Shown here: in pieces, positions 1 through 64,000 of the stretch
Layout of the letters: every line of letters starts with the position of its first letter
Position numbering within the stretch: position 1 is the first letter of the stretch
The notes under the pieces: generated by a model
Database searches by the model: none
The model's input: only the letters and a program-made list of their open reading frames with translations
What the model was told of the DNA's origin: nothing
Assembly (NCBI GenBank): GCA_003569245.1
Contig: BGOM01000021.1
Location: 62,001 to 126,000, forward strand
Direction: 5' to 3'
Length of the DNA: 64,000 nt
From: Opitutia bacterium
GTDB taxonomy: Bacteria; Verrucomicrobiota; Verrucomicrobiia; Opitutales; UBA953
Program-made: the position numbers and the translations under genes

Positions 1-134
1 AACGTCTTGCCCGACCCCGTGACCCCGAGGAGCGTCTGGCGGCCGTGGCCGGCCCGCAGGGAGGCGTCGAGCGCGGCGATCGCGGCCGGCTGGTCGCCCA
101 TCGGGCGGTAGTCCGATTTCAGCCGGAATTCCAT
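1..134 (-). CDS. uvrB: Excinuclease ABC subunit B, N-terminal fragment (runs off the window start)
   Basis: Reverse complement from 134 reads [44 protein letters not shown], matching the UvrB N-terminus (GDQP.AI and [10 protein letters not shown] Walker A). Not in the ORF track because it is truncated. Confidence 0.9.
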
Positions 135-135
135 C

Positions 136-801
136 TCAGCTCAGCCGCCCGCGGGCGAGCCACCCCGGGTCGACTTCGGAGAGATCCGCCACGATGCGGT
201 GGGCGCCGACCGGCGCCAGTTGCGCGCGGGTGTTCGTCGTCGCGAGCGCGATGGTGACGAACCCCCCGGCCAGGCCGGCCTGCAGCCCCGAGAAGGAGTC
301 CTCGAAGACGAAGGAGGTCGCCGGCTCCCCGCCGCCGAGGGCGCAGGCCTTCAGGAAGACTTCCGGGTCGGGCTTGCCCCGCGTGACGTCCTCGCTGGCG
401 ACCGCGCCGGCGAAGAAATGGCCGATGCCGAAGAGTTCGAACGAGAGGGCGAGGTTCTCCTTGTGCGTGGAGGTCCCGATGACGCAGGGGATGCCGAGGT
501 CCCGGAGCGCCCCGCAGAGCTCGCGGACGCCCGGCAGGAGGCGGACGTGCCCGGTGCGGGCGATGTCGCGGTACAGGGCTTCCTTCCGGTTCGACAGGCG
601 CTTCACCTCGGTCGGCTCGCGCGCCCAGCCGAGGATGTCGGGGATGATCAGCTCGTTGCGTTTGCCGAAGCCGCGCTTGAAGTGGTCGGCCGGCAGGGGG
701 AGGCCCTCCTCCTTGGCCAGGGCTTCCCAGGAGCGTTCATGGGCCACGGAGGAGTCGATGACGACCCCGTCCCAATCGAACACGGCGACGGTACGGCCCA
801 T
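136..801 (-). CDS. HAD-superfamily hydrolase, beta-phosphoglucomutase-like phosphatase
   Basis: [38 protein letters not shown] and [11 protein letters not shown] motifs; start taken at the internal Met (801). Confidence 0.85.
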
Positions 802-802
802 C

Positions 803-2281
803 TCAGTGCTTGTCCCAGGCAAGGGTGACCTTGACCGGGCGATGCTCCCACACGTTGAGCGGCTCGAACATCTGGCCCGGGGCCAGGATCCCGTTCGGGT
901 CGAGGGCCCGCTTCACCGCCAGCATCGCGCCGATCTCGGCCGGGGTGTGCTGGAGGGAGAGGAAGGGGGACTTCGCGATGCCGATACCGTGCTCCCCGGT
1001 GATGGCGCCGCCCAGCTCGACGACCTTGGTCATCACCTCGTGGATGGCTTTCTCGGCCTTGCGGCAGTGCTCGGGGTTGTCCCGGTCGTACATGATGTGC
1101 ACGTGGAAGTTGCCGTCGGCCGCGTGCCCGAAGGTCGGCGTGGCCAGGCCCACGCGGTCGCGGACCTCGCGGGTGTAGCGGATGAGCGCCACGTAGCTGC
1201 GGAAGGGGACGACGATATCCTCGTTGAGCTTGGCGTTGCCGAGCGCGTACATCGCCTGCGAGCAGGTGCGGCGGATGTCCCAGAGCGCCTCGGCCTCGGC
1301 CTCGACGTCGGTCTCGCGGAAGGCCGCGGCGTGGCGGCCGATCCAGGCGCGCACCTTGACGGCGTCCTCCGCCAGCGCGGCGGGGTGGCCGTCGATCTCG
1401 ACCAGCAGGAGGGCGTGCGTGGCGTCGACGCCCTGCAGCTCGGCCGTGGAGAACACGCGGCTGCCGCGACGCTTCTCGGCGGCCTCGACCGTCTGCGTGT
1501 CGAGGAACTCGAACACGGCGGGGTTGACGCGCAGGCCCATCAGCTCGGCGGCGGCCTCGAGCGCGCCTTCGTCGGTGCGGCAGGCGAGCAGGAAGGTGCG
1601 GCGCGCGGCGGGCTTGTTGACCAGCTTGAGGGTGGCCTGGGTGATGACGCCGAGGGTGCCTTCGGAGCCGATCCAGAGGTCGCGGAGGTTCAGGCCGCTG
1701 ACGAACTTGCGGAGCGGGGCGGCCCAGCGGACCTTCTCGCCGGTGGGCAGGAAGCCCTCGAGGGCGTAGACGTGGTCGCGGACCACGCCGTATTTCGCGG
1801 CGCGCAGGCCGCCGGCGTTCGTCGCGATGTTGCCGCCGATGCTGCAGTACTTCAGCGAGGAGGGGTCGGGCGGGAAGAACAGGCCGTGCGGGGCCGCGAG
1901 CTCGTTGATGCGCGCGGTGATGGCGCCCGGCTGGACCGTCGCCATGGCCGAGACCGGGTCGATCTCGATCCGGTCCCAGTGGTCGAGGTGGAGGACCCAG
2001 CCGCCGCGGATGGGGGAGCTGGCGCCGGTGTTGCCGGTACCGCGGCCGCGGACGGTGACGGGGACCCGGTGCTCATTGGCGAGTTTCAGCACGACGCCGA
2101 TGTCGTCCTCGACGCCGGGGCGGATGACGGCCTCGGGCATGAACGACAGCCGCATGTTGTCGAAGGACGCCGCGAAGCACGTCGCCTCGTCGGTCTTCAC
2201 GCGCTCCGGGCCGAGCCGGGCGAGCAGGGCCTGGGTGGCCGCGGGATGGGTCTGCACGGGAGTGGTCACGCCCCCCATCAA
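803..2281 (-). CDS. FAD-binding oxidoreductase, GlcD/D-lactate dehydrogenase-like
   Basis: FAD_binding_4 signature (VRGRGTGNTGASSP, GGNIATNAGGLRAAKYG, GSEGTLGVIT) and C-terminal GHAADGNFHVHI, GEHGIG. Confidence 0.88.
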   Translation of the reverse strand: MMGGVTTPVQTHPAATQALLARLGPERVKTDEATCFAASFDNMRLSFMPEAVIRPGVEDDIGVVLKLANEHRVPVTVRGRGTGNTGASSPIRGGWVLHLDHWDRIEIDPVSAMATVQPGAITARINELAAPHGLFFPPDPSSLKYCSIGGNIATNAGGLRAAKYGVVRDHVYALEGFLPTGEKVRWAAPLRKFVSGLNLRDLWIGSEGTLGVITQATLKLVNKPAARRTFLLACRTDEGALEAAAELMGLRVNPAVFEFLDTQTVEAAEKRRGSRVFSTAELQGVDATHALLLVEIDGHPAALAEDAVKVRAWIGRHAAAFRETDVEAEAEALWDIRRTCSQAMYALGNAKLNEDIVVPFRSYVALIRYTREVRDRVGLATPTFGHAADGNFHVHIMYDRDNPEHCRKAEKAIHEVMTKVVELGGAITGEHGIGIAKSPFLSLQHTPAEIGAMLAVKRALDPNGILAPGQMFEPLNVWEHRPVKVTLAWDKH

Positions 2282-2287
2282 GCACGC

Positions 2288-4231
2288 TTAGGCCAGTTCG
2301 GCAAGCCACGCCGTGGCTTCGGCGTCGGACGGCATGCGCCAATCGCCGCGGGGCGACAGGGCCACCGAGCCGACCTTGGGGCCGTCGGGCATGACCGAGC
2401 GCTTGAACTGCTGGCTGAAGAAGCGGGTCAGGAAGTTGCGGAGCCAGTGGCGGATCTCCGTCTGGTCGTACTTGCCCGCGAACGCGAGTTCGGCGAGCCA
2501 GAGGACCTTGGCCGGGCGGAAACCGCTGCGCACCACGTGGTAGAGGAAGAAGTCGTGGAGCTCGTAGGGGCCGACGATCATCTCGGTCTGCTGGGCGATC
2601 GAACCGTCCTCGCCCGGGGGCAGCAGTTCGGGGCTGACCGGCGTGGCGACGATGTCCTCGAGCAGCGCGCGTTCGGGGCCGACGTGGCGGACGTGCGCGG
2701 CCCAGGCGACGAGGTGCTTCACGAGCGTCTTGGGCACGCCGATGTTCACGTGGTACATCGACATGTGGTCGGCGTTGAAGGTGCACCAGCCGAGGGCGGC
2801 CTCGGAGAGGTCGCCCGTGCCGACCACGAAGCCGTGGGCCTGGTTGGCCACGTCCATCAGGATCTGCGTGCGCTCGCGGGCCTGGGCGTTCTCGAAGGTC
2901 ACGTCGTGTCGGCCCGGCGGGTGGTGGATATCCCGCAGGTGCTGTTCCACGGCCGGTCCGATCGGGATTTCGCGCGCGGTGATGCCGAGGGTCTCCATCA
3001 GCTTCATCGCGTTGAGCCGCGTGCGCGCGGTCGTGCCGGGGCCCGGCATGGTCACGCCGATGATGCCTTTGCGGTCGAGTCCCAGCCGGCCGAAGGCCTC
3101 CAGGAGCACGAGCAGCGCCAGCGTCGAATCCAGCCCGCCGGACACGCCGATCACGACGTGCTTGGAGCCGGTGTGGCGCAGGCGCCGGGCGAGGCCGGTG
3201 GACTGGATCGCGAAGATCTCGTGGCAGTTCTCGTCGCGGCGCTGGGGGTCCGACGGCACGAAGGGGTGTTGGCTGAACCGGCGACGCAGCTTGGGCGTCA
3301 CGCCGGTCGGATGGCCGAGCTCGAAGCCGATCACCCTGGGGGTGAGCGTAGCGGGGGCCCCGAAGAAGGTGCTGTTGCGGCGGCGTTCGGCGGCGAGCTT
3401 GTCCACGTCGACCTGTGAGACCACCAGGGAGAGGTCGAAGCGGAAGCGCTCCGATTCGCCCAGCACGACGCCGTTCTCGGCGATCAGGCCGTGGCCGCTG
3501 TAGACGATGTCGGTGCTCGATTCGCCGGCCCCGGCGGCGGCGTAGACGTAGGCGGCGAGGCAGCGGGCGGACTGGCCCTTGACGAGCTCGCGGCGGTAGG
3601 CGGCCTTGGTCAGGAGCTCATCGCTGGCGGAGAGGTTGCAGAGCAGGGTGGCGCCGGCGAGGGCGAGCGCGCCGCTCGGGGGCTCCACCGCCCAGAGGTC
3701 CTCGCAGAGCTCGACCCCGACCACGCAGTCGGGCAGGTCGTGGGCGCGGAAGAGCAGGTCGGTCCCGAAGGGGACCTTCTGGCCGAGCAATTCGACCTCC
3801 CGGACCGGGGCGACCCGGGCCGAGGCGAACCAGCGCTGTTCGTAGAATTCGCCGGTGTTCGGCAGGTGAGTCTTGGGGACGATGCCGAGAACCTTGCCGC
3901 GGGAAAGGAAGACCCCGACGTTGAAGAGGCGGCCGGAGACCTCGAGGGGTAGTCCGACCAGGGCCGAGAGCCCGAGGCGGCCGGTGGTCTCGGCGACCTG
4001 GGCCAAGGCCTTGAGCGCGCCCGCCAGCAGGGTGCGTTGGCCGAAGAGATCCCCACAGCTGTACCCGGTCAGGCAAAGCTCGGGCAGAACCACCAGCTCG
4101 ACGCCTTCCTGGGCGGCCTTTTCGAGGGCCTGGCTGACCAGCTGGGCGTTGGCGGCCGGGTCGCCGAGGCGCAGGGCCGGGGAGGCCGCCGCGACGGCCA
4201 CAAAACCGTTCTGGTGGATGCGGTTCGGCAT
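2288..4231 (-). CDS. nadE: Glutamine-dependent NAD+ synthetase
   Basis: N-terminal nitrilase domain ([15 protein letters not shown]) and C-terminal NAD synthase ([43 protein letters not shown]). Confidence 0.93.
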
Positions 4232-4270
4232 TTAAAGGCTCGGTAGCAATCATGTTCACCGTTGACCCGA

Positions 4271-4316
4271 GGGGTGGCAACCCGAAAGGTCTCCCACCCC
4301 CCGGACGGGGGGTCTT
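4271..4316 (+). promoter_or_regulatory. Candidate structured leader: overlapping hairpins immediately 5' of the thrB ATG
   Basis: GGGGTGG (4271-4277) is complementary to CCACCCC (4294-4300). ACCCCCC (4296-4302) is complementary to GGGGGGT (4307-4313) across a GGAC loop. The helices share 4296-4300, so they are mutually exclusive; ATG is at 4317. Confidence 0.4.
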
Positions 4317-5270
4317 ATGTCCACCCAGCCGCTGAAGGAAGTCAGGGTTTTCTCACCCGCCACCGTCGCCAACGTCGCCTGTGGTTTCGATGTGCTCGGG
4401 TTCTGCATCGACGCCCCGGGTGATGAGATCGTGGCCCGTTTCTCGAGCCAGCCCGGCCTGCGGATCACCAAGATCACCGGCGACGGCGGCCGTCTGCCGC
4501 TCGACGCCAAGCTGAACACCGCCGGGGTCTCCGCCCAGGCCCTGCTGCGCCACCTCGGCAAGGCCGACCTCGGCATCGAGATGGAGATCCACAAGAAGAT
4601 GCCGTTCGGCAGCGGTCTCGGCTCCAGCGCCGCCAGCGCGGTCGGCGGGGCTTTCGTCGTGAACGAGCTCCTGGGTGCTCCGTTGACCCGTCGCCAGCTC
4701 CTGCCCTTCGTCGTCGCCGGCGAGGCCGCCGCCGATGGCGCCTGGCATGCGGATAACGTCGCGCCCTGCCTCCTGGGCGGCATCACGCTGATCCGCTCCA
4801 ACGCCGAGCTCGACGTCATGAACGTGCCGATCCCGGAGAACCTCTGGGCCGCCGTCGTCCACCCGGACATCGTCGTCCTCACCAAGGTCGCCCGCGAGAT
4901 CATGCCGCGCCACATCCAGCTCGAGACCTCGACCCAGCAGAGCGGCAACCTCGGCGGTCTCCTCTGCGGCTTCTTCCAGTCCGACTACGCCCTCATCGGC
5001 CGCTCGCTGCACGACCTCATCGCGGAGCCGCACCGCCAGCGGCTGATCCCCGAGTTCTACCGCGCCAAGCGGGCCGCGCTCGCCGCGGGCGCCCTCGGTT
5101 TCTCCATCTCCGGGGCCGGTCCCAGCGTCTTCGCGCTCTGCGAGGGCGAGGCGGTCGCGCGCCGCGCCGCCGCCGCCGTGGCCGAGGTCTTCGCCTCCGT
5201 GCCGATCCTGGCGACGCCGTACGTCTCCCGCATCAACCCGAAGGGCGTCCATGTCATCGCGCGCGCCTAA
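4317..5270 (+). CDS. thrB: Homoserine kinase
   Basis: GHMP kinase motifs: PATVANVACGFDVLG, KKMPFGSGLGSSAASAVGGAF, ISGAGPSVFAL. Confidence 0.95.
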   Translation: MSTQPLKEVRVFSPATVANVACGFDVLGFCIDAPGDEIVARFSSQPGLRITKITGDGGRLPLDAKLNTAGVSAQALLRHLGKADLGIEMEIHKKMPFGSGLGSSAASAVGGAFVVNELLGAPLTRRQLLPFVVAGEAAADGAWHADNVAPCLLGGITLIRSNAELDVMNVPIPENLWAAVVHPDIVVLTKVAREIMPRHIQLETSTQQSGNLGGLLCGFFQSDYALIGRSLHDLIAEPHRQRLIPEFYRAKRAALAAGALGFSISGAGPSVFALCEGEAVARRAAAAVAEVFASVPILATPYVSRINPKGVHVIARA

Positions 5271-6567
5271 GCTCGAGTTCGTCGCCACCGCCGACGCCTC
5301 CTGCCGGGGCGGCCTGCGCGAGGTGCTCCTGTCGCCGATGCCGGCCAAGGGCGGGCTCTGGGTCCCGACCACGATCCCGCAGCTATCGGATGACTTCCTT
5401 GCGGCGCACCGCGAGACCGATTACGCGACCTTGGCCGAGGCCGTGATGGCCCCGTATTTCGCCGACGAACTCGGCGCCGACGTCCTGCGCACGGTGTGCC
5501 GCGAGGCGTTCGATTTCCCGGTGCCGCTGACCTACGCGGGCGATCCCGCCGGCCGGATCGGCGTGCTGGAGTTGTTCCATGGGCCCTCCGCGGCCTTCAA
5601 GGACTTCGCCGTGCGCACCCTGGTGCGCGTCACCGCCCGCGTGCTGGCCGACGACTTCCCGCAGCTGACCGTGCTCGCCGCGACCTCGGGCGACACCGGC
5701 GCCGCGGTGACCGAGGCCTGCGCCGGCGTCCCGGGCGTCCGCGCCGTGGTGCTCTACCCGCGGGTGGGCGTCAGCGCCGTCCAGGAATCCCAGATCGCCC
5801 GCGCCCGCCCCGGCGTGGTGGCCCTTTCGGTCGACGGTACGTTCGACGATTGCCAGGCGCTCGTGAAGCGCGCCCTGGCCGACGCCGCCCTGCAGGCGCG
5901 CCGTCCGCTGCTGACGGCGAACTCGATCAATCCGGTGCGGCTGATCGCGCAGGTGCCCTTCGCCTACCATGTCCGCCGGCTCGTGGCCGCGGGCGCCAAG
6001 CTCGGCATCGTCGTCCCCTCGGGTAACCTCGGGAACGTCGGCGCCGTCCAGCTGGCCCGCCGCATGGGTCTGCCGGTCGAGGCGCTGGTCGCCGCGACCA
6101 ACGTCAACTCGCCCCTGCCCGAACTCTTCGCCACGGGCGCCTACCGTCCGCGCCGCGCCCAGCCCACCGCCTCCAACGCGATGGACATCGGCGCGCCGAA
6201 CAACCTCGACCGCCTGCTGGCCTGGCGCGCGGGCGGCCCAGCCGTCGAGGCCGTCACGGTCGACGACGCCACGACGCTCGATACCATGCGCCGCGTCCGC
6301 GCCGCCACCGGCTACGTCCTGTGTCCGCACAGCGCGGTCGGCTGGAAGGCCGCCGAGGACCTGCGCGCCCGCCGCCCGGACCTCGATCAGGTCGTCGTCT
6401 TCGGCACGGCCCATCCGGCCAAGTTCCCGGATGTCCTGGAGCAGGCCTTCGGCGACGCCCACGCGGCGACCTTCCCGTTCGCCCTGCCGCCGCCCGCGCC
6501 CCTCCGGATCGCGAACGATTTCGAGGCCGTGCGCGCGGTGCTGACGTCCGAGGCGGGCTTCCGCTGA
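5251..6567 (+). CDS. thrC: Threonine synthase
   Basis: PLP site HGPSAAFKDFAVRTL, AATSGDTGAAV, VPSGNLGNVGA; overlaps the 3' end of thrB by 20 bp. Confidence 0.94.
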   Translation: MSSRAPKLEFVATADASCRGGLREVLLSPMPAKGGLWVPTTIPQLSDDFLAAHRETDYATLAEAVMAPYFADELGADVLRTVCREAFDFPVPLTYAGDPAGRIGVLELFHGPSAAFKDFAVRTLVRVTARVLADDFPQLTVLAATSGDTGAAVTEACAGVPGVRAVVLYPRVGVSAVQESQIARARPGVVALSVDGTFDDCQALVKRALADAALQARRPLLTANSINPVRLIAQVPFAYHVRRLVAAGAKLGIVVPSGNLGNVGAVQLARRMGLPVEALVAATNVNSPLPELFATGAYRPRRAQPTASNAMDIGAPNNLDRLLAWRAGGPAVEAVTVDDATTLDTMRRVRAATGYVLCPHSAVGWKAAEDLRARRPDLDQVVVFGTAHPAKFPDVLEQAFGDAHAATFPFALPPPAPLRIANDFEAVRAVLTSEAGFR

Positions 6568-6573
6568 GCCGGC

Positions 6574-6687
6574 TTACTTCTTCTCCGTCGCGGCCGGGGC
6601 CGGCTTGGCGTCGCGCGGCTGTTCGACGACGATGATGCAGCCGGAGAGCAGCAGGCACGCGAGGGTCAGGAGCAGGACGGTCTTCAT
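6574..6687 (-). CDS. Very small putative lipoprotein (37 aa)
   Basis: MKTVLLLTLACLLLSGCIIVVEQPRDAKPAPAATEKK with a lipobox (LLSGC); internal start at 6687. Confidence 0.55.
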   Translation of the reverse strand: MKTVLLLTLACLLLSGCIIVVEQPRDAKPAPAATEKK

Positions 6688-6740
6688 GCTGTCACCTTGG
6701 CGAGGGTCGGCCCGTTTGGCAAATCCGCAGACGTTCCTGG

Positions 6741-7100
6741 TCAGGGGTCTAGGACTTCGAGGCACACGGGTATCTTCCCGGGTCCGCCACTGGCCACGAT
6801 GGCGTCGAGCGCCTCGTTGACGCGCTCGACGCCCGCCGCCTTTTCGGCCCTCAGCAGGATCTCGAACTTGCGTCCCTTTTGGAGGGAGTCCCGGTGGAGC
6901 CGGGTGACTTCAGTCGCGAAGGCGCGCAACGCCCGGTCCCCGGGCTCGGCGACGAGGAGCCCGTCCAGGTAGATCCGGCCGTACTCCGTCACATAGGCGA
7001 CCGTTTCGCCCGGGCGGAGGAGCTTGTCGCGCGGAGGCGTGTTCTGGCAGCCGGCGAGCAGGAGCAGGGTCGCCAGGGCGAGTGACGCGGCGAGTCTCAT
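6741..7100 (-). CDS. Hypothetical lipoprotein
   Basis: MRLAASLALATLLLLAGCQNTP signal peptide and lipobox (LLAGC); ORF trimmed to Met at 7100. Confidence 0.65.
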   Translation of the reverse strand: MRLAASLALATLLLLAGCQNTPPRDKLLRPGETVAYVTEYGRIYLDGLLVAEPGDRALRAFATEVTRLHRDSLQKGRKFEILLRAEKAAGVERVNEALDAIVASGGPGKIPVCLEVLDP

Positions 7101-7135
7101 GGTTCCGGCCGATGGTGCCGGCGAGTAGGGACTAG

Positions 7136-7166
7136 GCAAAAAGAAAGGCCGCCTGACGGCGGCCTC
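7136..7166 (-). terminator. Rho-independent terminator of the exbD-side operon
   Basis: AGGCCGCC (7146-7153), TGAC loop, GGCGGCCT (7158-7165); U-rich tract on the minus strand. Confidence 0.7.
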
Positions 7167-7186
7167 GGGCAGGGCGGTAGGGCCGC

Positions 7187-7630
7187 TTATTCCGGCTCCG
7201 CGACCGCGAAGGTCACGTTGTTGATGTCCGCGCGGGCGAGGACATCGAGGACGTTGATCACGCGCTCGTAGCGGGCGGCCTCCTCGGCCTGCACGGTGAT
7301 GAGCAGCTTGGTCTTCGACTGCACGGCGGCCTGCTTGAGCTTGGTCATCTCGTTGAAGAGGCCGTCGAGGGTCTTGTCCTGGGGGGTGCCGACCGGGTCC
7401 TCGTTGATGGTCACCTGGCCGTTCTCGGCGACGCCGATCGTGATCTCGTCGGGGATCTCGGTCTCCTTCGCGGTCTCGGCGTTGCCGGGCAGGGTGGTCT
7501 TGAGCTCGTGCTCGACCTTCACGGCGCCGGCCATGACCATGAAGAAGAGCATGATCACGAAGACGACGTCGATCATCGGGGCGATCTGGAAACCGGCGTC
7601 GGCCGGCGCTTCCTGGGGGGCGCGTTTCAT
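7187..7630 (-). CDS. ExbD/TolR biopolymer transporter
   Basis: FQIAPMIDVVFVIMLFFMVMAGAVK, the ExbD N-terminal TM/Asp motif. Confidence 0.88.
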   Translation of the reverse strand: MKRAPQEAPADAGFQIAPMIDVVFVIMLFFMVMAGAVKVEHELKTTLPGNAETAKETEIPDEITIGVAENGQVTINEDPVGTPQDKTLDGLFNEMTKLKQAAVQSKTKLLITVQAEEAARYERVINVLDVLARADINNVTFAVAEPE

Positions 7631-7633
7631 GGC

Positions 7634-8074
7634 TTATTCCTCGCGGTTGAGGCCCGAGAAGGCGATGTTATCGATGCCGGCCTCGCCACCCCACTCGAGG
7701 GCCTTGGAGATGTACTTGGCGTGGCAATCCTTGTCGGCGCGGATGAGCAGGCGGTACTTCTCGTTGGTGCCCTTGCGGGCGGCGAGTTCCTTGGCGATGC
7801 CGTCCTTGTCGTTCGGGTCGAGTTCGCGGTCGTCCAGCTTGTACTTGGCCTGGCCGGTCGTCTTGTCCCAGGAGATGTTGATGAGGCCGGCGGCGGCCTT
7901 GTCGTCGCGCTTCACGCCATGGGCGGCCACGGGCAGGGCGATGTTCTTGTCGACCTTGAGCACCTGGGAGGAGGTGATCGACATGAAGAAGATCAGCAGC
8001 ACCAGGAGCACGTCGATCATCGGCGCGACCTGGAATTCCGGTTCGCCGTCTCCGCCTCCGCCTCCGCCTGCCAT
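7634..8074 (-). CDS. ExbD/TolR biopolymer transporter, second copy
   Basis: FQVAPMIDVLLVLLIFFMSITSSQVLK. Confidence 0.88.
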   Translation of the reverse strand: MAGGGGGGDGEPEFQVAPMIDVLLVLLIFFMSITSSQVLKVDKNIALPVAAHGVKRDDKAAAGLINISWDKTTGQAKYKLDDRELDPNDKDGIAKELAARKGTNEKYRLLIRADKDCHAKYISKALEWGGEAGIDNIAFSGLNREE

Positions 8075-8103
8075 GGTTGTGCTGGGGTGGGGTTAGGGGT
8101 GGA

Positions 8104-8901
8104 TCAGGCCTTCACCTCGGAGGCGGCCGGCTCGGTGTTCCACACGGGCTTGGCCGCGTAGAGCTCGTCGCCGCCGACGTTCTTGCCTTCGATCTCCGCG
8201 TAGGGGAAGCCGCGGAAGAGGCCGCCGACGATCTCGGTGACGTCATGGATGCCCTTCTGGATGCGGTTGCGGAGGAGGTAGTAGGAGATGAAGGCCGGGA
8301 TCGCGATGAAGAGGCCGGAGGCGGTCGCCACGAGCACCTCGCCGATCGCCTCGGCGAGCTTGGAGGGGTCGCCCACGCCGGAGGAGCCGAGCTTTTCGAA
8401 CGCCTTCATCATGCCCGTGACGGTGCCGGTGAGGCCGATCATCGGCGTGCACACCCCGATCACGGAGAGGTAGGAGGCGCGGCCCATGAGGTCGGCCTGG
8501 ATGCGGGAGATCTCGGAGATGATGGCCTCCTCGGTCATGGTCTTGCCGTCGGGGCTGAGCGCCACGCCCGCGCGGACGACGTCGCAGAGGGGCGAGCCGG
8601 CGTTCTTGGCGAACTCATGGGCGGCGACGTAGTCACCGGCGCGGAAGAGGTCGCGGAGCTGCACGACGTGGGCGGTCGGGTAGAGCTTCTTGGCACCGGT
8701 GCGGAGGAAGCCGTCGACGATGAACCAGATCATCGCCACGGAGCAGATGGTGATCGGATACATGACCCAGCCACCTTCGTGGAAGAGGTCCATCATGGTC
8801 TTTTCCTTGACGCCGGGGGCGGCTTCCTGGGCGACGGCGGCCAAGGTGGACAGCCCGAGGAACAGGGTGGCCAGGAGGGAGGTGCGGGAATTCATCTTCA
8901 T
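8104..8901 (-). CDS. MotA/TolQ/ExbB proton channel family protein
   Basis: Signal peptide, WVMYPITICSVAMIWFIVDGF, and the TolQ/ExbB core APMIGLTGTVTGMMKAFEKLG-like (CTPMIGLTGTVTGMMKAF), VLVATASGLFIAIPAFISYYLLRNRI. Confidence 0.9.
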   Translation of the reverse strand: MKMNSRTSLLATLFLGLSTLAAVAQEAAPGVKEKTMMDLFHEGGWVMYPITICSVAMIWFIVDGFLRTGAKKLYPTAHVVQLRDLFRAGDYVAAHEFAKNAGSPLCDVVRAGVALSPDGKTMTEEAIISEISRIQADLMGRASYLSVIGVCTPMIGLTGTVTGMMKAFEKLGSSGVGDPSKLAEAIGEVLVATASGLFIAIPAFISYYLLRNRIQKGIHDVTEIVGGLFRGFPYAEIEGKNVGGDELYAAKPVWNTEPAASEVKA

Positions 8902-8955
8902 GGGGATGATAGGGTAGGTTGGTTGTTAGTTAGGAAAGCGGGGCGGGGCAAGGAC

Positions 8956-9978
8956 TCACTTGTTGCCTTCGTCGGAAGGCGTGTTGTTGGCGGCGGGCTT
9001 GGCGGTCCCTTCGGGGATGACGGCCGCATCCTGGATCTTGCGCTGGGCCTCCTCGGCCTGCAGGCGGTCCTCCTTGGGGAGCAGCTTCTTGGCTTCCTCG
9101 GCCTCCTTGGAGGTCGGGTAGGTGGCGACGATGTCGCGCAGGTAGCGGTTGGAGACCTCCTCGAGCTTCTGCTCGCGGGTCGCCGGGGTGTCCATGCCGC
9201 GGAAGGAGCGGGCGGCGCCAAGGAGGGCCTTCGGCACATGTTCCTGCTGGGAGCCGAAGAAGACGGGGACGCGGAGGTAGGTGTTCATCGCGGCCTCGTA
9301 TTTCTTGGTGGCGAGCAGGGAGGAGCCCTTGACCAGGTGCAGGCGGGCCTGGAGGTCCGGGTCATCCAGCTGCGGCATCAGGCTGGTCGATTCGGTGATC
9401 ACGGCCTCGTGCTCGCCGCGGCGGGCGCGCTGCATCAGGCGGGCCAGCTTGATCTTGGTGGCCAGTTCGGCGATGGAGCCGTCGTCGGCGCGCTCCAGGG
9501 TGTCCAGGAAGGAGGAGAGGGCGGCGTCGTTCTCGAGGCGGTCAAGGGCATCCAGCTTCACGATGGAGGCCTTGAGCCACCAGCTCCCCTTCACCTTCTT
9601 GATCGGGTCGAAGAACTTGATGACGGGCTCGATGTTGTCGAGGGCCTTGCCCGGCTCGCCGCGCGCGACGTTGTTCTGGGCCTCGGTCAGGCGCTCCGGG
9701 AGGGGCCAGATGATGGTTTCGACCTCGGCGAGCTTGCGGGTCATGATCATCTCGGTGCCGTCCTGGATGGTCGTGCGTTCGACGGTGCCCTTGAGGCTGC
9801 TGATCGTGCCCTTTTTCTTGTCGATGATGGGCTTCGGGGGGATGACGGTGTTGTCGACCTTGAAGGGATCGTTGACCTCCCAGCGTTCGCCGCCCTTGAA
9901 GATCAGGGTCTGGCCGAAGGCGGGCAGGGCGGCGCCGAGCGCGGCGGCGGCGAGGAGGAGGCGGGGGAACGGGCGCAT
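8956..9978 (-). CDS. Secreted protein of unknown function with TPR-like helical region
   Basis: Signal peptide MRPFPRLLLAAAALGAALPAFGQ, then alpha-helical repeats; sits between the TPR protein and ExbB. Confidence 0.7.
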   Translation of the reverse strand: MRPFPRLLLAAAALGAALPAFGQTLIFKGGERWEVNDPFKVDNTVIPPKPIIDKKKGTISSLKGTVERTTIQDGTEMIMTRKLAEVETIIWPLPERLTEAQNNVARGEPGKALDNIEPVIKFFDPIKKVKGSWWLKASIVKLDALDRLENDAALSSFLDTLERADDGSIAELATKIKLARLMQRARRGEHEAVITESTSLMPQLDDPDLQARLHLVKGSSLLATKKYEAAMNTYLRVPVFFGSQQEHVPKALLGAARSFRGMDTPATREQKLEEVSNRYLRDIVATYPTSKEAEEAKKLLPKEDRLQAEEAQRKIQDAAVIPEGTAKPAANNTPSDEGNK

Positions 9979-9981
9979 GGC

Positions 9982-12900
9982 TTAGAGGCGGGTGTTGAGG
10001 GACTTGGCCTCGGAGGCCTCCGGGGTGTCCTTGATGCGGTCCTTGGATAGCATCTCGGCCAGCACCAGCTTGGCCTCGGGCTTCTGGCCGAGTTTCTCGG
10101 CGAGGACTCGCGCGGTGGCGAGGTAGGCCTTGGCGGACCAGAACTCGTACTTCTTCCAGGTCTGGTAGCAGCGGCGATAGTAGGCGACGGCCTCGGCGTT
10201 CCGGCCTTGGCGTTCCTCCATGACCCCGAGCCAGTAGAGGCTGCCGGCGGTGGCCTCGCCACGCCATTCCTTGGTCTGCAGGATCTCCTCGAAGGCCTTC
10301 TTGGCGTCGGGGTAGGCCTGCGTCTCGGCGAGCGCGCGGGCGCGGGCGAACTTGATCTCCTTCTCCTTCGACATCGTGATCTGGTTGTCGACCGCCTCGT
10401 TGCAGAGCTCGAGGGCCTCCTTGAACTTCTTCTGCTGGAGGAGGATCTCCGCCAGGCCGGCGAAGCCGAAGTCGGCGTACTCGGAGGAGCGGTTATGCTC
10501 CTTGATGTACTCGAAGTAGGCGGCGGCCTTGGCGGTCTCGCCCTTCGCGAGGAGGTGGTCGCCGACCACGGCGAGGATCGTCGGGCTGAGTTCCTCCGCC
10601 TTGTAGTTGGCGGAGACCTTCTTGAAGAAGGTGTCGGCCCGCTCGGGGTTCCGGAGGAAGACGTTCAGCTGGCCCATCGCGAAGAAGCCGCGGGCCTGGG
10701 CGATGAGGGAACCCTTGTTCTGCTCGAGGCGGAGGAGCTGGGTCAGCTCGGCCTCGGCGTTGGCGGCCGAGTAGGCGGCCGGGTCGACGGCGACGCCGGC
10801 CTTCACGCGCTTCACCTTGCGGGCGAGCTTCTCGCAGAGGAAGATGACGAGCTTCTCGTTGCCCTCCTGCTTGCGGTCGTTGATGGTCTCGGCGACCGAG
10901 GCGGAAAGGATACCAAGGGCCTCGGTCTTGGCGGCGACGATGCTGGCCTGGCGGTCCTTCTCGACCACCGCGAGCTCGTCGGCGAGCTTGGCGGAGAGCT
11001 TGGCGACCTCGGCCTTGGCGGCGGCGATGGCCTCCTTGGTGGCGCCGTCCTGGCGCTCGAGGGCGTCGACCTTCTTGCGTTCGGCGGCGAGCTGGCCGCT
11101 GAAGCGCTTCTGGATCTCCTCGCTGCGCTGGGCGAACTCCGGCTTGTCGCCGAGGCGCTCGGTGGCCTTGATCACCTCGTAGAGGTAGGTCAGCGCCTTC
11201 GGGTCGTTGTGATCCCAGTCGTAGACCTCCTTGTAGAGGTCGCGCATGCGCGCGTGCTCGCCGCGGCCGGGCAGCAGCTTGCCGAGCTCGCGCAGGACGA
11301 ACTCCAGCGCATTGGCGTTGGTGCGCCCGCTGCGGGCCGCGGCGACGTAGGCGTCGATGGCCTTGGCGGTGTGGCCGTCCTTTTCCTTCTCGAGGCGGGC
11401 CTTCTCGGCGAGGAACTTCTTCTTGGCCTCCGGGGCGGCGTTGGTGCGCGCGGACTCGTCGGCCTTGCGGATGGGTTTGTCGAGCTCGGTGGCCAGGCGC
11501 ATCTCGGCGTCGCCGATCAGCGTGTGGACCTCGGGGACCTGGTTGACGACGGCCTCGTCCTTGCTGACGGCGTAGTCCTTCAGCCATTCGTTGCACAGGC
11601 GCAGGGTCTCGGCGGTCTCCGGCGGGTTGAGGCCGAACTTCACGATCGCCTGGCGGTAGCGGACGTCGGGCAGGAACTTGCCCCGGCCCGCGTAGTCGGC
11701 CTGGTACTGGTCGAAGCCGGCCTTCGTGTCCTTGTACTTGCCCTGGTAGAACCAGCAGAGGGCGCGCATGTAGACGGCCTGCTCGCGGGCGAGGGAGCGC
11801 GGGTATTTCTGGTTGAAGGCGTCGAGGGCGGCGCCGGCCTGTTCCCAGTCGACGTTGGCGAAGAGGCAGGTGATGATGCGGAAGTCGATCTCCTCGACGG
11901 TGGCCGCGTCGATCTTCTTCACGTTGGTCTTGGCCCAGTTGTAGTGCTCGATGGCCTCCTTGTAGTCCTCGCGGTCCTGCGAGATCTCGCCGAGGATGAC
12001 CGCGACCGCCGGGACTTCCTCGCTGTCGGGATACTTCTGCAGGAACTCCTTGCACTTCGCCTGGGCCTCGGTGTTGCGACCGATCTGGCGCAGGGCGACG
12101 ATGTAGTAGTAGTAGGCGCCGGAAACCTTGGAGAAGCCGGGGTTGTTGTCGAAGATATCGCGGAACGCCACGAAGGCCTCCCAGTGCTTGTTCAGCTCCA
12201 GCAGGCAGAGGCCGATGCGGTAGGAGATGAAGGCGTCGTAGTCCTTGTTGGCGGCGAACTCTCCCTCGATCTTCTTGAACTGCTCGACGCCTGCGATGGC
12301 CTCCTCGATCTTGATCTTCGCGTTATCGTCCGGCTTGGGGTAGAGTTTCTTGAGGTTGTCGACCTCGGCCTGCTTGGCCTCGACCGCGCGGGAGACGGAG
12401 CGGGCCACGGTCGCGCGGCGGAGGGTGCCTTGGTAGCTCGCGAGGGCCTGGCGGTAGAGTTCGGCCTTCTCTTTCTCGTCGGCGGCGTTCTCGGCGGACT
12501 CGAAGCGGGCGTCGCCGATCTCGATGCGCTGGAAATTGGAGCGGACGATCTCGGCGGGCGAGCCGGTGCCGCGCGCGTCGACCTCGGCCTTGAGCTGCTC
12601 GGCTTCCTTGGTCAGGCCGAGCTTGGTGTAGACCTCGACCAGCTTGGCGGCGGCTTCGCGGCGCTCCGGCGTGGCGAGGCCCTCGGCGATGGCCGACTTC
12701 AGCAACTGCATGGCCTGACCGAGGGCTTTCTTCTTCTCGACCTCGCCGGCGGACTTGGCCTTTTCCTCGAGGATGCGGGCGGAGAGGGTGTAGGCGCTGA
12801 TACGGTCCTCGGCGCGGATGGCGATGTTGGGGGCGCGGAGCTTCTCGAGGAGGGCCAGGGCGGGGTCCCACTTGGACTGGCTGGCCAAGGCTTCGACCAG

Positions 12901-13311
12901 GCTGAGCTGGGCGATGCCGCGCTTATTGTCCAAACCGTAGAAGTCCTCGGTGCCCTTCGGGTACTTGGCGAGGAAGGCGGTCAGTTCTTCCTCGGTCTTG
13001 GCCCAGTCCTTGAGGCTGTAGACGGCGACGGCTTTGTTGAAAGCCAGCACCGCCTTGAGCATGTCGGCCGCCTCGGTCGGCAGCTGCTTCTCCATCTCGG
13101 TCAAGGTGTCGTAGGCGGCCTTGTACTTCTTGGCCTCCATCTCCTTGCCGGCCCGCTTGAAGAGGGTTTCCAGTTTGTTCTCGGGCGCGGGGGCGGCGGC
13201 CGCGGGCTTGGTCTGGGCGCGGGCGGGAGTGGCGACCGGGGTCACCGCCAGGAGGACGGCGAGGATGGCGGCTTTGGCCAGTTGGTAGGTGCGGGACTCG
13301 TGGGTGGCCAT
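9982..13311 (-). CDS. Large secreted tetratricopeptide-repeat protein (1109 aa)
   Basis: Signal peptide (AILAVLLAVTPVATPARAQ) and many TPR-like units (ASYQGTLRRA, AIEHYNWAKTN, AAAYFEYIKEHN, AVAYYRRCYQTW). Confidence 0.85.
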   Translation of the reverse strand: MATHESRTYQLAKAAILAVLLAVTPVATPARAQTKPAAAAPAPENKLETLFKRAGKEMEAKKYKAAYDTLTEMEKQLPTEAADMLKAVLAFNKAVAVYSLKDWAKTEEELTAFLAKYPKGTEDFYGLDNKRGIAQLSLVEALASQSKWDPALALLEKLRAPNIAIRAEDRISAYTLSARILEEKAKSAGEVEKKKALGQAMQLLKSAIAEGLATPERREAAAKLVEVYTKLGLTKEAEQLKAEVDARGTGSPAEIVRSNFQRIEIGDARFESAENAADEKEKAELYRQALASYQGTLRRATVARSVSRAVEAKQAEVDNLKKLYPKPDDNAKIKIEEAIAGVEQFKKIEGEFAANKDYDAFISYRIGLCLLELNKHWEAFVAFRDIFDNNPGFSKVSGAYYYYIVALRQIGRNTEAQAKCKEFLQKYPDSEEVPAVAVILGEISQDREDYKEAIEHYNWAKTNVKKIDAATVEEIDFRIITCLFANVDWEQAGAALDAFNQKYPRSLAREQAVYMRALCWFYQGKYKDTKAGFDQYQADYAGRGKFLPDVRYRQAIVKFGLNPPETAETLRLCNEWLKDYAVSKDEAVVNQVPEVHTLIGDAEMRLATELDKPIRKADESARTNAAPEAKKKFLAEKARLEKEKDGHTAKAIDAYVAAARSGRTNANALEFVLRELGKLLPGRGEHARMRDLYKEVYDWDHNDPKALTYLYEVIKATERLGDKPEFAQRSEEIQKRFSGQLAAERKKVDALERQDGATKEAIAAAKAEVAKLSAKLADELAVVEKDRQASIVAAKTEALGILSASVAETINDRKQEGNEKLVIFLCEKLARKVKRVKAGVAVDPAAYSAANAEAELTQLLRLEQNKGSLIAQARGFFAMGQLNVFLRNPERADTFFKKVSANYKAEELSPTILAVVGDHLLAKGETAKAAAYFEYIKEHNRSSEYADFGFAGLAEILLQQKKFKEALELCNEAVDNQITMSKEKEIKFARARALAETQAYPDAKKAFEEILQTKEWRGEATAGSLYWLGVMEERQGRNAEAVAYYRRCYQTWKKYEFWSAKAYLATARVLAEKLGQKPEAKLVLAEMLSKDRIKDTPEASEAKSLNTRL

Positions 13312-13455
13312 CGGGTAGGGTGAGCGCGGTGACGCCTCTTGGGGTGAGCGAAGAAATTAGCCGTCCGAGGGCCTCTCTGCCAAGCAATAACCCTTCACAC
13401 TCGCCCTGCCCGCGGGGGAGGACGGCCCCCCAAGGGGAATGCCCCCGTCAAGGGG

Positions 13456-14394
13456 TCATCGTGCCGCCTTCCGCCCGGAGGCCAGTAGGGTCTCGAAGCC
13501 CGGCTCGCGGTCTTCCTTGGCGACGACCCGGACCTCGGATTCGCGGAAGCCCGCTTCCTCGAGCCAATCGTGCAGGTCGTTCTCCTTGAACCCGAGCCAC
13601 CGATCGGCGTAGAGCTCGCGGGCCTTCTCGAAGCGGTGGGCCCGGAGGTCGAGGATGAGCACCCGTCCGCCTGGCTTGAGGATGCGATAGGCCTCGGCCA
13701 GCGCTTTTCGCGGGTTTTCGGCGTGGTGCAGGGCCTGGCTGAGCAGGACGAGGTCGGCCGAACGGTCGGGGAGGGGGGCGTCCTCGATGTCGCCGAGGAC
13801 ATAGTCCAGGTTGTTCAGCTGTTCCTTTTTGGCCAAGGCCCGTCCCAGCTCGACCATCCGCGGGGAGTTGTCGACGCAGTGGACGAACTCGGCCTGCCGG
13901 GCCAGCAGGCGGGACAAGGTGCCGTCGCCCGCCCCGAGGTCGGCGATGCGCACCTTCGGGGCCAGCAGCAGGAGCATCTGGCCGATGGCTTCCCAGGAGC
14001 GTCCGGGACAGTAGTTCTTGCCGAGCCGGTCGGCGACCAGGTTGAAGTGCTGCTCGGCCTTGCGGCGGCGCCGCTCGACGATCCGTTGCAGGGCCCGTTG
14101 GTCGGCCCGGGCGGCGGGTTCGGCCTCCGTGGCCCGGATGGCCGCTTCGAGGATACTCTGCACGCCGGCCCCGAGGCCGCGGGCCAGGGAGTAATAGGAG
14201 TGTTTACCGTCCCGGCGGTCTTCGGCCAGCCCCGCCTTGCGGAGCAGGGCCAGGTGGGTCGAGATGCGCGATTGGCCCATGCCGAGGATCTCCTGCAGCT
14301 CGCCGACCGCCAGCTCGCCCTTGGCCAGCAGGAACAGCAGGCGGGCCCGGGTCGGGTCGGACAGGAGGCGGAGGGATTCCCAAGGGTCGGGCAT
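13456..14394 (-). CDS. ArsR-family HTH regulator fused to a class I SAM-dependent methyltransferase
   Basis: N-terminal ArsR winged helix (LSDPTRARLLFLLAKGELAVGELQEILGMGQSRISTHLALLRKAGL); C-terminal Methyltransf_11 (VRIADLGAGDGTLSRLLA, ADLVLLSQALHHAENPRKAL). Confidence 0.88.
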   Translation of the reverse strand: MPDPWESLRLLSDPTRARLLFLLAKGELAVGELQEILGMGQSRISTHLALLRKAGLAEDRRDGKHSYYSLARGLGAGVQSILEAAIRATEAEPAARADQRALQRIVERRRRKAEQHFNLVADRLGKNYCPGRSWEAIGQMLLLLAPKVRIADLGAGDGTLSRLLARQAEFVHCVDNSPRMVELGRALAKKEQLNNLDYVLGDIEDAPLPDRSADLVLLSQALHHAENPRKALAEAYRILKPGGRVLILDLRAHRFEKARELYADRWLGFKENDLHDWLEEAGFRESEVRVVAKEDREPGFETLLASGRKAAR

Positions 14395-14425
14395 GGTGGG
14401 CAGGATGAGGTCGTTCGGGCCGCTG

Positions 14426-14457
14426 TCAAAAGAGGAAGCCCCGCGGGGCGGGGCTTC
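14426..14457 (-). terminator. Rho-independent terminator downstream of the GreA-family gene
   Basis: GAAGCCCC (14435-14442) / GGGGCTTC (14450-14457) with a U-rich tract on the minus strand. Confidence 0.6.
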
Positions 14458-14478
14458 GTCGGGGGCCGGTCGGTCGGC

Positions 14479-16449
14479 TTACTTCCGCTTGTCGACCCAG
14501 CGGCTGAGCGCCTTGACCTTCCAGGTCTCGGTCTTGCCGTTGATGTTGGTCGTGAAGGTCTCGCCCAGCTTCTGGTTGAGGAACTGCTTCGCGAGGGGCG
14601 AGATGTACGAGAGGATGTTCTCCTCCGGCTTGCCGTCCCAGACGCCCAGGATGTCGTAGGTGACCTCGACCTGGTCGGCCCCGCGGAGCAGGGTCACGGT
14701 CGAGCCGATGCTGATCGCGTCGGCGCGGGCCTCGGTGAAGTCGGTCACGCGGGCCTTCTTGAGGAGGCTTTCGAGCTCGGCGCGGCGGGCCGAGAGCGTG
14801 TCGTGGTCCTGGCGGGCCATCTTGTACTCGGAGTTCTCGCGCAAGTCGCCGTGTTCCTTGGCCACCTGGATGGCTTCCTTCACGGCGGGGAGCTTGTTCT
14901 GGATGATGTCGAGCAGCTCGCGGTCCTTCTCTTCCTTGCTGTGCTTGGAGACGAAGAGTTCCTTCTCCTCGGCCTCGTTGTCCGTCGGCTTGGACTGGGC
15001 GAGGCGCTGGACGTTCGGGTCGATCTTGGCGAGGCGGGCGATCAGCGACTTCTTGGTCATCTGGTCGAAGCCCTGGCTGCTGAGCATCGTGCGGGTGAGG
15101 TCGTAGATCGTCTCGCCGTCGACCTTCGGGCCGTTGGCCGGCGCGAGGATGTCGGCGATCAGTTCCTTGTCCTTGACCAGCTCGTTCGCGAGGGGGATGC
15201 GGGCGGTGGAGTTGGACTCGAGGGCCTCGGTGTCGACGGAGCCGAGGATGGCGGCCAGCAGGGTCGGGTTGATGAGGCGACCGACGATGTCGGCGTACTT
15301 CTTGGAATCGCGGTTCTTGATGATCCAGATGATGACCGGGGCGCGCAGTTCGCGGCTCTCGAGCCACTGGGCGAAGCGCTGGCCGACCTCGGCCGCGAGT
15401 TCCTGGTCGCAGAGGTAGGAGATGGACTCGGCGACGAGCTTGGCGGAGCCGCTCTTGGTCGCGCCGATATCGCGGTTGCGCAGCAGGTCGAAGGCGCGGT
15501 CCGCCCACTTCTCGCCGTGGTGCGCGCGCACGAGGTCGAGGAGGCTGCGGATCTTCTCCGTCGTGTGCGGGATGTTCAGCGCGACGAAGGCCAGGTCGCC
15601 CTCGTTGCAGAGCGCGATCACCTCCGAGGCGGTGGGGCTGACGGTCTCGACGGTCTCGACGGCGGAGCGGAAGAACTTATCGCGGTTCCAGATGGCGCCG
15701 AGCATGACCGGGATGAGGTCGCGGCGGCGGCTCGGGCTGACGGCGGCGAGGGCCTTGGCGAGGTCGGCGGAGACCTTGGCGAGGTTGGCTTCCGTCGCGG
15801 CGGAGCGCGTCTCGGCGGTGGAGCTGTCGGCCAGCGCCTCCAGGAGGGCCAGCTTGCGCTCGAAGTTCGGGGCCGACTCGTACTGGGCGAAGAGGTCCTC
15901 GCCGAGGTCGACCGGGGCCTCGAGCAGGATGTAGAGGCCGCCCTTCTTCTCGGGGACCTGGATCGCGCGGTCCTTGCGGATGGCGGCGCGGGCCTTGGTC
16001 CACCACGACTTGAAGGCGGCGGCGCGGTCCTTACCGGCGCCGAGGGAGGCGAAGTGGATGCGGTCGAGGTTGGCCTCGAGGGCGTAGGAGGTGCACTCGC
16101 CCTCCGGGTACTCGGCCAGCAGGGCCTTGACGATGGCGGCGGGGTCGTTGGCGACCTGCTGGGCCACCTTCTCCTTGGTTTCGTCGGCGTAGGCCGAGGC
16201 GACGAGGCTGGTCGGGTTCAGGATCTCGATCTTGCCGAGGAAGAAAGCGGCGTCCATGACGTGGCCTTTCTTGCCCTGCTCGGGGAAGTCGACGGTGAAG
16301 CGCTTGGCGGCCTCGTCGTAGCCCCGGATGACGCCGATGCCCCAGGCTTGGTGCAGGCAGAAAGCGGGGTGACCCGAGCCGACCCGGTTGATGGCGTCCT
16401 GCAGAGAGTTGTTTTTAACGCCTTGTGGGTTGGGGGCCTTGTTGCTCAT
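14479..16449 (-). CDS. greA: GreA/GreB-family transcription elongation factor with a long N-terminal extension
   Basis: C-terminal GreA-like region: KNKLPAVKEAIQVAKEHGDLRENSEYKMARQDHDTLSARRAELESLL, then ADAISIGSTVTLLRGADQVEVTYDILGVWD. Start at MSNKAPNPQGV (16449); the ORF-track extension upstream overlaps rlmN and is rejected. Confidence 0.85.
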   Translation of the reverse strand: MSNKAPNPQGVKNNSLQDAINRVGSGHPAFCLHQAWGIGVIRGYDEAAKRFTVDFPEQGKKGHVMDAAFFLGKIEILNPTSLVASAYADETKEKVAQQVANDPAAIVKALLAEYPEGECTSYALEANLDRIHFASLGAGKDRAAAFKSWWTKARAAIRKDRAIQVPEKKGGLYILLEAPVDLGEDLFAQYESAPNFERKLALLEALADSSTAETRSAATEANLAKVSADLAKALAAVSPSRRRDLIPVMLGAIWNRDKFFRSAVETVETVSPTASEVIALCNEGDLAFVALNIPHTTEKIRSLLDLVRAHHGEKWADRAFDLLRNRDIGATKSGSAKLVAESISYLCDQELAAEVGQRFAQWLESRELRAPVIIWIIKNRDSKKYADIVGRLINPTLLAAILGSVDTEALESNSTARIPLANELVKDKELIADILAPANGPKVDGETIYDLTRTMLSSQGFDQMTKKSLIARLAKIDPNVQRLAQSKPTDNEAEEKELFVSKHSKEEKDRELLDIIQNKLPAVKEAIQVAKEHGDLRENSEYKMARQDHDTLSARRAELESLLKKARVTDFTEARADAISIGSTVTLLRGADQVEVTYDILGVWDGKPEENILSYISPLAKQFLNQKLGETFTTNINGKTETWKVKALSRWVDKRK

Positions 16450-16548
16450 TGCAAAAAGGGGTTTTGGGCATAACAAAACGCACTTGCAAGCAGGAAGGCG
16501 GGGGCTTTGCGGTCTTCGGTCCCGATTGCCTTGCCTTGAACCAACCCG

Positions 16549-17679
16549 ATGGCCTTTAAGCCCGAAAAACCCTCCATCCACGGCGAAACGCCGGACTCCC
16601 TCGGCGCTCGCTTGGTCGAGGCCGGGCACCCCCGTTACCGGGTCGCCCAGATCTTCGAGTGGCTCTACCCCCGCCGGGCAGGTGGTCCGGACGCCATGAC
16701 CAACCTTCCGGCCAACTTGCGGGCCTGGCTGGCGGAGCAGTACGACTTCGCGTCCACCGACGTCATGGGCAAGAAAACCGCCTCCGACGTCACCCAGAAG
16801 GTCCTCCAGCGCCTCCGGGACGGCTCCTTGATCGAGACGGTCATCATCCGGGCCCCCATGGAGGGGGTGGGGCAGGAGCAGTCCCGCCGGACCATCTGTA
16901 TCTCGACCCAGGTGGGGTGTGCCTATGGCTGCAAATTCTGCGCTTCCGGCCTCGAAGGATGGAAAAGGGACCTTTCGGTGGGGGAAATCGTCTCCCAGCT
17001 TGTCCAGGTCTGCCGGATCGAGGACCAGGCCGACCCCGTCCGGGCGGCCCAGGGGCTGGCCTCTTTCGATAACATCGTGGTCATGGGCATGGGGGAGCCG
17101 CTTGCCAACTACGACAACCTCCTGGCCGCCCTGCGCATCGTCAACGCCCCCTGGGGATTCGGCTTCGGGGCCCGCCGCATCACCATCTCCACCTCCGGGG
17201 TCGTCCCCAAGATCCTCAAGCTCGCCGACGAGGAACTCGGCTTCCGCCTGGCCATCAGCCTGCACGGGGCCACCAACGAGGTCCGTAACCAGATCATGCC
17301 CGTCAACCGCAAGTTCCCCTTGGAGGAACTCGTGCCCGCGGCCAAGGCCTTCGCCCGCAAGCACGGACGCATGCTCACCCTCGAGTTCATCCTCATCGAG
17401 GACATCAACGATTCCCTGGAGCAGGCGAAGAAGCTCGCGGTCATCGCCCGGGAGCTGCACGCGCACGTCAACCTGATCCCGTACAACAAGGTCGAGGGTC
17501 TCCCCTGGGTGCGGCCCTCGCTCACGCGCCAGGACCGTTTCGTCAAGGAACTGCGCGCCCTTGGCGTGACCGCGACCCTCCGGCGCGAGAAGGGGCACGA
17601 CATCGACGCGGCCTGCGGCCAGCTGCGGCTCCAGAAGGAGAAGGAGCTGCGCGTCGACCCGCCGCCCGCGGCGGCTTAG
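16549..17679 (+). CDS. rlmN: 23S rRNA (adenine-2503-C2) methyltransferase, radical SAM
   Basis: CAYGCKFCASG cluster motif, VVMGMGEPLANYDN, C-terminal GHDIDAACGQL. Confidence 0.95.
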   Translation: MAFKPEKPSIHGETPDSLGARLVEAGHPRYRVAQIFEWLYPRRAGGPDAMTNLPANLRAWLAEQYDFASTDVMGKKTASDVTQKVLQRLRDGSLIETVIIRAPMEGVGQEQSRRTICISTQVGCAYGCKFCASGLEGWKRDLSVGEIVSQLVQVCRIEDQADPVRAAQGLASFDNIVVMGMGEPLANYDNLLAALRIVNAPWGFGFGARRITISTSGVVPKILKLADEELGFRLAISLHGATNEVRNQIMPVNRKFPLEELVPAAKAFARKHGRMLTLEFILIEDINDSLEQAKKLAVIARELHAHVNLIPYNKVEGLPWVRPSLTRQDRFVKELRALGVTATLRREKGHDIDAACGQLRLQKEKELRVDPPPAAA

Positions 17680-18326
17680 GCCGTCAACCCGGCCACGAAG
17701 GCCCGGCGGTCCGGGGCCTTGTAGAAGGCGGTCCCGGCCACCAGCGTGTCGGCCCCGGCGGCTCGGCAGAGCCGACCCGTCTCGGCGTTGATCCCGCCGT
17801 CGACCTCCAGGCGGAAGTCCAGCCCGCGGCGCCGGCGTTCGGCGTCGAGGAAGCGGATGCTCTCGAGCACGGAGGGGATGAAGGCCTGGCCGCCGAAGCC
17901 CGGGAAGACCGTCATGCACAGGGCCAGGTCGACGCTCTCCAGGTACGGCAGGAGCCGGCGCGGGTCGGCGTCCGGGTTCATCGCGATGCCGGCCTTGAGC
18001 CCGGCCGCCTTGATCGCGGCGAGCGTCTTCGCCATGTCATGGTCGGCCTCGATGTGCACGGTCAGGCGTTCGGCGCCGGCCTGCGCGAAGGCCGCCACGA
18101 AGCGATCCGGGTGCGCGAGCATCAGGTGCACGTCGAAGTGCAGCCGCGTGCGCGGGCGCAAGGCCGCGACGACCTGCGGTCCGAAACTGATGTTGGGCAC
18201 GAAGTGCCCGTCCATGATGTCCAGGTGGACCCAGCTGAGACCGGCTTCCTCGATCGCCCGGATGCCGCCGGCGAAGTCGCCGTGGTCGGCGGCGAGCAGG
18301 GAAGGGGCGACGACGGGGGCGGGCAT
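17676..18326 (-). CDS. rpe: Ribulose-phosphate 3-epimerase
   Basis: APSLLAADHGDF, HLDIMDGHFVPNISFGP, MTVFPGFGGQAFIPSVL, LEVDGGIN; start at 18326. Confidence 0.94.
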   Translation of the reverse strand: MPAPVVAPSLLAADHGDFAGGIRAIEEAGLSWVHLDIMDGHFVPNISFGPQVVAALRPRTRLHFDVHLMLAHPDRFVAAFAQAGAERLTVHIEADHDMAKTLAAIKAAGLKAGIAMNPDADPRRLLPYLESVDLALCMTVFPGFGGQAFIPSVLESIRFLDAERRRRGLDFRLEVDGGINAETGRLCRAAGADTLVAGTAFYKAPDRRAFVAGLTA

Positions 18327-18330
18327 GGCG

Positions 18331-18813
18331 TTACCAGGCGGTGGTGGCGGCCTCGCGGATCTGCGCGGCGAGGTCGGCGAAAATCGGCCCGTCGAGGCTG
18401 CGCTCCTCGCCGGCGGCGTTGCCGAGCGGTCGCAGGGTCGCGTTGGCGGTGAACTCGCGGTTCCGGAAGAGCACCTTGCCATCCCCGTTGGTCAGCGTGC
18501 AGCGCACGACGTAGGTGAGCCGGAACGAGGTGTAGAAGAACGCATCGGTCGGTTTGGTCGTGAGGCCGTCTCGCCGGAAGGAGCTGATCTCGGCGTCGAG
18601 TCTGGCGCCGCCGGGCCCGAGCCTGACGCGCGGGTCCCCGCCGAAGCTTTCGGCCAGTTTCTGCTGCAGCAGGCCGTTGGCGACGGGCCGGTTGGTGGTG
18701 TTGCGGACCGGGGCGATCTCCAGCGTCGTGAAGGCCGGCTTGGGCCCTCCGAGCCGATAGGCGGAGCAGCCTGTCAGCAGGCAGAGGGCCAGCACTGACA
18801 GGGCTTTGGTCAT
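18331..18813 (-). CDS. LptE-like LPS-assembly lipoprotein
   Basis: Lipobox LLTGCSAYRLGG, then IAPVRNTTNRPVANGLLQQKL and the small beta-rich domain typical of the family. Confidence 0.7.
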   Translation of the reverse strand: MTKALSVLALCLLTGCSAYRLGGPKPAFTTLEIAPVRNTTNRPVANGLLQQKLAESFGGDPRVRLGPGGARLDAEISSFRRDGLTTKPTDAFFYTSFRLTYVVRCTLTNGDGKVLFRNREFTANATLRPLGNAAGEERSLDGPIFADLAAQIREAATTAW

Positions 18814-19904
18814 CGCCGTTCGGTCTCCGTGGCGGGCTTCGGGACGTCCTTGCGGAAGCCGAGGGCGTCAAGGTCCTCGCCGACGGCCGTCGGCTTGCCG
18901 CCGTCATCGACGCGGGGGCGCGGGTAGCGGCCGAGGAGGGTGTCCGCCAGGGTGGTCGGCGGGGTGGGATTCTTCTGGATCAAGGCCAGCAGGGCCTCCG
19001 CCTCCTTGGCGGCGGCGGATTCGGGCGCGATGGTGCGGCAGGCGTTGGCCATCAGCTTCGCGGCCTCCGGGTTGTTACGGCGGGCCCAGTAGAACGTGGC
19101 GAGGTGGAGGCGCGCCCGGGCCGCGCGGTCGCGCAAGGCGGCGACCTCCTGGGCGGCACGGGCGGCCCGCGGATCGCGGGGGAACTGGTCCGCCAAGGTG
19201 CGCCAGTGGTCCGCGGCCTCGAGGGCCGCGGCCTGGTCCCAATCGGGCCCGAGCGACTCCTTGGCGCGGAGTTCCGCGAGCCGTTCGAGCGCCTCGGGCA
19301 GATGCTTGCTGGCGGGGTAATCGCTGAGGAGGCGTTCGAGCACCTCGGTGGCGCGCGTCTCCATGTCCATCGCCAAGGCCACGCGGCCGGCCCGGATCAG
19401 GCTCTCGTCCGCGAGGGGCCCGTTGGGGGCGAGCTTCACGGCCTTCTCGTAGAGCCCGATGGCGTGGGCCCGGTCGGGGAACCAGGGGAACCAGCCGCCG
19501 AGCAACCGCCGCTTGCCATCGGCGAGTTCGTTGGCGATGCGGAACTGCAGCTCGACGACCTCCTGGAAGGAGCCGAAGGCCGAGTGGCGGGCGTAAAGGT
19601 CGTCCAGGATCTCGCCCGCCGGGTCATACTGCTGGCGGTCCGCGAGCAGGCGGGCCTTGCGCAGCAGGGCCTGGGCCTCGCCTTCGGTGCCGGCTTCCCC
19701 GGTGATCAGGAGTTCCAAGGACGCGAACGCGGCGCGCTGTTCGCCGGCCGCCGCCTGCCGGTCGGCCTGCCGGAGCACGGCCTCGACCACCGGGCGGCGG
19801 CTCGGGTCCGTCTCGTAGCGGGCGGCAGGGCGATGCGCGTCATCCTGCGAGGCGCAGGCGACCAGCAGGCAGGAGAGCAGGAGGAGTTCAGGGCGAAGGT
19901 TCAT
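18810..19904 (-). CDS. TPR lipoprotein, BamD/YfiO-like
   Basis: Lipobox LLVACASQ, TPR units; LLSDYPASKHLPEALERLAEL resembles BamD repeats. Start at 19904. Confidence 0.65.
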   Translation of the reverse strand: MNLRPELLLLSCLLVACASQDDAHRPAARYETDPSRRPVVEAVLRQADRQAAAGEQRAAFASLELLITGEAGTEGEAQALLRKARLLADRQQYDPAGEILDDLYARHSAFGSFQEVVELQFRIANELADGKRRLLGGWFPWFPDRAHAIGLYEKAVKLAPNGPLADESLIRAGRVALAMDMETRATEVLERLLSDYPASKHLPEALERLAELRAKESLGPDWDQAAALEAADHWRTLADQFPRDPRAARAAQEVAALRDRAARARLHLATFYWARRNNPEAAKLMANACRTIAPESAAAKEAEALLALIQKNPTPPTTLADTLLGRYPRPRVDDGGKPTAVGEDLDALGFRKDVPKPATETERR

Positions 19905-20901
19905 GCCAGCGAAGGAGGGTTGCGCCCCAGGTGAGGCCGGCGCCGAACGCGACGAGCAGGACGAGGTCGCCATGCTTGATGCGACCCGCGGTCCAGGCCT
20001 CCTCGAGCGCCAGCGGGATCGAGGCCGCCGAGGTGTTGCCGTAGCGGTCGAGGTTGATGGGAAAGCGATCGAGCCCGACCTGGAGCTGATCGGCGACGGC
20101 CTCCACGATGCGGATGTTCGCCTGGTGCGGGATGAACCAGGCCACGTCGTCCGAATGCTTACCGCAGCCCTTCAGGACGCGTTCGCACGAGTCCGCCATG
20201 ACGCGCACGGCCAGCTTGAAGACCTCCTTGCCGTTCATCCGGAGGAAGTGCTGGCGGTCGCGGAGGGTCTGCTCGCTCGCGGGCTGGGCCGAACCGCCCG
20301 CCACGCAGTGCAGGAGCTCGGCGTTGACGCCGTCGGCTCCGAGCAGGTTGCCGAGCACGCCGACGTCGGGCGTGGCGGTCGTCTCGAGGATGGCGGCCCC
20401 GGCGCCGTCGCCGAAGAGCACGCAGGTGGCCCGGTCCTGCCAGTCGACGACGCTGGAGAGTTTCTCCGCCCCGATGACGAGCGCGCGGCGGTAGTTACCG
20501 GAGCGGAGCATGTCGGTGCCGACCTGGAGCGCGTAGACGAAGCCGGAGCAGGCCGCCGAGATGTCGAAACAGGGGATGTCCCGGCGCAGACCCAGCTTGG
20601 CCTGGAGCAGGCACGCCGTGGAGGGGAAGGGGACGTCCGGCGTCATCGTGGCGACGATGAGGAGGTCGATGTCCGCGGGGGTCAGGCCGGCGCGGGCGAG
20701 CGCCTTGGCCGCGGCCTGGGCGCCCATGTCGGAGGGGTTCTCGCCGGCCCCGGCGATCCGGCGCTCGGAGATGCCCGAGCGGGACTTGATCCACTCATCC
20801 GAGGTCTCGACCATCGCGGAGAGCTCCGTGTTGGTGAGCTTGCGGTCCGGCGCATGCACGCCGAGGGACCGGATGAAGACTGAAAGCTCGGCACGGCTCA
20901 T
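19888..20901 (-). CDS. fabH: 3-oxoacyl-ACP synthase III
   Basis: Catalytic Cys in DISAACSGFVYALQVG, His in FIPHQANIRIVEAV, Asn in RYGNTSAASIPLAL. Confidence 0.95.
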   Translation of the reverse strand: MSRAELSVFIRSLGVHAPDRKLTNTELSAMVETSDEWIKSRSGISERRIAGAGENPSDMGAQAAAKALARAGLTPADIDLLIVATMTPDVPFPSTACLLQAKLGLRRDIPCFDISAACSGFVYALQVGTDMLRSGNYRRALVIGAEKLSSVVDWQDRATCVLFGDGAGAAILETTATPDVGVLGNLLGADGVNAELLHCVAGGSAQPASEQTLRDRQHFLRMNGKEVFKLAVRVMADSCERVLKGCGKHSDDVAWFIPHQANIRIVEAVADQLQVGLDRFPINLDRYGNTSAASIPLALEEAWTAGRIKHGDLVLLVAFGAGLTWGATLLRWHEPSP

Positions 20902-20949
20902 CGATGCGTTGAGGTAAGACCCGCCGGGCGGAAAGGGAACACTAAAACC

Positions 20950-22023
20950 TCAGGCTTCCTCGGGGGTCGCCGCCACCACCTGGTTGGCCTCGGCCAGGGC
21001 CGCCTGCATCCGCCGGCCCGCGTCGTGCCCCAAGGCCTCGAGGCCGAGGCGGATCGCGCTGCAGATACCCTGCCGGTTGCTGGAGCCGTGGGCCTTCATG
21101 ACGAGGCCCGTGAGACCGAGCAAGGGAGCGCCGCCGTAACGTTCCGGCTTCAGTTTGCCTTTGAGGTCGCGCAGCAGCGGGAACATCGCCACGCCGCTCG
21201 CGATGTAGACGGGGTTGCGCTTCACCTTGCTGCCGACGAGGTCGCGGACCATGTAGACCAGGCCTTCGATGGTCTTCACGAGCACGTTGCCGGTGAAGCC
21301 GTCGGTCACGACCACGTCACAGGCGTCGCCGAAGACGTCGTAGCCTTCGACGGGGCCGACATAATTGATGCGGTCGCCCATGGCCTTCAGCAGCTGATGG
21401 GTGCGGTTGATGCGGGCGCCGCCCTTGCCTTCCTCGGTGCCGACCGTGAGCAGGCCGACGCGCGGGTGGGCGATGCCCAGCGAGCATTGCGCGTAGATGG
21501 AGCCGAGGACGGCGTTGTGCAGCAGGTGCTCGGGCTTGGCCTCGGGGTTGGCCCCGACGTCGAGCATGATGAAGTGACCTTCGCGCCGCGGCATGATGGC
21601 GGCGAGGGCGGGGCGCTCGGCGCCTTCCATCGGGCGCACCTTGATCGTGCCCGCGGCCACGAGGGCCTTGGTGTTGCCGGTCGAGACCACCACATCGGCC
21701 TCGCCGGCCTTGAGCATCTCGAGGGCCTTGACCATCGAGGAATCGCGCTTGGACTTCAGCACGGTCATCGCCGCGTCGTCCATCGAGACGGCGGTGGGAG
21801 CGTGGCGGTAGAAGACGCGGTCCGGCTTGTTCAGGATACGGTGTTCCCGGGCCAGGAGGCGGAGGTTGTCCTCGTGACCCACGAGGATCAGGGTATCCGC
21901 GGGGCCGATGACGCCCTCCTTGAAGGCGAGAGCGGCGGCGGCGACGGCTTCGGAGGGACCGAGGTCACCGCCCATGCAATCGAGGGCGATCCGGTAACCC
22001 TTCGTGGCCGCAGCGTCGCTCAT
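20950..22023 (-). CDS. plsX: Phosphate acyltransferase
   Basis: IALDCMGGDLGPSEAV, STGNTKALVAAG, MLDVGANPEAKPEHL, CDVVVTDGFTGNVLVKTIEG. Confidence 0.95.
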   Translation of the reverse strand: MSDAAATKGYRIALDCMGGDLGPSEAVAAAALAFKEGVIGPADTLILVGHEDNLRLLAREHRILNKPDRVFYRHAPTAVSMDDAAMTVLKSKRDSSMVKALEMLKAGEADVVVSTGNTKALVAAGTIKVRPMEGAERPALAAIMPRREGHFIMLDVGANPEAKPEHLLHNAVLGSIYAQCSLGIAHPRVGLLTVGTEEGKGGARINRTHQLLKAMGDRINYVGPVEGYDVFGDACDVVVTDGFTGNVLVKTIEGLVYMVRDLVGSKVKRNPVYIASGVAMFPLLRDLKGKLKPERYGGAPLLGLTGLVMKAHGSSNRQGICSAIRLGLEALGHDAGRRMQAALAEANQVVAATPEEA

Positions 22024-22050
22024 GAGGTCGGGCGGGGCCCGGGGCGGAGC

Positions 22051-22230
22051 TTAGGCTCCGGTGTCGAGGACTTGACGGCCGCGGTACTTCCCCGTGGTGG
22101 GGTCGACGCGGTGGGAGCGGCGAAGGGCGCCGGATTCGGCGTCCTTGACGAGCTTCGGGGCGCGGAACTGGTTGGCGCCGCGACGGAGACGGCTGCGACG
22201 CTTGGACTGTTTACGTTTCGGATTGGCCAT
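22051..22230 (-). CDS. rpmF: 50S ribosomal protein L32
   Basis: Read directly (absent from the ORF track): MANPKRKQSKRRSRLRRGANQFRAPKLVKDAESGALRRSHRVDPTTGKYRGRQVLDTGA. Confidence 0.93.
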   Translation of the reverse strand: MANPKRKQSKRRSRLRRGANQFRAPKLVKDAESGALRRSHRVDPTTGKYRGRQVLDTGA

Positions 22231-22334
22231 GGTTCTGCGCTAGGTTGAGGGTTGGTTCTACCCCCTCGGAGTCCTCGGTCAAGCCCCCTTTCCGGCGGCT
22301 TGCACCCCGTGCCGAGGGCTGATTGGGTGCCCGG

Positions 22335-22880
22335 ATGCCCGGCTTCCCCGCCCTTTTCCTCGACCGCGACGGCAACCTGATCGAGGACCACCATCACACG
22401 TGCCGCCCGGAGCAGATCCAGCCGATCGCCGGGGTGAGGGAGGCTTTGGTCGCCTGCCTGGCCGCGGGCTACCGCCTCTTCATCCTGACCAACCAGAGCG
22501 GCATCGGCCGGGGGATCTTCACTTGGGAACAGTATCATGCCTGCAACGCCCGCATGCTCGAGTTGCTGGACTTGCCGGCTCCGGGTATCCTCGAAATCAA
22601 GGCGGCGCCCGAGCGCCCGGATGAGCCCAGCGAGTACCGTAAGCCGAGCCCGAAGTTCATCCTCGAGATGGTCGCGCGGCATGACCTCGACCCGGCCCGT
22701 TGTTGGATGATCGGAGACCGGGTCACCGATTGGGACGCCGGGCTCAACGCGGGCATCCGCTCCTGCGCGGTGCGTAGCGGGGCACCGTTCACCGCCGAAG
22801 CCGAGGCTCAGGCTGCGGCTCGCGGCGTGCGCTTCCATCGGGATTTCCCGACGTTCGTCCGCGTCGAACTGGGACTTTAG
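22335..22880 (+). CDS. HAD-family D,D-heptose 1,7-bisphosphate phosphatase / histidinol-phosphatase-like
   Basis: LFLDRDGNLIEDHH, LTNQSGIGRGIF, KPSPKFILEM, WMIGDRVTDWDAGLNAG: GmhB/HisB-N signature. Confidence 0.82.
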   Translation: MPGFPALFLDRDGNLIEDHHHTCRPEQIQPIAGVREALVACLAAGYRLFILTNQSGIGRGIFTWEQYHACNARMLELLDLPAPGILEIKAAPERPDEPSEYRKPSPKFILEMVARHDLDPARCWMIGDRVTDWDAGLNAGIRSCAVRSGAPFTAEAEAQAAARGVRFHRDFPTFVRVELGL

Positions 22881-22885
22881 CCAAT

Positions 22886-22918
22886 AAAAAGGGACGAACC
22901 CGGAGGTTCGTCCCTTTG
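22886..22918. terminator. Bidirectional Rho-independent terminator between convergent genes
   Basis: AAAAA, GGGACGAACC (22891-22900), CGGA, GGTTCGTCCC (22905-22914), TTTGTT: perfect 10-bp stem. Confidence 0.85.
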
Positions 22919-22938
22919 TTCAGATCAGCGTGGGCTGA

Positions 22939-23343
22939 TCAGGCCTTCGGCTTTTCGTCGGGGCAGTTGGGGCACTTCTTGTCGCCGTCCTTCTTGGCCG
23001 GAGCAGCCGGGGCTTCCTCGGCGGTCGCCGGAGCGGCCGGAGCAGCCGGGGCGTCCTTCTTGTCCTTGTCGCACTTCTTGGGGCAATCATCCGAGGTCAG
23101 GTCGACCTGGGCCTTGGGCTTCTCGGAAGGGCAGGGGCACTTTTCGCCGTCCTTCTTAGCCGGGGCTTCTTCCTGCTTGGCAGGCTCAGCCTTCTTAGCC
23201 GGGTCAACGACCGGGGCGGTGGCGGGGGCAGCCGGGGTGGCCGGGTGGTCCTTCTTTTCGCACTTGCCGCAGTGAGCGGAAGCGACGGCCGTGGAGACGG
23301 CGAGGGCGCAGGTGAGGGAGAGGAGCTTGATGAGCTTGGTCAT
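22939..23343 (-). CDS. Small secreted Ala/Lys/Pro-rich, Cys-motif protein of unknown function
   Basis: Signal peptide MTKLIKLLSLTCALAVSTAVASA, then HCGKCEKK, KCPCPSEKPKA, DDCPKKCDK, KKCPNCPDEKPKA. Confidence 0.75.
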   Translation of the reverse strand: MTKLIKLLSLTCALAVSTAVASAHCGKCEKKDHPATPAAPATAPVVDPAKKAEPAKQEEAPAKKDGEKCPCPSEKPKAQVDLTSDDCPKKCDKDKKDAPAAPAAPATAEEAPAAPAKKDGDKKCPNCPDEKPKA

Positions 23344-23413
23344 AGGAGAGACCTTTAAATTGACCGAAGGCGGTCGATTGTCAACGGGCTTGGAGGTTTC
23401 GCACTTTAGGCGT

Positions 23414-24217
23414 TTACCTTACTTTCTCTCTTAGCTCCGAGAACTTCAGACCGACTTGGGCTAAGCCTGAACCAGGCAGCCACTGGCTCCCGCTGGTGGT
23501 TTCAAAGATCAGGGCGGCATTTAAACATTTAAGTCCTTTAACAAGAGATACTTGAGACATTTCATCCTTCCTCTTGGCTGAAAAGACAATGGGCCCGTCG
23601 AGGGGGGTCGATTCCACCCACAAGATGACGTCGGGTTCGACGTGGGCCAGGGTCTCCCAGTCGAACTTGACCCAGCTACCTTTTTTCAAGGCTGACTTAA
23701 AACCTGCCCCACGCATCGGCAGGCTGAGGTAACTGTCCGGCCCGGCCATCATGCCATCCCAGATGATGAGCAGCTTGCGTGGAAGGAGGGCGGGTATGCG
23801 TTCGAGGGTCTGGTTGAGCCGCTGGATTTGCTCCGGCGATCGGCCGAGGGCCTCACCGATGAGCCGGATGTCCGCGAGCACGCACGTCTCGCTTTCCGGG
23901 GCCAGCACCAAGACCTTGAGACCCGCGCCGCGACAACGTTCGGCCCAGAGCGGGTTCGAAGTGCGGGGGAGGATGACCAGGTCGGGCTTGGCCCTTAGCA
24001 ACCGCTCGAGGTCCGGGTTGAAGACATCGCAGTCCCGCGCGGCCGGGTGCGTCGCCGGCAACGGACACCAGCGCGTGGCGGCGACGATCTTATCCGCGGC
24101 GCCGAAGTCGACCAAGGTGCGGGTCGCGCCGGGGCTGTAGGTCGCGATACGCTCGGGGGCGGCGACCGCGAGCACGGCGGCGCCGAGCAGCGCAAGCGTG
24201 GCCGACCAGCGACGCAT
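23414..24217 (-). CDS. Periplasmic substrate-binding protein, BtuF/cobalamin-type
   Basis: Signal peptide, ERIATYSPGATRTLVDFGAADKIVAATRWC, FNPDLERLLRAKPDLVIL, VEPDVILWVES. Confidence 0.78.
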   Translation of the reverse strand: MRRWSATLALLGAAVLAVAAPERIATYSPGATRTLVDFGAADKIVAATRWCPLPATHPAARDCDVFNPDLERLLRAKPDLVILPRTSNPLWAERCRGAGLKVLVLAPESETCVLADIRLIGEALGRSPEQIQRLNQTLERIPALLPRKLLIIWDGMMAGPDSYLSLPMRGAGFKSALKKGSWVKFDWETLAHVEPDVILWVESTPLDGPIVFSAKRKDEMSQVSLVKGLKCLNAALIFETTSGSQWLPGSGLAQVGLKFSELREKVR

Positions 24218-25119
24218 CAGGCCGAGAGCAGGCGGGCGAGGCGCACCGCCGAATCGAAGCTGCCCCGGTCCGCCCGGCCGGTGCCGGCGAGGTCGTAGGC
24301 CGTGCCATGGTCGGGACTGGTCCGCACATGCTTCAGGCCGAGGCTCAGGTTGGCGGAGGTCGCGAAGTCCACCGTCTTCAGGGGCGCGAGGCCTTGATCG
24401 TGGTAGATCGCGGCGACCGCGTCGAACTCGCCCCGCAGGTGGCGGTGGAAGACCGTATCGCCCGGTAGCGGGCCGCTCACGTCGTGACCCTCGGCGCGCA
24501 AGGCCGCGATCGCCGGACGAAGGACGACGTCATCCTCCCGGCCGAGCAGGCCGCCTTCGCCGGCATGCGGGTTGAGCCCGCAGACCGCGATGCGCGGACG
24601 GGCGTCGCCGAGCTTCGTGCGCAACGCGATCAGCGCGAGCACGGTGCGGCGCACCGCGGCGGCGTCGAGCACGCGCGGCACGTCCGCGAGCGGCAGGTGC
24701 CAGGTCACGAGGCCCACCGTCATCCGGCCGCCGGCGAATGCCATGACGGGTTCTCCGCCCCACCGCGCGGCGAAGAATTCGGTCTGCCCCGGGAACGGGT
24801 AGCCGACCTCGGCAAGGCGCTGCTTGTTCACCGGACCGGTCACCACGCCGGCGAAGCGTCCGCCGGTGGTGCCGCGGGCGGCGAGCTCCATGGCTTCGAG
24901 GGCGATCAACTGGCCGGCCTCATCGGGCTGCCCGGGGCGCGTGAGGTGATCCGCGGGCCCGACGGCGAGGCCGCGGCCGAGCCGCGCGATCCAATCGGCG
25001 GGTCCGATCGGCACGACCGAGTCGGCTTCGTCCGGATGCGCCTGCAACCAGGAGGCGATCAGGTCCGGGCCGACGCCGGCGGGGTCCCCGCAGGGGATGG
25101 CGAGCGGGAGCCGGCTCAT
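24217..25119 (-). CDS. pdxA: 4-hydroxythreonine-4-phosphate dehydrogenase
   Basis: IPCGDPAGVGPDLI, GVVTGPVNKQRL, GHTEFFA-like (GQTEFFAARW), GLNPHAGEGGLLGRED, YHDQGLAPLKTVDF; start at 25119. Confidence 0.92.
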   Translation of the reverse strand: MSRLPLAIPCGDPAGVGPDLIASWLQAHPDEADSVVPIGPADWIARLGRGLAVGPADHLTRPGQPDEAGQLIALEAMELAARGTTGGRFAGVVTGPVNKQRLAEVGYPFPGQTEFFAARWGGEPVMAFAGGRMTVGLVTWHLPLADVPRVLDAAAVRRTVLALIALRTKLGDARPRIAVCGLNPHAGEGGLLGREDDVVLRPAIAALRAEGHDVSGPLPGDTVFHRHLRGEFDAVAAIYHDQGLAPLKTVDFATSANLSLGLKHVRTSPDHGTAYDLAGTGRADRGSFDSAVRLARLLSA

Positions 25120-25895
25120 GAAGGTTGGACGAAGCGGCCGCGTTTGCCGCCGAGGAAGAACTCCAGGAAGGCCCGTCCTTCGGCCGTGCGGTAGGTGCCG
25201 CCGGCCAGCTCGGCTTGGGCGAGCGCGACGCAGCTTTGACCGGGCCGATAGACCGCATGGTAGGCGCGCTTGAGCTCGGCGATGGCCTCGGCGGGCACGC
25301 CGCGGCGGCGCAGGCCGACGAGGTTCAGGCCGGCCAGTTCGTTCCGACCATGGGCCAGCCCGTCGGGCGGGACGTCCTCGGTGATGACGGCGTTGCCGGA
25401 GGTCAGCGAGCCGCCGCCGATCCGGCAGAACTGGTGCACGGCCACGCCGCCGCTGACGAAGGCCTTGGCCCCCACGTGCACGTGCCCGCCGAGCATGCAG
25501 CCGTTCGCGAGGATCACGCCGTCGCCGAGGACGCAATCGTGCGCGACGTGGCTGCCCGCCATGAGCAGGCAATCCGCCCCGATGACCGTCGCGGTGTCCG
25601 GTTTCGTCGCGCGGTGCAAGGTCACGTGCTCCCGGATCACCGTGCGCGCGCCGACCGTCACGCGCGAAGCGGTCGAAGGGTCGAACGACAGGTCCTGCGG
25701 GTCTCCGCCGACCACCGCGAAGTGGTCGACCACCACGCCGGCGCCGAGGACCGCGCCGGCCTTCAGGATCGCGTGCGCCGCGAGGCGGCAGCCGGCGCCG
25801 ACGACCGCGCCGGCCTCGACGATCGCGAACGGGCCGATCTCGGCGGAGGGGTCGACCTGCGCGGCAGGGTGGACGAGGGCGGAAGGGTGGATCAC
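25116..25895 (-). CDS. lpxA: Acyl-[ACP]--UDP-N-acetylglucosamine O-acyltransferase
   Basis: Left-handed beta-helix hexapeptides (IHPSALVHPAAQVDPSAEIGPFAIVEAGAVVGAG), VVGGDPQDLSF, HVAHDCVLGDGVILANGCMLGGHV, GLNLVGLRRRG. Confidence 0.93.
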   Translation of the reverse strand: MIHPSALVHPAAQVDPSAEIGPFAIVEAGAVVGAGCRLAAHAILKAGAVLGAGVVVDHFAVVGGDPQDLSFDPSTASRVTVGARTVIREHVTLHRATKPDTATVIGADCLLMAGSHVAHDCVLGDGVILANGCMLGGHVHVGAKAFVSGGVAVHQFCRIGGGSLTSGNAVITEDVPPDGLAHGRNELAGLNLVGLRRRGVPAEAIAELKRAYHAVYRPGQSCVALAQAELAGGTYRTAEGRAFLEFFLGGKRGRFVQPS

Positions 25896-26494
25896 TTGGG
25901 GGGAGGCTGGCCGAACAGCTCGAGCTGGGCGGCGTTGACCATATCGTAGGCGCGGAGCAGGCGAAGCAACCGCAAGGTGTCGGAGCGGCCGGCGGCGCCG
26001 GCCGTCTCGGCGGTCTGGAGGAGGTTCTCCAGGATCGTCCGGAAGGTCAGGACATGGTCGACCCCCTGGGCTCGCAGCAGGGCGATGCTCTCGGAGCGTG
26101 GCGGTTCCTGCGCGGGCAGTCCCGGCAGCACCAGCACCCGGGCCGGTCGGGCGGTGTCCGTGGGCGCCTCACCGAAGGCCTCCTTCGCGGCGGGCGCGGC
26201 CTCCTTGCGGATGAAGTCAAGGAAGTCGCCGCGGCGCAGCATCGCCGGCGTCAGTCCCTTGGCGGGGAGGCCCTTGACCGCGACCACCGCGCTCGCCAGA
26301 CCCGGGAGGTCCGAGCCGAACAGTTGGAAGCCGGGCTCCGCCCCGGCCCGGGGAGAGGGGTTCAACACCTCGAGCTGCCCGGCTTCGTCGGCCCGCTTGG
26401 CTCGCGCCGGCGCGTCGGGCTTTGGCGGCGTCCGGGTGAAGAAGCCGTGCAGCTCGAAATACTCGCGGACGAGGCTGTCGTCGAAGCCGGCCAT
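25892..26494 (-). CDS. Conserved protein of unknown function
   Basis: 200-aa ORF overlapping lpxA by 4 bp; starts MAGFDDSLVREYFELHGFFTRTPPK. Confidence 0.6.
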   Translation of the reverse strand: MAGFDDSLVREYFELHGFFTRTPPKPDAPARAKRADEAGQLEVLNPSPRAGAEPGFQLFGSDLPGLASAVVAVKGLPAKGLTPAMLRRGDFLDFIRKEAAPAAKEAFGEAPTDTARPARVLVLPGLPAQEPPRSESIALLRAQGVDHVLTFRTILENLLQTAETAGAAGRSDTLRLLRLLRAYDMVNAAQLELFGQPPPK

Positions 26495-26540
26495 GCCGCA
26501 AGGATGCGGGCAACGCCCCCCGAGGGTCAACCGCGATGCG

Positions 26541-27260
26541 TCAGAGCGCGAAATCGGCGGGCGCGAGCGCCACCGTGAACTCACCCTTGAGCGAGCCCGC
26601 CTTGAGCGCGGGCACCAGTTCCTTGAGCGCCGCGGTCCGGATCGTCTCGTGCAGTTTGGTCAGCTCGCGGCCGACGCAGACCACGCGCTCCGGGCCCAGG
26701 ATTTCCAGCATCTCGTCCAGGAAGTCCCCGATGCGGTGGCAGGATTCGTGCAGGACCACGGTCTCGGTCGCGGTCCGCATCTCCTCGAGGAAGCGGCGGC
26801 GGGCGGCGGATTTCGGCGGCAGGAAGCCGACGAACCGGAAGGCGTTCGTCGGCAGGCCCGAGGCGGAGAGCAAGGCTACGATCGCGCACGGTCCGGGCAG
26901 CGGCGAGACCGTCAGCCCGCGCTTGCGGCATTCGCGCGTCACGCGGAAGCCCGGGTCGCTGATGCCCGGAGTCCCTGCGTCCGTGATGAGCGCGATGACC
27001 GCGCCCGCGGCCACGCGGTCGGCGATGGCCACGGCGACCTCCTTCTCGTTGTGCTCGTGGTAGGCGAGCATCGGCTTGGACACGTCCAGGTGGCGCAGCA
27101 ACCCGCCGGTGACACGGGTGTCCTCGCAGGCGACCGCGTCGCAGCCGGCGATCGCCTCGCGCGCGCGCGCCGTGAGGTCGCCGAGATTGCCCAAAGGAGT
27201 CGCCACCACGAGGAGCCTTCCGGCCGTCCCGCGGGGCGCACCTGCCGGCCCGGCGGGCAT
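26541..27260 (-). CDS. rsmI: 16S rRNA (cytidine-1402-2'-O)-methyltransferase
   Basis: LLVVATPLGNLGDLTARAREAI, CEDTRVTGGLLRHL, ITDAGTPGISDPGF, LPGPCAIVALLSASGLP. Confidence 0.93.
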   Translation of the reverse strand: MPAGPAGAPRGTAGRLLVVATPLGNLGDLTARAREAIAGCDAVACEDTRVTGGLLRHLDVSKPMLAYHEHNEKEVAVAIADRVAAGAVIALITDAGTPGISDPGFRVTRECRKRGLTVSPLPGPCAIVALLSASGLPTNAFRFVGFLPPKSAARRRFLEEMRTATETVVLHESCHRIGDFLDEMLEILGPERVVCVGRELTKLHETIRTAALKELVPALKAGSLKGEFTVALAPADFAL

Positions 27261-27421
27261 CAGCGGAAGCCGGCGGCCGGCGTCTGCATGCCGGGGAGCC
27301 CGCCTTGCCAGTGCGCGGGTTGGGCCTGCGGCAGCATGGAATCGGCCGGCTTCTCCACCGTTTCGCAACCGGTCAGCCCCAGGAGGGCGCCGAGCAGCGC
27401 GAGCACGGTCAGGAGTCGCAT
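27260..27421 (-). CDS. Small putative lipoprotein (53 aa), not in the ORF track
   Basis: Reads MRLLTVLALLGALLGLTGCETVEKPADSMLPQAQPAHWQGGLPGMQTPAAGFR; lipobox GLTGC; stop overlaps the rsmI ATG. Confidence 0.6.
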   Translation of the reverse strand: MRLLTVLALLGALLGLTGCETVEKPADSMLPQAQPAHWQGGLPGMQTPAAGFR

Positions 27422-27428
27422 GGGAGGC

Positions 27429-28379
27429 TTAGCGGGTGGCGAGCTTGCCGCTGAAGGGGGAGAGAGTCACCTCGCCGCCGCGGGTGAAGCCGGCGGTGGC
27501 GGACTTGCCTTCCTTCTCTTCCTTCTCGGAGACCGGGTGGATTTCCGCGACGGAGGAGCTGGCCTTCGTGGCGGCGATGGAGACCGCGCCGATCTTGACG
27601 CCGTTCTGCAGGACTTCGAACTTCTCGCCCTTCTTCAGGCCGTCGTTCTCGCCGGCGGTGAAGCAGACGATACCCTTGGACGGGTCGATGACGAGGATGC
27701 GGGTCTTGATGGTGTCGGCGCCGAAGGAGCTGGCGATGCCTTCCGTGGTGGCCTCGACGGTCGGGTCTTCGGGGAACTTGAAGGGGTCGGGCTGGGCGCC
27801 GATGGTGCCGCGGTATTCGTTGCGGAGGGCGGCGTACTTGTTCTTCACCTTGTCCATGTTTTCCTGGGCCTTGTTGGCCTTGGCGACCTCGGCCTCGAGC
27901 TGTTCCTTGGTGAAGAGCACGGCGACCTTCTCCTTCTCCTTCACGAGGTCTTCCTGGGCGGTCTTGAGCTCGGCGGCGAGGGCGTCCTTCTTGCCGTTGG
28001 CCTCGGCCAGCTGGCCGGTCAGTTCGTCGCGCTTGCGGGTGAGGTCGGCGCGCTCGCCTTCGAGGGTGGCCACGTTGGCGGTGAGGCCTTCGATCTTGGT
28101 CTTCTTGTCGGCGACGTCGGCTTCGAGGTCCTTCTTGTTGCCTTCGAGCTCGGTGATGCGCTCGCGCTTCTTGGTCAGGAGGGCGGTGGTTTTGGCGGAA
28201 ATCTCGGCCATGCGCGGGGCGAACTCCTTGGCGGCGCCGATCTCGGTGTCGGTCACGGCGAAGTTGGTCGCGATCATCGCGGTCTCGATCTTGCCCTTGA
28301 GCAGGTAGGCGAAGACGCCGGCAGCGATGGCGGCCAGCACGCCGAGGGTGCGGATGACGATGTTCAGCTTCTTATTCAT
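27429..28379 (-). CDS. Membrane-anchored coiled-coil protein of unknown function
   Basis: N-terminal TM (MNKKLNIVIRTLGVLAAIAAGVFAYLL), long heptad-rich segment, small beta-rich C-terminal domain; start 28379. Confidence 0.75.
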   Translation of the reverse strand: MNKKLNIVIRTLGVLAAIAAGVFAYLLKGKIETAMIATNFAVTDTEIGAAKEFAPRMAEISAKTTALLTKKRERITELEGNKKDLEADVADKKTKIEGLTANVATLEGERADLTRKRDELTGQLAEANGKKDALAAELKTAQEDLVKEKEKVAVLFTKEQLEAEVAKANKAQENMDKVKNKYAALRNEYRGTIGAQPDPFKFPEDPTVEATTEGIASSFGADTIKTRILVIDPSKGIVCFTAGENDGLKKGEKFEVLQNGVKIGAVSIAATKASSSVAEIHPVSEKEEKEGKSATAGFTRGGEVTLSPFSGKLATR

Positions 28380-28395
28380 GGGGTGGGGAAGGGGG

Positions 28396-29973
28396 TTAGT
28401 TATGACGGAAAAGAGTGTGTCCCGGGTCCGGATGGTCCTGCCTTTCGACGGGTCCCGGGTTGGACGAGACGTGGAGGAGAACTTTGAACACCAGTTCCTC
28501 CGACCCGACAAGCCCATTTTCCTCACAAATCTGCCCAACAGACAGCCATTTGCCCGGGGTCTTGGCCAGCGCGGCGATCGTCCGGGCCCGCAGTCGGAGG
28601 GTCTCCGCGGCGGCCTTCTTGCCGGCTTCGACCCCGGGCTGGTGGTAGGCGTTGATGCCGAGGAGGCTGGCGTAGAGGCCGACCGCCCGTTCGAAAAGGG
28701 CGATGAGCATGCCCACGGCCGCGGCATCGACCTGTTTGATGGTCAAGGTGATGCTGGCCCGCTCGTTGCCGGCGAGAGCCTCCCGGGTCCCGAGGAAGAA
28801 CGCCTGGAGGTAGGCCCCGGACGTGACGCCGGGCTCGACCTCGGGCGAGGGGCCCTGGCGGTCGGAGAGCACCTCGATGAAGACCGCGAAGAAGTTGTTC
28901 AGGCCGTCCCGCAGCTGCTGGACGTAGGCGTGCTGGTCGGTCGAACCTTTGTTGCCGTAGACCGTGAGGCCTTGGTTGACCTTCCGGCCTTGGAGATCGA
29001 GCTCCTTGCCGAGCGATTCCATCACGAGCTGCTGCAGGTAGCGGGAGAAGAGCAGCAGCCGATCCTTATAGGGCAGGACCACCATGGCCTTGGTGCCCAC
29101 GCCGTCCGTCAGGTGGTGCCAGGCGGCCGCCAGCGCGGCCGCGGGGTTGCGGGTCGCGTCAGGCACCCGGGTCAGGGCGTCCATGGCCTTCGCCCCGGCC
29201 AGCAAACCCCGGATATCGAGGCCCTGGAGAGCGGCGGGCAGGAGTCCGACCGGGCCGAGTTCACTGGTGCGGCCGCCGACCCAGTCCCACATGGGGAAGC
29301 GGGCCAGCCAGCGTTCCTTGACCGCGACTTGGTCGAGCTGACTGCCTTCGCCGGTCACCGCCACGGCATGCGCGGGGAAGCTCAGTCCGGCGGCCTGCCA
29401 GCGGTGGGCGGCTTCGATCTGGCCGTTGCGCGGCTCGGGCGTGCTGCCCGACTTCGAGGTGACGATCGCGAGGGTCGTGCCGAGGCGGCCCGCCAGCGTG
29501 TCGAATACGCGGTCGATGCCGTCGGGGTCGGTGTTGTCGATGAAATGGACGCGGAGCTTGTCGGCTTTGCCGCCGAGGGCGTCGGTCACGAACTGCGGGC
29601 CGAGGGCCGACCCGCCGATGCCGATGCAGAGCAGGTCGGTGAAGGCACCTGCCGCCCCGCGCACCTGCCCGGCGTGGACGCGGGCCGCGAAGGCCTCGAT
29701 GGCATCGACGGACGCGCGGACGGCGGCGCCGATGGCCGGGTCGGGCGCCAGCTCGGGCGTGCGCAGCCAGTAGTGGCCGACCATCCTCTTTTCGTCGGGG
29801 TTGGCCACCGCGCCCTGTTCCAGCGCCGCCATGTCGGCGAAAGCCCGGGCCATGGCCGGAGCCAGCCGCGCCGCGGTGGCCGCGGGAAGCTCCGCCCGGC
29901 TGAGGTCCAGGGCGAAGCCCAGGGCCGGGAAAGCCAGGAGGTTGCGGCGGTAAGCTTCGAAGGAGGAGGCCAT
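28396..29973 (-). CDS. pgi: Glucose-6-phosphate isomerase
   Basis: [42 protein letters not shown]; start at [11 protein letters not shown] (29973). Confidence 0.92.
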
Positions 29974-30022
29974 CGTCTGGGTTATGCCCCCGCCCGGCCC
30001 GGGAGGCAATCCCGTTCCCCGT

Positions 30023-31230
30023 TCAACGGACCGGCGAAAGCACGTGGACCCCCTTTTTGTTGGCGAGGATGATCTCCGCCCGTCCGTCGCCGTCGAGGTC
30101 GGTCACCTCGAACTGCGTGCCGATGCCGGCCTCCGCGTCCGCGACCCGTGGGGTGAAGACGACCTTGCCCTCCGCATCCTTGGCCCAGGTGAGCCAGAGC
30201 ACGAGCGGCGTCGCCTGCGGGTTGACGTCGCCTTTCGGGCCATGGGCCCAGAAGCGCTTGCCGGTCACCAGCGCCGGTTGCCCCGCGACGATCTGGCGGC
30301 TGAGCACGAGCGCGTGCATCTGCCCCAGCGCGAAACCGCCGGCGGAGTTCGCCGGCTGGTCGTCGAGGATGCGGTGCTCGACGAACGTGATGCCGTCCGC
30401 GGATCTCCGCTGCCGGAACCAGGAGAGGCCGAAGCGGTGCGCGTCGAGCGAGGTCAGGACGTCGGCGAGCCCATCGCCGTCCACGTCGGTCACGATCATC
30501 TGCGCCCCGCCGTTGCGGCCCGCGGCGAAGGCGACGGGGTGGAAGCTCCAAGCCGCGCCCGGGGCCGTGCCCGCCGCCGGGTTTTCCCACCAGCCGGAGC
30601 GCTCCAAGATGTCGGGCCGGCCGTCGCCGTTGAGGTCGCCCACGCCGAGCCGTGCGTGAAGCGCGCGTATTTCTTCGGTTCCGGGGCGGAGACCGGGATG
30701 AACCGCGCCGGCTTCGTCGGGTCGGCCGGGTCGAGTTTCGCGTAACCCACGGCGCCGCCGGACATGCACACCAGCTCGGGTTTCCCGTCGCCGTCGAGGT
30801 CGGTCAGGTGCGGTGACTCGTTGTCGGTGCTCGCGAGGAACAGGTGGCGGGTCCAGCGGCCCGTCCCGCCGGCGCCGGGATTGCGGTACCAGAACGTCTC
30901 CTTGCCCGGGAAGCCCACGGTGATCACGTCGGGTTTCCCGTCGCCGTCGAGGTCGGCCACGAGCTGCACGAAAGACTCGGAGTAGCCCAGCGCGTCGTAG
31001 GGCCGGCCCGGGTTCGCGGCGAAGGTGTGGCGCACGCGGAAGTCGGGCCCGGCGTACCAATGCGGGCCCGCGACCAGGTCGGGCCGGCCGTCGCCGTCCA
31101 GGTCCCCGACGGCGCAGCCTTCGCTGAAGAAATCGGTCGTGATCGTCCGCCGTTCGAAACGCGGCTCCGGGGCGGCCGCGAGGGCGAGGGCGCCGAGGCA
31201 CGCCAAGGCGAGCAGGGTGGGGCGGGGCAT
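30023..31230 (-). pseudogene. FG-GAP/VCBS-repeat secreted protein, interrupted by one frameshift
   Basis: N-terminal part (MPRPTLLALACLGALALAAAPEPRF...VGDLDGDGRPDLVAG) and C-terminal part (GVGDLNGDGRPDILERSGWWENP...[19 protein letters not shown]) lie in different frames joined near 30648-30653. Confidence 0.75.
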
Positions 31231-31261
31231 GGGTCGACCTTGGCGCGGCTCGGCGCCGCAC

Positions 31262-31294
31262 GCAAAAACAAAGCAAGCGAGGCCGGAGCCTCGC
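31262..31294 (-). terminator. Rho-independent terminator downstream of ilvD
   Basis: GCGAGGC (31277-31283), CGGA, GCCTCGC (31288-31294), with TTTGTTTTTG on the minus strand. Confidence 0.65.
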
Positions 31295-31319
31295 CCGCGT
31301 CGGACCGTGGCCGGCCGGC

Positions 31320-33008
31320 TTAGTCGCCGTCGGTGATCGCGCCTTCGGAAGCGGACTTCACCTGCTTGGCGTACTTGGCCAGGACGCCCCGCTTCTCCTT
31401 GCAAGGCGCCGCCCGCCAGCCTCGGAGCCGGTCGGCGATCTCCGCGTCCGGCAGATCGAGGACAAGCTCGTTCTTCACCGCGTCGATCCGGATCCGGTCA
31501 CCGTTCCGCACGATGGCGAGCGGACCGCCGACCGCGGCTTCGGGCGAGACGTGGCCGACGACGAAGCCGTGGCTGCCGCCGGAGAAGCGACCATCGGTGA
31601 TGAGGGCGACGGTCTTGCCCATGCCTTTGCCCATGACGGCGCTGGTCGGTCCGAGCATCTCGCGCATGCCGGGACCGCCCTTGGGGCCTTCGTTGCGGAT
31701 GACGATCACATGGCCGTCCTTGACCTCGCCGTCGAGGATGCCGCGGAGCGAGGCCTCCTCGGACTCGTAGACGATGGCCTGGCCCGTGAAGGAGCTGCCT
31801 TCCTTGCCCGTGATCTTGGCGAGCGCGCCGTCCGGGGCGAGGTTGCCGCGGAGGACGCGGAGGTGGCTGTCGGCCTTGATGGGATTGCTCAGCGGGCGCA
31901 CCACGTCCTGGTCGGCCGAGTAGGGGCCGACGTGCGCGAGGTTCTCCGCGACGGTCTGGCCGGTGACGGTGAGGCAGTCGCCATGCAGCAGACCCGCGTC
32001 CAGCAGCATCTTGAGCAGCGGCTGCAGGCCGCCGATGCGCACGAAGTGCGCCATGTTATATTTGCCGCTCGGCTTCAGGTCCGCCAGCACGGGGACTTTC
32101 CGGCCGACGCGCTCGAAGTCCTCGAGGGTGATCCTGATCCCCGCGGAATGGCCGATCGCGATGAGGTGCAGGACGGCGTTCGTCGAACCGCCGAGGGCGA
32201 TCACCGTGACGATCGCGTTCTCGATCGATTTCTTGGTGATGATGTCCGACGGCCGGATGTTCTTCTCGAGCAGCGCGAGCACGGCCTGGCCGGCGCGTTC
32301 GCAGTCCACCAGCTTGTCCTTGGAGTTCGCCAGCTGGGCGGAGCTGTCGGGCAGGCTCAGGCCCATCGCCTCGATGGCCGAGGCCATGGTGTTGGCCGTG
32401 TACATCCCGCCGCACGAGCCTTCGCCGGGGATGGAGCACTTCTCGATCTCCCGCAGTTCGGCGTCATCGATCTGCTTGGCGGCATGCTGGCCGACGGCCT
32501 CGAAGACCGTGACGATGTCGGCGGCCTTGCCTTTGTGCAGGCCGGGGACGATGGTGCCGCCGTAGACGAAGACGGAAGGACGGTTGAGGCGGGCCATCGC
32601 CATCACGCAGCCGGGCATGTTCTTGTCGCAGCCCCCGATCGTGACCAGGCCGTCGAAGCCCTCGGCCCCGGTCACCGCCTCGATGGAGTCGGCGATGATC
32701 TCGCGGGAGACCAGCGAGTAACGCATGCCGGGGGTGCCCATCGAGATGCCGTCGGAAACCGTGATCGTGCCGAAAATGACCGCTTTCCCACCGGCGGCGT
32801 CGGCGCCCTTGGCGGCTTCGTTGGCCAGGCGGTCGATGTGCATGTTGCAGGGGGTCACCATCGACCAAGTCGAGGCCACGCCCACCACGGGTTTGCGGAA
32901 GTCCGCGTCGGTGAAGCCGACCGCCCGGAGCATGGCCCGGCTGGGGGCGCGGTCGGGTCCGTCGACGACGGTGGACGAGTGTTGGCGGGTGCGGTCAGGG
33001 GTGCTCAT
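31320..33008 (-). CDS. ilvD: Dihydroxy-acid dehydratase
   Basis: IGGCDKNMPGCVMAMARLN, CSIPGEGSCGGMYTANTM, LITDGRFSGGSHGFVVGHVSPEA. Confidence 0.96.
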   Translation of the reverse strand: MSTPDRTRQHSSTVVDGPDRAPSRAMLRAVGFTDADFRKPVVGVASTWSMVTPCNMHIDRLANEAAKGADAAGGKAVIFGTITVSDGISMGTPGMRYSLVSREIIADSIEAVTGAEGFDGLVTIGGCDKNMPGCVMAMARLNRPSVFVYGGTIVPGLHKGKAADIVTVFEAVGQHAAKQIDDAELREIEKCSIPGEGSCGGMYTANTMASAIEAMGLSLPDSSAQLANSKDKLVDCERAGQAVLALLEKNIRPSDIITKKSIENAIVTVIALGGSTNAVLHLIAIGHSAGIRITLEDFERVGRKVPVLADLKPSGKYNMAHFVRIGGLQPLLKMLLDAGLLHGDCLTVTGQTVAENLAHVGPYSADQDVVRPLSNPIKADSHLRVLRGNLAPDGALAKITGKEGSSFTGQAIVYESEEASLRGILDGEVKDGHVIVIRNEGPKGGPGMREMLGPTSAVMGKGMGKTVALITDGRFSGGSHGFVVGHVSPEAAVGGPLAIVRNGDRIRIDAVKNELVLDLPDAEIADRLRGWRAAPCKEKRGVLAKYAKQVKSASEGAITDGD

Positions 33009-33125
33009 GCGGGTGTGAAAAGTCTGCGGTTGTCAGGGAGGAAGCCCCCTCTAATAAGAGGGCAGGGTGCGGACACTGAGCCGCCCCCCTCCGGCCGACA
33101 ATCCCCTTTTAAGTCCCTTCCTCCC

Positions 33126-33917
33126 GTGGAATTCAACCTTAAGAAAATCATCAAGGCGCTCCTCTTCTCGACCTCCGAAGCGGTGTCCATCAAGGACATC
33201 CAGAAGGTGGTCCAGCGCTACCATGCCCAGGCCGCCTCCGCGCAGCAGGAGGAGCGTCCCGAAGGCGCCCCCGCCGACGTCGCCCCGGCCCCCGTCGCCC
33301 CGGTCCAGGAGGTGATCCAGGACATCATCGACCAGGTCCCCACGCTGCTCACCGCCACGCAGATCCGCGAGGCGGTCGACGCGCTCGAGGGCGAGATGCG
33401 CGAGGCCAATGACGCCTGCCGCATCCTGCAGGGGCCCGAAGGTTTCCGGCTCGTCATCTCGCCGGCCTACGCCGATTGGGTGCGCCTGCTCCGCGGCGAG
33501 CCTCGTCCGCAGCGCCTCAGCCCGGCGGCGCTCGAGACCCTTTCGATCATCGCCTACCGCCAGCCCGTCACGCGCTCCGAGATGGAGGCCATCCGCGGCG
33601 TGTCGGTCGACAGCGCCCTCACGCGTCTGCTCGAGCTCGAGCTCGTCGCCGTCACCGGCCGCGCCGACCTGCCCGGCCGGCCGATCCAATACGGCACCAC
33701 CGACAAGTTCCTCGATTTCACGGGCCTGCGCTCGCTCGGTGAACTGCCTGCTTCCGACGTCCTCTCCCCGGCCCAGATCTCCGAGTGGATCGCCCGCGCC
33801 ACGACCCCGGTCAGCGTCGGCGACGCCGAGGTCGGCCTGCCGCTCGAGGACCAGTCCGCCGCCGCGGTCGCCACCGAGGAGCCGCCGCCCGCCCCCGACC
33901 AGCCCGCCGCCGAATGA
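33126..33917 (+). CDS. scpB: Segregation and condensation protein B
   Basis: KKIIKALLFSTSEAVSIKDI ... LSPAALETLSIIAYRQPVTRSEMEAIRGVSVDSALTRLLELELVAVTGR; probable GTG start at 33126. Confidence 0.9.
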   Translation: MEFNLKKIIKALLFSTSEAVSIKDIQKVVQRYHAQAASAQQEERPEGAPADVAPAPVAPVQEVIQDIIDQVPTLLTATQIREAVDALEGEMREANDACRILQGPEGFRLVISPAYADWVRLLRGEPRPQRLSPAALETLSIIAYRQPVTRSEMEAIRGVSVDSALTRLLELELVAVTGRADLPGRPIQYGTTDKFLDFTGLRSLGELPASDVLSPAQISEWIARATTPVSVGDAEVGLPLEDQSAAAVATEEPPPAPDQPAAE

Positions 33918-34981
33918 GCCTCGACCAGCATCGCCGGGAGGTCGACCGCATCGACCGCGAGATCCTCAGGCTGCTCGCCGAGCGCCTGCAGGTCGCCCGC
34001 GCCATCGGGGAGGCCAAGCTCAAGGCCGGCGCCCCGGTCTACGCCCCGCAACGCGAGGAGCAGGTCCTGCGTTCCTTGACCGACGCCGCCCCCGGCCTGC
34101 CCGCCTCCGGCGTGCGCGCGATCTTCCGCGAGGTCATCTCCTTGTCGATCGGCGCGCAGATGGCCAAGCCGGTCGCCTACCTCGGGCCGGAGGGCTCCTT
34201 CACGCAGCAGGCGCAGCTGCGCGCCTTCGGCCTCAGCGTCCCCGCCTTGCCCCTGCGCTCCATCGGCGACGTGTTCGCCGCCGTCGAGTCCGGGGAGGCC
34301 TCCTACGGCGTCGTGCCGGTCGAGAACTCCACCGAAGGCGTCGTGAGCCATTCCCTCGACCTGCTCGCCGAGTCCGACCTCAAGGTCGTCGCCCAGGTGA
34401 CCCTCTCCGTCGAGCAATGCCTCGTCGGCGTCGGCCCGCTCGACCAGGTCAAGAAGGTGCTGTCCAAGGATATCGCCCTCGCGCAATGCCGCGGCTGGCT
34501 GTCGCGCCACGTCCCGCACGCCGCGCTCGTCGAGACCGACAGCACCGCGGCGGCCGTCGAGATCGTCGCCAAGGAGCCGGCCGGGCAGGCCGCCATCGCT
34601 TCCGCGTCCGCCGCGGAGTCCCGCGGGGTCGCGATCCTCGCCCGCGGTATCCAGGACCGCCGCGACAACGCCACGCGTTTCTTCGTCATCGGCGCCGGCG
34701 CGAACGCGCCGGGCGCCAAGGAGGAGGTCACCAGCGTGGTGCTGGCCCTCAAGCACGAGCCCGGCTCCCTGCAGGGTGCGCTGAGCGCCTTTTCGGCCCG
34801 CGGCATCAACCTGATCCGCATCGAGTCCCGCCCGAGCCGCCGCCGCGCCTGGGAATACCAGTTCTTCATCGACTTCCCGGGCCATTGGGAGACGCCGGAG
34901 GTCCAGGCGGCCGTGGCCGAACTGAAGCAACGCTGCGAGGTCGTCAAATGGCTGGGCAGCTACCCGCAGACCGTCGGATGA
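33914..34981 (+). CDS. pheA: Bifunctional chorismate mutase/prephenate dehydratase
   Basis: Chorismate mutase N-terminus (LDQHRREVDRIDREILRLLAERL), prephenate dehydratase YLGPEGSFTQQAQL, VPVENSTEGVVSHSLDLL, ACT domain (GINLIRIESRPSRRRAWEYQFFIDF). Confidence 0.95.
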   Translation: MSLDQHRREVDRIDREILRLLAERLQVARAIGEAKLKAGAPVYAPQREEQVLRSLTDAAPGLPASGVRAIFREVISLSIGAQMAKPVAYLGPEGSFTQQAQLRAFGLSVPALPLRSIGDVFAAVESGEASYGVVPVENSTEGVVSHSLDLLAESDLKVVAQVTLSVEQCLVGVGPLDQVKKVLSKDIALAQCRGWLSRHVPHAALVETDSTAAAVEIVAKEPAGQAAIASASAAESRGVAILARGIQDRRDNATRFFVIGAGANAPGAKEEVTSVVLALKHEPGSLQGALSAFSARGINLIRIESRPSRRRAWEYQFFIDFPGHWETPEVQAAVAELKQRCEVVKWLGSYPQTVG

Positions 34982-35919
34982 GCCGCCGCGCCCTCGGCGC
35001 CCTGCTGCTCGCGACGTTGGTCGTCGCGACGGCCTACGGTGCGTGGGCCTGGTGGCGGGCTTGGTCCGCGCCGCGGGTGGGCGTCGTCCTTCGCCCGACT
35101 TATTCCGTCGAAGGCATCTCCCCCGGCACGCCGGTGCGCGTCAACGGCGTGGTCGTCGGTCAGGTCGAATCCCTCGGCCTGCGTCCCGACGCCGAAGGCC
35201 GGCTGCGTCCCGAGGTCCGTCTGACCATCGACCCTTCCGATCTCGAGGACCGCGGCTTCGCCGACCGGCTACGCCGCGACCGGCTCAGCGAAGAGGTGGC
35301 CCGCGGGTTGCGCGGGCGCCTCATCACCGTCAGTCCGGCCTCCGGCCTCCTGCAGGTCGAGCTGCTCTGGGATGAACCCGGGCCGCCGCCCGCGGGCCTC
35401 GCCGCCGACGAGATCCCGGCCGCCGGCGGCTCCAAGCAGCGCGCGCTGGAGCGCGTCGCCCGCGAACTCGGCCGGATCGCCGGTCGCGACCTCGCCCAGG
35501 TGGCGGCCGAACTCGAGGCCGACCTCGACGCTTACCTGCCGAAGTCCGACCCGGCCCGGGCCGCCCGGCTCTCCGCCGATTGGGTCGCGCGTAGCGCGGC
35601 CCTCGCGGAGGCGACCGACGACGCCCACCTCGGCGCGCAGGCTACCCGGTTGATCGCCGCGGTCGCGCGGCTTCGCGAAGGCGCGGCGCAGGCGGAGGCC
35701 GCCGTCGATGCGGAGACGCTGGCCCGCCTGCAGGTGTCGCTGGCCGACGCCCGCGAGGCGGTGCGCGCGTTCGGCGCGTCCTTGGAGGGTTCGGGCCGCT
35801 CCTTGGAGTCGGCGCAGGCGGAGGCCGCGACCGTGCTGCGGGATCTTTCCGAGGGGGCCCGTGCCTGGACACGCAAGGCCCGGGGCCTGACGACCGAGCC
35901 CCTGCCGCCGGCGCGGTAA
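34978..35919 (+). CDS. MCE/MlaD-domain protein with coiled-coil C-terminus
   Basis: N-terminal TM, VLRPTYSVEGISPGTPVRVNGVVVGQVESLGLRPD typical of MCE domains; ATGA overlap with pheA. Confidence 0.78.
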   Translation: MSRRALGALLLATLVVATAYGAWAWWRAWSAPRVGVVLRPTYSVEGISPGTPVRVNGVVVGQVESLGLRPDAEGRLRPEVRLTIDPSDLEDRGFADRLRRDRLSEEVARGLRGRLITVSPASGLLQVELLWDEPGPPPAGLAADEIPAAGGSKQRALERVARELGRIAGRDLAQVAAELEADLDAYLPKSDPARAARLSADWVARSAALAEATDDAHLGAQATRLIAAVARLREGAAQAEAAVDAETLARLQVSLADAREAVRAFGASLEGSGRSLESAQAEAATVLRDLSEGARAWTRKARGLTTEPLPPAR

Positions 35920-35972
35920 AGAGGCTTGCGAGGGTCCCTGCGAACGGGGATAGGTGAGGTCCTTTACCCGCC

Positions 35973-37478
35973 ATGGCCGACCCGACCGACAAGATGGAGT
36001 CCATCATCAACCTGTGCAAACGGCGCGGGTTCGTCTTCCCGTCCTCCGACATCTACGGCGGCTTCAACGGCTTCTTCGACTACGGCCCCCTCGGCGTCGA
36101 GCTGAAGAACAACATCAAGCAGGCCTGGTGGCAGGACTTCGTCCACCGCCGCGACGATATCGTCGGCCTGGACTCCTCCATCATCCACCACCCGACCACC
36201 TGGAAGGCCTCGGGGCACATCGACAATTTCACGGACCCCCTCGTCGACTGCAAGGAGTCCAAGATGCGCTACCGCGCCGACCAGCTCTTCTTCGCCCCCG
36301 TCCGCGTGGCCGGCGAGACGATCGGCTACGTGTCCGTGCTCGAGGACGAGACCATGCAGGCCAAGGCCGAGGAGCTCGCCAACGAGCTCAAGCGCAAGCT
36401 CGCCAAGCAGGGCGCCCTCGAGCCGCTCGTCCTCAAGGACTACACCGAGGCGAAGCCCGAGGAGCACGCCCTCATCCCGTCGCCCGCCACCGGCAAGCCC
36501 GGCTCGCTCACGCCGCCCCGCTCGTTCAACATGATGTTCCAGACGTACGTCGGGGCCATGCAGGACGCCTCGGCGACCGCCTACCTCCGCCCCGAGACCG
36601 CGCAGGGCATCTTCATCAACTTCAAGAACGTCGTGGACACCGGTCGCGTGAAGCTGCCCTTCGGCATCGCCCAGGTCGGCAAGGCCTTCCGTAACGAGAT
36701 CAACCCGCGTAACTTCATCTTCCGCTCCCGCGAGTTCGAGCAGATGGAAATCGAGTATTTCATCGCGCCGTCGGCCGACTGGGCCGTCGCGCACAAGGAT
36801 TGGATCGAGGGCTGCCTGGCCTGGTTCGAGTCGATCGGCATCCCGCGCGCCAAGCTCTCCCTGTACCCGCACCCGACCGAGAAGCTGGCCCACTATTCGA
36901 AGGGCACGACGGACATCATGTTCGAGTTCCCCTTCGGTGTCCAGGAACTGCAGGGCGTCGCCGCCCGCGGCGACTTCGACCTCACGCAGCACAGCGAGGT
37001 CTCCGGCACCAAGCTCGACTGGTTCGACGAGGCCGCCAAGGCCCGCTTCATCCCGCACGTCATCGAGCCGTCCGTCGGCGTCGACCGCGTGTTCCTCGCC
37101 CTGCTCACGACCGCTTACCATGAGGACGAGGTCGAGGGTGAGAAGCGCGTCGTGCTCCGTCTGCCGGCCCGCGTGGCCCCGTTCAAGGCCGCGGTCTTCC
37201 CGCTGCTGAAGAACAAGCCCGCCCTCGTGGAGCGCGCCGAAGCCCTCTACCGTCGCCTCAAGAAGCGCTTCAACGTCTTCTACGACGAGTCCGGCAACAT
37301 CGGCCGCCGCTACCGTCGGCAGGATGAGATCGGCACCCCCTTCGGCATCACCATCGACTTCGACACGGTCGAGAAGGATGCCGGCGTCACGGTGCGCAAT
37401 CGCGACACCCTCGAGCAGGTCCGGATGACCGAGGACGAGGTGGTCCGCTTCCTCGACGAGCAGGTCAACGGGCGCTGA
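35973..37478 (+). CDS. glyS: Glycyl-tRNA synthetase, single-chain type
   Basis: [92 protein letters not shown]. Confidence 0.96.
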
Positions 37479-39147
37479 CCGGCGCCGCCGCGAGCTCCTT
37501 GGCCAGCGCCGCCAGCTTCCGCCGGCCCGTGAGGGAGGCGGCGATGGCGAGGTTGGCCAGGCCTTGCGGCAGGTGCGCGAGGAAGTCCGGGCGACCCTGC
37601 TTGCGGCCGAGGAAGCCGTAGGCGCCGCAGGCCTGCAGGAGGCGCTGCGTCGCGGCGACGTGGAAGAGGTGCGTGAACTCGTCGGCGGAGCCCTTCCATT
37701 CGGAGACCTCGCGGGCGTGGTCCTCGATCTCGATGCGCCACAGGTCCATGTCGGGGCGTTTCAGGTAGGGGTCGAAGGCCAGCGAGGCGAAGTCGTAGAA
37801 GGCGCAGCCTTGGCGCAGGCCCTGGAAGTCGATCAGCCAGGCCTCGTCGTCGCGCACGAGGATGTTCTGGCTCTGGAAATCGCGGTGGATGGTCACGACC
37901 GGGCGGCCGGCCAGCTCCTTGGCGAGCGTCTCCATCTCGTTGATCGCGCCGCGGTCGAAGCGGCGGCCTTCGATCACGTTCTCACGGAAGTAGTCGCGTT
38001 CCCACTGGTAGAGCTTGGGACCGAAAGCCTCCATCAGCGGCAGGCCTTCCGTCGCGGCCGGGCCTTCGCGGTGCAGGCGCGCGACCTGCTCGAGGGCGGA
38101 GGCGAAGGCGGGCCAGGGGAAGGCGGGTTGCTGGGCCAGCGACCAGAGGTCGGTGGAGCCGAGGTCCTCGAGCAGCAGGACGCCCTGCGGGTCATCCTCG
38201 CCGAGGACGAGCGGCACGTTCAGCTCGGCCTTGTCGCGCAAGGCGCGGGCCAGCGGACCGTACAGGCGGTTCTCGGGGCGGCTGTCGTCGTAGACGCAGA
38301 GCACGGCCGTGTGGCCGGAGAGGTTGGCCACGCGCTGGAAGCGCCGGCCCGAGCCGCCCTTGAGCACCGCCTCGTCCGCGACGGGGAGGTAGCCGACGAG
38401 CCCGGCGGCCTCCTCGACGGAGAGCCGGCCGCGGATCGGCCGCGCGAGCTCGGCGCGCAGCTTCTCGAATTCCTCGAGCGTGCCGAGGTCGTGCCAGAGC
38501 TTGGAGCCGTCCAGGTAGCCTTGGACGCTGCCCAGGCGTTCGCCGACCCGGCGCAGGAAATGCTCGACCAAGGACTCGATCTCCTTCGGGACACCGAGCG
38601 CGAAGGCGCGGGTGACGACGCAGATGCCGGTGTACTGGTAGGCCGGGTCGGTCGCGCCCCGGCGGTCGCGCAGGTCGGTGACGTCGCCCTCGTCGGTGAT
38701 GCGGACGTTCTTCACCGGGCCTTGCTCGCGGACGACCAAGGTGGCCTCGGCGCCGTTCGAGCGGTGGTGTTCGACCGCGGCGGCGAGGTCGACGCCGGAG
38801 AGGATGTCGCCGTTCCAGACGATGAGGTCGCGGTCCTCGTCGGTGAGCAGCTCGGCCACGTTGGCCAGGCCGCCGCCGGTGTCCAGGAGGACGGGCTCGT
38901 GCACGAGGCGCACCTCGGCGTCGAGGAACTTGCCCGCGGGGAAGGCCTGGGTCCAGGCCTCGGGGCAATGGTGCGTGTTGATCAGGAACCGGCGGGTGCC
39001 GGCCTGGTGCAGGGCGCGCATCGCGCGGAACACGAGCGGCTCGTCGCCCAGGCGCAGCAGCGGCTTCGGGCAGTGCTCGGTCAGCGGGCGCAGGCGGGTG
39101 CCGAGGCCGGCTCCCAGGATGAAGGCGGTGCGGGGAAAGTCAGTCAT
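37465..39147 (-). CDS. Fused nucleotidyltransferase (MurU/NTP_transferase-like) and APH-family sugar kinase (AmgK-like)
   Basis: N-terminal [23 protein letters not shown] and [10 protein letters not shown]-terminal [44 protein letters not shown]. Start at 39147. Confidence 0.85.
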
Positions 39148-39616
39148 GGGAAGGGGAGGCGCAGGCGGGGCAGACCCCGTAGATCTCGAGCACGTGCGTG
39201 AGGTCGCCATAGCCTTTGGCGCGGGCCGCGGCCTCGACCGCGCCGGTGTCGCAGCCGGGCAGGCGGTCGATCCGGCCGCAGCGGCGGCAGATCACGTGGT
39301 GGTGATGATGCCCGGCGGCGGGCAGGGCGTAGAGGGAACGACCGCGTTCGAGGGGGTGTCGTTGGACGATGCCCGCCTCCTCGAGGGCCCCGAGGCTGCG
39401 GTAGACGGTCACGAGGTCGAGCGTGCCGTCGCCGGCCCGGGTGTGGATCTCCTCGGCGCTCAGGGGGCCGCGGGCTTCGTCCAGCACGCGCAGCAGGGCC
39501 TGGCGGGGGGCGGTGACGCGCAGGGCCTTGTCCTTCATGCGGCGCAGGGCGACGTCCACGCGGCCGGGGCCACCTTGGCCGCAGCAGCCCTCGTCGTGGC
39601 GGTGTCCATGAGGCAT
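39140..39616 (-). CDS. Fur-family metalloregulator
   Basis: LRVTAPRQALLRVLDEARGPLSAEEIHTR, LDLVTVYRSLGALEEAGIVQR, HHHHHVICRRCGRIDRL, YGVCPAC zinc-site cysteines. Confidence 0.9.
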   Translation of the reverse strand: MPHGHRHDEGCCGQGGPGRVDVALRRMKDKALRVTAPRQALLRVLDEARGPLSAEEIHTRAGDGTLDLVTVYRSLGALEEAGIVQRHPLERGRSLYALPAAGHHHHHVICRRCGRIDRLPGCDTGAVEAAARAKGYGDLTHVLEIYGVCPACASPSHD

Positions 39617-39702
39617 GGGCCTAGGTTTGGCCGCCTTGATGACGTGGCAACACCGAATGGCCACTTGCCTCCGCCCCGTTGCTCCTTTCGATGGTCGGGT
39701 CC

Positions 39703-40830
39703 ATGTCCGCCGTCCCGGTCCAGCCCGCCGCCGCCCCGACCGAGCTCTGCCCGGTCGCTTTCCGGGATTTCCACTCGCCCGAGCCTTTCCCGCTGGAACT
39801 GGGCGGGGTCCTGCCCGAACTGACCTTGCGCTACGAGACGTACGGCACCCTGTTGCCGGACAAGTCCAACGCGATCCTCGTGCCGCACGCGCTCAGCGGC
39901 GACCACCATGTGGCGGGCCGCTACCGGCCGGATGACGTCAAGCCGGGCTGGTGGGATGTGTTCGTCGGGCCCGGCAAGGCCATCGACACGGACCGCTTCT
40001 TTGTCATCGGCGTGAACTGCATCGGCGGTTGCAAGGGTTCCACCGGTCCCCTGTCCATCGACCCGCGGACCGGCCGCCGCTTCGGGGGCTTCTTCCCCGA
40101 GATCACGCTGGGGGACATCGTCCGCGCCCAGCGCATGGTTGTCCGCCACCTCGGCATCGCCAAGCTCCACGCGGTCGTCGGCGGCTCCATGGGAGGGATG
40201 CAGGCCTTGCTCTGGTGCGCGGACTACCCGCGCGAGGTCGGCCGCATCGCCGTCCTGGCCGCCGGTCTCAGCCAGTCGCCCATGGCCATCGCGCTCAACG
40301 CCGTCTCCCGCGCGTGCGTCGAGAAGGACCCTTATTTCCGCGGGGGCCACTACGAGCCCGGCGAAGGCCCCGACACGGGCCTCGCGGTCGGCCGCATGCT
40401 CGCGCACATCAGCTACCTTTCCTCGGCCGCCTTCGACCAGAAGTTCGGCCGCGCCAAGGTCCCCGGCGCCAAGCCCGGCGATCCCGTCCACTGGCAGGTC
40501 GAGAGCTACCTGGACCACCAGGGCGAGGCCTTCGTCAAGCGCTTCGACGCCAACAGCTGGCTGCGGATCACGCGCGCCGTCGACCGGTTCGACATGACGG
40601 CCCGCGCCGCCGCCGGCACGCTCTTCCAAGGCGACGGCCCGGATGTCCTCGCCATCGGTTTCTCCAGCGACTGGCTCTACCCGACGAGCGAGCTGCGCAT
40701 GCTCCTCGCCGCGGCCACCGCGGTCGGCGTCAACGCGGCCTACCACGAGGTCATCACCGACGCCGGGCACGACGGCTTCCTGCTGCCGGACACCGGCCTG
40801 AGCGTGCGCCTGCACGCCTTCCTGGGCTGA
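39703..40830 (+). CDS. metX: Homoserine O-acyltransferase (MetX family)
   Basis: LRYETYGTL, HALSGDHHVAG, FVIGVNCIGGCKGSTGP, VVGGSMGGMQALLW, DAGHDGFLLP. Confidence 0.92.
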   Translation: MSAVPVQPAAAPTELCPVAFRDFHSPEPFPLELGGVLPELTLRYETYGTLLPDKSNAILVPHALSGDHHVAGRYRPDDVKPGWWDVFVGPGKAIDTDRFFVIGVNCIGGCKGSTGPLSIDPRTGRRFGGFFPEITLGDIVRAQRMVVRHLGIAKLHAVVGGSMGGMQALLWCADYPREVGRIAVLAAGLSQSPMAIALNAVSRACVEKDPYFRGGHYEPGEGPDTGLAVGRMLAHISYLSSAAFDQKFGRAKVPGAKPGDPVHWQVESYLDHQGEAFVKRFDANSWLRITRAVDRFDMTARAAAGTLFQGDGPDVLAIGFSSDWLYPTSELRMLLAAATAVGVNAAYHEVITDAGHDGFLLPDTGLSVRLHAFLG

Positions 40831-42275
40831 TCAGAGCAGCGGCTCGACGATCCGGGACAGCCGTTCGCCGAGCCGGCCCTGCCAGGTCCGGCTGCGACGG
40901 TAGAGGTCCTCGGAGTAACGCGCGCACTCGGGCTCGAGCCCGGCGACGTAGTCCTCGATCGCGCGCACGGTCGCGGGCTCCCGCAGGACCGCGCCGACCT
41001 CGTAGTTGAGGAAGAGCGAGCGCAGGTCGAGGTTGGCCGAGCCGATGACGGCGGTGGCGCCGTCCACCACGACGAGCTTGGCGTGCAGCACGTCCGGCTT
41101 GAAGAAGAGGATCTCGGCGCCGGCCTCGTGCAGCGTGCGCAGGTACCAGCGGCGCGCGAAGTCCAGCAGCCGGTGGTCGGAGCGGCGCGGGATCACGAGC
41201 CGGACCCGGCGGCCGCGCCGGGCGGCCGCGCCGAGCAGCGCGAAGAGGCGGCGGTCGGGGACGAAGTAGGGCGTGACGATGGTGATCGAGGTCGCCGCGG
41301 TCTCGAAGAGCCGGGCGTAGGCTTCCCAGAGGGGGTCGCCCTCCGCGTCCGGGCCGGTCGCGATGACCTCCACGCTCGCCGGCCCGGCGGCCAGCTGCCG
41401 TTCCCGCAGCTGGTCGGCGTAGCGCCGCGGGGGTTCGTCGGTGGCCTGGCACCAGTCGGCGATGAAGATGCGTTCGAGCGCCCCGGCGACCGGTCCTTCC
41501 AGCCGGAACGAGCAGTCGCGGAAGCGGCGGTTCGAGGGGCGCCGCCCCATGTAGCCCAGCCCGAGGTTCTGCCCGCCGATGATCGCCACCCGGCCGTCGA
41601 ACACGGCGAGCTTGCGGTGGTTGCGCCAGTTCGCGGAGCCCTTGCCCTGGAGGGGCAGGGCGGGTTGAAGCGCGCGACGCGCCCGCCGGCCCGGAGCAGC
41701 GGGCGGCAGAGCACGAGCGGCATGCCCCAGCTGCCGACCGCGTCGACCAGCAGGCGCACCTCCAGGCCTTCGCGGGCCCGGCGGGCGAGGAGGCTGACGA
41801 TCTCGCGGCCGACTTCGTCCGGACTCAGGATGTACGTCGCGATGTGGATCCGGCGGCGCGCGGTCAGGATCTCTTCGCGCAGGGTCTCGAGGGTGTCGCG
41901 CCCGTGCCGGTCGCCCAGCAGGCGCACGGCGTTGCCGCGGCTTTCGGCCGGTTCGGCCAGGCTCCACGCCACCCGGTTGACCTCCCGCTTGGCCTCGGCC
42001 AGGGCGGCGTGCTTGCGGCCGCCGAACAGGAACAGGGCCAGCGCCGCGCCCTTGGGTACGAACCACGCCAGCGGGCCCCACAGCAGGAGGTAGAGCGGCG
42101 AGATGCGGGCCGAGCCGACGCGGAAGAGCACGTAGAGGCCGCAGACGACGTCGACGGCCAGGACCGCCTTGGCCGGGAGCCAGCCGGCCGACTCGCCGAC
42201 GAGCACGGCCGCGGTGGCGCCGAGCGCGAGGCCCGCGCGCAGCGCCAGGCGACCGTATCCGCGGAAGGCTGACAT
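40831..42275 (-). pseudogene. cls: Cardiolipin synthase / phospholipase D family protein, interrupted by one frameshift
   Basis: N-terminal frame MSAFRGYGRLALRAG...RIHIATYILSPDEVGREIVSLL; C-terminal frame ANWRNHRKLAVFDGRVAIIGGQNLG and VLHAKLVVVDGATAVIGSANLDLRS (two HKD motifs). Frames join near 41655-41665. Confidence 0.82.
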
Positions 42276-42310
42276 GCCTGCACGCTAGCCGCTCCCCGGC
42301 CCATGGGCAC

Positions 42311-42337
42311 AAAAAAAGACCCCGGTCGCCCGGGGTC
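42311..42337 (-). terminator. Rho-independent terminator of rpsA
   Basis: A7 (42311-42317) then GACCCCGG (42318-42325), TCGC, CCGGGGTC (42330-42337); U-tract on the minus strand. Confidence 0.85.
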
Positions 42338-42359
42338 TGCGGTCCGCTGGCAGGAGGGC

Positions 42360-44078
42360 TTAGTTGCCCGCCTTGTCCAGGAGGTCGCCGAGGCTGTTGA
42401 AGTCGCCGCTGCCCGAGGAGGACGAGGACGAACCGCCGGCCGAGGGCGCCGGGGCGCCGCCGGTGGACGGGCCCTTGATGCGCTCGTAGCTGGAGATCTC
42501 GGCCGCCAGGCGTTCGGCGTCGTAGCTCGCGGCCTTGATCGAGAGGCCGATGCGACGGTCCTCCTTGTCGATCTTGATGACGCGGGCGGTGACGTCCTGA
42601 CCGACCTTGACGACGTCCTTGACGTTCTCGACGCGCTGTTCGGCGAGCTGGGAGACGTGCACGAGGCCGTCGATCTCGTCGGAGAGCTCGATGAAGGCGC
42701 CGAAGTTCGCGATCTTGGAGACCTTGCCGTTGACGAGGTCGCCGATGCGGAACTTGCGGTCGATCTCGCTCCACGGGTCGGTCTGGGTCTGCTTGACGCC
42801 CAGGGAGATGCGCTGCTGGTCGACGTCGACGTCGAGCACGATGGCTTCCACGTCGTCGCCCTTCTTCATGACCTCGGCCGGGTTGTTGATGCGGCGCGTC
42901 CAGCTCATGTCGGACACGTGCACCATGCCGTCGATGCCGTCCTCGAGCTCGACGAAGGCGCCGTAGTTCGTGAGGTTGCGGACCTTGCCGCGGACGCGGG
43001 CGCCGACCGGGTAGTTGTGGCGGACCTTCTCCCACGGATTGGTCTCGAGCTGGCGGATGCCGAGGGAGATCTTCTGCTCCTCCTTGTTGACGTTGAGGAT
43101 GACGGCGTCGACTTCCTGGCCGACCTTGAGGATGTCGGACGGCTTCTGGACGCGCTTGGTCCAGGAGAGCTCGGAGACGTGGACGAGGCCTTCGACGCCG
43201 CCCTCGATCTCGATGAACGCGCCGTAGGCGACGAGGTTGACGACCTTGCCATGGACCTTCTGGCCCACGGGGTAGCGCTTCTCGATGCCTTCCCACGGGT
43301 TGGACTGGGTCTGCTTGAGGCCGAGGGAGACGCGTTCGCGCTCACGGTCGACTTCGACGACCATGACGGTGATCTCCTCGCCGACCTTGACGACCTCGCT
43401 CGGGTGGCCGATGCGGCCCCAGGACATGTCGGTGACGTGCAGCAGGCCGTCGAGACCGTCGAGGTCCACGAACGCGCCGTAGTCGGTGATGTTCTTGACG
43501 ACGCCGCGGCGGATGACGCCCGGCTTGACCTCCTCGAGGAGCTTGCGACGGCTCTCGCCGCGCTGTTCCTCGATGAGCTCGCGACGCGAGACGACGAGGT
43601 TCTTCTTCTCCTTGTTGATCTTGATGATCTTGAAGTCGAAGGTCTGGCCGACGAAGCCCTCGAGGTCCTTCGGGGGGTTGACGTCGATCTGCGAGGACGG
43701 CATGAAGGCGTCGACGCCGACGGAGACGATCAGGCCGCCCTTGACGACGGACTTGACGCGACCCTGGACGATGGAGCCTTCCTGGCAGTTGGCCTCGATG
43801 CTCTCCCACTTGCGGATCTGCTGGGCGCGGTCGAAGGAGACGGTCGGGGTGCCGTCCTTGTTCTCAAGCTTCTCGAGGTAGACCTCGAGCTGCATGCCGA
43901 CCTGGACTTCGGCCATGTCGGGAAATTCGGCCTGGGGGATGAAGCCCTCGGACTTGCCGTTGATGTCGACGACGACGAACTTGTCGTCGCGGATCTCGGT
44001 GACGGTCGCCGGGATGACGGTGTGGGCCTTGAGCGCGCCGAAATTGGACTCGGCGAGCAGTTTTTCCATGATGCTCAT
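42360..44078 (-). CDS. rpsA: 30S ribosomal protein S1
   Basis: Six S1 domains (VKNITDYGAFVDLDGLDGLLHVTDMSWGR, VVNLVAYGAFIEIEGGVEGLVHVSELSW, VRNLTNYGAFVELEDGIDGMVHVSDMSW ...); start at MSIMEKLL (44078). Confidence 0.96.
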   Translation of the reverse strand: MSIMEKLLAESNFGALKAHTVIPATVTEIRDDKFVVVDINGKSEGFIPQAEFPDMAEVQVGMQLEVYLEKLENKDGTPTVSFDRAQQIRKWESIEANCQEGSIVQGRVKSVVKGGLIVSVGVDAFMPSSQIDVNPPKDLEGFVGQTFDFKIIKINKEKKNLVVSRRELIEEQRGESRRKLLEEVKPGVIRRGVVKNITDYGAFVDLDGLDGLLHVTDMSWGRIGHPSEVVKVGEEITVMVVEVDRERERVSLGLKQTQSNPWEGIEKRYPVGQKVHGKVVNLVAYGAFIEIEGGVEGLVHVSELSWTKRVQKPSDILKVGQEVDAVILNVNKEEQKISLGIRQLETNPWEKVRHNYPVGARVRGKVRNLTNYGAFVELEDGIDGMVHVSDMSWTRRINNPAEVMKKGDDVEAIVLDVDVDQQRISLGVKQTQTDPWSEIDRKFRIGDLVNGKVSKIANFGAFIELSDEIDGLVHVSQLAEQRVENVKDVVKVGQDVTARVIKIDKEDRRIGLSIKAASYDAERLAAEISSYERIKGPSTGGAPAPSAGGSSSSSSGSGDFNSLGDLLDKAGN

Positions 44079-44230
44079 TGTGTTTTTGACTGTGGGTCCT
44101 GGGCGTCGCGAAGGACGTTTCCAGGGTTTTGGTTGTTGGTTGGTTTTCCCCCGGAGATTCCATCGGCAGGCGCCGCTGGGCCGGAGAGAGGTCGAAAACA
44201 AACGACCGAAGGGGGGCTGGCAAGCCGAGA

Positions 44231-45724
44231 CTACTTGCCGGGGACTTTTTCCGTCGCTGGCCGGGCCGGGGTCGCCCAGACCGGCCGCTTTTCCAGCTCA
44301 GCACGTAGTTTTTGGGCTGTTTTGGCCCCGAAGCGGGCTTCCACGAAGCGGACGGCCTCCGCGATCAGCCCGCCCTCCTCGGTGGACAGGTCCAGCGGGT
44401 CCTTCCAAGGGCGGGTTATCCCGGCCGCTTGCTCGGCTTGGGCGCAGGCCAGCCGCAGGGCGAGTCGGCCCGACCGGTCGGCGGCCGCCTGCAGTTTCCG
44501 GAGGTCCTCGGTCCCCAGAGGGTGAGGGAGCAGGTTGAAATGACGGAGGAGGGCGTAGTCACCGAGCGCCTCCTTGTCCGAAGCGGCACGGACCTGGTCT
44601 TCCAGCTTCACCGCGAAGGGTTGGTAGAAAGGGTCCCCCAGGACGATGCCCTGCCAGCTCACCGAAGGGGTCGCGAACCAGGCCGCCTCGCCCGCGCTCA
44701 TCCCTTCCCGCAGTCCCTTGAGCAGGAGCTGGGGCCGGACCGTCAGCGTGAGGTAGGGCTCGTAGACGTTGCCGAAGGTCAGGCCGGCGCCTTGTTCGAT
44801 GAGCCAAGGGGCCCAGTTCGTCGCGGGGTTGTGCAACGAGGCCGCGGAGAAACTATGCAGGTGCAAGGCGACCGCTCCCGGCGCCAGCCGCGTCGGCTTC
44901 TGCCCGAATTTACCGGCGGGCTTCTGGCTGTACCAGCCGAGGTAGAAGGCCGGCGCATCGCCGCGCGCGGTCGGCGGGAACTGTTCCTTGGTCTCCTCGA
45001 CGTCCGGCGGGAAGCCCAGCTCGCGCAAAGGAGCGAGGCACGCCCGGAACCAGTCATCGCCTTCCTGGTAAGGTCCGCCGAGATCCACGTAAGCGCGGCC
45101 GCGCAGGCCCCGCGCCTCCGCCGCCCAGGCGCCGCGCAGGGCCGCGAGCACGGCCTCCGGCGAAGCCCCGTCGAGGCGGGCGGTGCGGATCACGCCGTCG
45201 CCTTCGGCGTCGGCGCGCCCGAACCAGGGATTCGGTCGCGCCCCCTCGGGTTCGAGGTTCGGCAAAGCGAGCAGGGCCAGCTCGCTGTCGAGGCTCGCGT
45301 GGTCGCCCTTCACCGGGTTGGCCGGGTTCAGTCCCTTGATGCCGGACGGCGCCACCTTGAGCGGGACGCCGTGGACCAGCACGAGCCAGCGCAGGCGCGC
45401 GTCGCCGGTCGGGATGAAGCCGGCTCGTCCGCGCGCGTCGGCCGACTCCTCCAGTTTGCCCTCGAGGAGACCGGCCGCCAGCAGGCGCGAACGCAGCGGC
45501 CCGAGCACGCGCGTGGCGTAGTCCTTCCACTCCAGCGTCTCGGTCCGGCCGAGCGGCAGGGCGATCAGGTTCGCCGCGGGGATCCCGCGATGGGTCATGA
45601 ACTCGCGGGCGATCGCCAGGCCGGCGGGTTGGTCCGTGTTCGCGAGCACGGCGGTGCGCGCGGGGTCCGGGCGGGCCGCGGCCAGCGTCGTCCAGCACGC
45701 CAGGAACAGGGCGAGTCTTCCCAT
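44231..45724 (-). CDS. TIGR03790-family-like secreted protein of unknown function
   Basis: Signal peptide; ARTAVLANTDQPAGLAIAREFMTHRGIPAANLIAL, LRWLVLVHGVPLKV, DSELALL, VALHLHSFSAASLHNPATNWAPWLIEQGAGLTFGNVYEPYL, GDPFYQPF. Confidence 0.65.
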   Translation of the reverse strand: MGRLALFLACWTTLAAARPDPARTAVLANTDQPAGLAIAREFMTHRGIPAANLIALPLGRTETLEWKDYATRVLGPLRSRLLAAGLLEGKLEESADARGRAGFIPTGDARLRWLVLVHGVPLKVAPSGIKGLNPANPVKGDHASLDSELALLALPNLEPEGARPNPWFGRADAEGDGVIRTARLDGASPEAVLAALRGAWAAEARGLRGRAYVDLGGPYQEGDDWFRACLAPLRELGFPPDVEETKEQFPPTARGDAPAFYLGWYSQKPAGKFGQKPTRLAPGAVALHLHSFSAASLHNPATNWAPWLIEQGAGLTFGNVYEPYLTLTVRPQLLLKGLREGMSAGEAAWFATPSVSWQGIVLGDPFYQPFAVKLEDQVRAASDKEALGDYALLRHFNLLPHPLGTEDLRKLQAAADRSGRLALRLACAQAEQAAGITRPWKDPLDLSTEEGGLIAEAVRFVEARFGAKTAQKLRAELEKRPVWATPARPATEKVPGK

Positions 45725-45774
45725 GCTCCGAGGCTAGCGTCGGCGGCTCCGGGCGGAAGCGCTAAATCGCCCGG

Positions 45775-46743
45775 TCACTTCGCCCGCAGCAGGCGGGCGT
45801 AGTCCGCGATGCCGTCGGCGATCGCCTGGGCCAGCTTCTGGCGATAGGCGGCGTTCGCGATCTGCGCGCCTTCGACGCGGCTCGAGACGAAGCCGCCCTC
45901 GATGAGGATGCCCGGGCACGTCAGCGTGCGCAGCACGGCGAAGCGGGCCCGCCGGATCCCGCGGTCCTCGGCGCCCGTCTGGGCGAGGAGCTGTCGCTGC
46001 ACGTTGAAGGCCAGCTGCAGGTTGAAGAGGTCGAAACGGTTGCCGGGTTCCGCCGTCAGGTCGGCCCGGCCCGCCGCCTTGTTCGTGGAATGCTGCCCGG
46101 TCGGGGTGAGGCAGTAGGTCTCGATCCCCGCGCTCGTGGTGTCGCCCGCGGCGCCGCCGTTGTAGTGCAGGCTCACGAAGAGGTCGGCCTTGGCCTTCGT
46201 CGCCATCGGCGCGCGGTCGTCGAGGTCGATCGCCACGTCCTTGTCGCGTGTCAGCAGCACCTCGAAGCCGCGTTTCTCGAGCAGCAGCTTGAGCCGCACC
46301 GCGGTGTCGAGCGTCGCGGCCTTCTCGGTGTAGTTCAGCGTGGCGTGGACCTTGCCCGGGTCCTTGCCGCCATGCCCGGGGTCGAGCAGGATGCGCTGGG
46401 ACCCGGGGCGGGCGGCGGGGAGGCGCCAGGCCAGCGGCACGATCACCTTGTCGTAGTCGATGCGCGTCACCGTGAGCTTGCCGCGCAACTGGCCGATCGG
46501 GTCGTCGAGGTAGACCTTCACGCCTTCGACCAGCAGGTAGTCCTTGTTGGCCTCGGCGACGAAGGTCGGCAGCCCCTTGGCGGCGTGGCGCTCGGCCGCG
46601 GGCGGGTCGCCGGCGACGCGGGCCGCCGGGGCGAGCCCCAGTTGCCGCAGGGAGTCGCCGAGGAAGATGTCGGGCGTCGCGGCGGCTCCGAGGTCGGCCG
46701 CGGCGACGAGCAGGCAGGAGGCGAGCGCGACCAGTCGGCCCAC
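45775..46743 (-). CDS. N-acetylmuramoyl-L-alanine amidase (Amidase_3)
   Basis: ILLDPGHGGKDPG, LFVSLHYNGG, PGILIEGGFVSSRVEGAQIAN. Confidence 0.9.
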   Translation of the reverse strand: MGRLVALASCLLVAAADLGAAATPDIFLGDSLRQLGLAPAARVAGDPPAAERHAAKGLPTFVAEANKDYLLVEGVKVYLDDPIGQLRGKLTVTRIDYDKVIVPLAWRLPAARPGSQRILLDPGHGGKDPGKVHATLNYTEKAATLDTAVRLKLLLEKRGFEVLLTRDKDVAIDLDDRAPMATKAKADLFVSLHYNGGAAGDTTSAGIETYCLTPTGQHSTNKAAGRADLTAEPGNRFDLFNLQLAFNVQRQLLAQTGAEDRGIRRARFAVLRTLTCPGILIEGGFVSSRVEGAQIANAAYRQKLAQAIADGIADYARLLRAK

Positions 46744-46746
46744 GGC

Positions 46747-47418
46747 TTATTCCGCGTCGTTCTCGCCGTTGTCGAGCGCCGAGTCGTCCTCGCCGTCGTC
46801 CTCGCCGGGGGCGGCGTTATGCACGAGCTTGCGCTTGTTCTGCTGGACCGGCGTCAGGCCGACCACGATGGCGCGGCCGGTGCGCTTGGGCTCGTTGTCG
46901 CGCGTGCAGATATGGAGCAGGGCCTCGATCGCGCGGGTGATGGTCTCGACGCCGATCTCCGGGTGCTCGAGCTCGCGGTAGCGGTACTGCAGGAGCAGCT
47001 TCACCTTGTGGCCGTGGTAGAGGAAGTTCTCGGCGCGGCGCACCTTGATGAAGAGGTCGTGCGAGTCGATGCGCGGGCGGAGCTTGATCTCCTTCACCTT
47101 GCTCGCGGTCTTCTGGTGCTTGTGCTTCTTGGCTTCCTCGTAGAGGTACTTGCCGTACTCCATGAGCTTGCACACCGGCGGCACCGCCGTCGCGGCGATC
47201 TCGATGAGGTCGACGCCTTCGTCGCGGGCGAGCTCGAGGGCGCGGGAGGTCGGCATGACGCCGAGCATCTCGCCCTTGGAATTGATCACGCGGATCTCCG
47301 TCGCGCGGATGTTCATGTTGCGCTTCGGCCCCTTGTCCTCCTTGCGGAAATCCCTGCGTTGCTGGTTGGACGAACTCGACGGTTTGGGTCGGTTATTGGG
47401 GCGATAGGGCGTAGCCAT
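46747..47418 (-). CDS. infC: Translation initiation factor IF-3 with N- and C-terminal extensions
   Basis: IRATEIRVINSKGEMLGVMPTSRALELARDEGVDLIEIAATAVPPVCKLMEYGKYLYE; basic N-terminal and acidic C-terminal extensions. Confidence 0.95.
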   Translation of the reverse strand: MATPYRPNNRPKPSSSSNQQRRDFRKEDKGPKRNMNIRATEIRVINSKGEMLGVMPTSRALELARDEGVDLIEIAATAVPPVCKLMEYGKYLYEEAKKHKHQKTASKVKEIKLRPRIDSHDLFIKVRRAENFLYHGHKVKLLLQYRYRELEHPEIGVETITRAIEALLHICTRDNEPKRTGRAIVVGLTPVQQNKRKLVHNAAPGEDDGEDDSALDNGENDAE

Positions 47419-47511
47419 TAGGTATCTTGCGATCGGGTCTCGGGGATAAACTCCGCGTTAAGCGGCCTTGGTTCAAGCACCGATTGCACCCACCGCCGCC
47501 CGCGCCGCGCC

Positions 47512-47988
47512 TCACTTCAACGCCGCGATCGTCGCCAACAGCTGCTGACCATGCGTCGCCGCCTCGACCTTCGGCACCAGGCCGATCAGTTTCCCGTCGG
47601 CGCCGAAAACGTAAGCCGCCCGGGCCGGCCCGAGGTACTTCTTGCCGTACATCGACTTCTCGACGATGCCGTCGACCGCTTGGGCGAACTGGTCGTCCGG
47701 GTCGGACACCAGGGCGAACTTGAAGCCATGCTTGGCGGCGTACTTCAGGTGGGAGGCGCAGGTGTCCCGGGAGAGGGCGATAATCTTAAACCCTTGCTTA
47801 CCAAGGACTTTCTCGCTTTTACCGAGTTCCGCCGCCTGCTTGTCGCAGGCCGAGGTGTTGTTGCGCATGTAGACGGAGACGATGGTCGGGCCATCGATCA
47901 GGTCGGAAAAGGGGAGGTTTTGGACCTTGCCGTCGACCAAGGCGTCGACCTTGAAGCTGAGTTTCGGCTTTTTTCCTAGGGAAATCAT
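47512..47988 (-). CDS. Peroxiredoxin (AhpC/TSA, Bcp-like)
   Basis: VYMRNNTSACDKQAAELG, IIALSRDTCASHLKYAAKHGFKFALVSDPD, KKYLGPARAAYVFGADGKL. Confidence 0.85.
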   Translation of the reverse strand: MISLGKKPKLSFKVDALVDGKVQNLPFSDLIDGPTIVSVYMRNNTSACDKQAAELGKSEKVLGKQGFKIIALSRDTCASHLKYAAKHGFKFALVSDPDDQFAQAVDGIVEKSMYGKKYLGPARAAYVFGADGKLIGLVPKVEAATHGQQLLATIAALK

Positions 47989-48141
47989 GGTTTTTAAAGG
48001 GGTGAGCGGTGCCTAAGGGAAGGGGCGGGGGCACGATGTCAAACCAGGCCCAGCAAAAGGTCCCGGAGGAAACCCGGGGGCCCCAGCCCTTTCCCCTTTA
48101 CAAGTGCATCGGCTCAGCCTTTGTTCCGACCCTTTCCCGCC

Positions 48142-48333
48142 ATGCAAAAGACCCGCAAGTCCATCTCCAAGCGCTTCAAGGTGACCGGCACCGGCAAAGT
48201 CATGCGCCGCTCCCCCAACACCCGCCACTTGCTGAGCTCCAAGTCCCGCAAGCAGCGCCGTCGCGCCAACAAGTCCAAGCGCGTCGACTCCGGCTTCGAG
48301 AAGAAGATGCTGGCTTCGATGCCCTTCGCCTAA
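48142..48333 (+). CDS. rpmI: 50S ribosomal protein L35
   Basis: MQKTRKSISKRFKVTGTGKVMRRSPNTRHLLSSKSRKQRRR. Confidence 0.93.
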   Translation: MQKTRKSISKRFKVTGTGKVMRRSPNTRHLLSSKSRKQRRRANKSKRVDSGFEKKMLASMPFA

Positions 48334-48416
48334 GCCGGCGATCCCACTTTTGGCCGAACGGGTGTTCATTAAGGCGACCCCGAGGCCACTAACCCAAACC
48401 CAAACCCAATACCAAC

Positions 48417-48773
<357 letters not shown>

Positions 48774-48795
48774 GACGACTTCCCCGTCCGACCAC

Positions 48796-48829
48796 GAAGC
48801 CCCGGCCCTCCGGGGCTTCTTTGTTTTCG
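48796..48829 (+). terminator. Rho-independent terminator after rplT
   Basis: GAAGCCCCGG (48796-48805), CCCT, CCGGGGCTTC (48810-48819), TTTGTTTT. Confidence 0.85.
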
Positions 48830-48875
48830 GGTGCTTTCGCTTGCCGACTTTCCCCGCCAACGCACAAATCAACCT

Positions 48876-49916
48876 ATGCAGCAGCAGCTCGCCCAACTCG
48901 TCGCCGCCGCCACCCAGGAAGCCTCCGCCGTCGCCACCCGCGCCGAGCTCGAAGCCTTCAAGGCGCGCGTCGTCGGCCCCAACGGCTCCCTGACCCAGGT
49001 GATGAAGGGGATGGCCACCCTCTCGAAGGAAGAACGCCCGGTCGTCGGCAAGCTCATCAACGAGGCGAAGAAGTCCGTCGAGGAACTCCTCGCCGCCCTC
49101 CTGGTGAAGGTCGAGAACGCCGAGATCGCCGCCGCCCTCGGCGCGTCCGTCGACCCGACCCTGCCGAGTCCCGACGCTCCCGCCGGTTCGCTCCACCCGC
49201 TCTCCCGCACCCGCGAGCGCATCCTGGCCTCCTTCCGCAAGCTGGGCTTCGTCGTCGCCGACGGCCCCGAGGTCGAGACGGAGTGGCATTGCTTCGACGC
49301 GCTCAACACCCCGGCCGACCACCCGGCCCGCGACATGCAGGACACGCTCTACATGCCGAAGGCGTTCCGCTCCGCCGACGCCCCGCGCAAGGCTGACGAG
49401 GCCATCCTCCTCCGCACGCACACCTCCAGCGTGCAGGTCCGCACGATGCTCTCGCGGAAGCCGCCGTTCCGCATCGTCGCCCCGGGCCGCTGCTTCCGCC
49501 GCGACGCGGTCGACGCGACCCACTCCGCCAACTTCCACCAGGTCGAAGGGCTCTGGATCGACCGCCACGTGACGCTCGCCGACCTCCGCGGCGTGCTCGA
49601 CTTCTTCGTGAAGGAGACCTTCGGCGCCGACGCCGAGATCCGCCTGCGCCCGTCCTTCTTCCCGTTCACGGAGCCGTCCTTCGAGATGGACCTCCGCTCG
49701 CCCAACCTGGGCCGTCTCTCCGACCGCTGGCTGGAGATCATGGGCTGCGGCCTGGTCGACCCGAAGGTCCTCGAGCTCTGCGGTCTTGATCCGAAGGAAT
49801 GGTCGGGCCTCGCCTTCGGCCTCGGCCTCGAGCGCATCGCGATGCTGGTCCACGGCATCGACGACATCCGCCATTTCTACAACAACGACACGCGCTTCCT
49901 GCGCCAGTTCGCCTAA
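48876..49916 (+). CDS. pheS: Phenylalanyl-tRNA synthetase alpha subunit
   Basis: HPLSRTRERILASFRKLGFVVADGPEVETEWHCFDALN, LLRTHTSSVQVRTM, GRCFRRDAVDATHSANFHQVEGLWID, GLGLERIAML. Confidence 0.96.
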   Translation: MQQQLAQLVAAATQEASAVATRAELEAFKARVVGPNGSLTQVMKGMATLSKEERPVVGKLINEAKKSVEELLAALLVKVENAEIAAALGASVDPTLPSPDAPAGSLHPLSRTRERILASFRKLGFVVADGPEVETEWHCFDALNTPADHPARDMQDTLYMPKAFRSADAPRKADEAILLRTHTSSVQVRTMLSRKPPFRIVAPGRCFRRDAVDATHSANFHQVEGLWIDRHVTLADLRGVLDFFVKETFGADAEIRLRPSFFPFTEPSFEMDLRSPNLGRLSDRWLEIMGCGLVDPKVLELCGLDPKEWSGLAFGLGLERIAMLVHGIDDIRHFYNNDTRFLRQFA

Positions 49917-49919
49917 GTC

Positions 49920-52355
49920 ATGAAAGTCTCCTTCCAAGCCCTCTCCCGTCACCTCGACCTCGCCGGCGTCACCGCCGAGCGCGTCGCGGAAGTCCTCCCG
50001 ATGCTCGGCCTCGAGGTGGAGTCGGTCACGACCTTCGGCCTCGCCCCGCTGCCCCTCGTGGTGGTCGGCGAGATCAAGTCCTTCGAGAAGCACCCGAAGG
50101 CCGACCGCCTCAGCGTCTGCCAGGTCGACGCGGGCGAGGGCTCGCTCCGCCAGATCGTCTGCGGCGCCAAGAATTTCAAGGCCGGCGACCGCGTGCCGGT
50201 CGCGCTGCCGGGCACGCTGATGCCGGGTGGTTTCGAGATCAAGGTCTCGAAGCTCCGCGACGTCGACTCGGCGGGCATGATGTGCTCCTCCGAGGAACTC
50301 GGCCTCGGCAAGGGCGAGGACGGCCTCCTCATCCTGACGCCGCGCCAGCCGGCCGTCGGCACGCCGCTCAACTCCCTCTACGGCGCTCCGGACACGGTGC
50401 TCGAGATTTCCGTCACGCCGAACCGCGGCGATTGCCTCGGTATCCGCGGCGTCGCCCGCGACCTCGCCGCCGCGCTGGGCCTCACGCTCAAGCCGCTCAC
50501 GGTGAAGACCGCCGCCGGCCTCGCCGCCGCTCCGTCCGCCGCCGACGCGGTGAAGTTCGTCCGCTCGTCCTCCGAGTTCTGCCCTTACTACACGCTCCGC
50601 ACGCTCAAGAACGTGAAGGTCGGCCCGAGCCCCGAATGGCTCCGCCGCGACCTCGAGGCCGCCGGCCTCCGTCCGATCAACAACGTGGTCGACATCACGA
50701 ACTGGGTGCTCCTCGAACTGGGCCAGCCGCTCCACGCGTTCGACGCGAACAAGGTTTCCGAAGGCATCGAAGCCCGCCCGGCCCGCGAAGGCGAAGAGAT
50801 CGTCCTGCTCGACGGCAAGAAGGTGAAGCTCGAGCCCGGCGTCTGCGTCATCGCCGACGCCCGGCGTCCGCTCGTCGTCGCCGGCGTGATGGGTGGCGCC
50901 GATGCCGGCGTGACCGAGTCCACGACCGACGTCCTCCTGGAGGCCGCCTGGTTCCGCCCTGGCGAGATCCGCCGCGTCGCCCGCCGCATCGGCGTCTCCA
51001 CCGATTCCTCCCACCGCTTCGCCCGTGACGTGGATCCGGCCGGCGTCGAGCTCGCCTCGCGCCTCGCCACGGACCTCCTCATCGAACTCGCCGGCGCCCA
51101 GGTGGTCGGCCCCGCGATCGCCGTCGGCCAGCCGCCGCGCGCCGACGTCACGATCGACCTCCCCGCCGGCTACGTCGCCGCGAAGCTCGGCACGCCGGTC
51201 GCCGATGCCGATGTCTCCGCCGCCTTCGCCCGCCTGGGTTTCACGGTGAAGCCCTCCGCCGCCGGCTGCTCGGTGCTGGTGCCTTCGTTCCGCTCCGACG
51301 TGACCCGTCCGATCGACCTGGTCGAGGAATTCATCCGCATCCACGGCACCGACAAGGTGCCCGCCGGCCGGCCGATCGCCCCGCTGCCGGGCGAGGAGGA
51401 CGCGCTGACGTCCGTCTTCACCCGCGAAGTCTCGGCCCGCCTCGTCGGCGCCGGTTTCACGGAGTGCTGCCACTACTCGCTGCGCGACGCCGCGGAGCTC
51501 GAACGCACCCTCGGCGCCGACCAGGCCGCCCGGGTCGCGATGGACAACCCGCTCACGGCCGAACAGACGCACCTCCGCGCGTCGCTCGTCCCGGGCCTCG
51601 CCGGCGCGCTCGCCCTCAACCTCTCGGTCCACGCCGATCCCCGCGGCCTCTTCGAGGTCGGCACGGTCTTCCGCCCGCAGGCCGACGGCACGGTCCGTGA
51701 ATTCCTCTCGGTCGCCTTCGCGATCGTCGCCGAACCGGTCACGCGTTCCTGGAAGTCCCGCGAGGCTTTCGACGGCCTCCGTGCCAAGCGCCTCCTGCAG
51801 GACGCCGCCGCGCTCGCCGGCGTCGCCGCCGTCCGGCTTTCGTTCGGCACCGCGACGGGCGGTCTCTGGCAGGCCGACCACGCCGCCGCCCTCGTCGACC
51901 GCGGCCGCGCCGCGGAAGGCGCCTGCGGTGTCCTCGACCTCCGCTGGACGCGCTCGCTCGGCCTGAAGAGCTCGGTCATCGCCGGCGAAGTCTGCTTCCC
52001 GCGCGCGGCCTTCGCCGAAGCCCGCAAGACCCCGCGCTTCGAAGCCTTCTCCTCCTTCCCGCCCGTCACGAAGGACGTCGCGGTCATCGTCCCGGTCGGC
52101 GTCGCCGCCGCCGAGGTCGAAAGCCGCGTCCGTCAGGGCGCGTCCAAGGCCGCCGGCAAGGAGTTCGCCCTGGAGTCGGTCAGCTGCTTCGACGTCTTCA
52201 CCGGCCCGGGCCTGCCCGAAGGCCACCGCAGCCTCGCCTTCGAGCTCCGCTGGCGTCATGCGGCCCGCACCCTCACCGACGAGGAGACCAACCAGGCCCT
52301 CGGCGTCGTCATCGCCACGCTCGAGAAGGGCGCCGGCTGGACCGTCCGCCGCTGA
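49920..52355 (+). CDS. pheT: Phenylalanyl-tRNA synthetase beta subunit
   Basis: N-terminal OB fold (KHPKADRLSVCQVDAG, QIVCGAKNFKAGDRVPVALPG), B3/B4 and C-terminal FDX-ACB (GHRSLAFELRWRHAARTLTDEETNQ). Confidence 0.96.
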   Translation: MKVSFQALSRHLDLAGVTAERVAEVLPMLGLEVESVTTFGLAPLPLVVVGEIKSFEKHPKADRLSVCQVDAGEGSLRQIVCGAKNFKAGDRVPVALPGTLMPGGFEIKVSKLRDVDSAGMMCSSEELGLGKGEDGLLILTPRQPAVGTPLNSLYGAPDTVLEISVTPNRGDCLGIRGVARDLAAALGLTLKPLTVKTAAGLAAAPSAADAVKFVRSSSEFCPYYTLRTLKNVKVGPSPEWLRRDLEAAGLRPINNVVDITNWVLLELGQPLHAFDANKVSEGIEARPAREGEEIVLLDGKKVKLEPGVCVIADARRPLVVAGVMGGADAGVTESTTDVLLEAAWFRPGEIRRVARRIGVSTDSSHRFARDVDPAGVELASRLATDLLIELAGAQVVGPAIAVGQPPRADVTIDLPAGYVAAKLGTPVADADVSAAFARLGFTVKPSAAGCSVLVPSFRSDVTRPIDLVEEFIRIHGTDKVPAGRPIAPLPGEEDALTSVFTREVSARLVGAGFTECCHYSLRDAAELERTLGADQAARVAMDNPLTAEQTHLRASLVPGLAGALALNLSVHADPRGLFEVGTVFRPQADGTVREFLSVAFAIVAEPVTRSWKSREAFDGLRAKRLLQDAAALAGVAAVRLSFGTATGGLWQADHAAALVDRGRAAEGACGVLDLRWTRSLGLKSSVIAGEVCFPRAAFAEARKTPRFEAFSSFPPVTKDVAVIVPVGVAAAEVESRVRQGASKAAGKEFALESVSCFDVFTGPGLPEGHRSLAFELRWRHAARTLTDEETNQALGVVIATLEKGAGWTVRR

Positions 52356-52360
52356 TCCCC

Positions 52361-52651
52361 ATGGCCGAAGGTTTCGACATCGACCACCTCGCGAAGCTCG
52401 CCCGACTCAGCCTCACGGCCGAGGAGAAGGCGCTCTACTCGGCGCAGCTCGGCCAGATCCTGGGCCACTTCCAGGCGCTGGCTGACGCCGACCTGCCCGC
52501 GACCATCGACGACGCTCGCGTGGTCGACGAAGCGGCCCTGCGCTCCGATGAGCCGGGGCCGGTCCTCGGCGCCGAAGCCGTCACCCGCGTCGCCCCCGCC
52601 TCGCGTGACGGGCAGATCTCCGTCCCGCGCGTCGTGGACGACGAATCCTGA
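52361..52651 (+). CDS. gatC: Aspartyl/glutamyl-tRNA amidotransferase subunit C
   Basis: IDHLAKLARLSLTAEEKALYSAQLGQILGHFQALADADL. Confidence 0.9.
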   Translation: MAEGFDIDHLAKLARLSLTAEEKALYSAQLGQILGHFQALADADLPATIDDARVVDEAALRSDEPGPVLGAEAVTRVAPASRDGQISVPRVVDDES

Positions 52652-52654
52652 GCC

Positions 52655-54112
52655 ATGGCCGACGCGCTCCATACCCTTTCCGCCGCCGAGCTCGGCCGCC
52701 GCCTCGCGGCCGGCACGCTCACGTCCCGTACCCTCTGCGAAGCCCTGCTCGCCCGCTACCAGGCGGTGAACGACAAGGTCGGCGCCTTCACGCACCTCGA
52801 CCAGGCCGACGTGCTCGCGCAGGCCGACGCTTCCGACGCCCGCCGTCAGGCCGGGCAGGGCAGGGGCCCGCTCGAAGGGATCCCGGTCGCGATCAAGGAC
52901 AATATCGCGGTGAAGGGCCAGCCGCTCACGTGCTCGAGCAAGATGCTCGCTCCGCTGGTGTCGCCTTACGACTCCCACGTCGCCGAACGTCTCCGTGCGG
53001 CCGGCGCGATCCTCTACGGTCGTCTGAACATGGACGAGTTCGCGATGGGGTCTTCCACGGAGAACTCCGCGCTCCGCAAGACGTTCAATCCTTGGGACCT
53101 CGCCCGCATCCCGGGCGGCTCTTCCGGCGGTAGCGCCGCGGCCCTCGCGGCCGGCCTGGTACCCCTTTCGCTCGGTTCCGATACCGGTGGCTCGATCCGC
53201 CAGCCCGCCTCGCATTGCGGCGTGGTCGGCCTCAAGCCCACCTACGGCCTCATCTCCCGCTTCGGTCTCGTGGCCTTCGCCTCGTCGCTCGACCAGATCG
53301 GTCCGATGGCCCGAAGCGTCGAGGACTGCGAACTGCTGCTCAACGCGCTGGCTTCGGCTGACGCTCGGGACATGACCTGCTTCGGTCCGTCCGACCGCGC
53401 GCTGACGCCGGCCGGTGACCCCAGGAAGTTCCGTATCGGCATCCCGAAGGGCTTCCTCGGCAAGGGCGTCGCCCCCGAGGTCGCCGCCGCGGTCAACGCC
53501 GCGGTCGAATTCTACCGCGCCCAAGGCTGCGCGATCTCCGAGGTCGAACTGCCCTCCGCCGACCTCGCGGTGCCGACCTATTACGTCGTCGCGACCGCCG
53601 AGGCTTCCTCGAACCTCGGCCGCTATGACGGCGTCCGCTACGGCCACCGCTCGTCCGTCGCCGGCACGCCGGTCGAGATGATGACGGCGAGCCGCTCCGA
53701 AGGCTTCGGCCCCGAGGTGAAGCGCCGTATCCTGCTCGGCACGTTCGTGCTCAGCGCCGGTTACGCCGACGCCTATTACGTCCGCGCCCTCCGCGCCCGC
53801 GCGAAGATCCGCGCCGAATACCTCGTCGCCCTCGCCGGCGTCGACGTGCTGCTCACCCCGACCGTCCCGACGCCCGCCTTCAAGGTCGGCGAGAAGGCCT
53901 CCGACCCGTTGCAGCTCTACCTCGAGGATATCTTCACGATCCCCGCCAACCTCGCCGGCCTCCCGGCGATCTCGGTGCCTTGCGGCAAGTCCGGCCACCT
54001 GCCGGTCGGTTTCCACCTCGTCGGAGCGCCGCTCTCCGAAGCCAAGCTCCTCGCCGCGGGCCGCCTCTTCGAGGCCGCCCATGGTTACGCCCACCAGCAA
54101 GCCGCCCTATGA
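52655..54112 (+). CDS. gatA: Aspartyl/glutamyl-tRNA amidotransferase subunit A
   Basis: Amidase signature: GIPVAIKDNIAVKG, GSSTENSALRKTFNPWDLARIPGGSSGGSAAALAAGLVPLSLGSDTGGSIRQPAS. Confidence 0.97.
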   Translation: MADALHTLSAAELGRRLAAGTLTSRTLCEALLARYQAVNDKVGAFTHLDQADVLAQADASDARRQAGQGRGPLEGIPVAIKDNIAVKGQPLTCSSKMLAPLVSPYDSHVAERLRAAGAILYGRLNMDEFAMGSSTENSALRKTFNPWDLARIPGGSSGGSAAALAAGLVPLSLGSDTGGSIRQPASHCGVVGLKPTYGLISRFGLVAFASSLDQIGPMARSVEDCELLLNALASADARDMTCFGPSDRALTPAGDPRKFRIGIPKGFLGKGVAPEVAAAVNAAVEFYRAQGCAISEVELPSADLAVPTYYVVATAEASSNLGRYDGVRYGHRSSVAGTPVEMMTASRSEGFGPEVKRRILLGTFVLSAGYADAYYVRALRARAKIRAEYLVALAGVDVLLTPTVPTPAFKVGEKASDPLQLYLEDIFTIPANLAGLPAISVPCGKSGHLPVGFHLVGAPLSEAKLLAAGRLFEAAHGYAHQQAAL

Positions 54113-55614
54113 GCAACGTACCCTCTGATTGGGAAGTCGTCATCGGCCTCGAGGTCCACGTCCAGCTGCGCACCCGCGCCAAGGTCTTCGCGTCGTCCCC
54201 GTGGGGCTTCGGCCAGGAGCCCAACGAGCAGGTCGACCCGGTCGTCCTCGGCCTCCCCGGCACGTTGCCGGTGGTGAACCGCGAGGCGGTCGAAAAATCC
54301 ATCCTCTTCGGGCTCGTCGTGGGCGCGGAGATCCCGGAGCGCTGCGCCTGGGACCGGAAGAACTATTTCTACCCGGATAATCCCAAGAACTACCAGCTCA
54401 CCCAGAAGGACTTCCCGGTCGTCGTCGGCGGCCAGGTCGAGATCGAGCTCCCGGGCGCCTCGCGTAACGTGATGGGCGAGCACAAGTTCATCCGTATCCA
54501 CCACGCGCACCTCGAGGAGGACGTGGGCAAGCTCAGCCACGCGGGCAGCGGCTCGCTGGTCGACTACAACCGCGCCGGCGTGCCGCTCCTCGAGATCGTC
54601 ACCGAGCCGGACCTCCGTTCCGCCGCCGAGGCCGAGGCTTTCCTTCGCTCCCTCGTCGCGATGCTCACCCAGGCCGGCGTGGCCGATTGCGACATGGAGA
54701 AGGGCCAGCTGCGCTGCGACTGCAACGTGTCCGTCCGGCGCCGGGGCGCCGAGAAGCTCGGTACCCGCACCGAGACCAAGAACCTCAACTCGATCTCGAG
54801 CGTCCGCGATACGGTCATCTACGAGACCGCCCGCCAGATCCGCGAACTCGAAGCCGGCCGTACGATCACCCAGGAAACCCGCGGCTGGAACGCCGAACTC
54901 GCCCGCGGCTATGTCCTCCGCGACAAGGAAGACGCCCACGACTACCGTTACTTCCCGGATCCGGATATCCCGACCCTGAAGATCTCCCGCGAGACCGTGG
55001 CGCGCCTCGCCAAGCAGGTTCCCGAGAACCTGTACGACCGCCAGCGTCGCTACGTCGAGAAACTCGGCCTGCCTTACACCGCCGCCTCGGTGCTGGTGAA
55101 CGACCGCGCCCTCGCCGAATGGTTCGAGGCCGCCGTGGCCGCGCACCCCGCCAACCCGTCCGGCATCGCCAACCTCGTCGCCAACGACCTGCTCCGCGAC
55201 CTCGCCGCCTCGGCGGGCGCCGCCGGTGCCTTCGATGAGTCCGCTTCCGCCCCGGTCTCGCTTTCATCCTGCCCGATCAAGCCCGCCCAGCTGGCCGGTC
55301 TGGTCAAACTGACCGATGACGGCGTGATCTCCAAGCAGCAGGCCAAGGAAGTCTTCGCCGAGATGTTCAAGACCGGTAAGGACGCCGCCGCCATCGTCGA
55401 CGCCAAGGGCCTCCGCCAGAACAGCGACACCGGCGAGCTCGAAAAAATCGTCCGGGAAGTCATCGCCGACCCGTCCGTGGCCAAGTCCATCGCCGAATAC
55501 CGCGCCGGCAACGAGAAGGCCATCAACGCGCTCAAGGGCCCGATCATGAAGCGCACGCAGGGCAAGGCCAACCCCGGCCTGATCGACCAGCTGCTCCGGA
55601 AGGCCCTCGGATGA
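54109..55614 (+). CDS. gatB: Aspartyl/glutamyl-tRNA amidotransferase subunit B
   Basis: WEVVIGLEVHVQLRTRAKVFAS, RKNYFYPDNPKNYQLTQKDFP, RIHHAHLEEDVGKLSH, DYNRAGVPLLEIVTEPDLRS; ATGA overlap with gatA. Confidence 0.97.
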   Translation: MSNVPSDWEVVIGLEVHVQLRTRAKVFASSPWGFGQEPNEQVDPVVLGLPGTLPVVNREAVEKSILFGLVVGAEIPERCAWDRKNYFYPDNPKNYQLTQKDFPVVVGGQVEIELPGASRNVMGEHKFIRIHHAHLEEDVGKLSHAGSGSLVDYNRAGVPLLEIVTEPDLRSAAEAEAFLRSLVAMLTQAGVADCDMEKGQLRCDCNVSVRRRGAEKLGTRTETKNLNSISSVRDTVIYETARQIRELEAGRTITQETRGWNAELARGYVLRDKEDAHDYRYFPDPDIPTLKISRETVARLAKQVPENLYDRQRRYVEKLGLPYTAASVLVNDRALAEWFEAAVAAHPANPSGIANLVANDLLRDLAASAGAAGAFDESASAPVSLSSCPIKPAQLAGLVKLTDDGVISKQQAKEVFAEMFKTGKDAAAIVDAKGLRQNSDTGELEKIVREVIADPSVAKSIAEYRAGNEKAINALKGPIMKRTQGKANPGLIDQLLRKALG

Positions 55615-56303
55615 GCGCCGCCGCCGCTTCCGAGTCGCCCTGGGCCGCCGGGGTCAAGGCCGCGCGCGACAACGCGCTCCCCTCGCTCCTGATCCTCCTG
55701 GCCGCGCTGGCTCTGGTCGTCAGTTATTACCAGGTGCCCGCCGTCCGCGCGTGGCTCGACGTCATCGGCGAGGTCAACCGGGCGAACCCCACCGCCTTCG
55801 CGATGCTCTGCACGGGCTTCTCGGCCGGCTTCATCCCGTGGGTCTTCCGGATGGCCTTCCCGAGCCTGCGGCCGGCCCGGCCCGGCCTCGATCTCCTCCA
55901 CAGCGTGCTTTGGTGGATGTTCATGGGCCTGATCGTGAGCTATTTCTATGCGCTCCAAGGCTGGTGGTTCGGCACCGAACCCTCCTGGCGCGTCGTGACC
56001 CTCAAGGTGCTGGTCGACCAATCCTTCTTCACGGTGCTCTGCGGGGCGCCCTTCAACGCGATTTCCCACCTCTGGAAGGACTCGAACTGGGACACCGCCA
56101 AGCTCCGGGCCGCGATGGGGCCGGGCTGGTATCGCCGTCTCGTCCTCCCGAACCTTCTGCCCAACTTCCTCGTCTGGTTCCCCGGTAACGCGCTTTTCTA
56201 CAGCATGCCGCCCGAGCTCCAGTTGCCGGTCGCCAACTGCATCGGCTGCTTCTGGGCCCTCATGTGCGTACGCATCGCGAAGCACTCGGGAGTGAAGGAG
56301 TGA
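55611..56303 (+). CDS. Multi-pass membrane protein, possibly Mpv17/PMP22-like
   Basis: Several TM segments; DQSFFTVLCGAPFNAI and NFLVWFPGNALFYSMPPELQLPVANCIGCFWALMCVRIA are weakly reminiscent of Mpv17 family motifs. ATGA overlap with gatB. Confidence 0.55.
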   Translation: MSAAAASESPWAAGVKAARDNALPSLLILLAALALVVSYYQVPAVRAWLDVIGEVNRANPTAFAMLCTGFSAGFIPWVFRMAFPSLRPARPGLDLLHSVLWWMFMGLIVSYFYALQGWWFGTEPSWRVVTLKVLVDQSFFTVLCGAPFNAISHLWKDSNWDTAKLRAAMGPGWYRRLVLPNLLPNFLVWFPGNALFYSMPPELQLPVANCIGCFWALMCVRIAKHSGVKE

Positions 56304-56520
56304 GAGGCTAGTTAGCTGGCACGCTGGCAAGTGGGCACGTGGGCAAGGAATTCAGTTAAGGGCGAGGGGCAGGCACCAGGGCCAGGGGCAGGAGAGGCAA
56401 CAGGTGCGATGCCGGCTAACCGATTAACAGGTCAGCGTATCAACTCAATCTGTCCCTGGCCCTTCCTGTATCTCCCCCGTGTCCCCTTGCCCCCGTGCCC
56501 CCAGTACCCTAATCTTCATC
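56304..56520. repeat. Word-repetitive inverted-repeat intergenic element 1
   Basis: GGGCACGTGGGCAAGG (56333-56348) pairs 15/16 with CCTTGCCCCCGTGCCC (56485-56500). Nested inside, AGGGCCAGGGGCAG (56378-56391) pairs 13/14 with CTGTCCCTGGCCCT (56450-56463). Confidence 0.7.
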
Positions 56521-57687
56521 ATGCTTCGCCTGTTCCTTCTGCTCGCCGTTGTCACGGCTTTAGCCGCCGAGCCCGCTGGCGAGTTCCGCGGAAGCCCGGA
56601 ACGTCCCTTCGCCATCCTGACCCGGCCGGTCCCGGAGGGCATCCATCTGGTCACGATCGCCTTCGGGGCCGAGGATATCGACTCCGTCACGACCGTGAAG
56701 GCCGAGGCCCGACGGCTGATCGCGCTGAACGTCGCTGTCCCGAAAGGACGCACCGAGACACGCCGCTTCCTCATCGACGTGCGCCGCCCCGAGTACGCCG
56801 GCGGACGCGTCGCCCTCAAGACGCGCGAAAGCGGCGCCCCGAACTGGGACGACCAGCTTTCGCTTGAGTTCATCGGGCCGACCGCCCGGGCCCGACTGGT
56901 CTCCGTCGAGCCCGCGCCCGCCGCGACCGTCCGGATCTTCCTGGCCGGGGACTCGACCGTCACGGACCAGTCGATCGAGCCTTACGTGGGCTGGGGGCAG
57001 GTGTTCCCGCTGTTCGTCGGCGACCGGGCCGTGGTCGCGAACCACGCCGAGTCAGGACGGGCGCTGCGGTCTTTCCAAGGCGAGCGTCGGTTCGACAAAA
57101 TCCTCGCGCAGCTCCGCCCGGGCGACTTCGTCCTCATCCAGTTCGGCCATAACGACCAGAAGGAGAAAGGGGAGGGGGTCGGCGCCTTCACGACGTACGC
57201 GGCCCGCCTGAAGGCTTACGTCGACGCCATCCAGGCCAAGGGCGGCCAGCCCGTGCTCGTCACCGCCGTCGCCCGGCGTCGCTTCGACCCGCCGGGCCAG
57301 GTCGTCGAGTCGCTCGGCGATTTCCCCGAGGCCGTCCGCCGCGTGGCCAAGGAACGCGGGCTCCCGCTGATCGACCTCAACACCGCCGCCAAGCAGGTCT
57401 ATCAGGCCCTCGGCGTCGAACGCAGCAAGCTCGCCCTGCTCCACTACCCGGCCAACACCTTCCCCGGCCAGACCGAGCCGCTCCGCGACGACACCCATTT
57501 CAGCGCCTACGGTGCCTACGAGATGGCACGCTGCGTCGCGGAGGGTATCCGCACAGGTGTACCCGAGCTGGCGGTCCACCTGGCTCCGTCGGTCAAGCCT
57601 TTCGATCCGACCCATCCCGACGACCCCGCTCAAGTGGTCATTCCCGCCAGTTCCTTGGTCAAGGGCGATAAGCCCGAGGGCAAATAA
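56521..57687 (+). CDS. Secreted SGNH/GDSL hydrolase, rhamnogalacturonan acetylesterase-like
   Basis: Signal peptide; IFLAGDSTVTDQ (block I), QFGHNDQKEKGEG (block III), DDTHFSAYGAYEMARCVAEGI (block V). Confidence 0.85.
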   Translation: MLRLFLLLAVVTALAAEPAGEFRGSPERPFAILTRPVPEGIHLVTIAFGAEDIDSVTTVKAEARRLIALNVAVPKGRTETRRFLIDVRRPEYAGGRVALKTRESGAPNWDDQLSLEFIGPTARARLVSVEPAPAATVRIFLAGDSTVTDQSIEPYVGWGQVFPLFVGDRAVVANHAESGRALRSFQGERRFDKILAQLRPGDFVLIQFGHNDQKEKGEGVGAFTTYAARLKAYVDAIQAKGGQPVLVTAVARRRFDPPGQVVESLGDFPEAVRRVAKERGLPLIDLNTAAKQVYQALGVERSKLALLHYPANTFPGQTEPLRDDTHFSAYGAYEMARCVAEGIRTGVPELAVHLAPSVKPFDPTHPDDPAQVVIPASSLVKGDKPEGK

Positions 57688-57744
57688 GCGCCGCGGGGCA
57701 TCCCTCGCTTGAATCCCCGTCGCGGATAGGCGAGGCTCGCCCTC

Positions 57745-60003
57745 GTGCCCGATCTCTTCGGTGAAATCGAACCCGGCGTCGCCGAGGTGGTCCCGTTCGA
57801 CGGCGGGGCCCGGGCCTACTCGTATTCCGTCCCGGCGGCCCTGAAGGACACCCTGCAGGTCGGCCAGCTCGTGCGCGTGCCGCTGGGCGGACGCGTGAGC
57901 CTCGGGGTCGTCTGGCGCTACCCCGCGGAGCCCCCGCCCGCCGCGAAACTGCGGAGCATCATCCTCCTGGAGCACGAGCAGCCGGTCATGACCCCCGACT
58001 GCTGCAAGCTCGCGGAGTGGATGGCCGGCTACTACGGCTGCGGCCTCAATTCCGTCCTCGAGACCGTCCTGCCTGCAGCCATCCGCAAGGGTGTCCGGCC
58101 CGTTCTCCGCCGGCTGCTCACGCTGGTCGCCCCGCCTGCGCCGGAGGCCTTGGAGAAGCTCAGGCGCAAGGCCCCGCGCCAGGCCCAGGTCATCGATTAC
58201 CTCGCCGGTCAGCCCGGGCCCGCGGACCGCGCCAAGATGGTCGATGGGATCGGCGTGGCCCAGCCCGCCGTCGACGCCCTGATCAAGTCCGGGGTGGTGA
58301 AGGAAGATGCCAGCGTCCTCTGGCGGGTGGCCTACGACGATCCCTTCGCCGAGGGCGAGGTCGTCGCGGCGCGCGGGCACGACCTCAACCCGCAGCAGGT
58401 CACCGCGGTCGCCTCCATCTCCGCGACCTTGGACAGCAAGGCCTTCCGGGCCCACCTCCTGCACGGCGTCACCGGCTCCGGCAAGACCGAGGTCTACGTG
58501 GCCCTCATCCGCAAGGTCGTCGCCGAAGGCGGCTCCGCCATCTTCCTCGTCCCCGAGGTCGCCCTCACGCCCCAGACCGTCGGCCGGCTCCGCTCCCGCC
58601 TCGCCGACCTCGGCGCCAAGGTCGTCGTGTGGCACAGCCACCTTTCCGCCGGGGAGCGCTTCGACGCCTGGATGGCGATGTCGCTCGGGCAGGCCCGCGT
58701 GGTGGTCGGTGCGCGGTCGGCGGTCTTCGCCCCGTTGCCGAACCTGCGGCTCATCGTTGTCGACGAGGAGCACGAGCCCTCCTTCAAGCAGGGGGAGACC
58801 CCGATGTACCACGGCCGGGACGTCGCGGTCATGCGCGCCTCGATGCTCGGGATCCCTTGCGTGCTCGGTTCGGCCACGCCCTCCCTCGAGACCTGGAAGA
58901 ACGCGCAGGCCGGCCGCTACGTCCTGGACCCGATGCCCAAACGCGTCGACGACCGCCCGATGCCGGCGTTCCGCATCGTCGACATGCGCCGCGAGGTGCT
59001 CCACCTCAAGGGGCAGCACATCCTCTCGCGCGAGCTGACCGACGGCATCCGCGAGCGCCTCCAGCGCCGCGAACAGTCGATCCTCTTCCTCAACCGTCGC
59101 GGGCATTCCCGGTCGCTCGTCTGCCCGGATTGCGGCGAGTCCGTCCAGTGCGCGCGTTGCAGTGTCTCGCTCACCCTGCACCGCACCGACGACACCGCCC
59201 GTTGCCACCTCTGCAATCACCAGGAACGCGCCCCGGTGGTCTGCCCCCAGTGCCGCTCCCCGAAGGTCCGCTGGAAGGGCTACGGCACCCAGAAGGTCGA
59301 GGAGACCATCGCCCACCTTTTCCCGCGCGCCAAGGTCGCCCGGATCGACGCGGACACGATGTCGAAGAAGGATCGCTTCCGCCAGGTGCTTTCCGACTTC
59401 CGCGCCGGCAAGTACGACCTGCTCTTGGGCACGCAGATGATCGCCAAGGGCCTCGACTTCCCGCGCGTGACCCTGGTCGGCATCATCGACGCCGACCTCT
59501 CCTTGCAGCTACCCGACTTCCGCGCGGGGGAACGCACGTTCCAGTTGCTGACGCAGGTCGCGGGCCGCGCCGGGCGCGGCGACCTCGAGGGGGTGGTGGT
59601 GGTGCAGAGCTTCCAGCCCGCCACGGACCCCATCCAGTTCGCCAAGCGGCTCGACTTCGAGGGCTTCGCCGCGGCCGAGCTGGAACGTCGCGCCGAGTTC
59701 GGCTACCCGCCGGATCGCCACCTGATCCGCCATGTCTTCCGGGGACGCAACGCCGAGAAGGTCAATTTCGTCGCCGAGGCCTGGGTCAAGGAACTCGAGC
59801 GGCTGCACCCCGGCGTCGCGGAAGTCCGCGGCCCGGCGCCGTGTCCCTTCGAGAAAGTCCAGGATCAGCACCGCGTGCACATCTGGTACCTCGTCTCCGG
59901 CGTGAAATCCTTCCTCGCGGCCCTGCTGCCGCTGCGGGCCAAGGTTCTCCGCGACGAGGACGTCATCGATGTGATCGACGTGGACGCGCAGGATTGCGCC
60001 TAG
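57745..60003 (+). CDS. priA: Primosomal protein N' (replication restart helicase)
   Basis: [33 protein letters not shown]-like (TPMYHGRDVAVMRA), zinc-cysteine array CPDCGESVQCARCSVSLTLHRTDDTARCHLCNHQERAPVVCPQC. Confidence 0.95.
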   Translation: MPDLFGEIEPGVAEVVPFDGGARAYSYSVPAALKDTLQVGQLVRVPLGGRVSLGVVWRYPAEPPPAAKLRSIILLEHEQPVMTPDCCKLAEWMAGYYGCGLNSVLETVLPAAIRKGVRPVLRRLLTLVAPPAPEALEKLRRKAPRQAQVIDYLAGQPGPADRAKMVDGIGVAQPAVDALIKSGVVKEDASVLWRVAYDDPFAEGEVVAARGHDLNPQQVTAVASISATLDSKAFRAHLLHGVTGSGKTEVYVALIRKVVAEGGSAIFLVPEVALTPQTVGRLRSRLADLGAKVVVWHSHLSAGERFDAWMAMSLGQARVVVGARSAVFAPLPNLRLIVVDEEHEPSFKQGETPMYHGRDVAVMRASMLGIPCVLGSATPSLETWKNAQAGRYVLDPMPKRVDDRPMPAFRIVDMRREVLHLKGQHILSRELTDGIRERLQRREQSILFLNRRGHSRSLVCPDCGESVQCARCSVSLTLHRTDDTARCHLCNHQERAPVVCPQCRSPKVRWKGYGTQKVEETIAHLFPRAKVARIDADTMSKKDRFRQVLSDFRAGKYDLLLGTQMIAKGLDFPRVTLVGIIDADLSLQLPDFRAGERTFQLLTQVAGRAGRGDLEGVVVVQSFQPATDPIQFAKRLDFEGFAAAELERRAEFGYPPDRHLIRHVFRGRNAEKVNFVAEAWVKELERLHPGVAEVRGPAPCPFEKVQDQHRVHIWYLVSGVKSFLAALLPLRAKVLRDEDVIDVIDVDAQDCA

Positions 60004-60173
60004 GGAGCGGAAGGGCCGCTGAGTACTGAGTACGGAGTGCGGATTACAGAGGGGCGTGACCCGCTTGGCACCGGGTCTCCTTGGCCTACGGTTCCGTACT
60101 CATCACTCATCACTCTGAACTCTAGTACTCAGTACTCAGTACTCCTTACTCCATCTCCCGTCTCTTTACTGCC
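60004..60173. repeat. Word-repetitive inverted-repeat intergenic element 2 (between convergent priA and corA)
   Basis: GAGTACTGAGTACGGAGT (60021-60038) pairs 17/18 with ACTCAGTACTCAGTACTC (60127-60144); multiple ACTCATC / AGTACTC tandem words. Confidence 0.7.
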
Positions 60174-61367
60174 TCACCACCACCGCTTGCGCTTCATCCA
60201 GAGGGTGATGAGCGTGGCCACGAGCACCATGGTGCCGAGGGCGATGAAATAACCGTACTTCTCGCCCCACTCGGTGTGGATCTCCGGCATGAAATGGAAG
60301 TTCATGCCCCAGAGTCCCACGAGGAAGGTCAGCGGGATGAAGACCGACGACATGACCGTCAGCACGCGGATGACCTCGCTGGTCTTCCGCTCCTGCTGGG
60401 TGTGGTGGTATTCCTGCAGGTCCTGCAGGATCATGCGGGCGTGCTCGATCCGGTCCGCCGCGCGGATCGCGTGGTCGTAGAGGTCGCGCAGGAAGATATC
60501 CAGGGAGGAGGGCAGGAGGCCGTGCTCATAGTGCTCCAGGACGCTGACCATGTCCTTGAGCGGCTGGGCCAGGCGGCTGAGGCGCACCACGATGCGCTTC
60601 AGGCGGTAGACTTCGTTGAGGTCCCAGTCGTCCGTCCCCTTGAGGATCGAGTCCTCGAGTTCGGTGATGGCGTCCTCGATCTCCTCGGTCTGGACCAGCA
60701 GGCGGTCGACCAGGGTGTCGAGGAGCGAGTAGACGAGGTAGCCGGAGCCCCAGCGCCGGATGTTGCCCTTGTTCTCGGACAGGCGCTTCTCGATCGCCGC
60801 GAAGACCGGCTCGTCGTTCTCGTGGAAGGAGATGACCCAGTTCTGGGCCGCGACGATGGAGATCTGCTGGCCGCGCGGGGTATCCTCCTCGACGCCGATG
60901 CGCACCGCGCGGGCGATGGCCAGGATCTTGTCGCCATGCTCCTCGAACTTCGGGCGGGAGGTGTTCGTCAGGACGTCCTCCTGGGCGAGCATCGGGATGT
61001 CGAAGAACGCCCCGACGATGTGCACGATTTGGGGGTCGGTGATGCCGAGGACCTGGACCCAGACCATGCCGGGCCGGCCGACATACTTGCCGACGGTATC
61101 GAGCTCCGCGAACTCGTCGACCTTGCAGCCGGTTTCATCGTAACAATGGACCCGGAACTTGGTCGGGACATTCGACTCGAAGGGGGAGGCGGCCGGCAGC
61201 TGCCCGGGGGCGCGGCCGATCTCGGTGTCCTCGTAGGCGGCCTCGCCGGGCAAGGGCGCGGCATCCGCCTTCAGCCCGAGCCGGCGGCGCAGGTCCTCCA
61301 GGCGACGCTGGATGAAGGACCGGGCGCGAGCCTTGTCCTTTTCACGCTTCTCCTGGTGCCGACTCAT
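60174..61367 (-). CDS. corA: CorA-family magnesium/cobalt transporter
   Basis: C-terminal VLTVMSSVFIPLTFLVGLWGMNFHFMPEI (CorA GMN motif), two TM helices. Confidence 0.93.
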   Translation of the reverse strand: MSRHQEKREKDKARARSFIQRRLEDLRRRLGLKADAAPLPGEAAYEDTEIGRAPGQLPAASPFESNVPTKFRVHCYDETGCKVDEFAELDTVGKYVGRPGMVWVQVLGITDPQIVHIVGAFFDIPMLAQEDVLTNTSRPKFEEHGDKILAIARAVRIGVEEDTPRGQQISIVAAQNWVISFHENDEPVFAAIEKRLSENKGNIRRWGSGYLVYSLLDTLVDRLLVQTEEIEDAITELEDSILKGTDDWDLNEVYRLKRIVVRLSRLAQPLKDMVSVLEHYEHGLLPSSLDIFLRDLYDHAIRAADRIEHARMILQDLQEYHHTQQERKTSEVIRVLTVMSSVFIPLTFLVGLWGMNFHFMPEIHTEWGEKYGYFIALGTMVLVATLITLWMKRKRWW

Positions 61368-61419
61368 TCCCCGAGTTTCCGCAGGCCCGGGGACTTGTCA
61401 ACGGGGAGGTGCCGCGCGG

Positions 61420-61779
61420 TCAGCCCTTCCGCCGACCCTTGCTGTTGCGGCGGCCCTGGCGGCTGATGCCCAGGGCCTCCATCTTACCCTGCTGCACTTT
61501 CTGGAAGAGGTTGTTCGAGTTCGTCACCCCGAGGCAGTAGAGGGAAGCGGCCACCGCCTCGACCTGATCCGGCTTCACGAAGCCGGCGTTGCCCAGCCAC
61601 TCCGCCAGGGCATGGTGGAAATTGGCCGGGGTGATGTCCATCTTCTCGCCGCCGTGCCGGAGCCACACCGCGGCCCGCAGTTCCATCGTGCAGTTTCCTT
61701 TCTTGCGGCAGACCTCCAGGATGGCGCGGAGCGTTTCTTTGCAGGGTTCGGCGGACTTGGAAGAGGGGGCCTCGGACAT
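61420..61779 (-). CDS. Conserved hypothetical protein (~119 aa)
   Basis: ORF trimmed to MSEAPSSKSAEPCKETLRAILEVCRKKGNCTMELRAAVWLRHGGEKMDITPANFHHALAEWLG; no confident family. Confidence 0.6.
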   Translation of the reverse strand: MSEAPSSKSAEPCKETLRAILEVCRKKGNCTMELRAAVWLRHGGEKMDITPANFHHALAEWLGNAGFVKPDQVEAVAASLYCLGVTNSNNLFQKVQQGKMEALGISRQGRRNSKGRRKG

Positions 61780-61939
61780 GAAGGAGCGGCGATTGGGGAA
61801 AAAGGGAAGCGGAGCGACCTCCCCCTTGCTAGTTAGGCGACAGTTTACTGTGAACAACCAATTGGCCACTGTCACCAAGTATTATAATACTATAAAGATA
61901 CAAGACCAGATGCCGGCGATGGTCAGAAGGATACCCCGG

Positions 61940-62016
61940 TGGTGGTCGCGACAGGACTTGAACCTGTGACTTCAGCAATGTGAATGCTGCGCTCTAACCA
62001 ACTGAGCTACGCGACC
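61940..62016 (-). tRNA. tRNA-Val (anticodon CAC), CCA encoded
   Basis: Reverse complement folds as a cloverleaf: GGTCGCG TA GCTC AGTTGGTTA GAGC G CAGCA TTCACAT TGCTG AAGTC ACAGG TTCAAGT CCTGT CGCGACC ACCA; anticodon CAC. Confidence 0.95.
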
Positions 62017-62139
62017 GGCACCGGGGATTCCTTGATGGCTGTCCCGGCCCGGGCGGGCAAGACCGAACTGGTCCGGTTTACCCCGTTCCGGGACGTCCGT
62101 CGGCTTGCAACCGGCCACCGAACCCCAATGTTGGCGGGC

Positions 62140-62508
62140 ATGGACCTTGCCGCGAACCCAGCCACCCCCCGTGTGGCCGACGAGCGCCTGTTACGCCTGA
62201 CGGCGCCGGCGGGGCGCAAGGTCCTGGCCCTGGCCACCCGGGAGGGGCAGGGTGCCTTCCTGCGGGTCGCCATCACCGGCGGCGGTTGCAACGGGCTGTC
62301 CTACAAGATGCGTTTCGTCGCCGAGCCGAAGGCCGGGGACATCCTGGTCCGCTCGGAGGGGGTCGAGGTCCTGGTCGATCCGAAGTCGGCCCTCTACCTT
62401 CGAGGCACCCAGCTGGACTATTCCGACAAGATGATCGGCGGCGGCTTCAAGTTCTCGAACCCCAACGCCAAGGCCAGCTGTTCGTGCGGGGAGAGTTTCT
62501 CGCTCTAG
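62140..62508 (+). CDS. HesB/IscA-type iron-sulfur cluster assembly protein
   Basis: VAITGGGCNGLSYKMRFV, LYLRGTQLDYSDKMIGGGFKFSNPNAKASCSCGESF with three conserved cysteines; start could also be 62128. Confidence 0.92.
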   Translation: MDLAANPATPRVADERLLRLTAPAGRKVLALATREGQGAFLRVAITGGGCNGLSYKMRFVAEPKAGDILVRSEGVEVLVDPKSALYLRGTQLDYSDKMIGGGFKFSNPNAKASCSCGESFSL

Positions 62509-62519
62509 TCTGCGATTAG

Positions 62520-62820
62520 AGCGAAGGAGCAGGGCTAGGGACAGGGCTGCATCGAGTGCTGAGTCGAGTACAGAGGGCGGAATCGAGTACAGAGTGCAGA
62601 GTACGGATTACAGAGTACAGATTACAGAGTACGGAGTACAGAGTGCGGGGCGCAGGGAGACGAAGGGACAGGGTCAGTAGGCAGGAGCAGGCTTATAGGC
62701 TAAGGCTAGCCTACCCTCCGTACTCTGCACTCGATCCAGCACTCGACTCAGCACTCCGTAAGTTTCTCTCCTTCCCCTGCCTACTGACCCTGTCCCTGAC
62801 CCTTCTCTCTCTTTGCCTCT
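62520..62820. repeat. Word-repetitive inverted-repeat intergenic element 3, with crossing (pseudoknot-order) pairs
   Basis: GAGTGCTGAGTCGAGT (62554-62569) is an exact complement of 62741-62756; GAGTGCAGAGTACGG (62592-62606) of 62718-62732; GGGACAGGGTCAGTAGGCAGG (62665-62685) of 62776-62796. Confidence 0.8.
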
Positions 62821-62941
62821 CGGTAGGGACGAGCGTCCCTGCTCGTCCGCGGCCGAAACACGGGGCCGGGTACCATCACGCTGCGCGTGCTGAAGCCAGA
62901 CCCCATGCCGGCGGCCGACCGGGGACGGTCATCCCTACCTA
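62821..62941. repeat. REPIN-like element: two inverted REP palindromes headed by GTAG
   Basis: REP1 (+, 62823-62848) GTAG GGACGAGC GTCCCT GCTCGTCC; REP2 (-, 62938-62913) GTAG GGATGACC GTCCCC GGTCGGCC; 21/26 identical. Confidence 0.7.
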
Positions 62942-62973
62942 GGCGGGCTTCGCCGTCGGGTCCGTTCCCACGC

Positions 62974-64000
62974 TCAATCCGCCGGGATCTCGTCCTTGGC
63001 GCCGGCTTCGTAGCGTTCGCACCATGCCTTGGACCAGGCGGCGAAGTCGCCCGCGGCGATGTGCGCGTGGGCCTGGGCCATGAGGTCCTGCAGGAAGTGG
63101 ATGTTATGCAAGGCGAGCAGGGTGCCGCCGAGCTGTTCGCCGGCGTGGTGCAGGTGGCGCAGGTAGGCGCGGGAGAAGTGGCGGCAGGTATAGTTGTCCA
63201 TGCCTTCGACCAACGGACGATGGTCCTCGCGGTAACGCAGGTGCTTCACGCTGATCGGACCGTCGGGCGTGAACGCGCCGCCGTGGCGGCCGATGCGCGT
63301 GGGCATCGTGCAGTCGAACATGTCGGCGCCCAGCGCGACCATGCGGAGAAGCTGGGGCGGGGTGCCGACGCCCATGACGTAGCGCGGCTTATCCTTGGGC
63401 AGGAGCGGGGCGACCAGCCCGACCTGATGGAGCATGTGCTCCTCGGGTTCGCCGACGCTGACGCCGCCGATGGCATGGCCGGGGAAATCGAGCCCGCCGA
63501 GCTCCTCGGCGCACCGGATGCGCAGGTCGTCGTAGACCGAGCCTTGGTTGATGCAGAAGAGGTGACGACCCGAGGCGAGGAAGCCGCGGTCCTTGGCGAG
63601 CTGGAGCATCTCCTTGGCCCAGCGGATCGAACGGGTCACCGCGACCTCGCACGAAGCGCGGTCGCACGGGTAAGGGGGGCATTCGTCGAGCACCATCGCG
63701 ATGTCCGAGCCCAGCGCGTCCTGGATGTCGAAGCAGTCCTTCACGTCGAGGAAGAGCTTGTTGCCGTCGAGGTGGGAGCTGAAATGGATGCCTTCGTCGG
63801 TGATGGTACGGAGCTTCGCGAGCGAGAAGACCTGGAAGCCGCCGCTGTCGGTCAGGATCGGCTTGTCCCAGTGCATGAACTTGTGGAGACCGCCGGCGGC
63901 GCGGACGATCTCCCGGCCCGGGCGGAGGTTCAGATGGTAGGTATTGCTGAGCAGGATCTGGGCGCCCGTCTCGGCGACCTGCTGCGGGGAGAGCCCTTTG
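62974..64000 (-). CDS. tgt: Queuine tRNA-ribosyltransferase (5' end runs off the window)
   Basis: LSNTYHLNLRPG (63877-64000 reverse complement), ILTDSGGFQVFSL, GGVSVGEP, YVMGVGTPPQLL, DMFDCTMPTRIGRHGGAFT, SRAYLRHL, HNIHFL. Confidence 0.93.
   Translation of the reverse strand, partial: KGLSPQQVAETGAQILLSNTYHLNLRPGREIVRAAGGLHKFMHWDKPILTDSGGFQVFSLAKLRTITDEGIHFSSHLDGNKLFLDVKDCFDIQDALGSDIAMVLDECPPYPCDRASCEVAVTRSIRWAKEMLQLAKDRGFLASGRHLFCINQGSVYDDLRIRCAEELGGLDFPGHAIGGVSVGEPEEHMLHQVGLVAPLLPKDKPRYVMGVGTPPQLLRMVALGADMFDCTMPTRIGRHGGAFTPDGPISVKHLRYREDHRPLVEGMDNYTCRHFSRAYLRHLHHAGEQLGGTLLALHNIHFLQDLMAQAHAHIAAGDFAAWSKAWCERYEAGAKDEIPAD

Follow-up and report, generated by a model that had tools for sequence, protein, structure and literature searches.

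Inward-oriented arrays of a degenerate heptad repeat in the intergenic spacers of a freshwater Opitutae bacterium

Results

We focused on a spacer at positions 62520 to 62820 of the window, i.e., the whole stretch of 64,000 nucleotides analyzed here, which belongs to the draft genome of a freshwater Opitutae bacterium (2.45 Mb, 24 contigs, 91% complete). As a preliminary description of this DNA had stated, the flanking genes are convergent: on the left lies an iscA-type Fe-S cluster gene (62131 to 62508, + strand; Pfam Fe-S_biosyn, E = 1.3e-17; stop at 62508, start codon uncertain) and on the right tgt, the gene for queuine tRNA-ribosyltransferase (62974 to 63999, − strand; Pfam TGT, E = 1.5e-130), which reaches the window edge. 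Gene calls were made with a home-made codon scorer, and gene borders are approximate. From the iscA side, the spacer opens with a block of AGGGNN hexads whose purine strand runs inward (62527 to 62546, +; partner at 62788 to 62807), followed by a left array (62554 to 62646, +) of 12-mer words (GAGTGCTGAGTC) and then of the heptads GAGTACA, GAGTGCA, and GATTACA. At 62585 to 62644 the G/A words are arranged as tandem 7-bp repeats (unit GAGTACA, 8.6 copies, TRF period 7), a feature that had been overlooked. Beyond a central tract (62641 to 62768), a right array of GTACTC and GCACTC (62717 to 62756, −) carries the same words on the opposite strand. The spacer is adjoined by a hairpin module, GGTAGGGACGAGCGTCCC... 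(62819 to 62942, with arms 62819 to 62850 and 62911 to 62942), and modules in this style occupy further spacers of the genus. The window holds a second, previously overlooked heptad element at 60021 to 60144, between convergent priA-like and corA genes, with a + array (60021 to 60047) and a − array (60096 to 60144). Three long stretches of the window have no predicted gene (23344 to 24216, 30644 to 31319, and 41605 to 42359).

Searching the window against Rfam returned only a tRNA, with no match in the spacer, and the search of 62400 to 63100 for an intrinsic terminator (GC stem, then T tract) gave no sites. The heptad GAGTRCN is devoid of the GGG of a G-quadruplex-type G-tract, such tracts being confined to the hexad block AGGGCTAGGGACAGGG. 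A literature search for peptide or DNA strings of these repeats found none.

The inverted pairs of the spacer are real and far beyond chance, since the longest exact pair is 22 nt, compared with a maximum of 13 in 1,000 dinucleotide shuffles. Pair A1 (62554 to 62569 with 62741 to 62756) matches at 16/16 positions as described before, while the two other pairs proved longer than first reported: A2 (62592 to 62607 with 62717 to 62732) matches at 16/16 rather than 15/15, and B (62664 to 62691, +, with 62770 to 62797, −) spans 28 nt at 93%, with 26/28 pairs, rather than 21/21. The left array thus holds the left arms of A1 and A2 and the right array their partners A2′ and A1′, whereas the left arm of B lies within the central tract. 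The order A-B-A′-B′ given earlier is correct, but the pseudoknot it implies is not the sole option, because the right arm of B is also the partner of the hexad block. This alternative (62527 to 62546 with 62788 to 62807, 20 nt at 85%) forms an outer closure of A that leaves the structure wholly nested, and the minimum-energy fold uses this helix in place of B. The folding z score of the spacer against shuffles is −3.1 for the + strand and −4.0 for the − strand.

The words of the spacer occur genome-wide, mainly as GAGTRCN heptads together with 12-mers and AGGGNN hexads. A sequence query of the genome gave 119 matches, and the two-word pattern GAGTRCNGAGTRC, allowing one mismatch, was found 135 times forward and 135 times reverse versus 10 and 10 for a reversed control. 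Arrays of this kind occupy ∼47 intergenic gaps of this genome and are also present in congeners and other phyla; a single array overlaps a predicted gene, by the home-made gene calls. Being 7-bp tandem, degenerate, present at many loci, and mostly intergenic, the arrays have the features of the heptamer SSR kind. One array block is duplicated exactly (C13, 820 to 1211, and C24, 182277 to 182668), which is probably contig-end redundancy in the draft assembly.

Across the genus, the array load is uneven: this genome has the most hits among 55 congeners, arrays are also strong in G021, G014, G056, G023, and G040, and most of the 55 species have none. No match came from 13 genomes that represent further genera within the order. 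Our scan of GTDB species genomes yielded at least 120 stretches, to be read against a rough chance expectation of ∼15 hits over the whole collection, such that a genome with one hit may owe it to chance. Among the matches listed are Opitutae lake MAGs, Acidobacteria, Clostridium hydrogenum, rumen Clostridiales, Anabaena, Fortiea, Acidimicrobiia, Chloroflexota, and Pirellulaceae, and both the words and their inverted order recur in at least six phyla. Pattern counts reach 443 + 428 in an Acidobacterium, 237 + 341 in C. hydrogenum, and 94 + 119 and 127 + 152 in two Clostridia, with controls of 0 to 4. Each genome favors its own linker letter (T in 128/130 cases in the Acidobacterium, A in 58/61 in Clostridia, and A or G in our genome), which fits homogenization within genomes. 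Clostridial arrays have stereotyped inner ends, AGATTGAATAGTC and AGATTTATATAGTC, and some of them also resemble one another in the core, which reads CTGGACAATGAA... (L111, 5033 to 5191 and 7152 to 7281; L269 to L288), thereby resembling a defined element more than the Opitutae arrays do. With regard to a phage as a candidate vector, the pattern is also carried by 35 IMG/VR stretches, including the viral-classed contigs L330, L331, L333, and L340, some with several array matches.

In our genome, 66/77 arrays read into the spacer on their purine strand, away from whichever gene border is closer (P = 1e-10). This inward rule applies at the 3′ borders of genes (43/52) as well as at their 5′ borders (23/25), and it holds in convergent, tandem, and divergent gaps. 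It is found again in the Clostridia genome G069 (38/42), in the Acidobacterium (40/45; G070), and in C. hydrogenum (16/19), and is weaker in a mixed rumen set (14/19, P = 0.06); among neighboring opposite-strand arrays of other genomes, the order +− occurs 27 times versus twice for −+. Array-bearing gaps are enriched for convergent genes (18/47 versus 10/109; odds ratio, 6.1; P = 5e-5). Within 464 kb drawn at random from the genome (L304 to L323 plus the window), genes have pyrimidine-rich 5′ leaders (mean skew, −0.21) and slightly purine-rich 3′ flanks (+0.07). Ordinary flanks are therefore already skewed in composition, which accounts for part of the inward rule. In the same sample, 83% of the 40-nt stretches before start codons were not purine-rich; the pyrimidine-rich leaders suggest a weak use of Shine-Dalgarno sequences in this genome.

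The iscA-tgt neighborhood is syntenic in 29 species, of which only ours and a sister species (G014, iscA 96.8% identical) share a GAGTAC array that is homologous. A separate array occupies this gap in G064, a more remote relative, and the remaining gaps are filled with different hairpin and word modules. These modules include GGTAGGG...CCCTACC, GGGAGACCGG...CCGGTCTCC, and CAGGTCTCGGGTCTC (L199 to L227; window, 62819 to 62942), and the spacers of the genus resemble quickly swapped modules. All 29 orthologous spacers fold better than shuffled sequences (mean z, −5.1) with differing words, and a hairpin-rich spacer in general may be under selection. In the one close ortholog, that of the sister species, the flanks and the left array align with ours and the center is unrelated. 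The right array and the left arm of B are missing, while the position of the right arm of B is kept. As a result of this replacement, standard pairing of the three helices falls near the ∼37% expected at random (A1, 8/16; A2, 7/16; B, 13/28), so that complementarity is not maintained as the words change, an outcome that the preliminary description had set as refuting its reading. In the outer hexad helix, 17/20 pairs persist with nearly unchanged sequence.

Given that both halves of an array pair are written in the same repeat words on opposite strands, a match between them is to be expected, and we compared own with swapped arms. Swapped arms pair as well as own arms in Clostridia, rumen Clostridiales, and Acidobacteria (P = 0.24 to 0.98). 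For the array at 62520 to 62820, the self-duplex takes 9th place when compared with those formed with all 18 right arms at hand, and by its exact run (16) it takes 6th place. In our genome overall, the exact complementary runs inside a locus slightly exceed those formed across loci (12.5 versus 10.6 nt, P = 0.0001), and the duplex energy is marginally better within loci (P = 0.06 to 0.11); some inverted copying at the locus level, or weak selection, is possible in this genome. We infer that the hairpin and the seeming pseudoknot arise incidentally from the words that both halves have in common.

A second locus of this genome, ∼5.4 kb from here, matches the central tract (62641 to 62768) with 88% identity over 137 bp; its copy of B′ carries a 6-nt deletion. 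The two corresponding loci of the sister species also have a common center (79% over 131 bp), which is unrelated to our pair. At each of the two loci, the flanks are orthologous between the genomes and the centers have no similarity between orthologs. The simplest reading of these alignments is that the centers were exchanged in each lineage by ectopic gene conversion or recombination. Such an exchange would account for A′, B, and B′ meeting at this locus. Elsewhere, a 207-bp unit with + and − arrays stands in three tandem copies (L046, 2958 to 3502), pointing to local growth at another locus.

Discussion

We consider it likely that the spacer contains a dispersed, noncoding intergenic repeat made of inward-running degenerate heptad arrays, which grew by slippage and by ectopic exchange or conversion. 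Arrays extending from each gene border with the purine strand inward would leave left and right halves with the same words on opposite strands; polymerase slippage on the 7-bp units would lengthen them, and their spread or turnover would follow from arrays recombining or undergoing gene conversion with one another at ectopic sites. Of the readings offered in the preliminary description, the best fit is the DNA element growing through copying, with ∼47 gaps and the exchange of the center in its favor, even though slippage and conversion are read from the repeat pattern. A dedicated function is not needed for the arrays. The comparisons draw on one close ortholog, on MAG assemblies, and on loci picked by the repeat pattern itself, and a search for empty sites in the 7.3-kb neighborhood of three congeners gave no usable filled/empty pair.

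Slippage and conversion do not explain the purines-inward layout. There is a minor but real chance that the arrays form a two-way transcription barrier. Transcripts from either gene would cross purine-rich and then C-rich, G-poor RNA before the opposing gene, and selection would act on composition and folding, not on words. The enrichment in convergent gaps, the lack of an intrinsic terminator around the spacer, and the strong folding of the 29 iscA-tgt spacers agree with this, as does an excess of C over G in the last 80 nt on the iscA side (26/29) and the tgt side (29/29), despite word turnover. The 29 species are related and have flank modules in common, however, and are thus not independent, and the same orientation prevails in gaps of the divergent and tandem types as well as at 5′ borders, where a terminator is unwanted. 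The layout would suit Rho-dependent termination, or hairpin pausing, in both directions, and the barrier as a whole is possible but unproven. Within the slippage and conversion account, a block to read-through in both directions may retain arrays between convergent genes. It is rather improbable that a single process, an active writing or spreading system with a common sequence preference as opposed to chance slippage, writes GAGTRCN heptads purine-inward in at least six phyla with a genome-specific linker.

A miniature mobile element that has inverted heptads at its ends and depends on a transposase acting in trans (a MITE, or a REPIN with its RAYT) would be dispersed, intergenic, and inverted, and the stereotyped inner ends of the AGATTGAATAGTC type in Clostridia are in line with it. 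We nevertheless consider it unlikely, since every locus has arms of its own length and its own order of words, and centers are locus-specific or homogenized by exchange instead of family-wide. Our genome moreover has 0 matches to the Y1 transposase (Y1_Tnp, PF01797) despite its highest array count, which led us to reject a RAYT mechanism. By its geometry, the orientation is that of a pair of G-rich 3′ extensions meeting head to head, as telomerase-like or reverse-transcriptase addition of repeats to broken DNA ends would produce on both sides; reverse transcriptase (RVT_1, PF00078) was found in only 1/55 congeners, the sister species, and not in our 91%-complete genome, and we rejected this mechanism as extremely unlikely. 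SbcD removes long DNA hairpins, and we considered its loss as an enabling condition. SbcD (TIGR00619) was above the cutoff in 0/55 congeners, with or without arrays, the same search being positive in 13/14 control genomes; the protein is present in two other array-bearing genomes, and the idea was dropped. With neither reverse transcriptase nor Y1 transposase found and the absence of SbcD not required, slippage plus ectopic conversion is the minimal account. The conserved pseudoknotted RNA that the preliminary description had entertained, built on helices A and B, is very improbable: the near-complete pairing in our genome speaks for it, but the loss of that pairing in the sister species, the deletion in B′ of the paralogous center, the equal pairing of swapped arms in Clostridia, rumen Clostridiales, and Acidobacteria together with the middling rank of the own arms at this locus, and the lack of an Rfam match speak against it, and the ortholog comparison and arm swaps lead us to reject it. 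The draft state of the genome and the block repeated on C13 and C24 could hint at an assembly artifact, which is hardly credible given that the independent assembly of the sister species carries the orthologous left array and that the same arrays appear in other assemblies and phyla.

Heptamer repeats are frequent in bacteria but unexplained, and this case yields three measurable rules: arrays point inward at every type of border, genomes across phyla use their own dialects of one word, and centers are homogenized within genomes but not between them. The orthologous spacers of 29 species allow the gain, loss, and exchange of arrays to be dated. The case also warns against taking long inverted pairs in DNA of this kind as evidence for a conserved RNA fold.

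Among known repeats, REPINs are short palindromes of defined form that go together with RAYT transposases. They are described as dispersed intergenic inverted repeats (PMC3116915). Our arrays are alike in being dispersed, intergenic, and inverted, and differ in that our genome has no Y1_Tnp match. TAACTGA direct repeats have a patchy cross-phylum range, spanning Beggiatoaceae, Cyanobacteria, and Bacteroidetes, and in Beggiatoaceae they lie mostly directly upstream of start codons, with only one indirect repeat reported there (MacGregor 2015, PMC4679880). They share with the GAGTRCN arrays the intergenic heptad layout and the patchy distribution across phyla, but not the word. The heptanucleotide repeats of heterocystous cyanobacteria are known as STRR. 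By description, these are 7-bp tandem intergenic units like ours, and the GAGTRCN matches include cyanobacteria (Anabaena and Fortiea); the heptanucleotides of Calothrix are mentioned in PMC4692102. The intergenic heptamers of Xanthomonas and Nostoc, GGGAATC and GGGGA(C/T)T, show a strand preference next to ORFs and are underrepresented in divergent gaps, and those of Xanthomonas form 70 to 75 convergent inverted pairs per genome (Rehm et al. 2015, PMC4692102). Our arrays are likewise dispersed, degenerate, mostly intergenic heptad arrays with the same orientation rule. Unlike those heptamers, they use the word GAGTRCN, are not a G-quadruplex repeat, have 12-mers and hexads mixed in, occur in many phyla, and have a central tract exchanged between loci. 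Our best reading is that the convergent heptamers of Xanthomonas and Nostoc are the closest published kind, and that the GAGTRCN arrays belong to this same broad kind with another word, as a different repeat family.
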